Both the position numbers and the translations under genes were made by a program. From positions 1 through 26,993 of IMG/VR virus record IMGVR_UViG_3300042542_002790: a stretch of DNA of 26,993 nucleotides; one strand, given 5' to 3'. The DNA is from a virus. The notes below the pieces were generated by a model. That model ran no database searches and was not told the DNA's origin. It saw only the letters and a list, made by a program, of their open reading frames with translations. Numbering within the stretch: position 1 is the stretch's first letter; each line of letters opens with the position of its first letter. Shown here piece after piece: positions 1 to 26,993 of the stretch.

Positions 1-1
1 G

Positions 2-250
2 TGGAGAAGGCGTGTAGCTGAGATGGAAGAGAAAGTAAAGATTGTAGAAAAGAAAGTAGTAGTAACTAATACTAAAATCAAAGACAAAATTGTAGTGGTC
101 AATAGACTTATTGAGAAAAAAGGTAAAGATAATGTCCAATACATTGATAGAGAAGTTGTAAAGTATGATAGTACTTGCGTCATTCCTAAAGAATTTGTAA
201 AAGCTGTAAATGAAGCAGCAACTAAAGTAGAAGGAGGAGCAAATGAATAA
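2..250 (+). CDS. Partial Rz-like inner-membrane spanin, C-terminal part
   Basis: The reading frame is open to the left edge of the window, so the true start is probably outside; an internal ATG lies at 23. What is visible is a highly charged Lys/Glu/Val-rich segment, probably helical, followed by a short tail with one cysteine and the motif CVIPKEFVKAVNEAA. No membrane segment is visible, as expected if the N-terminal anchor is cut off. The next gene overlaps its end by 8 nt and encodes a small lipoprotein. This i-spanin/o-spanin pair layout is used by many Gram-negative phages to fuse inner and outer membranes at lysis. The call rests on that context and on resemblance to spanin tails of marine T4-like phages. 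Confidence 0.6.
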   Translation, partial: WRRRVAEMEEKVKIVEKKVVVTNTKIKDKIVVVNRLIEKKGKDNVQYIDREVVKYDSTCVIPKEFVKAVNEAATKVEGGANE

Positions 251-509
251 ATTTATTCTTATTCTAACATCCGTTTTTCTCTTTGGTTGTTCTACCACAG
301 TTCCTGTAACTGTAAAATTTCCTGCCGCCCCAGATGAATTGAAACAGCCATGTCTGGAATTGAAACAAATGAATGAAGATGTTAAACTTAGTGATGTTGC
401 TAAGTCTGTATCCAACAACTATATGGAATATCACAAATGTGCAAATAGAGTACAAATGTGGAATGAATGGTACACTGAGCAAAAGAAAAATTTCGAATCT
501 TTAAAATAA
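243..509 (+). CDS. Rz1-like outer-membrane spanin lipoprotein
   Basis: An 88-residue protein with a short hydrophobic signal and a lipobox ending at Cys16 (LFGC). It should be processed by signal peptidase II and anchored in the outer membrane. The mature part has the pattern VKFPAAPDELKQPC followed by a conserved-looking EYHKCANRVQMW segment, which I recall from o-spanin-like lipoproteins of T4-type phages. ATG at 243 lies inside the end of the upstream spanin-like gene and is preceded by a strong AGGAGGAGC ribosome site. The partner role is inferred from gene order; lipoprotein status is read directly from the sequence. Confidence 0.7.
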   Translation: MNKFILILTSVFLFGCSTTVPVTVKFPAAPDELKQPCLELKQMNEDVKLSDVAKSVSNNYMEYHKCANRVQMWNEWYTEQKKNFESLK

Positions 510-530
510 AAATAACACTGGAGCATATCA

Positions 531-2330
531 ATGGCAGAAAATGTTGCACATGGGATTAATGTCGATTATTCCCGAGATAAATTATTTGACGAGTTAGGTA
601 TTAAAAGACTAAAAGATAGTTACATGAAGGAGGAAGAAACTTCCCCTCAAGAAAGGTTTGCCTATGTCTCAAAAGCTTTCGGTTCTAACCCAAGCCATGC
701 TCAACGCCTTTATGATTACAGCTCTAAGCACTGGCTTTCTTATTCTACTCCTATTCTTTCTTTTGGGCGTAGTAAGCGTGGCCTTCCTATTAGCTGTTTT
801 CTTCCCTATCTGGATGATAGCGCAGAAGGTCTTGTCAATACACTATCGGAAGTCAACTGGCTTTCAATGCTAGGAGGAGGAGTTGGAATTGGACTGGGTA
901 TTCGTTCTGCTGATGATAAGTCCGTTGGTATTATGCCTCATCTTCGAACATATGATGCATCCTCACTTGCGTATAGACAAGGTCGCACTAGGCGTGGCAG
1001 TTATGCTACATATCTTGACATTAGCCACCCTGATATACTTTTATTTTTAGAGATGCGAAAGCCCACGGGCGATCCTAATATGCGAGCACTTAATCTGCAT
1101 CACGGTATTAACATTACTGATGATTTTATGCAGATAATTGAAAAATGTATGTTAGATTCGCAGGCAGATGACACATGGGAACTTAGAGATCCGCATACAA
1201 AAGAAGTAAGAGATAAGGTTTCTGCCAGAGAACTTTGGCAAAGAATTCTTGAGATTAGAATGATGACAGGTGAACCATATCTTCATTTTATTGACACAAG
1301 TAATCGAGCAATGCCTGAGTTTCAAAAGAAAAAAGGCTTAAGCATCAAGCAATCTAATCTGTGCAGTGAGATTATTCTACCTACAAATAAAGATAGAACA
1401 GCAGTTTGTTGCCTATCTTCTGTTAATTTGGAGTATTATGATGAATGGAAAAATAATGAACTTTTTCTTCGGGACGTGGCGGAGATGTTGGATAATGTAC
1501 TTCAGTACTTTATCGACAATGCTCCTGATTATATTTCTAGAGCCAGGTTCTCTGCTCAGCAAGAGCGCAGCATTGGTGTGGGGGCTCTTGGTTTCCATGC
1601 TTATCTACAGAGAAATAACATTGCGTTCGAGTCGCCTATGGCGGTAGGTAAGAATAGGCAAATTTTTAGTCATATTAGAAAGAAATTAAATGAGGCAAAT
1701 ATTGTATTGGCTAAAGAGCGGGGTGAGGCTCCTGACGCTGTTGGTACTGGCAAACGCTTTTCTCATCTCATGGCTGTTGCACCCAATGCTTCTTCTTCTA
1801 TTATTATGGGTAATACTTCTCCTAGCGTGGAGCCGTACCGTGCAAACGCCTACAGACAAGATACCCTCTCAGGATCATCATTAAACAAGAATAGATATCT
1901 CGATGAAATTATTAAAAAAGAAGCAGAATCATATAAAGATGGTTGGTATGATGAAACGTGGTCAAGCATTATTGCAAATGATGGTTCAGTGCAACATCTA
2001 GAGTGGATGGGAGACTGGGAAAAAGATGTATTTAAAACATCAATGGAAATAGATCAGCGTTGGGTTATAGAACATGCTGCAGATAGACAGGAATATATAG
2101 ATCAAGCACAGTCTATTAATCTATTCTTCAGACCAGATGCAAATGTAAAATATCTACATGCTATTCATTTTATGGCTTGGAAGAAGGGACTAAAAACTCT
2201 TTACTATTGCCGCTCTGAAAAAATTGGTAAGGCAGATAAGGTCTCTAAGAAAATTGAAAGAGAAGTTATTAAGGAATTAGATATGAAAGCTATGATTGAA
2301 GGAGACACCTGTCTAGCTTGTGAAGGATAA
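531..2330 (+). CDS. nrdA: Ribonucleoside-diphosphate reductase, large (alpha) subunit, class Ia
   Basis: A 599-residue catalytic subunit that reduces ribonucleotides to deoxyribonucleotides for phage DNA synthesis. The active-site cysteines fit the family: Cys89 in GLPISCF, Asn276-x-Cys278-x-Glu280 in SNLCSEI (radical Cys plus Asn and Glu), and Cys293 in AVCCLSSVNL. The C-terminus ends CLACEG, where Cys594 and Cys597 form the swinging redox pair reduced by thioredoxin. E. coli NrdA is about 760 residues; this one starts close to the catalytic barrel and lacks room for the N-terminal ATP-cone, so inhibition by dATP at that site is probably absent (inference). GGAG stands about 8 nt before the ATG. 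The small subunit lies about 1.6 kb downstream, with a thioredoxin and an Fe-S carrier between them. Confidence 0.95.
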   Translation: MAENVAHGINVDYSRDKLFDELGIKRLKDSYMKEEETSPQERFAYVSKAFGSNPSHAQRLYDYSSKHWLSYSTPILSFGRSKRGLPISCFLPYLDDSAEGLVNTLSEVNWLSMLGGGVGIGLGIRSADDKSVGIMPHLRTYDASSLAYRQGRTRRGSYATYLDISHPDILLFLEMRKPTGDPNMRALNLHHGINITDDFMQIIEKCMLDSQADDTWELRDPHTKEVRDKVSARELWQRILEIRMMTGEPYLHFIDTSNRAMPEFQKKKGLSIKQSNLCSEIILPTNKDRTAVCCLSSVNLEYYDEWKNNELFLRDVAEMLDNVLQYFIDNAPDYISRARFSAQQERSIGVGALGFHAYLQRNNIAFESPMAVGKNRQIFSHIRKKLNEANIVLAKERGEAPDAVGTGKRFSHLMAVAPNASSSIIMGNTSPSVEPYRANAYRQDTLSGSSLNKNRYLDEIIKKEAESYKDGWYDETWSSIIANDGSVQHLEWMGDWEKDVFKTSMEIDQRWVIEHAADRQEYIDQAQSINLFFRPDANVKYLHAIHFMAWKKGLKTLYYCRSEKIGKADKVSKKIEREVIKELDMKAMIEGDTCLACEG

Positions 2331-2352
2331 AATTATTTGAATAGAGATATAC

Positions 2353-2991
2353 ATGAAGGGCAAAATAGCCTTATTTCTAAATCATCCAAAGTGCTCTGTA
2401 CAATCAGGCAATGGTATTATCAAGGCTTTAGATCCATATTATCATTTTAAGATTTTTACAAAGCACGATATAGAAAGCAACTTCTTTGACGATGTTGATA
2501 TAGTTTGCTTTCCAGGGGGAGTCGGTGACATGGACTCCTTTTCGTCTATACATCCTAATACTAAAAAATTAGTTAGAAACTATGTTAGGCGAGGAGGAAA
2601 GTACCTTGGCATTTGTATGGGTGCCTATTGGGCGGATATGAAATTTTTTAATATACTTGATAACGTAAGAGTTGACCAGTATATTAGACAACCAAATGTA
2701 AATACCAGAAGACCTCATGCAAAGGCTATGCCTGTAGTTTGGCGGGGAGTAGAAGATAAGATGTTTTTCTTCGATGGCTGTACTTACATTGGAAATAAAT
2801 TTAAAACTATTGCCAGTTATGCAACAGGTCATCCAATGGCAATTATACAAAATAATGTAGGTTTAATAGCATGTCATCTTGAAAGCGAAAAGTATTGGTA
2901 TGATGATTATACTTGGATGCCGAGACATTGGCATAATTATAGACATCAAAAATTGTTAGTTGAATTTGTAGATACTCTACAGAAAAGTTAA
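2353..2991 (+). CDS. Class I glutamine-amidotransferase-like protein (BPL_N type)
   Basis: A 212-residue single-domain protein. It shows FPGGVGDMDSF (about residues 53-63) and a nucleophile elbow GKYLGICMGAYWA with Cys88. His175 and Glu177 in CHLESEKY could complete a Cys-His-Glu triad as in class I glutamine amidotransferases. The overall pattern is closest to the family named after the N-terminal domain of yeast biotin-protein ligase (BPL_N). That family is GATase-like, but its substrates are poorly known, and no synthetase partner domain is present. It sits between nrdA and a lipoprotein/Fe-S carrier pair, so a link to nucleotide metabolism or protein modification is possible but unproven. 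Confidence 0.7.
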   Translation: MKGKIALFLNHPKCSVQSGNGIIKALDPYYHFKIFTKHDIESNFFDDVDIVCFPGGVGDMDSFSSIHPNTKKLVRNYVRRGGKYLGICMGAYWADMKFFNILDNVRVDQYIRQPNVNTRRPHAKAMPVVWRGVEDKMFFFDGCTYIGNKFKTIASYATGHPMAIIQNNVGLIACHLESEKYWYDDYTWMPRHWHNYRHQKLLVEFVDTLQKS

Positions 2992-3020
2992 TATAATACT
3001 TAAACGATTAGGAGAATACA

Positions 3021-3215
3021 ATGCGTAAAAGTTTACTATTGACATTTTTACTCAGTTCTATTATAATGGTAGGATGCACCTCGGAATATGATCTCTGTAT
3101 AGATAGACAAAAAGAAGAATATAGACAGAGAAATCCAAAAGCTTCCTATGGGCAGATACAGTCAAAACAATTTGAATTCGAAATGATGTGTAGTTCGTAT
3201 AAAAAGGGCAAGTGA
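3021..3215 (+). CDS. Small predicted lipoprotein
   Basis: A 64-residue protein with a Lys/Arg n-region, a hydrophobic stretch [13 protein letters not shown] and a lipobox-like MVGC with Cys19, then a short charged mature domain. Mature cysteines at 26 and 57 could form a disulfide in the periplasm. A good AGGAGA ribosome site precedes the ATG, and the stop overlaps the next start as TGATG, so the two are translationally coupled. I do not recognise a family. Methionine at lipobox position -3 is slightly unusual but tolerated. Confidence 0.7.
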
Positions 3216-3538
3216 TGCTTGTTATATCTGATTCAGCAGCTAAGAAAATTAAATCTATCATTGATGAAGAGGATTCTTCTTTAAAACTTCGCATATTTGT
3301 CGAGGGTGGAGGATGTTCCGGATTTCAATATGGTTTTACTCTTGAAGAAAATCCTCCGGCAGAAGATGATTTTACCTTTGAAAAGGATGGAATACAAGTT
3401 GTGGTTGATGTAATGAGTATGCAATATCTAAATGAGGCAGAGATAGATTATGAACAATCTCTACTCGGTGCAGAATTTAAAATTAAAAATCCAAATGTGA
3501 AAGCAACCTGTGGTTGCGGTTCATCATTTACTGTTTAG
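3215..3538 (+). CDS. A-type iron-sulfur carrier (HesB/IscA/ErpA family)
   Basis: A 107-residue protein matching the A-type carrier family over its full length. It contains [12 protein letters not shown] (Cys34) and the C-terminal ATCGCGSSF with Cys99 and Cys101, the three conserved Fe-S ligands in canonical C-x64-C-G-C spacing. These proteins hand [2Fe-2S] or [4Fe-4S] clusters to apo-enzymes. The ATG at 3215 is chosen because it overlaps the lipoprotein stop (TGATG); an adjacent GTG at 3212 is also in frame. Its place inside the RNR block suggests it keeps host or phage metalloenzymes active during infection. That role is inferred. Confidence 0.92.
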
Positions 3539-3546
3539 GAGAAGTA

Positions 3547-3792
3547 ATGAAAGTACTTAGATTTACCGCATCTTGGTGCGGGCCTTGTAAGGCATTAGCA
3601 AAGACTTTAGAAGAAGTTGAGACAAATATTCCTATTGATGTTATTGATGTCGATGAAAGAACTGATCTTGCTTTAGAATATGGTATTAGAAGCGTACCTA
3701 CTATGATTATGTTAGATAGTAATAATCAAGTAGTTAAAAAGATGACAGGAACAAAACCTCAGACAGAGTTGCGAGAATGGTTAAATGGGTAG
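3547..3792 (+). CDS. Thioredoxin-like protein
   Basis: An 81-residue minimal thioredoxin fold with the catalytic motif WCGPC at residues 10-14 and the cis-proline segment RSVPTMIM. The start at 3547 gives a correctly trimmed N-terminus and has AGGAGA just upstream; longer in-frame starts run into the Fe-S carrier gene. It is shorter than bacterial thioredoxin 1 (about 108 residues), closer to phage glutaredoxin/thioredoxin hybrids. It probably reduces the C-terminal CLACEG cysteines of NrdA, which fits its place between nrdA and nrdB. Confidence 0.9.
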   Translation: MKVLRFTASWCGPCKALAKTLEEVETNIPIDVIDVDERTDLALEYGIRSVPTMIMLDSNNQVVKKMTGTKPQTELREWLNG

Positions 3793-3796
3793 TACA

Positions 3797-3937
3797 ATGA
3801 AACTATTTTTAAATCTATTAGTATTTACGCTACTAATGACCTACGCTATAAGATTAGGTAGTCTGTTTGGTATGGCTTTATGCGGTGCAGGTTTTTTAAT
3901 TATGATGGGCTTTATCGACGAATTAGAAGAAAAATAA
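3797..3937 (+). CDS. Small membrane protein, 46 residues
   Basis: A short ORF between the thioredoxin gene and nrdB. It encodes two hydrophobic stretches (about residues 3-16 and 21-38) and an acidic Lys-containing tail DELEEK. It begins 4 nt after the thioredoxin stop and ends 14 nt before nrdB, so it is probably co-transcribed with both. No family recognised. Its hydrophobic composition and clean fit in the gap favour a real gene. Confidence 0.55.
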   Translation: MKLFLNLLVFTLLMTYAIRLGSLFGMALCGAGFLIMMGFIDELEEK

Positions 3938-3951
3938 AACTAGGAATATAA

Positions 3952-4944
3952 ATGATAAAAAAGAATAATTTAAAATTAACAGACGAAAGAAATTCCTTCA
4001 AGCCTTTTAATTACCCTTGGGCGTACGATGCATGGCTAAAACATGAACAGAGCCATTGGTTACATACAGAAGTCCCTATGCTTGAGGATGTAAAAGATTG
4101 GAAAAAGAAATTAACAGATGCTGAAAAAGAATTTTTAACAAACATCTTCCGTTTCTTTACTCAAGGAGACGTTGATGTAGCAGGTGGGTATGTTAAAAAC
4201 TATTTGCCATACTTCCCTCAACCTGAAGTAAGAATGATGCTAGCAGGATTTGCCGCAAGAGAAGCTTTACACGTTGCTGCATATTCTCATCTTATTGAAA
4301 CATTGGGAATGCCCGAATCAACCTACAACGAGTTTTTAGAATATGAAGAAATGCGTGCTAAACATGATTACATTCTTGGTGTTAGCTCACAGAATGGCGA
4401 TGTTGCTTCTACTGCTACTCATATTGCAGTATTCTCTGCTTTCACCGAAGGAATGCAACTATTCAGTTCCTTTATCATGTTACTTAACTTTCCTAGACAT
4501 GGAAAGATGAAAGGCATGGGGCAAATTGTAACTTGGTCTATTGTAGATGAGACGCAGCACGCTGAGGCAATGATTAAGTTATTTAGAACCTATGTAGAAG
4601 AAAATAAGGAGATTTGGAATGATGATCTCAAAGGCAAGATATACACGATTGCGGAGAAGATGGTTGATCTTGAAGATAAATTTATTGAACTTGCTTTCAA
4701 ATCTGGGGCAATCGAAGGGTTAACCGAAGAAGAAGTAAAAGAATATATTCGTTATATTGCAGACAGAAGACTTATTAGTTTAGGATTAAAAGGAATCTTT
4801 AAGCGTAAAAAGAATCCTTTACCTTGGGTCGAAACTATGATTAACGCACCGACGCATACTAATTTCTTTGAAAATAGAGCGACAGATTATGCTAAAGGTG
4901 CACTAAGTGGAAATTGGACAGACGTATGGGGCAAGGCAGCGTAG
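3952..4944 (+). CDS. nrdB: Ribonucleoside-diphosphate reductase, small (beta) subunit, class Ia
   Basis: A 330-residue radical-generating subunit. The dinuclear iron ligands can be placed by spacing against E. coli R2: Asp73 (QGDVD region), Glu104 and His107 (REALHVAAYSH), Glu166 (FTEGMQLF), Glu200 and His203 (DETQHAEAM). Tyr111, four residues after His107, matches the radical Tyr122 of E. coli, so this is a tyrosyl-radical enzyme rather than a radical-free variant. The C-terminal tail (WTDVWGKAA) would dock onto NrdA. The weak GGAATATAA upstream suggests modest initiation. The 3' end overlaps the next small gene. Confidence 0.95.
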   Translation: MIKKNNLKLTDERNSFKPFNYPWAYDAWLKHEQSHWLHTEVPMLEDVKDWKKKLTDAEKEFLTNIFRFFTQGDVDVAGGYVKNYLPYFPQPEVRMMLAGFAAREALHVAAYSHLIETLGMPESTYNEFLEYEEMRAKHDYILGVSSQNGDVASTATHIAVFSAFTEGMQLFSSFIMLLNFPRHGKMKGMGQIVTWSIVDETQHAEAMIKLFRTYVEENKEIWNDDLKGKIYTIAEKMVDLEDKFIELAFKSGAIEGLTEEEVKEYIRYIADRRLISLGLKGIFKRKKNPLPWVETMINAPTHTNFFENRATDYAKGALSGNWTDVWGKAA

Positions 4945-5120
4945 GAGATGTTCCTATTCATTTTGTAGATAGGCGCAGAGAACTTTGTTATTCTTGTGAG
5001 CATTTGACAACAATTATAGGTGTCAAATGTTGTGATATTTGTGGATGTGCCATCTGGTCAAAAACTATGGTCAGAGGCACGTCTTGTCCTAAAGGAAAAT
5101 GGAATGCTGAGGAAGATTGA
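4926..5120 (+). CDS. Small cysteine-rich protein, probable zinc binder
   Basis: A 64-residue protein with CYSCEH, KCCDICGC and a C-terminal SCPKGKW. This gives two CxxC pairs plus further cysteines suited to one or two zinc ions. The CP-x-GKW ending is one I recall from small phage proteins next to metabolic genes. ATG at 4926 overlaps the end of nrdB by 19 nt, with no strong ribosome site, so it may rely on coupled translation. No catalytic function is evident. Confidence 0.7.
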   Translation: MGQGSVGDVPIHFVDRRRELCYSCEHLTTIIGVKCCDICGCAIWSKTMVRGTSCPKGKWNAEED

Positions 5121-5571
5121 TTATGCTCATATGAAAGCTGCGGGCAATTATGCAGAACTTTCATATGCGAGAAGATTGAAGGTTGGTGCTATTGTAACTA
5201 AAGAAGATAGAGTAATATCTATTGGTTACAATGGCACACCTAAGGGTTGGGATAATAACTGTGAAGATGAGATCACTGAAAATTTTAATTATGTCATAGA
5301 TAACGGTGGCCCTGAGCATAAAGGTTCGTCGACACGCCTAAAAACCAAACCCGAAGTAATACACGCAGAAGCAAATGCTATAGCTAAGTTAGCTAGATCA
5401 TCAGAATCAGGAGAAGGCGCGCATATGTACATTACTCATGCTCCCTGCTTCGACTGTGCAAAGCTTATATATACTGCAGGAATAGAAAAAGTATTCTATC
5501 AAAATGCTTATAGAAATGAAGATGGTATAGAATTTCTAAAGAAATGTAATATTGAAGTGGAGAAAATATGA
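5104..5571 (+). CDS. Deoxycytidylate (dCMP) deaminase
   Basis: A 155-residue zinc deaminase converting dCMP to dUMP, the precursor of dTMP. The zinc/catalytic motifs are HAEANAI (His87, Glu89) and APCFDCAK (Cys115, Cys118). The N-terminal SYARRLKVGAIVTKEDRVIS and IGYNGTPKGWDN are typical of the phage/eukaryote dCMP deaminase group. I chose ATG 5104, 17 nt inside the preceding gene, because the protein then starts at the family's usual position and AAGGAAAA precedes it; a longer in-frame start at 5020 would add foreign residues. The stop overlaps the next start as ATGA. Confidence 0.93.
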   Translation: MLRKIDYAHMKAAGNYAELSYARRLKVGAIVTKEDRVISIGYNGTPKGWDNNCEDEITENFNYVIDNGGPEHKGSSTRLKTKPEVIHAEANAIAKLARSSESGEGAHMYITHAPCFDCAKLIYTAGIEKVFYQNAYRNEDGIEFLKKCNIEVEKI

Positions 5572-6056
5572 AAAATCAAATTGTAGGTTTCACTTGCTCG
5601 ACTTTTGATCTTTTCCACGCTGGTCACGTAACCATGCTTGAAGAAGCAAAAAGACAATGCGAGTATCTTGTAGTAGGCATTCAAACCGATCCTACTATAG
5701 ATAGAGATAGTAAAAATAAACCTGTACAGTCTATTATCGAAAGACAAATACAAGTTAAAGCATGCAAATATGTAGATGAGGTTGTGATCTATACAACTGA
5801 AAAAGAGTTAGAAGACATTCTAATGACCTTACCTATTGATGTTAGAATTCTTGGCGAAGAATATATGGACAAGGAATTCACAGGTAAAGATATTTGCATG
5901 AAAAGAGGTATGAAGTTTTATTACAACAAACGAGATCATTATTTCAGCTCTACAGATTTAAGAAAAAGAGTGTTTGAAGCTGAAGTTAGAAGAAGGGGAA
6001 TAACATGGCCAGAAAACACTTCGAATGTTTCGAATGTGATGCAGTCTTCAAGATAA
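5568..6056 (+). CDS. Cytidylyltransferase-like nucleotidyltransferase (TagD type)
   Basis: A 162-residue protein of the HxGH nucleotidyltransferase superfamily. It has STFDLFHAGH at residues 11-20, and a C-terminal RDHYFSSTDLRKRV replacing the RTEGISTT motif of glycerol-3-phosphate cytidylyltransferases. Such enzymes activate a small phosphorylated substrate with CTP or ATP (glycerol phosphate, heptose phosphate, phosphopantetheine). The substrate cannot be told here. In a phage it could modify host envelope precursors or divert CTP. It is coupled to the dCMP deaminase by ATGA, and its last 52 nt overlap the next gene. Confidence 0.85.
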   Translation: MKNQIVGFTCSTFDLFHAGHVTMLEEAKRQCEYLVVGIQTDPTIDRDSKNKPVQSIIERQIQVKACKYVDEVVIYTTEKELEDILMTLPIDVRILGEEYMDKEFTGKDICMKRGMKFYYNKRDHYFSSTDLRKRVFEAEVRRRGITWPENTSNVSNVMQSSR

Positions 6057-6172
6057 ATTATGACCTAGATGAAAATTACTACAAAGTAACACATTGTCCT
6101 TTCTGCGGAACTGAAATGGATGGAGAAGACGATCGTTACGAAGAAGAAGGATATGACGAAGACGTGTCCTAA
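6005..6172 (+). CDS. Zinc-ribbon protein, 55 residues
   Basis: A short ORF with CFEC near the N-terminus (Cys8, Cys11) and HCPFCGTEM (Cys31, Cys34), a classic four-cysteine zinc ribbon, followed by a very acidic tail. AGAAGGGGAATAAC before the ATG is a strong ribosome site, which supports this start despite a 52-nt overlap with the cytidylyltransferase. Zinc-ribbon miniproteins are common in T4-like phages and often bind nucleic acid or polymerase; no specific role can be assigned. Confidence 0.75.
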   Translation: MARKHFECFECDAVFKINYDLDENYYKVTHCPFCGTEMDGEDDRYEEEGYDEDVS

Positions 6173-6506
6173 ATGCGGTACAGCACACGAAAAGCCTGGT
6201 AAATTTTGTAGCAGGGTATGTGCAAATTCAAGGCAGTGGACAGAAGCACACAAAAAGGTATTCTCAGAAAAACAAAAAGAATACATGGCAAGAGATGAGT
6301 CTGAAGGACATAGATATAAAAAGTCTATTCAGACAAAAATGCTACATAAAACAGGGCAGATGGGTACTGGTCTTGCTACTGAAAGGATAGAAGATGTGAT
6401 GACAGATCCCGATGATTATTTTCTAGTTCCACCTAGAGATGATTCTGAGGGATTTGTTGAAAATGGTGATTACTGGGAGGTCGTAGATAACCATAATAAA
6501 TACTGA
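6153..6506 (+). CDS. Zinc-finger protein of unknown function
   Basis: A 117-residue protein starting with TCPKCGTAHEKPGKFCS then RVCANSRQW, giving Cys5, Cys8, Cys20 and Cys24 as likely zinc ligands. The FCSxxCANSRxW form resembles the N-terminal finger of phage HNH endonucleases, but no HNH nuclease core follows; the rest is a Lys-rich helical segment and an acidic tail. The start at 6153 is preferred over 6120 because it has AGAAGGAT in front and begins right at the finger. The stop codon lies inside a terminator hairpin. Confidence 0.65.
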   Translation: MTKTCPKCGTAHEKPGKFCSRVCANSRQWTEAHKKVFSEKQKEYMARDESEGHRYKKSIQTKMLHKTGQMGTGLATERIEDVMTDPDDYFLVPPRDDSEGFVENGDYWEVVDNHNKY

Positions 6507-6525
6507 TTTAGAATCGGTATTTTTC
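6499..6525 (+). terminator. Rho-independent terminator overlapping a stop codon
   Basis: AATACTGATT (6499-6508), loop TAG, AATCGGTATT (6512-6521) forms a 10-bp stem with one G-U pair, followed by TTTC. The TGA stop of the upstream zinc-finger gene (6504-6506) lies in the left arm. It probably ends the nucleotide-metabolism transcription unit. Confidence 0.7.
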
Positions 6526-6526
6526 T

Positions 6527-6922
6527 ATGTGGTTATATAATAATGCTCCCTTAGAGGAGATTCCTGAAGATGCATATGGTTATGTTTATTTGATAACTAA
6601 TAAAGTTACGAATAAAAAATACATAGGTAAAAAACTATTTTGGTTTAGAAAAACTAAAACGGTTAAGGGCAAAAAGAAAAGATTAAAAGTAGAATCAGAT
6701 TGGAGAACTTACTGGTCCTCATCTGATGATGTAAAAAAAGATGTACAAGAATACGGTGAAGAAAATTTTATTAGAGAGATTCTACACATCTGCCCTAACA
6801 AAGGATCATGTAATTATCTAGAAGCACGAGAACAAATGGATAGAAGAGTTCTTGAAACAACTGATTATTACAATGGTCAGATTCAATGTAGAGTACATAG
6901 AACACATATTAAGGTAACATAA
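6527..6922 (+). CDS. SegE-like GIY-YIG family protein
   Basis: A 131-residue protein with a variant GIY-YIG core: YVYLI at residues 19-23 and KKYIGKK about ten residues later, a Lys/Arg-rich stretch, then ESDWRTYWSSSDDVKKDV and CNYLEAREQMDRRVLE, where the Glu could be the metal ligand. I recall this layout, including the MWLYN start, from putative SegE-like proteins of T4-type phages. Those are often assumed to be homing endonucleases but are widely conserved at fixed positions. No ribosome site is visible, and the ATG follows directly after the terminator. Confidence 0.75.
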   Translation: MWLYNNAPLEEIPEDAYGYVYLITNKVTNKKYIGKKLFWFRKTKTVKGKKKRLKVESDWRTYWSSSDDVKKDVQEYGEENFIREILHICPNKGSCNYLEAREQMDRRVLETTDYYNGQIQCRVHRTHIKVT

Positions 6923-7554
6923 TGGCATTTTTAGTCGCAAATCTTCCTCCCATTCATAGTTATATTCGTAAAGAGTTTCTTTATGATTTTGAAAAGGGAC
7001 ACGGTGAATTCGAACCTTGTATTTGGATTACTCTAAAAAGTATCAGAGGGCAGGCATTTAGAATAGAAGCATATTTACCTAATTACGGGGCTTTGTATGA
7101 TAAACTTCCTTTACATGCTTTCGTCAGTAGAACAGAAAATTTATCTAAAGAGCTTTTACCTTTAGACACACTGCAAATTTGGGATTGCTTTGATTATAAT
7201 ATGACAATTATACAAAAGGCATTTCTAAAGAATCTATCCTGTAAGTTTTATGCCAAGGATAAGAATATGTATTCTGGCAATTATATGTTTACTGTAGATC
7301 ATGCTCATCCTGATACGAATATCATAGACACAGGATATAGCGAATGGCCAGAGGATCATAAGAGTTTTAATTTTATAGAACTTGATAATGGTCAGTATGC
7401 AGCACAACCAAATAATCGTTGTTTATTCTTTGATGCAGCAAGTAATCCTAAGCAAATGAACTTTCCGGATTTTAAAGTATGCACTAAGAAATATATCGTT
7501 GAAACCAATCCTAAATGGAGTTTAGGCGATAGCAGTACTGTGATGTATGAATAA
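6922..7554 (+). CDS. Conserved phage protein of unknown function, 210 residues
   Basis: A soluble protein with no signal or membrane segment. It starts TAATG-coupled to the SegE-like gene and overlaps the next start by 8 nt. The N-terminal part (YIRKEFLYDFEKGHGEFEP, IEAYLPNYGALYDKLPLHAF) resembles a hypothetical protein I recall from marine T4-like phages. No catalytic motif is apparent. Aromatic residues are plentiful and the predicted structure looks mostly beta. Confidence 0.75.
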   Translation: MAFLVANLPPIHSYIRKEFLYDFEKGHGEFEPCIWITLKSIRGQAFRIEAYLPNYGALYDKLPLHAFVSRTENLSKELLPLDTLQIWDCFDYNMTIIQKAFLKNLSCKFYAKDKNMYSGNYMFTVDHAHPDTNIIDTGYSEWPEDHKSFNFIELDNGQYAAQPNNRCLFFDAASNPKQMNFPDFKVCTKKYIVETNPKWSLGDSSTVMYE

Positions 7555-8305
7555 TGATAAAATTTTCACATCTATACTTCTTTTAACCGCATTAGGGATA
7601 TCCGCAGTAGCAGGATACTTCTCAATTGTCGGCCTCACACTAATCTTCTCCGCGGCATTTTGGCCCATTGTAACGATGGGCGTTGTCTTAGAACTAGGCA
7701 AACTGGTTACCGCTTCCTTTATCTACAGAATGTGGACAAAGGTAAATTGGATAATGAAAGTATACTTTATTATCAGCGTAATTGTTTTATCCGCAATTAC
7801 ATCTTTAGGTATCTTTGGTTATCTATCTAAATCCTACACATCTGACTCTGCATCTTTATATGTAAATGAAACAAAGATAGCAACGAACAAGGAAGTACTT
7901 GATATCGAAAGAAGAAGACTGGACAATCTTCTAGCTCAACTTGAAAAACGAGATAAAGGCAATTCTCGTATAGAAAAAGATATCAAACAGACTCAGGATA
8001 GAATAGGAAATCTTACTAAAGAAATCGGAGAGTTGCAGCAGGAGAGAAATAAGCAGAACTCTGAGATCGGCCCAATACGCTACGTATCAGAGTTATTCTA
8101 CGATAAGAATGATCTGGAGACCATAGACAAAGCGGTTAGAATGATTATAGTTATTCTGGTCTTTGTATTTGACCCGCTGGCTATTCTGCTGGTTGTAGCC
8201 GCAAACATGATGCTCAGGCAAAGACATAAGCCTAAAAAGTCCAAATATTCAATAGAAATAGAAAAAGATGCGGTTTTTAGCATCAAAAATAAAGATTTGG
8301 GATAA
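7547..8305 (+). CDS. Membrane protein with central coiled coil
   Basis: A 252-residue protein with hydrophobic segments at about residues 8-28, 31-60 and 70-93, then a charged heptad-rich region (about 110-175, with ERRRLDNLLAQLEKR and RIGNLTKEIGELQQER), a final membrane segment at about 196-223 and a basic tail. The layout is a helical hairpin bundle with a long soluble coiled coil between the last two membrane passes. Proteins of this layout occur in large phages without known function. It lies just before a late promoter, at the border of the tail-fibre cassette. Holin or membrane-scaffold roles are only guesses. Confidence 0.75.
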   Translation: MNNDKIFTSILLLTALGISAVAGYFSIVGLTLIFSAAFWPIVTMGVVLELGKLVTASFIYRMWTKVNWIMKVYFIISVIVLSAITSLGIFGYLSKSYTSDSASLYVNETKIATNKEVLDIERRRLDNLLAQLEKRDKGNSRIEKDIKQTQDRIGNLTKEIGELQQERNKQNSEIGPIRYVSELFYDKNDLETIDKAVRMIIVILVFVFDPLAILLVVAANMMLRQRHKPKKSKYSIEIEKDAVFSIKNKDLG

Positions 8306-8313
8306 TATAAATA
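8306..8313 (+). promoter_or_regulatory. T4-type late promoter box TATAAATA
   Basis: A perfect TATAAATA, the T4 late-promoter -10 element, lies 22 nt before the first gene of the tail-fibre cassette and just after the stop of the preceding gene. T4 late promoters need no -35 and are read with the phage sigma factor gp55; that factor is not in this window. Confidence 0.6.
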
Positions 8314-8335
8314 ATAGAGTTCAAAGGAAACCATT

Positions 8336-8587
8336 ATGGCCCTAACACAAATTAAATCTTCCGGTATTTCTGCTAATGCGATAACCATTGAAAAAATTGC
8401 TGCGAACGTTCAAAGTCAACTAGGCGGCGGAGGTGGCGGATCTGGAGTTATTCTTCTCTCCAATACCACGATTACTGCAAATTTTGATATACCCGTAGGA
8501 CAAAATGGATTATCAATTGGGCCGGTTACTGTTGTAGATGGTGCCAATGTAACGATTGCGCCAGGGCAAAGGTGGTTAATACTATGA
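8336..8587 (+). CDS. Short tail-fibre-like protein with glycine linker
   Basis: An 83-residue protein beginning ALTQIKSSGISANAITIEKIA, a motif common at the starts of phage fibre and fibre-tip proteins, then a Gly6 linker and a beta-rich C-terminal segment ending in PGQRWLIL. AAAGGAAA precedes the ATG. It is the first gene after the late promoter, and its stop overlaps the next start (ATGA). The fibre assignment is inferred from motif and location. Confidence 0.65.
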   Translation: MALTQIKSSGISANAITIEKIAANVQSQLGGGGGGSGVILLSNTTITANFDIPVGQNGLSIGPVTVVDGANVTIAPGQRWLIL

Positions 8588-8802
8588 GCATTACTTTTGA
8601 TGCTGATAACAATACTATAACCGAAGATGGCACTACTATAACTTTAAAAAATTTAGCTTTAACCTTACCTTCGGGTAACACATTACAAAGACCTTCAAGT
8701 CCAAACGCCGGTATGATTAGATATAATAATCAAACAAATCAGATTGAAGGATACGATGGAATTAGATGGGTAATTATTCAACAACCTGGAATAACTAACT
8801 AA
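8584..8802 (+). CDS. Fibre-module protein A (GNTxQRP module only)
   Basis: A 72-residue protein carrying one copy of the cassette module: LPSGNTLQRPSSPNAG, then MIRYNNQTNQIEGYDG and RWVII. The module (G-N-T-x-Q-R-P, then RYN/RFN, then E-x-Y/F-x-G, then W) is widespread in phage fibre proteins, often next to collagen-like or glycine-rich tips. Here it makes up nearly the whole protein. ATG 8584 overlaps the preceding stop. It is strikingly similar to the protein at 10906, both in residues and in DNA. Confidence 0.7.
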   Translation: MSITFDADNNTITEDGTTITLKNLALTLPSGNTLQRPSSPNAGMIRYNNQTNQIEGYDGIRWVIIQQPGITN

Positions 8803-8807
8803 CAATC

Positions 8808-9833
8808 ATGACAATTTCTATTTCAGGATCAGGTATTATAGACACAGGAGATGCAGTAATCTCTCTTGCAAATTCTGCACTTTTGATGCCAGTCGGAAAT
8901 ACTACACAAAGACCTATTTCGGCAACGGGTGGGATGCTTAGATTTAATAATCAAACTAATCTTTTTGAGGCATTTACCGGATTAAATTGGGTGACTATAT
9001 CTAGGTCAGATCTAATTGTAGATTATTTAGTTGTCGGAGGTGGAGCTGGCGGAGGACCTGGTCCATCTGGCTACGGCGGAGGTGGGGGAGGCGCTGGAGG
9101 GATTTTGTCCGGCAACATTGTGGCAAGTACAAGCTTTTTTTATTCAGTAACAGTAGGTGCAGGTGGTGCTGCGGCTGCTAATGGTAGTCTATCTACCTTT
9201 TCTGTAACTTCGTTTGGGGGAGGTGCTGGAGGTCTAGGTACTGGCGGTACCTACGTTTCCCCTAATGATGGTACTCCTGGCGGATCGGGTGGCGGGGGAG
9301 CAAGTACAGCAAATCCCACTGCAGGATTTTCCATTGCCGGAATTGGTACTTCGGGTCAGGGGTATTCCGGAGGTAGAGGTGTACATAGAGCAGGCTCCTC
9401 GCCAAACTTGCAGGCCGGTGGAGGTGGCGGCGCGAGTCAAACGGGTCAAGACGGTTCACCCGCATCTGGGGGTAAAGGCGGCGATGGTCAACCATCCTTA
9501 ATAACAGGTGCCAATGTAATCTATGCTGGAGGGGGCGGCGGGGCGGCATTCAATCCAACTGCAACTGCCGGAAATGGTGGAGCTGGTGGCGGTGGTACTG
9601 GAGGAAAATTTCCTGCAGCAGGAACTAATGCTACAGGATATGGTAGTGGAGGCGGCGGAGGAAGTCCCTCCGGGGGTTCTGGAAGTTCGGGTATAATCAT
9701 ACTTGCACATGCCAATACATTTTCAAACGCTGTAGTTTCCGCCGGATTAACCTATACACTTAATACTACATCAAGACCAGGATTCCTAGTTTATTCATTC
9801 ACCGCAGGTACCGGAACAGTTCAATGGGTTTAA
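8808..9833 (+). CDS. Glycine-rich fibre/adhesin protein B
   Basis: A 341-residue protein: a short beta N-terminus, the GNTTQRP module (about residues 28-65), a VDYLVVGGGAGGG entry into a long glycine-rich domain (about 70-295), and a 43-residue C-terminal cap ending FTAGTGTVQWV. The DYLVV-GGG entry and the runs of Gly with interspersed Ala, Ser and aromatic residues mark the glycine-rich domain found in phage receptor-binding proteins. In the S16 phage adhesin such Gly-rich stretches pack as polyglycine-II helices; the same fold here is an inference. The cap is shared with the proteins at 9840 and 11399. A host-recognition role is likely. Confidence 0.75.
   Translation: MTISISGSGIIDTGDAVISLANSALLMPVGNTTQRPISATGGMLRFNNQTNLFEAFTGLNWVTISRSDLIVDYLVVGGGAGGGPGPSGYGGGGGGAGGILSGNIVASTSFFYSVTVGAGGAAAANGSLSTFSVTSFGGGAGGLGTGGTYVSPNDGTPGGSGGGGASTANPTAGFSIAGIGTSGQGYSGGRGVHRAGSSPNLQAGGGGGASQTGQDGSPASGGKGGDGQPSLITGANVIYAGGGGGAAFNPTATAGNGGAGGGGTGGKFPAAGTNATGYGSGGGGGSPSGGSGSSGIIILAHANTFSNAVVSAGLTYTLNTTSRPGFLVYSFTAGTGTVQWV
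9702..9833 (+). repeat. 132-nt terminal repeat, copy 1
   Basis: This is the 3' end of glycine-rich gene B up to and including its stop. It aligns without gaps to 10773-10904 and 12509-12640. A 39-nt core (9770-9808) is identical in all three copies. Confidence 0.85.
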
Positions 9834-9839
9834 AAATTT

Positions 9840-10904
9840 ATGCCAGCAATAATTAATTCAGATAGCGGAGCGGTAACAGGTTCTGCAGGTTTAAAAATTA
9901 CAGGTAACTCCGATGGTATTCTGCACATACAGAATAACGGTGTTACTTCTTTTGTTGTTGCAAATAACTATATCAAAGTTCCTGTAGGAAATACTGCGAC
10001 CAGACCCAGCGTAGCTGAGGTTGGTATGCTAAGATTTAACAATCAATCCAATGCTTTTGAAGCTTATACTGGATCCTGGGTAGATGTTTCCACACGCGAT
10101 ATATCCTTAGAATATTTAGTTATTGCTGGCGGCGGCGGTGGTGGTGGAGATAATCCCAATACCGCAGGGGCAGGCGGCGGTGGCGCTGGCGGTTATTTAG
10201 CGAATACCTTAAGTGCTCGGTATAATGTAAACTATACTGTGACTGTCGGTGGCGGCGGTGTTGGAGGAGTCGGAAATGCTAGTCGAGGAGCAAACGGAAG
10301 CATCTCCGTATTTTCATCTATAACCTGTAATGGTGGAGGTGGCGGCGGTTCTTATCCTATCGCAGATGGAACTTTTGGAGGATCAGGTGGCGGCGCTGCA
10401 TACGCCGGAACCGGAGGAACAGGTACTCCTGGTCAAGGCAATCCAGGAGGAAACAACACTGGTACTAATGGCGGATCCGGAGGCGGAGGTGCAGGTGGAG
10501 CAGGATCCGTAGGGGGACCGAATGGTGCAGCAGGGGGAGTTGGAGCTAACTCCAGCATCACCGGGGTTAGTATAGAAAGAGCGGGTGGCGGTGGCGGAGG
10601 ATCATTTGGCCCTGGCGCTACGGGCGGTACCGCTTCTGGCGGTGGCGGTGCCGGGGGAAATGGAGGAGCCAATGGAGCTAATGCGACTATAAACTCTGGC
10701 GGTGGCGGAGGTGGCGCTGGAAATAGAGCTCCAGTGGGCACAGGTGGATCTGGGGGTTCAGGTATAGTTATTCTTGCACATGCCAATACTGTAGTTAATG
10801 CAGTAGTGTCCGCGGGTTTAACCTACACTCTTAATACCGCATCAAGACCAGGATTCCTAGTTTATTCATTCACCGCAGGTACTGGAACAATTAGTTGGAG
10901 TTAA
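9840..10904 (+). CDS. Glycine-rich fibre/adhesin protein C
   Basis: A 354-residue paralogue of the preceding protein. Residues 1-50 form a new beta N-terminus (GLKITGNSDGILHIQNNG), then VPVGNTATRPSVAEVGMLRF, the LEYLVIAGGGGGGG glycine-rich domain, and the same 43-residue cap. The Gly-rich parts differ strongly from protein B while the cap is nearly identical at DNA level, which suggests domain shuffling. Only 6 nt separate it from the previous stop, with no clear ribosome site, so translation is probably coupled. Confidence 0.75.
   Translation: MPAIINSDSGAVTGSAGLKITGNSDGILHIQNNGVTSFVVANNYIKVPVGNTATRPSVAEVGMLRFNNQSNAFEAYTGSWVDVSTRDISLEYLVIAGGGGGGGDNPNTAGAGGGGAGGYLANTLSARYNVNYTVTVGGGGVGGVGNASRGANGSISVFSSITCNGGGGGGSYPIADGTFGGSGGGAAYAGTGGTGTPGQGNPGGNNTGTNGGSGGGGAGGAGSVGGPNGAAGGVGANSSITGVSIERAGGGGGGSFGPGATGGTASGGGGAGGNGGANGANATINSGGGGGGAGNRAPVGTGGSGGSGIVILAHANTVVNAVVSAGLTYTLNTASRPGFLVYSFTAGTGTISWS
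10773..10904 (+). repeat. 132-nt terminal repeat, copy 2
   Basis: This is the 3' end of glycine-rich gene C. Its last 87 nt (10818-10904) differ from copy 3 at only two positions. The 39-nt core is at 10841-10879. Confidence 0.85.
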
Positions 10905-10905
10905 A

Positions 10906-11136
10906 ATGCCTAAAAATATAAGCATTCAAAACTCCAAGATAACTTTTACCAATAACGAAGATTCGTCTTTAACTTTATTTGGATTGACTCTTGATTCAGG
11001 TTATGTTACATTACCAAGAGGTAATACGTTACAAAGACCAGCCAACCCAGAAGCAGGTATGATGCGTTATAACAATCAAACGAATCAGATTGAGGGGTAT
11101 GATGGTGTTGATTGGAGACAAATAATACAACCATGA
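10906..11136 (+). CDS. Fibre-module protein D (GNTxQRP module only)
   Basis: A 76-residue protein with PRGNTLQRPANPEAGMMRYN followed by NQTNQIEGYDG and W. It ends soon after the module, with no glycine-rich domain. It is the closest relative of the protein at 8584: the stretch AGMxRYNNQTNQIEGYDG is shared. The next gene starts within its stop (ATGA). It may be a short fibre subunit or an exchangeable adapter; neither is proven. Confidence 0.7.
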   Translation: MPKNISIQNSKITFTNNEDSSLTLFGLTLDSGYVTLPRGNTLQRPANPEAGMMRYNNQTNQIEGYDGVDWRQIIQP

Positions 11137-11402
11137 CTATAATAAGAGCAGGCAGAACCAATTCAACAAGTTTATCCATAGAAGCGGATAACAGTGATGA
11201 AATACTTTTTAAGTCTGTCGAAGCCAATGTTATGCTAATAAATAACGACGGAGTTACTTTACTATCGGATTTAGTAATACCATCAGGAAATACATTACAA
11301 AGACCAGCAAATCCTATTACTGGTGAGATTAGATTTAATACCTCAATAAATGCGGTTGAGGGCTATAACGGAAACGATTGGATAACTGTAAGACAAGTAT
11401 GA
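11133..11402 (+). CDS. Fibre-module protein E
   Basis: An 89-residue protein. Its N-terminal 50 residues (MTIIRAGRTNSTSLSIEADN) match the start of the next gene, and the rest is the module: IPSGNTLQRPANPITGEIRF, then EGYNGNDW. It lacks a glycine-rich domain, so it looks like the front half of its downstream neighbour, as if made by tandem duplication with loss or non-gain of the tip. ATG 11133 overlaps the preceding stop. Confidence 0.7.
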   Translation: MTIIRAGRTNSTSLSIEADNSDEILFKSVEANVMLINNDGVTLLSDLVIPSGNTLQRPANPITGEIRFNTSINAVEGYNGNDWITVRQV

Positions 11403-12640
11403 CAATAATAAGATCAAATACAACTACAGGATTAGTAATTGAGCCTGATAATTCTGGTAATATAGTTTTCGTAGCCGATCAAAATAATGTTGCTATGAGA
11501 ATAGACCCATCGGGGGTAGTTGATATTTCTACCAGTAGATTAGTAATCCCAACAGGAAATACTGCACAAAGACCAACTTCCTTAGCCACCGGAATACTTA
11601 GATTTAATACTGAAAATAATAATTTTGAAACTTATACAAATTCCGGATGGGCAACTATTCCTAAAGAATTATCCTTCAACGTAGAATATTTAGTAATTGC
11701 CGGCGGCGGCGGCGGCGGTGGAGGAGCATCAGCTTACGTGGGCGGCGGTGGAGGAGCAGGAGGATTACTTTCGGGTAATACTATTGTAACTATAGGCCCA
11801 AGTTTTAATTATCTATGTACCATTGGAGCAGGCGGTTCGGGCGGCGGCATTCCTGCGCCGGCGAATCCTGGAACAAGCGGTAGCCCAAGTATTTTTGGAC
11901 AGTATATAACGGGTGTAAGTTCTACATATCCGACCGGAGGTGGATCTAGTCCCTTTTCGGGGAATGTGGTTAGTGGAGGTTCAGGTGTAGCTTTCGGTGG
12001 AGGTAATGGTGGCATAGGTACATCTGGTCCAACTGTCTCTCCCTTAAACTCAGGAAATATCGGCGGTTCAGGCGGCGGAGGGGGAACTTTAGGGGTTGCA
12101 TCTCCGGGGGCAGGTAGACTTTTTGGTGGCGTTGGTACTTCGGGGCAAGGGTATCCGGGTGGCGCAGGTAATTATAGAGGAGCTGTTGCGATAGGAATCG
12201 TTGCTGGAGGTGGAGGAGGCAGCGGTGGCGCAGGCGCTAATGCTACTGCAAACGTTTCTGGGGGACCTGGAGGAATAGGAACATCTTCTTCCATCACAGG
12301 CATATCTCAGATCTATGCCGGGGGTGGCGGCGGAGGAGGATATAGTCCTGGAACCACTGCGGGAACAGGGGGCTCCGGGGGCGGTGGTGCTGGAGGAAAC
12401 GGTAATCCTGCCGGTGTCGCCGGAAATGTGAATACCGGAAGTGGCGGCGGAGGACATGGTGGTGGCCCCTCATCCGCTGGCGGTGGCGGCGGTTCAGGCA
12501 TAGTTATTCTTGCGCATTCTAACGTATATACTAATGCTGTAGTTTCAGCAGGATTAACCTACACTCTTAATACCGAATCAAGACCAGGATTCCTAGTTTA
12601 TTCATTCACCGCAGGCACTGGAACAATTAGTTGGAGTTAA
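11399..12640 (+). CDS. Glycine-rich fibre/adhesin protein F
   Basis: A 413-residue protein, the largest of the cassette. It starts MTIIRSNTTTGLVIEPDNS, paralogous to protein E. It then has IPTGNTAQRPTSLATGILRF, a VEYLVIAGGGGGGGG entry, about 260 residues of glycine-rich sequence, and the shared 43-residue cap ending AGTGTISWS. It overlaps the stop of protein E by ATGA. Its cap DNA is almost identical to that of protein C. Probable receptor-binding tip; confidence in the fibre class is good, in the exact role moderate. Confidence 0.75.
   Translation: MTIIRSNTTTGLVIEPDNSGNIVFVADQNNVAMRIDPSGVVDISTSRLVIPTGNTAQRPTSLATGILRFNTENNNFETYTNSGWATIPKELSFNVEYLVIAGGGGGGGGASAYVGGGGGAGGLLSGNTIVTIGPSFNYLCTIGAGGSGGGIPAPANPGTSGSPSIFGQYITGVSSTYPTGGGSSPFSGNVVSGGSGVAFGGGNGGIGTSGPTVSPLNSGNIGGSGGGGGTLGVASPGAGRLFGGVGTSGQGYPGGAGNYRGAVAIGIVAGGGGGSGGAGANATANVSGGPGGIGTSSSITGISQIYAGGGGGGGYSPGTTAGTGGSGGGGAGGNGNPAGVAGNVNTGSGGGGHGGGPSSAGGGGGSGIVILAHSNVYTNAVVSAGLTYTLNTESRPGFLVYSFTAGTGTISWS
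12509..12640 (+). repeat. 132-nt terminal repeat, copy 3
   Basis: This is the 3' end of glycine-rich gene F. Its last 87 nt (12554-12640) are nearly identical to copy 2, and the 39-nt core is at 12577-12615. The first 45 nt are more diverged, so identity rises toward the stop codon. Confidence 0.85.
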
Positions 12641-12653
12641 TGGAGAAATAAAA

Positions 12654-13022
12654 ATGGCACACTATGCTTTTTTAGATGCAAATAATATAGTTACAGAAGT
12701 TATCGTTGGTAAAGACGAAAACGAGGATGGCATTCTTTGGGAATTGCACTATGGTGCCTTTAGAAACCAAGTATGCAAAAGAACATCTTATAATACCAGA
12801 GGTGGAGTACACAATTCAGGCGGCACACCATATAGAAAAAATTATGCCGGAATAGGTTATACATACGACGAGAGCAGAGATGCTTTTATTCCACCTAAGC
12901 CATTTAATTCTTGGGTGTTGAATGAAACAACTTGTCTTTGGGATGCACCTACTCCTATGCCAGAAGATGGTAAGCCATATCGTTGGGACGAAGATACTAC
13001 TAGCTGGATAGAAATAACATGA
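12654..13022 (+). CDS. Conserved marine-phage virion-associated protein, paralogue 1
   Basis: A 122-residue protein with a conserved core: RTSYNTRGG, then GGTPYRKNYAGIGYTYDE, SWVLNETTCLWDAPTPMP and a final YRWDEDTTSWIEI. I recall this family from the tail-fibre regions of T4-like marine phages; its function is unknown. It is paralogous to the protein at 14707, with most of the core conserved and a different N-terminal insert (GKDENEDGILWELHYGAF). TGGAGAAATAAAA before the ATG is a good ribosome site. The stop overlaps the next start. Confidence 0.75.
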   Translation: MAHYAFLDANNIVTEVIVGKDENEDGILWELHYGAFRNQVCKRTSYNTRGGVHNSGGTPYRKNYAGIGYTYDESRDAFIPPKPFNSWVLNETTCLWDAPTPMPEDGKPYRWDEDTTSWIEIT

Positions 13023-13210
13023 CAACGAAAATATTTGTATCTCAAATAGATACACAATCTGCTGCAAACGTAGCATTAACGGCTTTACCTCAAAGTGCTA
13101 CACTTGTTGCGGGGAATAACATTACAATTGCGGCGAATGGTCAAATTAGTTCAACTGCTACGGGTACCGCAGCAACAGAAATACATCCCTTTTTAAACAT
13201 GGGAGCTTAA
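13019..13210 (+). CDS. Short fibre-region protein, 63 residues
   Basis: A small Ala/Thr-rich protein (KIFVSQIDTQSAANVALTAL, LVAGNNITIAANGQISST) with predicted beta strands and no membrane segment. It starts by an ATGA overlap and ends 4 nt before the next gene. The GNNITIAANGQISS pattern resembles short repeats in phage fibre stalks. No further assignment. Confidence 0.6.
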   Translation: MTTKIFVSQIDTQSAANVALTALPQSATLVAGNNITIAANGQISSTATGTAATEIHPFLNMGA

Positions 13211-13214
13211 ACAA

Positions 13215-13544
13215 ATGCCAACAGTATATAAAATTTTAGGACAAGCTTTACCAACAGCAAATACATTTACTGATATCTATAGAGTACCTACGGCGAATAG
13301 TACTGTGGTTTCTACACTAAATGTTTGTAATTTAACATCATCAAATGTCTCTTTTAGAATAGCTACAAGACCGAATGGAAATACTATAACAGGAGCCCAT
13401 TATATTGCTTATGACATTGCATTAGGAGCTCAAGATGCCATTGGCATGACAATGGGAGTCACGTTAGCTGCAAATGATGTAGTTACAGTATTTTCTTTTC
13501 AAGGAAATGTAGCATTTAATCTTTACGGTACAGAGATCTACTAA
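13215..13544 (+). CDS. Small virion-type beta protein, 109 residues
   Basis: It begins MPTVYKILGQALPTANTFTD then IYRVPT, followed by VVSTLNVCNLTSSNVSFRIA, HYIAYDIALGAQDA and a C-terminal FNLYGTEIY. This matches a beta-sandwich-like family I recall from marine phage structural regions (TVYKxLGQ start, IAYDxxxGAxD centre). Its exact place in the particle is unknown; location in the fibre cassette suggests a fibre or baseplate decoration. Confidence 0.65.
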   Translation: MPTVYKILGQALPTANTFTDIYRVPTANSTVVSTLNVCNLTSSNVSFRIATRPNGNTITGAHYIAYDIALGAQDAIGMTMGVTLAANDVVTVFSFQGNVAFNLYGTEIY

Positions 13545-13546
13545 AA

Positions 13547-14506
13547 ATGGCAATTATTCGTCATAGTCAAAGAGCACATTCTACAAAAAACGTAGAAAAG
13601 GCAAGGTTGCCGATTATTATTACACCCGGTGCACTTCCTATTATGGTTGACTATCTTGTAGTTGCCGGAGGAGGCGGAGGTGGTGTAGGTGGTGGTGGTG
13701 GTGCAGGTGGATTTTTAGAATCCAATGTAGGTATTATGCCTGGTACAAACGTTGCTATTACTGTGGGTGGAGGCGGTATCGCCGCATATTCTGGAGGATT
13801 AGCTCCGTCAACGATAATCGGAAATGGAAGTAATTCTAGTATTATAGGTAGTGTTTCTTCGGTTATCAGTATAGGTGGGGGTAGTGGTGCCACAGCCAAT
13901 ACACGTTTTGGTGGTGGAATCGTGTCAGCCAACGGACAAACATATAAGGGCGCAAACGGCGGTTCGGGTGGAGGTTCGGGCGGAAATAGTGACACTGGAA
14001 GCACAGACGTACCGGGAGGATCAGGATTCGGATTTCCCGGAACACAAAGAATTAGTCAACAAGGATTTCCTGGAGGAAGAGGATTTGGAAATCCGGGTTC
14101 TCCTTCTGGTGGCGGAGGTGGAGCAGGTGGTGCGGCACAAGGAGCAGGAGCACCTTCAACCACAGGAGGGGTAGGTCTATCATCCTCAATTTCTGGATCT
14201 CCTGTTACATACGCAGGAGGAGGTGGGGGTGGAAGTTATAATACTATAACAGGCGCGGGTGGTGCAGGTGGCGGCGGCGATGGCACCACCGGTGGTGCGA
14301 CTTCTCCCAGCGGAATTGCAAATACTGGCGGAGGAGGCGGAGGAAATGGTGGTGGCGGCACTAGCGGACAGGGGGGTTCGGGTATTATTATACTTAGACA
14401 TCCGAACACCATATCAACTGCTATAACTACAGGCGCCAATATCACGTCATCGGGCGGATTTACCATATATACTTATAATCAGTCTGGAACTTTTAGATTT
14501 AACTAA
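13547..14506 (+). CDS. Glycine-rich fibre/adhesin protein G
   Basis: A 319-residue protein with a different build from B, C and F. A 33-residue N-terminus (MAIIRHSQRAHSTKNVEKAR) lacks the GNTxQRP module, and MVDYLVVAGGGGGG starts the glycine-rich domain. The end, GGSGIIILRHPNT then FTIYTYNQSGTFRFN, is a different cap from the shared 43-residue one. The domain architecture still indicates a fibre tip. It may be an alternative receptor binder attached through a different adapter. Confidence 0.72.
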   Translation: MAIIRHSQRAHSTKNVEKARLPIIITPGALPIMVDYLVVAGGGGGGVGGGGGAGGFLESNVGIMPGTNVAITVGGGGIAAYSGGLAPSTIIGNGSNSSIIGSVSSVISIGGGSGATANTRFGGGIVSANGQTYKGANGGSGGGSGGNSDTGSTDVPGGSGFGFPGTQRISQQGFPGGRGFGNPGSPSGGGGGAGGAAQGAGAPSTTGGVGLSSSISGSPVTYAGGGGGGSYNTITGAGGAGGGGDGTTGGATSPSGIANTGGGGGGNGGGGTSGQGGSGIIILRHPNTISTAITTGANITSSGGFTIYTYNQSGTFRFN

Positions 14507-14511
14507 TAAAT

Positions 14512-14697
14512 ATGCAGACAACAATCGCAGATTTTGTTTTAAGTAATCCTGCCAATCAAGATGTAGATAAAGCTACATTTGAAACAGGTTTAGATTTTGA
14601 TAACATCGTGGACGATGCAAATCCTACGCTAGTCTATGTTAAAAATAACATTGCGATAGCTTGGTATGAAACTATTGCAATGGTTGGCTTTAAATAA
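14512..14697 (+). CDS. Short protein of unknown function, 61 residues
   Basis: A small acidic protein (MQTTIADFVLSNPANQDVDK) without signal or membrane segment. It fits between the glycine-rich gene and the second paralogue and is co-directional. No strong ribosome site is seen before ATG 14512. No family recognised. Confidence 0.5.
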   Translation: MQTTIADFVLSNPANQDVDKATFETGLDFDNIVDDANPTLVYVKNNIAIAWYETIAMVGFK

Positions 14698-14706
14698 GGA
14701 GAAAAA

Positions 14707-15081
14707 ATGAGTCATTTTGCTAAAGTAGAAAATGGTATTGTAACTCAAGTTATTGTTGCAGAACAAGATTTTATTGATTCTGGAGCAGTAGGCGATCCAT
14801 CCACATGGGTTCAAACAAGTTATAATACTTACGCTGGACAACATAGAAACGGCGGCACACCTTTACGCAAGAACTATGCCGGAATTGGTATGGTGTATGA
14901 TGCGGTAAAAGACGCATTCTACGCACCTCAACCATTTCCAAGTTGGGTTCTTGATGAACAAACTTGCATTTGGAATGCACCTGTTCCAATGCCTGCAGAT
15001 GCCGGTCAAGGTGACCCACCAAAGTTCTATACCTGGGATGAGGCTACAACCAACTGGGTTGAAGTCGTTCCGCAGCAATAA
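14707..15081 (+). CDS. Conserved marine-phage virion-associated protein, paralogue 2
   Basis: A 124-residue paralogue of the protein at 12654, with MSHFAKVENGIVTQVIVAEQ at the start, TWVQTSYNTYAGQHRNGGTP, LRKNYAGIGMVYD, SWVLDEQTCIWNAPVPMP and a final YTWDEATTNWVEV. The N-terminal half is closer to the common marine-phage form than its paralogue. A strong AAGGAGAAAA precedes the ATG. It is the last gene before a terminator, so it likely closes the late fibre operon. Function unknown. Confidence 0.78.
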   Translation: MSHFAKVENGIVTQVIVAEQDFIDSGAVGDPSTWVQTSYNTYAGQHRNGGTPLRKNYAGIGMVYDAVKDAFYAPQPFPSWVLDEQTCIWNAPVPMPADAGQGDPPKFYTWDEATTNWVEVVPQQ

Positions 15082-15086
15082 TGGAC

Positions 15087-15108
15087 AAGCCCCTGAAATA
15101 CGGGGCTT
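15087..15108 (+). terminator. Hairpin terminator ending the fibre cassette
   Basis: AAGCCCC, loop TGAAATAC, GGGGCTT forms a perfect 7-bp GC-rich stem 6 nt after the stop codon. The following GACTTCTTCC is only moderately T-rich, so efficiency is uncertain. The last two bases are also the first two of the next promoter's -35 box. Confidence 0.65.
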
Positions 15109-15135
15109 GACTTCTTCCATTTTAGATTATATAAT
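15107..15135 (+). promoter_or_regulatory. Sigma70-type promoter P1
   Basis: TTGACT (15107-15112), a 17-nt spacer ending GATTA, and TATAAT (15130-15135). It drives the glycine-zipper and SleB genes. It belongs to the GATTATATAAT class together with P2 and P4. Confidence 0.85.
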
Positions 15136-15145
15136 TGTCGTGTGA

Positions 15146-15176
15146 ATAGGTAACCTTAACCTATCTATCTAAAAGG
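15146..15176 (+). promoter_or_regulatory. Possible 5'-UTR hairpin / ribosome-site sequestration
   Basis: ATAGGT (15146-15151) and ACCTAT (15159-15164) can form a 6-bp stem near the expected 5' end. Alternatively ACCTT (15154-15158 region) can pair with the AAGGT ribosome site upstream of the 15183 start. The two pairings compete. This is a weak inference from short complementarity. Confidence 0.25.
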
Positions 15177-15182
15177 TAAATT

Positions 15183-15620
15183 ATGAAACTGCAACAATCT
15201 GTAGCCTTAGGCGCACTTTTTCTTTGTAATCTTGCTTTGGCTGATACGGCAGTCATTGTCCAAAGCATTCCGGTTTATGAGAACATCTATGTTACCGAAA
15301 ATAGATGTGTCACAGAAACTAGCAGAGTAAAAAACAATACTAGAGAAATTGGTATTGGTTCGATTCTAGGTGCAGCAATTGGTTCTCAATACGATACCGC
15401 AACTGCAATCGGAGGATTATTGCTGGGCGGATTTATTGCAGATAAAATTACAGAAACCCCCAGAGCGTATGAAAGATGTTCTCTGGAACCAAAATCATAT
15501 CAAAGAGTAATTGGATATGATGTAAAGTATGTATACAATAATAAAGAATACATACAAAGATTAGACTATGATCCCGGAGTTGGTAGAAAAGTGGAGGTGC
15601 GTACAACTATCGGGAGGTGA
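15183..15620 (+). CDS. Exported glycine-zipper (2TM) envelope protein
   Basis: A 145-residue protein with a signal peptide (cleavage likely after ALA at residue 20). It has a central glycine-zipper pair, IGIGSILGAAIGS (about 56-68) and AIGGLLLGGFIADKI (about 75-89), and a C-terminal VIGYDVKYVYNNKEYIQRL. This is the layout of the rickettsial 17-kDa antigen/glycine-zipper 2TM family of outer-membrane-associated proteins. Cys42 and Cys99 flank the zipper. A phage copy could alter the envelope during infection or help lysis. It is expressed from its own strong promoter ahead of the SleB gene. The family call is good, the function inferred. Confidence 0.75.
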   Translation: MKLQQSVALGALFLCNLALADTAVIVQSIPVYENIYVTENRCVTETSRVKNNTREIGIGSILGAAIGSQYDTATAIGGLLLGGFIADKITETPRAYERCSLEPKSYQRVIGYDVKYVYNNKEYIQRLDYDPGVGRKVEVRTTIGR

Positions 15621-15646
15621 ACGTGTTCAACAACCAGGAGAGTTAG

Positions 15647-16222
15647 ATGGAAATAAGTTTGAAGAGCAAAGCCAAAGTAGCGGTCAGCTTCATAACGAAG
15701 TTCATAAAAACTGCAAGCCTAGTAGTTTTATTATGTACAGCAACAAATATGGCAGTTAATGCCAAGACTGTAGAAATAGATAGAAAGAAGCATATAGCAG
15801 AATACAATAGAGCAAGGGACAACATAAAACAGGTTGACTGCTTGACAAAAAACATATATTATGAGGCAGGCCATGAACCATTAGAAGGCAAATATGCTGT
15901 TGCTCAGGTAACCATAAACCGTTTAGAATCTGGGAAATTCCCAAGTTCGGTATGCGGCGTGGTATATCAAAAGAGCATCATAGCTGATAAAATGGTTTGT
16001 CAATTTAGTTGGTCTTGCGAAAATTATAGGCAAAAGCCTATTAATAGAGAAAAATGGGAAGAAAGTAGAAAGGTAGCTAAGAAATTCGTCGTCGAGAATT
16101 ATCGAATGAAGAAGATGCAATCTGCCTATTACTTTCACAATGACGAGGTTAGTCCTAATTGGGGCAAAAAACGAATAGGAAAGATAGGAAGACATATCTT
16201 TTATAGTGATCGGAAAGCATAA
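15647..16222 (+). CDS. SleB-type cell wall hydrolase, probable endolysin
   Basis: A 191-residue protein. Residues about 20-39 are a hydrophobic export signal or signal-anchor ending VNAK. The SleB hydrolase domain follows: CLTKNIYYEAGHEPLEGKYA with Glu73 as the likely catalytic acid, VAQVTINRLESGKFPSSVC, and VCQFSWSCE. SleB-family enzymes cut peptidoglycan glycan strands. The export segment suggests delivery to the periplasm by the host Sec system, possibly as a signal-arrest-release endolysin. GGAGAGTT precedes ATG 15647. The stop overlaps the phosphoesterase start (TAATG). Together with the spanin-like pair at the left edge it supplies most of a lysis set; no holin is recognised. Confidence 0.85.
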   Translation: MEISLKSKAKVAVSFITKFIKTASLVVLLCTATNMAVNAKTVEIDRKKHIAEYNRARDNIKQVDCLTKNIYYEAGHEPLEGKYAVAQVTINRLESGKFPSSVCGVVYQKSIIADKMVCQFSWSCENYRQKPINREKWEESRKVAKKFVVENYRMKKMQSAYYFHNDEVSPNWGKKRIGKIGRHIFYSDRKA

Positions 16223-17148
16223 TGAAAATCGCAGTAACCAGTGATGTGCATCTTGAGTTTGGTCCGCTAAAGCTGACTAATGATAACAATGCAGATGTCT
16301 TAGTATTAGGCGGGGACATCTGCGTTGCCGTCGATCTAAATGAACCAGACGGCCTCGGTATCACAGAAATGAGACACACCGAGCGTTTTCATGAGCTTAT
16401 GGAAAGCTCCAGCAAAAACTTCAAGAATGTTATCATGATTATGGGCAATCATGAGCATTATCACGGTGACTATGCGGAGAGTGCAAACAACATTCGAAAA
16501 CATCTAAAAGACTACAGCAACATTCATTTTCTTGATAAAGAGTTTGTAGATATTGAAGGTGTACGATTCTTCGGTGGAACCATGTGGACAAACTTTGATT
16601 GTGGCAATGGCCCCGGCGATGACTATGCTATGCAAATGATTTCTGGTATGATGAACGATTTTCGAGGTGTTGAAAATAGTGCACGTATGGTAAGTTATAA
16701 ACGTAATGTCTATGCTTATGATAAGAATGGTAGAATTCAAATGGACGAACATGGTAGAGAAATGTTTCATGAGGAATTCCATAAACGTCCTGCGAAATTT
16801 ACACCTGAAGATTGCTATGAAGACCATCAAGCATTTATGAAAGCTCTGCAAAAAGTATTAGACAATACACCTGCAGGTATGCGAGTAGTGGTGTGCGGGC
16901 ATCATGCACCTAGTAAGGCTAGTACTCATCCTCGCTACAAGAATGAGATCCTAATGAACTCTGCGTATAGTTCAGATCTAACTAAGTTTATGCTTGATAA
17001 TCCAAACATCAAGCTTTGGACTCATGGTCATACTCATGAGGATTTTGATTATATGGTTGGTAGTACTCGGGTGTTCTGTAATCCACGTGGCTATCATGAC
17101 TACGAGGAACGTGCAGATCATTTTGAATTGAAATGTGTGGAGATCTAA
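16222..17148 (+). CDS. Calcineurin-type metallophosphoesterase
   Basis: A 308-residue protein with the full motif series of the superfamily: TSDVHLEF (Asp8, His10), VLGGDICV, IMGNHEHYHGD, CGHHAPS and a final WTHGHTHEDFD. These place two metal ions for hydrolysis of a phosphomonoester or phosphodiester. A long insert in the middle (GMMNDFRGVENSARMVSYK) carries no known motif. Substrate unknown; cyclic nucleotides, nucleic acids or phosphoproteins are all possible. It is coupled to the SleB gene by TAATG. Confidence 0.9.
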   Translation: MKIAVTSDVHLEFGPLKLTNDNNADVLVLGGDICVAVDLNEPDGLGITEMRHTERFHELMESSSKNFKNVIMIMGNHEHYHGDYAESANNIRKHLKDYSNIHFLDKEFVDIEGVRFFGGTMWTNFDCGNGPGDDYAMQMISGMMNDFRGVENSARMVSYKRNVYAYDKNGRIQMDEHGREMFHEEFHKRPAKFTPEDCYEDHQAFMKALQKVLDNTPAGMRVVVCGHHAPSKASTHPRYKNEILMNSAYSSDLTKFMLDNPNIKLWTHGHTHEDFDYMVGSTRVFCNPRGYHDYEERADHFELKCVEI

Positions 17149-17298
17149 ATGCACTTTATACTTTATGTTTTTATGTTAGTAGGTAACGAGTATAACTGGG
17201 TACCTAACGGTGAATACGAAGATGCAATTCTATGCGAAATGGCTGGCAATGAGTTATATCGCAAAGCCAGGTACAAGTGTCTTAGAAATAGGTATTAA
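17149..17298 (+). CDS. Small ORF, 49 residues
   Basis: MHFILYVFMLVGNEYNWVPN followed by a charged segment with two cysteines (ILCEMAG, YKCLRNRY). The first 11 residues are hydrophobic, possibly a short signal. ATG 17149 follows directly after the phosphoesterase stop. No family recognised. Confidence 0.5.
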   Translation: MHFILYVFMLVGNEYNWVPNGEYEDAILCEMAGNELYRKARYKCLRNRY

Positions 17299-17301
17299 AC
17301 T

Positions 17302-17532
17302 ATGAGTACATTCAATGTTCGAGAGTTAATGGATCGAATAAAAGAGATGCAGTATTATAAAGTTTTAATACCTCTAGAAGACGATCTTGAATTCAGAGGG
17401 CCTGTGCCTTTTGATATCAAGATCACCAAAGATAAAATAGCTCAATTTACTATATTGGCATCATCATATGAAGACGCAGAACAAAAAGCCTGGAGATACA
17501 TCAATGGCGAAGACGGAACCGAAAGTTTATAG
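17302..17532 (+). CDS. Small phage protein of unknown function, 76 residues
   Basis: A soluble protein with FDIKITKDKIAQFTILASSY followed by EDAEQKAWRYING, a beta-beta-alpha pattern like that of other short ORFs of this phage (for example 25468, with VKITMFVEANDVDEAFDLAE). It may be a small single-domain fold reused in the genome. Its end overlaps the next gene by 29 nt. Confidence 0.6.
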   Translation: MSTFNVRELMDRIKEMQYYKVLIPLEDDLEFRGPVPFDIKITKDKIAQFTILASSYEDAEQKAWRYINGEDGTESL

Positions 17533-17839
17533 TGCAAATGTAATTGCTGTTCTTGAGAACGGTGACGCTGTACTAGAGCTACCAGAACAAATGCTTCAAG
17601 AATTGGGCTGGAAAGAGGATGACGTACTTGATATCTCAAAGAAAAAAGATGGTTCGATTGTCATGGTTAAACTTGAAACAAATCACGACCTGAAAAAAGT
17701 AACAACTAAACAAGCCATTCATTCAATCAAAAATTATCCTTTTTCAAGAGAAGGCACAGTATATCATTGTACTATATGTGACAAATACTGGAAACGGGAA
17801 AAAGATGCCAAACTAGACAAATGCGTACCAAAAGATTAA
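17504..17839 (+). CDS. AbrB/MazE-fold protein with C-terminal cysteine cluster
   Basis: A 111-residue protein. Residues about 20-57 (LENGDAVLELPEQMLQELGW, then DDVLDISKKKDGSIVMVKL) match the swapped-hairpin DNA-binding fold of AbrB transition regulators and MazE antitoxins. A C-terminal YHCTICDKYW and KC give His88, Cys89, Cys92 and Cys107, enough for one zinc. The start at 17504 is chosen for the GGAGATA ribosome site and because the protein then begins at the fold. No MazF-like toxin is adjacent. It may be a transcription regulator or an antitoxin neutralising a host toxin; neither is shown. Confidence 0.72.
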   Translation: MAKTEPKVYSANVIAVLENGDAVLELPEQMLQELGWKEDDVLDISKKKDGSIVMVKLETNHDLKKVTTKQAIHSIKNYPFSREGTVYHCTICDKYWKREKDAKLDKCVPKD

Positions 17840-17859
17840 CAAACTGATAATTAATAAAG

Positions 17860-17867
17860 TATAAATA
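17860..17867 (+). promoter_or_regulatory. Second TATAAATA late-promoter box
   Basis: A perfect TATAAATA in the gap between the AbrB-fold gene and the GIY-YIG gene, 30 nt before the sigma70-type promoter P2. If active it would give the GIY-YIG gene a late as well as an early transcript. Chance occurrence in an AT-rich gap cannot be excluded. Confidence 0.4.
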
Positions 17868-17896
17868 TTAACAGAATGTTAACCGAAACTTTTTGC

Positions 17897-17925
17897 TTGA
17901 CACGGTGCGCAATTGATTATATAAT
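17897..17925 (+). promoter_or_regulatory. Sigma70-type promoter P2
   Basis: TTGACA (17897-17902), 17-nt spacer ending GATTA, TATAAT (17920-17925). Both boxes match the consensus perfectly. The GIY-YIG start codon lies only 7 nt after the -10 box, at about the expected transcription start. Confidence 0.88.
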
Positions 17926-17931
17926 TATGGC

Positions 17932-18237
17932 ATGGTTAGGAAAAAACGATCTGATCGCAGGCACATTGTTTACAGTATCACCAACACTGTAACTGGCGAT
18001 TATTATATCGGCATTACTCAAGGCTTTCGACAGAAAGATCTTAAAGTGCGTATTCAAAAGCATATTCGCAGGGCCCTGACTGAAAACAAAGACTGGGCTT
18101 TGTGCAAATCAATTCGTCGTTACGGCGCAGAAAACTTTTATTCTCAAATTCTAGAAGTAGTACGTGGCAAGCCAGCTGCTCATAGTTTTGAACGGCAGCT
18201 GATTGCTGATTATTCACCTGCTCTTAATACACAATGA
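17932..18237 (+). CDS. GIY-YIG nuclease, apparently leaderless
   Basis: A 101-residue single-domain nuclease: HIVYSITN (VYSI at 13-16), YYIGIT (YYIG at 24-27), KVRIQKHIRRAL (Arg40, His44) and a C-terminal SFERQLIADY with Glu87 as the metal ligand. All positions expected for catalysis are present. I recall similar short GIY-YIG proteins as stable residents of marine T4-like genomes. ATG 17932 coincides with the predicted start of transcription, so no ribosome site is possible on that mRNA. The stop overlaps the next start (ATGA). Confidence 0.85.
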   Translation: MVRKKRSDRRHIVYSITNTVTGDYYIGITQGFRQKDLKVRIQKHIRRALTENKDWALCKSIRRYGAENFYSQILEVVRGKPAAHSFERQLIADYSPALNTQ

Positions 18238-18500
18238 ATACTATACCAGTAATTAGTTTAAGTGACTGCACATGGTTTAAGGATAGGAAGGTTCTTACTT
18301 ATCCAAGTAGCAGTACAGTTAGAGTTGGCACCAAACAATTTTTTGTCAAGAGTCACACTACAGGCAGAGAAATTAGATTTGCTGTTATAAATGAATATGA
18401 CAAATTGTTTGACCAAGATCAATGGGATGGTGAACAGCAGATTTATAGACCAACCACCACTTGTGCAGTAGATCATTTAATTGTTTATAATCAAGGATAA
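18234..18500 (+). CDS. Hypothetical protein, 88 residues
   Basis: A soluble beta-rich protein (VLTYPSSSTVRVGTKQFFVK, GREIRFAVIN) ending CAVDHLIVYNQG. Coupled by ATGA to the nuclease gene. No family recognised and no metal motif. Confidence 0.6.
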   Translation: MNTIPVISLSDCTWFKDRKVLTYPSSSTVRVGTKQFFVKSHTTGREIRFAVINEYDKLFDQDQWDGEQQIYRPTTTCAVDHLIVYNQG

Positions 18501-18501
18501 T

Positions 18502-18777
18502 ATGAGCGGCTACCAAAGTAAAAAGATGAAGACTAATTATCCCGAGGGTGAGATAGAACTACATGGCTTAACAAAGAAGCAAGTTCGTTTACTCGATAAG
18601 ATGTGGAGTATTGAAACAACTGAGGATCTTCAGGAATGGCAAGAAACCTTAGATGAAAATACTCAAACCGAGGTCAACGCACTTATACAAATAATTTTAC
18701 TAGAACATCTGGACAATCTTTTGGATGATGATTATCCTGATGCCCAGAAAGTTCTAAGTAATTTCAAACTAAGCTGA
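18502..18777 (+). CDS. Hypothetical acidic helical protein, 91 residues
   Basis: Lys-rich start (MSGYQSKKMKTNYPEGEIEL), then helices with many acidic residues (LLDKMWSIETTEDLQEWQET, LLEHLDNLLDDDYPDA). The start at 18502 has AAGGATAAT in front. No family recognised; the charge pattern would allow nucleic-acid mimicry or protein binding, but this is only a possibility. Confidence 0.6.
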   Translation: MSGYQSKKMKTNYPEGEIELHGLTKKQVRLLDKMWSIETTEDLQEWQETLDENTQTEVNALIQIILLEHLDNLLDDDYPDAQKVLSNFKLS

Positions 18778-18783
18778 GGAGTT

Positions 18784-19083
18784 ATGAGCAACGTAGAAGA
18801 TAAAGAAAAGCGTGTTAAGCGTTTACAAGGCAATAAGAATGCAATCAAAAAGCAAATGCGAATTATCAAAGTACGAGGGGGCAATACTCGCTATGAACGA
18901 GAGCCTCATCGTTTGGTTAAGCATCATGCAATGGATTGCGGTAACCCTCAGTGTTCTTTATGCGGCAATCCTCGCAAATTGTATGGTCTAAAGACACCTC
19001 AGGAATTAAAGCTTGAACAGAATATGGATACTGTTCGCGATATACATAGTAATGGTTTAATAGTGGAGGAAACATATGAGTGA
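18784..19083 (+). CDS. Conserved small phage protein with CGNPxCxxCGNPRK motif
   Basis: A 99-residue basic protein; HHAMDCGNPQCSLCGNPRK gives three closely spaced cysteines plus His-His, a likely zinc or metal site. I recall this motif from small T4-like phage proteins. TGAGGAGTT before the ATG is a strong ribosome site. It overlaps the next gene by 8 nt. Confidence 0.7.
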   Translation: MSNVEDKEKRVKRLQGNKNAIKKQMRIIKVRGGNTRYEREPHRLVKHHAMDCGNPQCSLCGNPRKLYGLKTPQELKLEQNMDTVRDIHSNGLIVEETYE

Positions 19084-19300
19084 TGTATTAAAGGCAAGGG
19101 ATCGATTTGATCTTGAACAGCAAATTTTGGATTGCTGGAAGGTAACAGACGATATTGATTTGTTCTATTATGGTATGGAAACCATGGATGAAGATCGGCA
19201 AATGAATTTTCTTCTTGGCTTCAGGGAAATGTATGAGCTAAAGTTCAACAGGTTGTGGGAAACTTTTGAACAACTTGTTCAAGACAAAAAGATCATTTGA
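19076..19300 (+). CDS. Conserved small phage protein, 74 residues
   Basis: A helical acidic protein with DLEQQILDCWKVTDDIDLFY and LGFREMYELKFNRLWETFEQ. The pattern is familiar from hypothetical proteins of T4-type phages. GTGGAGGAAACAT precedes the ATG, a strong ribosome site inside the upstream gene. Function unknown. Confidence 0.7.
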   Translation: MSDVLKARDRFDLEQQILDCWKVTDDIDLFYYGMETMDEDRQMNFLLGFREMYELKFNRLWETFEQLVQDKKII

Positions 19301-19333
19301 ATATATAATTTAATTTTTAATATGGAGATACAA

Positions 19334-19489
19334 ATGCGCGAATTCAATTTTTACTTGGATGCTTGGAAGTTCTGCTACTTGAATAATATTTCTTACAGCT
19401 GCATCAGACGTAAAGACTGGGCAAGTTGGACAGTAGAGTTTGGCAATATGAAAGTTGTGGATCTTCCCGCAGTATCACAGGCAGCATAG
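19334..19489 (+). CDS. Small ORF, 51 residues
   Basis: MREFNFYLDAWKFCYLNNIS followed by RRKDWASWTVEFGNMKVVDL. It has a clear TGGAGATAC ribosome site, and its TAG overlaps the next GTG start (TAGTG). Aromatic-rich, soluble. No family recognised. Confidence 0.6.
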   Translation: MREFNFYLDAWKFCYLNNISYSCIRRKDWASWTVEFGNMKVVDLPAVSQAA

Positions 19490-19653
19490 TGAAGAAAGAG
19501 AAAGAGTATACTTTAAAGACTTTTGTTTGCCCAGGTTGCAAGCAAAAGTATTGCGATACTAAACTTTATTTTTACGATATCAAATCCGAAAAATGTATTT
19601 GGTGTACTAAGTACCCAAAGAAAAAGAGTAACAGTCATGCTAAAACTAGTTAA
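19489..19653 (+). CDS. Zinc-ribbon protein, 54 residues, GTG start
   Basis: A basic protein with FVCPGCKQKYC and KCIWCTKYPKKK: Cys14/17 and Cys36/39 form a four-cysteine zinc ribbon. The GTG at 19489 is chosen because it couples to the preceding stop and begins just before the ribbon; an earlier in-frame start would add residues overlapping the previous gene. Likely nucleic-acid or polymerase binding, not proven. Confidence 0.6.
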   Translation: MKKEKEYTLKTFVCPGCKQKYCDTKLYFYDIKSEKCIWCTKYPKKKSNSHAKTS

Positions 19654-19846
19654 GTATATTATTTTGATTTCGATCATATTGTTCATTTCATTCGCATCCT
19701 ACGGTTTAGGTAGAGTGAGCAAACGTGATCAATTATTTGAGCGTTGTATGCGTTATCACTCTGGTCTAACTTTGCAAGATGCAAAAGAAACTTGCCAGGA
19801 TATTCAAGCGGGTGATCGTTGGGTAGTTAGAGAAAGGCATAACTGA
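19637..19846 (+). CDS. Single-pass membrane protein, 69 residues
   Basis: MLKLVKYIILISIILFISFA forms one membrane segment, followed by a soluble domain with Cys41 (FERCMRYH) and Cys57 (KETCQDIQ), probably periplasmic with a disulfide. The start at 19637 avoids a long antisignal N-terminus. Several small proteins of this same design occur nearby (22713, 23271). Function unknown. Confidence 0.65.
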   Translation: MLKLVKYIILISIILFISFASYGLGRVSKRDQLFERCMRYHSGLTLQDAKETCQDIQAGDRWVVRERHN

Positions 19847-20016
19847 TGATTCGATTAATGGATAAGATTTACAAAGCAAATCAAATTGATTCTTTGAATC
19901 AGGACATTCAAGATTATTTGAATCCTTTGTACAATGCTGCGGTTGTAGCTATACCCGAAGATGAACTAGGAAGAACAGGTTTCTTTAGAGTGAGAATAGA
20001 TTGGCAAGATGACTAA
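19846..20016 (+). CDS. Small ORF, 56 residues
   Basis: MIRLMDKIYKANQIDSLNQD then YNAAVVAIPEDELGRTGFFR. It is coupled by TGATG to the membrane protein gene. Soluble; no family recognised. Confidence 0.55.
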   Translation: MIRLMDKIYKANQIDSLNQDIQDYLNPLYNAAVVAIPEDELGRTGFFRVRIDWQDD

Positions 20017-20170
20017 CATCATTCCTTTTCCTCAGCCAAAGGCAAATGCTGAGCCAATGATTTGGTCAGACTACTGGGGAGAAACCATTCCGATAACTGA
20101 TATTCTTTCTATATTAGATGAGATCAAAAAACAAAATGATGATAGAACTGACACTCAGAGCAAACTATGA
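20009..20170 (+). CDS. Small ORF, 53 residues
   Basis: MTNIIPFPQPKANAEPMIWS then a helical tail (ITDILSILDEIKKQND). It overlaps the preceding gene by 8 nt and the following one by 35 nt. Proline-rich start. No family recognised; the nested overlap lowers confidence. Confidence 0.5.
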   Translation: MTNIIPFPQPKANAEPMIWSDYWGETIPITDILSILDEIKKQNDDRTDTQSKL

Positions 20171-20309
20171 TAAAATTTGGATTAATTCAAATTTCATTAT
20201 CTGGATGAAGCCCTACGATCAGGGCACTTTTGTCTATGTAAAGGGCAATGATTCCTTTGATGTTGTTGAAAATATAACAGAAATTCGTAAGAAAATATCA
20301 CTTTGCTAA
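20136..20309 (+). CDS. Small beta protein, 57 residues, weakly FlbD-like
   Basis: MMIELTLRANYDKIWINSNF, then IIWMKPYDQGTFVYVKGND and VVENITEIRKKI. The order of strands followed by a C-terminal helix loosely resembles the small FlbD family, but the similarity is weak and no flagellar link is implied. It ends just before promoter P3. Confidence 0.5.
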   Translation: MMIELTLRANYDKIWINSNFIIWMKPYDQGTFVYVKGNDSFDVVENITEIRKKISLC

Positions 20310-20320
20310 TAACTTTTCGG

Positions 20321-20349
20321 TTGACACAGACGTCAAGTTGTGCTATAAT
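20321..20349 (+). promoter_or_regulatory. Sigma70-type promoter P3
   Basis: TTGACA (20321-20326), 17-nt spacer ending TTGTGC, TATAAT (20344-20349), with an extended -10 TGC. CTATAA (20343-20348) and TTATAG (20354-20359) form an inverted repeat over the start region. Downstream TGTTATAGTAAAGA is shared in register with P4. Confidence 0.88.
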
Positions 20350-20377
20350 TATGTTATAGTAAAGATAAGGAGAGAAA

Positions 20378-20620
20378 GTGATTACTGCAGAGACTATGAA
20401 AAAGCTGTCTAGTTTGTCCAACACTGGTCTAGATCAGGCGCTTAAGAATGCAGGTTATACAGATGTCGAGCGTGTTATGGAACGAGAGTTTCTGGGTATT
20501 ACCGAAGGCGGAGAATTTTGTTACAAGGTTACTTACAGAGATAAGGTAGAAGAAACTTGGCAGTATGGTAAGTTGTTTGTCAAAATGAATAACGATGGTC
20601 TTATTGTTGCAGAATATTGA
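20378..20620 (+). CDS. Hypothetical protein, 80 residues, GTG start
   Basis: The first gene after P3, with a strong AAGGAGAGAAA ribosome site before GTG 20378. Helical N-terminus (MITAETMKKLSSLSNTGLDQ) and a beta C-terminus (EFLGITEGGEFCYKVTYRDK). No family recognised. Promoter plus ribosome site indicate high early expression. Confidence 0.7.
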   Translation: MITAETMKKLSSLSNTGLDQALKNAGYTDVERVMEREFLGITEGGEFCYKVTYRDKVEETWQYGKLFVKMNNDGLIVAEY

Positions 20621-20632
20621 TAGGAGCTTGAA

Positions 20633-20962
20633 ATGACTACAGTTTCAGATATTATTCGTGAAGCCTTTGATGCCGCACAGAATGCCAGTAGGCAAATGTA
20701 TGATAAGATTGGTGGCGATGGTTATGCTTGTGGCTTTGCCTGGGTTGAGGTTTACAAGGTTCGCCGTAATTCAAAGTTAGGTAAAGTATTAATTGAATAT
20801 GGTTTCAAACCCAGCTGGAAGTCTGGTCAGCTTGATCTATGGAATCCAGGCGGGTTGAATGTGCAAAATATCGACATTAAGGAAGAAGGCGCTATCGCAT
20901 TTGCGAAGATTCTTCGAGAAAAGTTAGGCATTTCTGCATACGCAGGATCGAGGTTGGACTGA
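20633..20962 (+). CDS. Conserved phage protein, 109 residues
   Basis: Contains YACGFAWVEVYKVRRNSKLG, then LDLWNPGGLNVQNIDIKEEG and a final ISAYAGSRLD. I recall this family from T4-like marine phages and related large phages, where it is of unknown function. TAGGAGCTTGAA precedes the ATG. The stop overlaps the next start (TGATG). Confidence 0.75.
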   Translation: MTTVSDIIREAFDAAQNASRQMYDKIGGDGYACGFAWVEVYKVRRNSKLGKVLIEYGFKPSWKSGQLDLWNPGGLNVQNIDIKEEGAIAFAKILREKLGISAYAGSRLD

Positions 20963-21099
20963 TGAAATATTACGACGACTTTATTTTCTTTCTCAGCAAC
21001 AAGGCGCCAGGCGTCTTGAAGCTGATGAGAAATTTCACTCTGATGGAATGGTTTGGTCTTGGTTTGGCTTCGGCATTTATTCTTTTTAATTTGATATGA
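20962..21099 (+). CDS. Small membrane protein, 45 residues
   Basis: A soluble N-terminal part (MKYYDDFIFFLSNKAPGVLK) and a C-terminal membrane segment (WFGLGLASAFILFNLI). Overlaps both neighbours by TGATG/ATGA junctions, which supports a real gene. No family recognised. Confidence 0.55.
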   Translation: MKYYDDFIFFLSNKAPGVLKLMRNFTLMEWFGLGLASAFILFNLI

Positions 21100-21374
21100 G
21101 TCAGCAATTAGAATTTAAGTTCTTCTGGCCTTTGACGGAACAGATACCGTTAGATCTAGATTATACTAAGTGTGATACCAGGGCAAAGCCATATCATATT
21201 GATGTGAGTTCTTTTGCACCAAATGGAATCACTTATAACGCAATCGGCAGTGTATCCGTAGGTCCGATCATATTACAAACAGATGACTTGAGAATCAGAC
21301 GAAGCACAAAGCCCAGATTGATTACCAGAATTCTATATAAACTTTTTGATATCAAATGGGAACAGACAAAGTAA
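21096..21374 (+). CDS. Conserved phage protein, 92 residues
   Basis: Starts MSQQLEFKFFWPLTEQIPLD followed by LDYTKCDTRAKPYH, a start I recall from hypothetical proteins of marine T4-like phages. The C-terminus is basic (RIRRSTKPRLITRILYKLFD). ATGA-coupled to the preceding gene. Function unknown. Confidence 0.7.
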   Translation: MSQQLEFKFFWPLTEQIPLDLDYTKCDTRAKPYHIDVSSFAPNGITYNAIGSVSVGPIILQTDDLRIRRSTKPRLITRILYKLFDIKWEQTK

Positions 21375-21520
21375 ACGAGCAAATTGCCGTATCTAGAATT
21401 GTAGAAGTTCTTGAAGAGATTCTACGATCAGCAAAAACAGATGTATCTGGTAAATGGATCAGCAAGCGTCATCTGCAGGACTACTTGACTACGCTAAAAG
21501 AAAATGGTTCTGTTTCTTAA
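21356..21520 (+). CDS. Small helical ORF, 54 residues
   Basis: MGTDKVNEQIAVSRIVEVLE then RSAKTDVSGKWISKRHLQDY. Overlaps the preceding gene by 19 nt and the next by 17 nt. Soluble; no family recognised. Confidence 0.5.
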   Translation: MGTDKVNEQIAVSRIVEVLEEILRSAKTDVSGKWISKRHLQDYLTTLKENGSVS

Positions 21521-21653
21521 TTTGATTATGTCTTATCTTTTTTGGCATTGGTCAAAAGAGCACTTTGAGGAACGAAGACCTGTCCTGGGATATTTCTATA
21601 TCTTTTGGTCAGCCTTAAACGCAGCATCTGCACTTGATTTGATGACACGATGA
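21504..21653 (+). CDS. Small membrane-associated protein, 49 residues
   Basis: MVLFLNLIMSYLFWHWSKEH then ERRPVLGYFYIFWSALNAAS: a hydrophobic start, a charged turn and a second hydrophobic stretch. The pattern (FLNL, charged loop, FxSALNAASAL) resembles a small protein I recall from marine cyanophages. The stop overlaps the next start. Confidence 0.55.
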   Translation: MVLFLNLIMSYLFWHWSKEHFEERRPVLGYFYIFWSALNAASALDLMTR

Positions 21654-21850
21654 ATACACTTTTAATTGCAGTAATTGTTACATTTGTTCTTATATGGGTA
21701 GCAGGCTTCAACACTGCTATTCTGTTAAAGAATCATCTGGACGGAATCAAACCAGCGGCCTATGGCCATGCTGCCTTTACTTTAACCTGCACTGCCGGCG
21801 GAGTCTATTATTTGATCTCTTTGGTTGGTATGGCATCTAGATTGGGTTAG
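21650..21850 (+). CDS. Small two-helix membrane protein, 66 residues
   Basis: Two hydrophobic segments: MNTLLIAVIVTFVLIWVAGF and, after a KNHLDGIKPAAYGH loop, AFTLTCTAGGVYYLISLVGM. ATGA-coupled start. A small hairpin of this type could be a holin, but there is no supporting context, since it lies in the early-type region. Confidence 0.55.
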   Translation: MNTLLIAVIVTFVLIWVAGFNTAILLKNHLDGIKPAAYGHAAFTLTCTAGGVYYLISLVGMASRLG

Positions 21851-21857
21851 AAACGAT

Positions 21858-22043
21858 ATGTGGGTACTTGTTATTATGCTGGTGGCTTCGACACCCAGTA
21901 CAACCAAATTAAATTCAGGTTCTTTGAGAGCAGTAATGCCAAGCAAGGAAGAATGTTTGAAAGCTAAAGAACACGTTGATAAAACTTGGAAATTCACCAA
22001 TCACAGAGTCTCGTCGAGCTGCGGATATTTTGGTCATCTATGA
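21858..22043 (+). CDS. Small probable exported protein, 61 residues
   Basis: A short hydrophobic start (MWVLVIMLVASTPST) and a mature part with Cys35 (KEECLKAKEHVDK) and Cys56 (SSSCGYFGHL), suggesting a secreted disulfide protein. Ribosome site weak (TTAGAAACG). The start at 21858 is preferred because it begins directly at the signal-like segment. Confidence 0.5.
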   Translation: MWVLVIMLVASTPSTTKLNSGSLRAVMPSKEECLKAKEHVDKTWKFTNHRVSSSCGYFGHL

Positions 22044-22297
22044 ATAATCTCAAAGCATTACTGGAGCTCCTACCAAAGATACTTGGCTTCATGCCGGAGA
22101 TAGCAAAGTATATCAAATACATTGTTATTCTGGCCATTGTCGGAGGTATTGGTTATGGTATTTACTATGCGTTGAGCACGATGAGAGACCCATACAAGTG
22201 TTACAATAATCAGCTTTTTGAGCAGAAAAGTGTTTTATCAAATGTTTATATTTTCAACGGTGATCCTTGCATCTCCGGCGATTTAAAGGAAGAGTAA
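22040..22297 (+). CDS. Single-pass membrane protein, 85 residues
   Basis: An amphipathic N-terminal helix (MNNLKALLELLPKILGFMPE), a membrane segment (IKYIVILAIVGGIGYGIYYA) and a soluble tail with Cys58 and Cys78, probably disulfide-linked. ATGA-coupled to its upstream neighbour, TAATG-coupled downstream. Function unknown. Confidence 0.6.
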   Translation: MNNLKALLELLPKILGFMPEIAKYIKYIVILAIVGGIGYGIYYALSTMRDPYKCYNNQLFEQKSVLSNVYIFNGDPCISGDLKEE

Positions 22298-22716
22298 TGA
22301 GTGACCAAAACTACACCTGGTGGAAGGTATCTACAGAACAGAAGAAATCTGTCTGGGAGCATATGTTATTTGAGAAGGATGGTATGGTGATTCGTTACAT
22401 CACCGGCTATCGATTTGGCGCAGTGTATCTGGGTACCGAAGATTCTAATCCACCCATTCTAGAGCAGAACTCGGGTCCAACAGCAGATATGGTAGACATG
22501 TTCGCCACGGAATATGAATATGATTTAGAAGGAATGTACGACGGTTGGTACGCTGAAACAATCTTCCCTGATGATATGAGCGAAGAAGATCAAGAAGCAC
22601 TGCAGTTTATTATAGATGAAAGTGTTTTTGATTTGGAAGAAAACGGTTGGATTCTAACAGATACAGAATGCTGGTTCGAAGGCCCATTATTGATAGAGAA
22701 AGAACCTAAACAATGA
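22297..22716 (+). CDS. Hypothetical acidic protein, 139 residues
   Basis: Starts MSDQNYTWWKVSTEQKKSVW and continues with MVIRYITGYRFGAVYLGTED and an acidic second half (DDMSEEDQEALQFIIDESVF). The strong negative charge could indicate a DNA-mimic or protein-binding role, but there is no family match I can name. The start at 22297 overlaps the preceding stop; AAGGAAGAG is in front. Confidence 0.65.
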   Translation: MSDQNYTWWKVSTEQKKSVWEHMLFEKDGMVIRYITGYRFGAVYLGTEDSNPPILEQNSGPTADMVDMFATEYEYDLEGMYDGWYAETIFPDDMSEEDQEALQFIIDESVFDLEENGWILTDTECWFEGPLLIEKEPKQ

Positions 22717-22880
22717 ACTTTACCGCTTCTCTAGTTTATGTTTTTATCGTCGGTGTGATCGTCGGCTGGATTCTCGCACATCAAGAAGTTTCAACGGAAT
22801 GTGCAAGACAAGGTAGTTTTTACGTTGGCAAAAACGATTTCAAATGTGAATTAATTCGATCGGAAAAACCTAAGCAGTGA
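22713..22880 (+). CDS. Single-pass membrane protein, 55 residues
   Basis: MNFTASLVYVFIVGVIVGWI is a membrane segment, followed by a soluble tail with Cys30 and Cys45. The same anchor-plus-two-cysteines layout is seen at 19637 and 23271. ATGA start, GTGA overlap at the stop. Confidence 0.55.
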   Translation: MNFTASLVYVFIVGVIVGWILAHQEVSTECARQGSFYVGKNDFKCELIRSEKPKQ

Positions 22881-23221
22881 AACCATTTTTCATCATCGCC
22901 GGCACAGCAACTCAAGCACGAATTTGGATCGAGCACCACGCTAAAGACTCAGATAAACAATACATTGTCGTGCATGACGTAACGAATCTAAAAGGTTACA
23001 ATAACCCAAAAGGTATCTTCACCGGCACCTGGCACAAGAGAACAGATATCAAAGAGATCGTCAAGCTACTCGTGAATAACACAGATAAAGCACACGTATC
23101 ACCAGAACTATCAAAGGTATACTGCGCTCTGGCATTTAACATAGATCCCACAACACTGTCTTATGTAAATTCTAAAAACCACCCCTCAGAAGTCAACAAC
23201 GATGCGGCGTCTGAAGGGTAA
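22877..23221 (+). CDS. Hypothetical protein, 114 residues, GTG start
   Basis: MKPFFIIAGTATQARIWIEH, HAKDSDKQYIVVHDV, TGTWHKRTDIKEIVKLL. It has an alternating beta-alpha pattern with an early GTAT loop, so a Rossmann-like fold is possible. GTG 22877 overlaps the preceding stop (GTGA). No family recognised. Confidence 0.6.
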   Translation: MKPFFIIAGTATQARIWIEHHAKDSDKQYIVVHDVTNLKGYNNPKGIFTGTWHKRTDIKEIVKLLVNNTDKAHVSPELSKVYCALAFNIDPTTLSYVNSKNHPSEVNNDAASEG

Positions 23222-23270
23222 AATCGTAAAAGCATCGTTAAAGTAACAATCTTATATAAAGGTACACATC

Positions 23271-23429
23271 ATGAAAGAAGTAACAGTTTTAGGCATCTTT
23301 TTAGTCACGTTCATTGTAACAATGGCAGCAGTAGCTTCATATGACAGAGCTCTGCAGCACGAATGTAGACTAGCAGCAATCGATAAAGGATATGGTAGCG
23401 CAGATGTTCAAGCAGTATGCGGTAAATAA
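23271..23429 (+). CDS. Small membrane-anchored protein, 52 residues
   Basis: MKEVTVLGIFLVTFIVTMAA is an anchor or uncleaved signal; the tail has Cys32 (HECRLAAIDKGYG) and Cys50 (AVCGK). AAAGGTACACATC precedes the ATG. It resembles the small membrane proteins at 19637 and 22713 in design. Confidence 0.55.
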   Translation: MKEVTVLGIFLVTFIVTMAAVASYDRALQHECRLAAIDKGYGSADVQAVCGK

Positions 23430-23582
23430 GCAAAATATTATATAAGAGAATCGAGAGAATACAGCAGAAAATATCGCATAGGGGTATCTAGCGATACCCA
23501 ATCGAGCCTATAAAGAATAGCATATTAGTTGTTGAAATGAGTAGATAACGTAGAGTAAGTGCAGAGTCCCGTAGAGAAACGT

Positions 23583-23602
23583 AGATATGAGCAGATATGA
23601 GC
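23583..23602 (+). repeat. Tandem AGATATGAGC repeat
   Basis: Two adjacent perfect 10-nt copies, followed by a partial third (AGATATGG, 23603-23610). They lie within the gene-free stretch. Confidence 0.8.
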
Positions 23603-23671
23603 AGATATGGTTAGGCTAGCACAGATATTATATCTTTTTTAATTTTTTATTATTTTATTAACTCTTTAACA

Positions 23672-23705
23672 GTACCCAAGTCCAGCGCTTGGGTACTTAC
23701 TTTTT
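23672..23705 (+). terminator. Rho-independent terminator
   Basis: GTACCCAAG (23672-23680), loop TCCAGCG, CTTGGGTAC (23688-23696) is a perfect 9-bp stem followed by TTACTTTTT. This is the strongest terminator in the window. It lies directly upstream of promoter P4. Confidence 0.9.
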
Positions 23706-23707
23706 GA

Positions 23708-23736
23708 TTGACATTCTCCCCATATGATTATATAAT
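23708..23736 (+). promoter_or_regulatory. Sigma70-type promoter P4
   Basis: TTGACA (23708-23713), 17-nt spacer ending GATTA, TATAAT (23731-23736). The -35 box begins 2 nt after the terminator T-run. TGTTATAGTGAAGA (23739-23752) matches P3 in register. Confidence 0.9.
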
Positions 23737-23765
23737 CTTGTTATAGTGAAGAAACGGAGATCAAA

Positions 23766-24083
23766 ATGAAGGTAGTAATTTACACTCAGGTTTACGAGAA
23801 CTATGCATGGCGTGAGGATGGTACGCTGGGGACTGGGACTGAGGCCTACTGGAAGGCGAAGGGTGGCGACGAATACGTGGTCACAGGGATCTGGGATGAG
23901 GAAGAAGCAACCACAGCGGTCATGTGTTTGCGTGAGCAGATCGAGAAAGATACTGATGCATATACAGAAACGATCATAGACTGGGAGCTCGTAGACGACG
24001 ACTATCTGACGCAATACGAGCGAGATCAGCTAGAGTTCGATGGTAAGATTTTGTTTCCAGCAAAAGAATTGACTTGGGCATAA
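23766..24083 (+). CDS. Conserved phage protein, 105 residues
   Basis: MKVVIYTQVYENYAWREDGT, then AYWKAKGGDEYVVTGIWDEE and an acidic helical second half. I recall the TQVYENY ... YWKxKGG start from hypothetical proteins of large phages. It is first in its operon under P4, with ACGGAGATCAAA before the ATG. Function unknown; probably early. Confidence 0.7.
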   Translation: MKVVIYTQVYENYAWREDGTLGTGTEAYWKAKGGDEYVVTGIWDEEEATTAVMCLREQIEKDTDAYTETIIDWELVDDDYLTQYERDQLEFDGKILFPAKELTWA

Positions 24084-24092
24084 GGAGAGTAT

Positions 24093-24335
24093 ATGAAATA
24101 TTCACACACATATGATGTCTCGAAGTTTATTAATAACGAAGAAGAGATGATTGATCTGTTCGAGAAAGAAGCGGCAGAGTACTTGCGTGGAGCTGATAGC
24201 GACGATGTCGGCGGTGTTATTATTTACACTGTTGCTGGAGATGAGGTAGCATTCTTCGACTATGAGATGGGAGTGGGGTCTGTGTATGAGTTGACCGGTT
24301 TGCACTCGTGGGAAACTGATATGGACTTTCTGTAA
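24093..24335 (+). CDS. Hypothetical acidic protein, 80 residues
   Basis: MKYSHTYDVSKFINNEEEMI, then EAAEYLRGADSDDVGGVIIY and a Glu/Asp-rich end. Strong AAGGAGAGTAT ribosome site 9 nt after the preceding stop. A weak hairpin GTAATAG/CTATTAC (24332-24352) overlaps its stop. No family recognised. Confidence 0.65.
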   Translation: MKYSHTYDVSKFINNEEEMIDLFEKEAAEYLRGADSDDVGGVIIYTVAGDEVAFFDYEMGVGSVYELTGLHSWETDMDFL

Positions 24336-24354
24336 TAGTTTTTCCCTATTACCC

Positions 24355-24376
24355 CAATAGTTACAATCAATTAGAC
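24355..24376 (+). repeat. 22-nt promoter-upstream repeat, copy 1
   Basis: CAATAGTTACAATCAATTAG plus AC; the second copy at 25650-25671 differs at one base. Both end in the -35 region of a promoter. Confidence 0.8.
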
Positions 24377-24400
24377 AAAATGTCCATTTGGCAGTATAAT
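24372..24400 (+). promoter_or_regulatory. Sigma70-type promoter P7
   Basis: TAGACA (24372-24377), 17-nt spacer, TATAAT (24395-24400). It drives the AAA ATPase gene. The -35 box is one mismatch from consensus, and its upstream 22 nt recur before P6. Confidence 0.75.
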
Positions 24401-24433
24401 CATGACATGATTAAAGAACAAGGGAAAAAAGAA

Positions 24434-25336
24434 ATGGATGTGACCGTCAAATTTAACAGCGCCAAGAATCGTTTCGAAGGGTTCGTAGATGGTAAGATGG
24501 TGTCACGCAGCAGACATGAATCATATGTAAAAGACCAGCTTTTTAAAATGGGCTTTCACGTGGGTGTAGTGTCGAACAATATGACACCGAAAGTAGACGA
24601 GTTCGGAATTAATAAACGATTCGAATTCGTAGAGCAGATGGTGGGTATGGTCAGCAAGAAGACTATAGCATCAGCGATCATCACAGGCCAGGGTGGTCTG
24701 GGTAAGACGCACACAGTGTTGAAGTCCCTAGAGTCAGCGGGCTACAAGAATGTAACAGACCTGGCAGAGTTTGAGGTAGGTACAGTTCTCAATGCAAGCA
24801 AATGCTACAAGATCATCAAAGGCTTCAGCACAGCAAAGGGCTTGTATCGCTCGCTGTTCGATGGTAACGGTATGGTGTTAGTGTTTGACGACTGCGACAG
24901 TGTGCTAAAAGACCCAGTAGCGCTGAATTTGCTGAAGGGTGCGTTAGACTCGTACGGTGAGCGTTATATTAACTGGAACTCAGATATGCGTGAGGATGAT
25001 CTTCCCCGTAGCTTCAAGTTCACAGGTAGCATCGTGTTTATCAGCAACATGGATCTAGATCGTATCGACCAGGCTGTGCGTTCGCGAGCATTGTGCGTAG
25101 ACTTAAGCATGACACAAGCTCAGAAGGTCGAGCGTATGGAGACAATTATCGAGTCGCCGGACTTCTTAGAAGACTTCGACTTGACGTATAAGCGAGATGC
25201 GATTGCGTTCATCAAAGACCACGCAGACAAAGTATCAAATCTAAGTTTGCGTACATTGATCTCGACGGTAAAGATTCGCGCAGAGGGTGGTGACTGGAAG
25301 CAACTGGCAAAGTATGTTATGACCCAGGGCGCATAA
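24434..25336 (+). CDS. AAA-family ATPase
   Basis: A 300-residue protein. Residues 1-60 form a basic N-terminal domain without a known motif (VTVKFNSAKNRFEGFVDGKM). The AAA core has Walker A GQGGLGKT (85-92), Walker B MVLVFDD (147-153), sensor-1 FISNMD (Asn205) and an arginine pair in AVRSRAL (216, 218) suited as finger. The start at 24434 has AGGGA 8 nt upstream and lies after promoter P7; in-frame ATGs at 24380 and 24407 fall in the promoter or at the transcription start. It could be a remodelling or DNA-translocating ATPase; the partner is unknown. A terminator follows. Confidence 0.85.
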   Translation: MDVTVKFNSAKNRFEGFVDGKMVSRSRHESYVKDQLFKMGFHVGVVSNNMTPKVDEFGINKRFEFVEQMVGMVSKKTIASAIITGQGGLGKTHTVLKSLESAGYKNVTDLAEFEVGTVLNASKCYKIIKGFSTAKGLYRSLFDGNGMVLVFDDCDSVLKDPVALNLLKGALDSYGERYINWNSDMREDDLPRSFKFTGSIVFISNMDLDRIDQAVRSRALCVDLSMTQAQKVERMETIIESPDFLEDFDLTYKRDAIAFIKDHADKVSNLSLRTLISTVKIRAEGGDWKQLAKYVMTQGA

Positions 25337-25356
25337 GAATACGACGGCGGTCTTTA

Positions 25357-25381
25357 CCCCAGCTAGTCTGGGGTTCTTTTT
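25357..25381 (+). terminator. Rho-independent terminator after the AAA ATPase
   Basis: CCCCAG (25357-25362), loop CTAGT, CTGGGG (25368-25373), then TTCTTTTT. A compact standard terminator 20 nt after the stop. Confidence 0.88.
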
Positions 25382-25410
25382 CATTATATTTCTGTTAATT
25401 CAAAAAAAGC

Positions 25411-25439
25411 TTGACATTTTGGTCAGAGTGTGCTATAAT
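25411..25439 (+). promoter_or_regulatory. Sigma70-type promoter P5
   Basis: TTGACA (25411-25416), 17-nt spacer ending TGTGC, TATAAT (25434-25439), with an extended -10. An inverted repeat TGTGCT-N8-AGCACA covers the -10 box and the start site. Confidence 0.88.
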
Positions 25440-25466
25440 CGAAGCACAATAAGGAAAAGGAGAAAA
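25427..25466 (+). repeat. 40-nt promoter/leader repeat, copy 1
   Basis: From the spacer end through the -10 box, start site and AAGGAAAAGGAGAAAA ribosome site. It is identical to 25683-25722. Confidence 0.9.
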
Positions 25467-25467
25467 T

Positions 25468-25623
25468 ATGAAACAATTCGAGTTTACCCAAACCGTCAAG
25501 ATTACTATGTTTGTCGAAGCAAACGATGTGGATGAAGCTTTTGATCTTGCAGAACAGATGGATCCCCTAAACGGAGATATTGAGTATCAGGAATGGGAAC
25601 TGTCATCTGAGAATACGTTCTAA
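25468..25623 (+). CDS. Small ORF, 51 residues
   Basis: MKQFEFTQTVKITMFVEAND then VDEAFDLAEQMDPLNGDIEY. One beta hairpin and one helix; its centre resembles the 17302 protein and other small phage ORFs with the pattern V-x-A-x-D/S-x-x-E-A. Strong promoter P5 and strong ribosome site indicate high expression. Function unknown. Confidence 0.7.
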   Translation: MKQFEFTQTVKITMFVEANDVDEAFDLAEQMDPLNGDIEYQEWELSSENTF

Positions 25624-25649
25624 GATTTTAACTATGAAGAACCCCAGTT

Positions 25650-25671
25650 CAATAGTTATAATCAATTAGAC
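25650..25671 (+). repeat. 22-nt promoter-upstream repeat, copy 2
   Basis: CAATAGTTATAATCAATTAG plus AC, one base different from copy 1 at 24355-24376. It lies directly before the -10 half that P6 shares with P5. Confidence 0.8.
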
Positions 25672-25695
25672 CAGTTGACCAAAGTGTGCTATAAT
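25667..25695 (+). promoter_or_regulatory. Sigma70-type promoter P6
   Basis: A weak -35 TAGACC (25667-25672), 17-nt spacer ending TGTGC, TATAAT (25690-25695), with the same inverted repeat and leader as P5. The extended -10 may compensate for the poor -35. Confidence 0.75.
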
Positions 25696-25722
25696 CGAAG
25701 CACAATAAGGAAAAGGAGAAAA
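25683..25722 (+). repeat. 40-nt promoter/leader repeat, copy 2
   Basis: Identical to 25427-25466. It ends 2 nt before the start codon of the 98-residue gene. Confidence 0.9.
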
Positions 25723-25724
25723 AG

Positions 25725-26021
25725 ATGACCGAATTTGAATATAAGTGTTATGGAATGTCCGAAGCAGAAGTGCGAGACGAGTATATGAACAGCGTCACAG
25801 CAAGACTCAGTGGGCTTGAGATGGTGGTGATGGGAGTGTTAAGCGATGCGCAAGAGTTAGCAGCGATGGGACGAGATGTTCGAAAGGAGTTGAACATAGC
25901 AAAGTTCATTCTAAGCGAGATGATGAAAGCGAAAGAAGAAGAGCAAGACGTGAGAGCGCAGTATGCGAAGCGCAAGGCAGAGATTGCAAAAGACAAGCGG
26001 TTCGGCGGTTTTACAGTATAA
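25725..26021 (+). CDS. Hypothetical helical protein, 98 residues
   Basis: MTEFEYKCYGMSEAEVRDEY, then GLEMVVMGVLSDAQELAAMG and a long charged helix (LSEMMKAKEEEQDVRAQYAK). Mostly alpha, perhaps a coiled-coil dimer. First gene of the last operon, under P6. No family recognised. Confidence 0.7.
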   Translation: MTEFEYKCYGMSEAEVRDEYMNSVTARLSGLEMVVMGVLSDAQELAAMGRDVRKELNIAKFILSEMMKAKEEEQDVRAQYAKRKAEIAKDKRFGGFTV

Positions 26022-26031
26022 GGAGAAAGTA

Positions 26032-26238
26032 ATGTACTACGGAATGTTCACAGACAAAGGTAATCAAATAGTTGACGGTATCGTAATTGCAGCAAAAGAA
26101 TCAGGTTGGTCGTTCGAGTATGTTCTGAAACTTCTAACAGATCTTGCGTCGGTAGAGGGTTTAGAAGAAGCGATGGACACCGCAGTTAAAGAATATGTTT
26201 ACGAAGCAATTTTTCTGGAGGGTGTGGGTGATGTATAA
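26032..26238 (+). CDS. Hypothetical helical protein, 68 residues
   Basis: MYYGMFTDKGNQIVDGIVIA, then ESGWSFEYVLKLLTDLASVE. AAGGAGAAAGTA is a strong ribosome site; longer in-frame starts overlap the previous gene. The next gene begins inside its 3' end. The sequence is loosely similar to the 26231 product (helical, W-x-F/Y-E spacing), perhaps a divergent pair. Confidence 0.65.
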   Translation: MYYGMFTDKGNQIVDGIVIAAKESGWSFEYVLKLLTDLASVEGLEEAMDTAVKEYVYEAIFLEGVGDV

Positions 26239-26404
26239 GGATTTATTTGACGAAATCGAAGCAATTCAAAAGTCATGGAACTATGGCTTTTTGGAAGCAT
26301 TAGAATTCATCGTAGACATGGAAGATCAGTATTCGTTTTTGGTAAAGACTCAGTTGCGACAATTTCTAAACGAAGGCACCAAAATGTTCGAGGAGACGGT
26401 ATGA
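26231..26404 (+). CDS. Hypothetical helical protein, 57 residues
   Basis: MYKDLFDEIEAIQKSWNYGF then LEALEFIVDMEDQYSFLVKT. Ribosome site GGAGGGTG; an adjacent GTG at 26228 is an alternative start. Stop overlaps the next start (ATGA). No family recognised. Confidence 0.6.
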   Translation: MYKDLFDEIEAIQKSWNYGFLEALEFIVDMEDQYSFLVKTQLRQFLNEGTKMFEETV

Positions 26405-26565
26405 AGACATTTATAGTATACACCAACAAGTACGACGGATCCGACAAGTACAAGTACACAGTACAAGCAAAGGATCGAGCAGAGGCAGTAGCATTCACGT
26501 ATGATCTACAGCGTATGATGAATAAGCCCGTCCGACTTGTAGACTTTGTGATGGAGGTAAAGTAA
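26401..26565 (+). CDS. Small ORF, 54 residues
   Basis: MKTFIVYTNKYDGSDKYKYT then VQAKDRAEAVAFTYDLQRMM. Beta hairpin plus helix, again the VxAxDRAEA pattern seen in other small ORFs of this region. ATGA-coupled upstream and TAATG-coupled downstream. Confidence 0.6.
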   Translation: MKTFIVYTNKYDGSDKYKYTVQAKDRAEAVAFTYDLQRMMNKPVRLVDFVMEVK

Positions 26566-26699
26566 TGGCTAAGCTCAAAGACCTGGTAATAGACATTCTG
26601 GAACTCAAAGAGAAGGGTTTCACTCTAGAGCAGATCTCTAATATCCTAGGGGTTAATGTAAAGCTCGTAGAGCAAGCAGTATCCATATATCAGCTATGA
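26565..26699 (+). CDS. 44-residue helix-turn-helix protein
   Basis: Almost the whole protein is one helix-turn-helix: LELKEKGFTLEQISNILGVN followed by VKLVEQAVSIYQL, with the G-F/T-L-x-Q-I-S-x-I-L-G-V pattern of DNA-binding HTH domains. Such a small protein would act as a dimer or as a partner of RNA polymerase. It lies in an early-type operon near the repeated promoter elements, so a role at those sites is possible but unproven. TAATG-coupled start. Confidence 0.65.
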   Translation: MAKLKDLVIDILELKEKGFTLEQISNILGVNVKLVEQAVSIYQL

Positions 26700-26902
26700 T
26701 ATCTCTATTAGCATTACTCATTATCGTTCTGGTCATCGCCACGCTAGGTAATGGCCAGATCGGTAACATGATCGCTGGAGGAGCCATCGCACTTATTCTA
26801 TTTCACCCCAACGCACAAGAGCTCAGAACTGTACTGCAGATGCTTCATGATGTAGGGGTAAAGGAGATAGTGCGAGCCACCGCAGGGGTAGGGGTAGAGT
26901 AG
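26696..26902 (+). CDS. Small membrane protein, 68 residues
   Basis: Two hydrophobic segments near the N-terminus (MISLLALLIIVLVIATLGNG and NMIAGGAIALILF), then a soluble helical tail (ELRTVLQMLHDVGVKEIVRA). ATGA-coupled to the HTH gene. No family recognised. Confidence 0.6.
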   Translation: MISLLALLIIVLVIATLGNGQIGNMIAGGAIALILFHPNAQELRTVLQMLHDVGVKEIVRATAGVGVE

Positions 26903-26930
26903 AGCGTAGACGGTAGCCCTCTCGGTGGTC

Positions 26931-26962
26931 GTAGACCCCCTATAATTATAGCTCAGGGGGTC
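26931..26962 (+). promoter_or_regulatory. Nested palindromes after the last gene
   Basis: GACCCCCT and AGGGGGTC form an 8-bp inverted repeat enclosing the perfect 12-nt palindrome CTATAATTATAG, which contains TATAAT (26941-26946). No matching -35 box is found 17 nt upstream. It may be a protein-binding site or an attenuator hairpin; a standard T-run is absent. Confidence 0.35.
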
Positions 26963-26993
26963 GAACCTACAGAGCGGATATAGAGCTCCTACC

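What the first reader, a model, noticed from the sequence alone, without database searches (positions are those of the whole stretch)
9702..12640. Near-identical 132-nt gene ends could drive tip exchange
The last 132 nt of three glycine-rich genes align without gaps, with a 39-nt core identical in all three and 87 nt nearly identical (two differences) between copies 2 and 3. Identity holds at silent positions and rises toward the stop, while the glycine-rich parts differ. This fits gene conversion or recombination at a shared 3' anchor, a way to swap receptor-binding domains.
Basis: partly seen in the sequence, partly recalled or inferred. Interest (0 to 1): 0.65.

Follow-up and report, generated by a model that had tools for sequence, protein, structure and literature searches.

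The report
Shuffled phage tail-tip genes
A virus of bacteria carries several side-by-side genes for glycine-rich tail tips that share almost the same ends, and comparison with a close relative shows the variable middles have been replaced wholesale between those ends, which is probably how such viruses change what they stick to.

Summary
The last 132 nt of three glycine-rich genes (c1 8808-9833, c2 9840-10904, c3 11399-12640) align without gaps. A 39-nt core is identical in all three, and c2/c3 match at 85 of the last 87 nt. Silent identity in the ends is far above codon-usage expectation; in the glycine-rich tips it is about random. I found a sister virus (three IMG/VR contigs, about 97% identical in the flanks, same gene order). 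It carries the core exactly in two genes, but its tips are unrelated at silent sites. Neighbouring blocks alternate sharply between near-identity and saturation, and caps and one hinge are most alike between non-corresponding loci, so tips were replaced by recombination. Four other virus pairs show tips replaced, or gene number changed, between conserved gene ends. A good AlphaFold model resembles known phage tail-fibre tips. The closest precedent is adhesin swapping in T-even gp38. I rate this a new variant of a known kind; the recombination enzyme is inferred.

The parts
8808..9833 (+). c1: glycine-rich tail-tip gene (head, hinge, Gly_rich_2 tip, cap)
   Evidence: ORF; PF21722 Gly_rich_2 E 7.6e-18
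9840..10904 (+). c2: glycine-rich tail-tip gene; its first 57 codons are 55/57 identical to the sister virus, its tip is not
   Evidence: PF21722 E 5.9e-19; AlphaFold model pLDDT 87.2, pTM 0.80
11399..12640 (+). c3: glycine-rich tail-tip gene, taken here to start at ATG 11399 (MTIIRSN)
   Evidence: PF21722 E 1.1e-10; start position
13547..14506 (+). c4: fourth glycine-rich gene with a different C-terminal class; its tip is also replaced in the sister virus
   Evidence: PF21722 E 3.9e-10
9702..9833 (+). 3' cap of c1
10773..10904 (+). 3' cap of c2
12509..12640 (+). 3' cap of c3, chimeric between a c2-like and a sister-c2-like cap
9770..9808 (+). 39-nt core, copy 1
10841..10879 (+). 39-nt core, copy 2
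12577..12615 (+). 39-nt core, copy 3
9978..10136 (+). 5' hinge of c2 (PVGNTxxRP...LRFNNQ...EYLVIAGGG), nearly codon-identical to the hinge of the sister's c3
   Evidence: (37 of 44 matching residues codon-identical)
8886..9047 (+). 5' hinge of c1
   Evidence: repeat D5
11546..11710 (+). 5' hinge of c3
   Evidence: repeat D5
8572..8802 (+). stand-alone hinge-module gene without a tip
10906..11136 (+). stand-alone hinge-module gene without a tip, 97.8% identical in the sister virus
11133..11402 (+). stand-alone hinge-module gene without a tip
8370..14510 (.). mosaic island; outside it the sister virus is about 97% identical

Best explanation
This is an array of tail-tip (putative receptor-binding) genes in a tailed phage. 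Each has a head, a hinge, a hypervariable glycine-rich tip and a C-terminal cap of beta strands that closes the domain. Tips, with all or part of their cap, are replaced wholesale by homologous recombination between the conserved stretches that flank them: the hinge on the 5' side, and the cap or gene end on the 3' side. Donors are co-infecting relatives or sister loci of the array. Because any crossover or conversion that keeps a working protein must join at these stretches, they are repeatedly homogenised and stay alike at silent sites while the tips between them are unrelated. Shown: the mosaic, silent-site homogenisation, cross-locus similarity, and replacement between conserved ends in several virus pairs. 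Inferred: receptor binding, the enzyme (a UvsX-type recombinase), and whether donors are other genomes or sister loci.
For: Cap versus tip contrast at silent sites. Sister virus of the same gene order and about 97% flank identity with unrelated tips. Silent divergence flips abruptly: c2 head 0.035, cap 0.36, next gene 0.065, c3 head 0.41, c3 cap 0.235, next gene 0.008. Cap and hinge affinities cross loci: corresponding caps c2/B2 and c3/B3 match at 104 and 107 of 132 nt, non-corresponding c1/B3, c3/B2, c1/B2 at 118, 116, 115; c2 and sister c3 share the hinge; the closest sister tip to c1 is that of B2. Chimeric c3 cap. Other pairs: L031/L033 tip replaced with head and cap kept, L137/L151 tip and cap replaced, L020/L061 two genes against one with homology resuming 69 nt before the stop, L159/L170 one against two with homology resuming 45 nt before the stop. 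The fold matches Pam3 tail fibre gp24 (Z 13.9) and the Bxb1 tail tip (Z 14.5). More distant relatives encode a RecA/UvsX-type protein.
Against: Only two closely related genomes carry this core, so the direction and order of events are not resolved. The core is an unusually short island: outside it c2/B2 silent sites are at random expectation, which plain homologous recombination of long tracts does not predict. The sister virus's tips are identical in three contigs, so exchange is not frequent on that scale. Tip alignments of glycine-rich sequence are noisy. Several recombination tests on caps were not significant.
Confidence: 0.75

Rival explanations
1. Exchange is targeted: the 39-nt core (or a nearby site) is cut by a phage homing-type endonuclease, and repair copies short tracts between caps, which is why the identical island is so short and sharp.
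For: The core is identical in five copies in two genomes while silent sites on both sides of it are saturated in c2/B2. A SegE-like GIY-YIG gene lies 1.4 kb upstream of the island (6527-6922, PF19835 E 3.1e-38) and another GIY-YIG gene at 17932-18237. Published work places nuclease genes at boundaries of exchange between phages (title and abstract of PMC10448857).
Against: No cleavage site is known; the core is absent from the c1 cap of the third relative, L090, and 28 more distant caps show no codon preference for it (113/302 identical, 99.9 expected). The two nucleases also occur in the sister in the ordinary flank.
Confidence: 0.1
2. Selection on the DNA or RNA of the core itself (codon choice, RNA structure, regulatory site) keeps it identical, with no exchange.
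For: Sharp borders of the identical stretch.
Against: No excess RNA structure (z +1.3), no Rfam match, promoter- and terminator-like sites at chance level, no codon conservation in the wider family. It would not explain mosaic silent divergence of whole blocks or cross-locus similarity.
Confidence: 0.06
3. Recent duplication plus fast divergence of tips under positive selection, without recombination.
For: The genes are tandem paralogues sharing head and cap modules.
Against: Tip silent codons are at random expectation even between genomes with 5% silent divergence in the flanks; selection on amino acids does not saturate silent sites. Corresponding loci are not the most alike.
Confidence: 0.05
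4. A diversity-generating retroelement or an invertible or shufflon-type switch varies the tips.
For: Variable regions near the 3' ends of repeated genes.
Against: No reverse transcriptase, no serine or tyrosine recombinase, no inverted repeats in 8500-13500; tips differ by indels and whole replacement, not at adenines only. The records are fragments.
Confidence: 0.02

Closest known systems
T-even phage gp38 adhesins (T2, PP01, S16 type)
   Same: Conserved N- and C-terminal regions around glycine-rich motifs and hypervariable segments; adhesin specificity swapped by recombination between conserved motifs (Tetart et al. 1998, cited in PMC6027323 and PMC12529663); polyglycine-II sandwich fold in S16 and PP01 (PMC12892980).
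   Different: These proteins match Pfam Gly_rich_2 and no gp38 family; they form a tandem array of four paralogues with sequence-related hinges and caps; the unit replaced is the whole tip, with or without the cap.
Cyanophage Pam3 tail fibre gp24
   Same: Glycine-rich loops on a beta-sandwich; Z 13.9 over 168 residues; distal residues proposed as receptor-binding (PMC9608196).
   Different: Single fibre gene with a helical N-terminal domain; no array or exchange described in the passages read.
Mycobacteriophage Bxb1 tail-tip protein (9d93 Qb)
   Same: Z 14.5 over 174 residues, 33% identity.
   Different: Siphophage tail tip; no array known to me.
Metaviromic islands of marine phages
   Same: Host-recognition genes are the variable islands between otherwise near-identical phages (PMC3909814).
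   Different: That study maps islands by read recruitment; it does not resolve exchange anchors within a gene family.
Adhesins of haloarchaeal hafunaviruses
   Same: A glycine-rich tail-fibre adhesin in a hypervariable region that correlates with host range (PMC8651126).
   Different: Archaeal viruses, gp38-like architecture, single adhesin gene.

Membership tests
Pfam Gly_rich_2 (PF21722) | Score above curated cut-off 24.3 bits | tested here: met
   65.8, 69.4, 42.3 and 40.6 bits for c1-c4
Phage tail-fibre tip with glycine-rich domain (Pam3 gp24 type) | Glycine-rich loops on a beta-sandwich core | tested here: met
   Model pLDDT 87.2; VIA-align Z 13.9, rmsd 2.4, 168 residues against 7ypx
Phage tail-fibre tip with glycine-rich domain (Pam3 gp24 type) | Present in virions and binds the host receptor | not testable with these tools
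   Needs proteomics and binding assays
T-even gp38 adhesin | Sequence match to a gp38 family | tested here: not met
   Only Gly_rich_2 reported at E up to 0.001 in Pfam
T-even gp38 adhesin | Conserved ends flanking a glycine-rich hypervariable part, swapped by recombination (works like) | tested here: met
T-even gp38 adhesin | Sits on the tip of a gp37 long tail fibre | not testable with these tools
   No gp37 gene was identified in the window; the record is a fragment
Diversity-generating retroelement | Reverse transcriptase | tested here: inconclusive
   None found in this record or four related records, all possibly incomplete
Diversity-generating retroelement | Adenine-directed substitutions between template and variable repeat | tested here: not met
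   Tips differ by indels and replacement throughout
Invertible tail-fibre switch or shufflon | Inverted repeats around variable segments | tested here: not met
   0 inverted repeat pairs of at least 20 nt in 8500-13500
Invertible tail-fibre switch or shufflon | Site-specific recombinase gene | tested here: inconclusive
   No PF00239 or PF00589 match in this and four related records, all possibly incomplete

The most novel reading that the evidence does not exclude
The clade-specific 39-nt core is a targeted exchange site: a phage GIY-YIG endonuclease encoded beside the island cuts it, and repair moves tail tips between loci and genomes. That would be a dedicated tip-cassette exchange system rather than ordinary homologous recombination.
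Probability: 0.1. Interest if true: 0.75.

Novelty: new variant of a known kind. Interest (0 to 1): 0.45.

Why it matters
Phages outrun host resistance by changing their tail tips. Here two near-identical genomes and several other natural pairs show where tips are cut and joined: at the hinge and at the cap or gene end. It extends the T-even adhesin-swap idea to arrays of Gly_rich_2 genes, which are found in many uncultivated viruses, and gives a sequence rule for spotting exchangeable tips in metagenomes.

Tried and rejected
Universal DNA constraint on the core: 28 more distant caps show codon identity near expectation (113/302 versus 99.9), and the third relative's c1 cap lacks the core. A degenerate scan for the same peptide in any codons found only the sister contigs; an earlier scan used a wrongly written pattern and is disregarded. 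RNA structure, Rfam, promoter and terminator scans were negative. Homogenised caps as a general rule in phages with several such genes: mostly not, since within-contig cap codon identity is near expectation in most contigs and raised only in some (L107, L021, L024). L031/L033 caps are no more alike than their flanks (93.3% versus 92.5%), so they show a junction upstream of the cap, not homogenisation. Two more samples of the third relative (L090/L091) carry the same tips and both contigs break inside the c2 tip, so they add no allele. A nucleotide search of public phage records found only short 68-75% matches. RecA-family genes were not found in this record or the sister records, only in more distant relatives. 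Papers by Tetart 1998 and Trojet 2011 were not held; they are cited through other papers.
Full report
What is there. The window is a 26,993-base virus record. It has ribonucleotide reductase genes, a SegE-like GIY-YIG endonuclease and other genes of a T4-like kind. From about 8370 to 14510 lies a block of tail-tip-like genes. Four of them (c1 8808-9833, c2 9840-10904, c3 11399-12640, c4 13547-14506) match Pfam Gly_rich_2. Each of c1-c3 has a head, a hinge (PVGNTxxRP...LRFNNQ...EYLVIAGGG), a glycine-rich tip and a C-terminal cap. Three short genes consist of the hinge module without a tip.

The observation. The last 132 nt of c1-c3 align without gaps; 39 nt are identical in all three and c2/c3 differ twice in 87 nt. 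The run occurs nowhere else in the window. Codon usage predicts about 14 identical codons per cap pair; 24 to 29 are seen (P 7e-5 to 1e-7). For the tips the fraction is 0.22-0.43, about the random level. Identity rises right up to the stop only for c2/c3.

A sister virus. Scans of IMG/VR found three contigs of one close relative ('B'; L084, L085, L086 and longer versions) with the core exactly twice. Flanks are about 97% identical and the gene order is the same. No other virus contig encodes the peptide RPGFLVYSFTAG in any codons. Codon-level comparison shows a patchwork. The fraction of silent changes at matching residues is 0.05-0.07 in upstream genes, 0.035 in the c2 head, 0.36 in the c2 cap, 0.065 in the next gene, 0.41 in the c3 head, 0.235 in the c3 cap and 0.008 in the gene after it. 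Between heads and caps the tips are saturated at all four loci. c1 and c4 have a different C-terminal class from their counterparts in B.

Cross-locus signal. Corresponding caps are the least alike (c2/B2 104, c3/B3 107 of 132) and non-corresponding ones the most (c1/B3 118, c3/B2 116, c1/B2 115, c2/B3 114). c2 and B3 share a hinge nearly codon for codon, although heads follow position. The closest tip to c1 in B is that of B2. The c3 cap matches B2 in its first part and c2 in its last part (max-chi-squared permutation p 0.0002; 30 triplets were examined, so about 0.006 after correction). This fits units that moved between loci or were imported from relatives, with joints in the hinge and at the cap or gene end.

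A detail that does not fit neatly. Outside the core the c2/B2 cap is at random silent expectation (9 of 21, 8.1 expected) while the core is identical. Long-tract recombination alone would not leave so short an island. Repeated short conversions, or targeting of the core by a nuclease, would. The core is not codon-conserved in 28 more distant caps, is missing from the c1 cap of a third relative and has no RNA structure, so a family-wide DNA signal is unlikely; a clade-specific site remains possible.

Other viruses. Among fetched loci, four further pairs show the same kind of event. In L031/L033 the tip is replaced while head and cap stay flank-like. In L137/L151 tip and cap are replaced up to the stop. 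In L020/L061 two genes stand against one, and homology resumes 69 nt before the stop at TASRSGYK, the place equivalent to the core. In L159/L170 one gene stands against two, and homology resumes 45 nt before the stop. Silent homogenisation of caps within one genome is not general; it is clear here and in the sister and only hinted at in a few other contigs.

What the proteins are. An AlphaFold2 model of c2 (38 sequences, pLDDT 87.2, pTM 0.80) matches the Bxb1 tail tip (Z 14.5) and the Pam3 tail fibre gp24 (Z 13.9) over the glycine-rich domain; the next matches are at 5.7. The cap forms the last beta strands, which explains its protein conservation but not its silent-site identity. In Pam3 the distal ends of the glycine-rich loops are proposed to bind the receptor (PMC9608196). 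Receptor binding here is an inference from the fold.

Mechanism. Most likely: homologous recombination between hinge and cap or gene end, with donors among relatives or sister loci. More distant relatives encode a RecA/UvsX-type protein. No reverse transcriptase, serine or tyrosine recombinase was found in the records searched, though all may be fragments. The main rival is endonuclease-targeted exchange; two GIY-YIG genes lie in the window.

Known or new. T-even gp38 adhesins have the same logic, conserved ends around glycine-rich hypervariable segments with specificity swapped by recombination between conserved motifs (Tetart et al. 1998, cited in PMC6027323 and PMC12529663). Host-recognition genes are known variable islands in marine phages (PMC3909814). 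The present case is not a gp38 by sequence. New here are an array of Gly_rich_2 tip genes with homogenised caps and the mapping of both joints in closely related natural genomes.

Noticed in passing
12654-13022 and 14707-15081: Two paralogous genes of phrog_7759 (unknown function). In fetched loci 63 of 81 such genes start within 150 nt, mostly 0-20 nt, after a glycine-rich ORF; a candidate tail-fibre chaperone by analogy with Pam3 gp24-gp25.
   Followed up: partly
L004:6311-6385: Contigs of the sister virus that are otherwise about 99.95% identical differ by five closely spaced changes in this phrog_7759 gene, which looks like a small conversion tract.
   Followed up: no
6527-6922 and 17932-18237: Two GIY-YIG endonuclease-like genes, one SegE-like (PF19835 E 3.1e-38), near the mosaic island.
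   Followed up: partly
8572-8802, 10906-11136, 11133-11402: Three stand-alone hinge-module genes without a tip; they could be adaptors, or remnants left by loss of a tip.
   Followed up: no
L090 and L091, contig ends: Both contigs of the third relative break inside the c2 glycine-rich tip, as expected if assembly fails in a hypervariable or repeated part.
   Followed up: no
17468-17839: Small protein with a weak MazE-like antitoxin match (E 7e-4, below Pfam cut-off).
   Followed up: no
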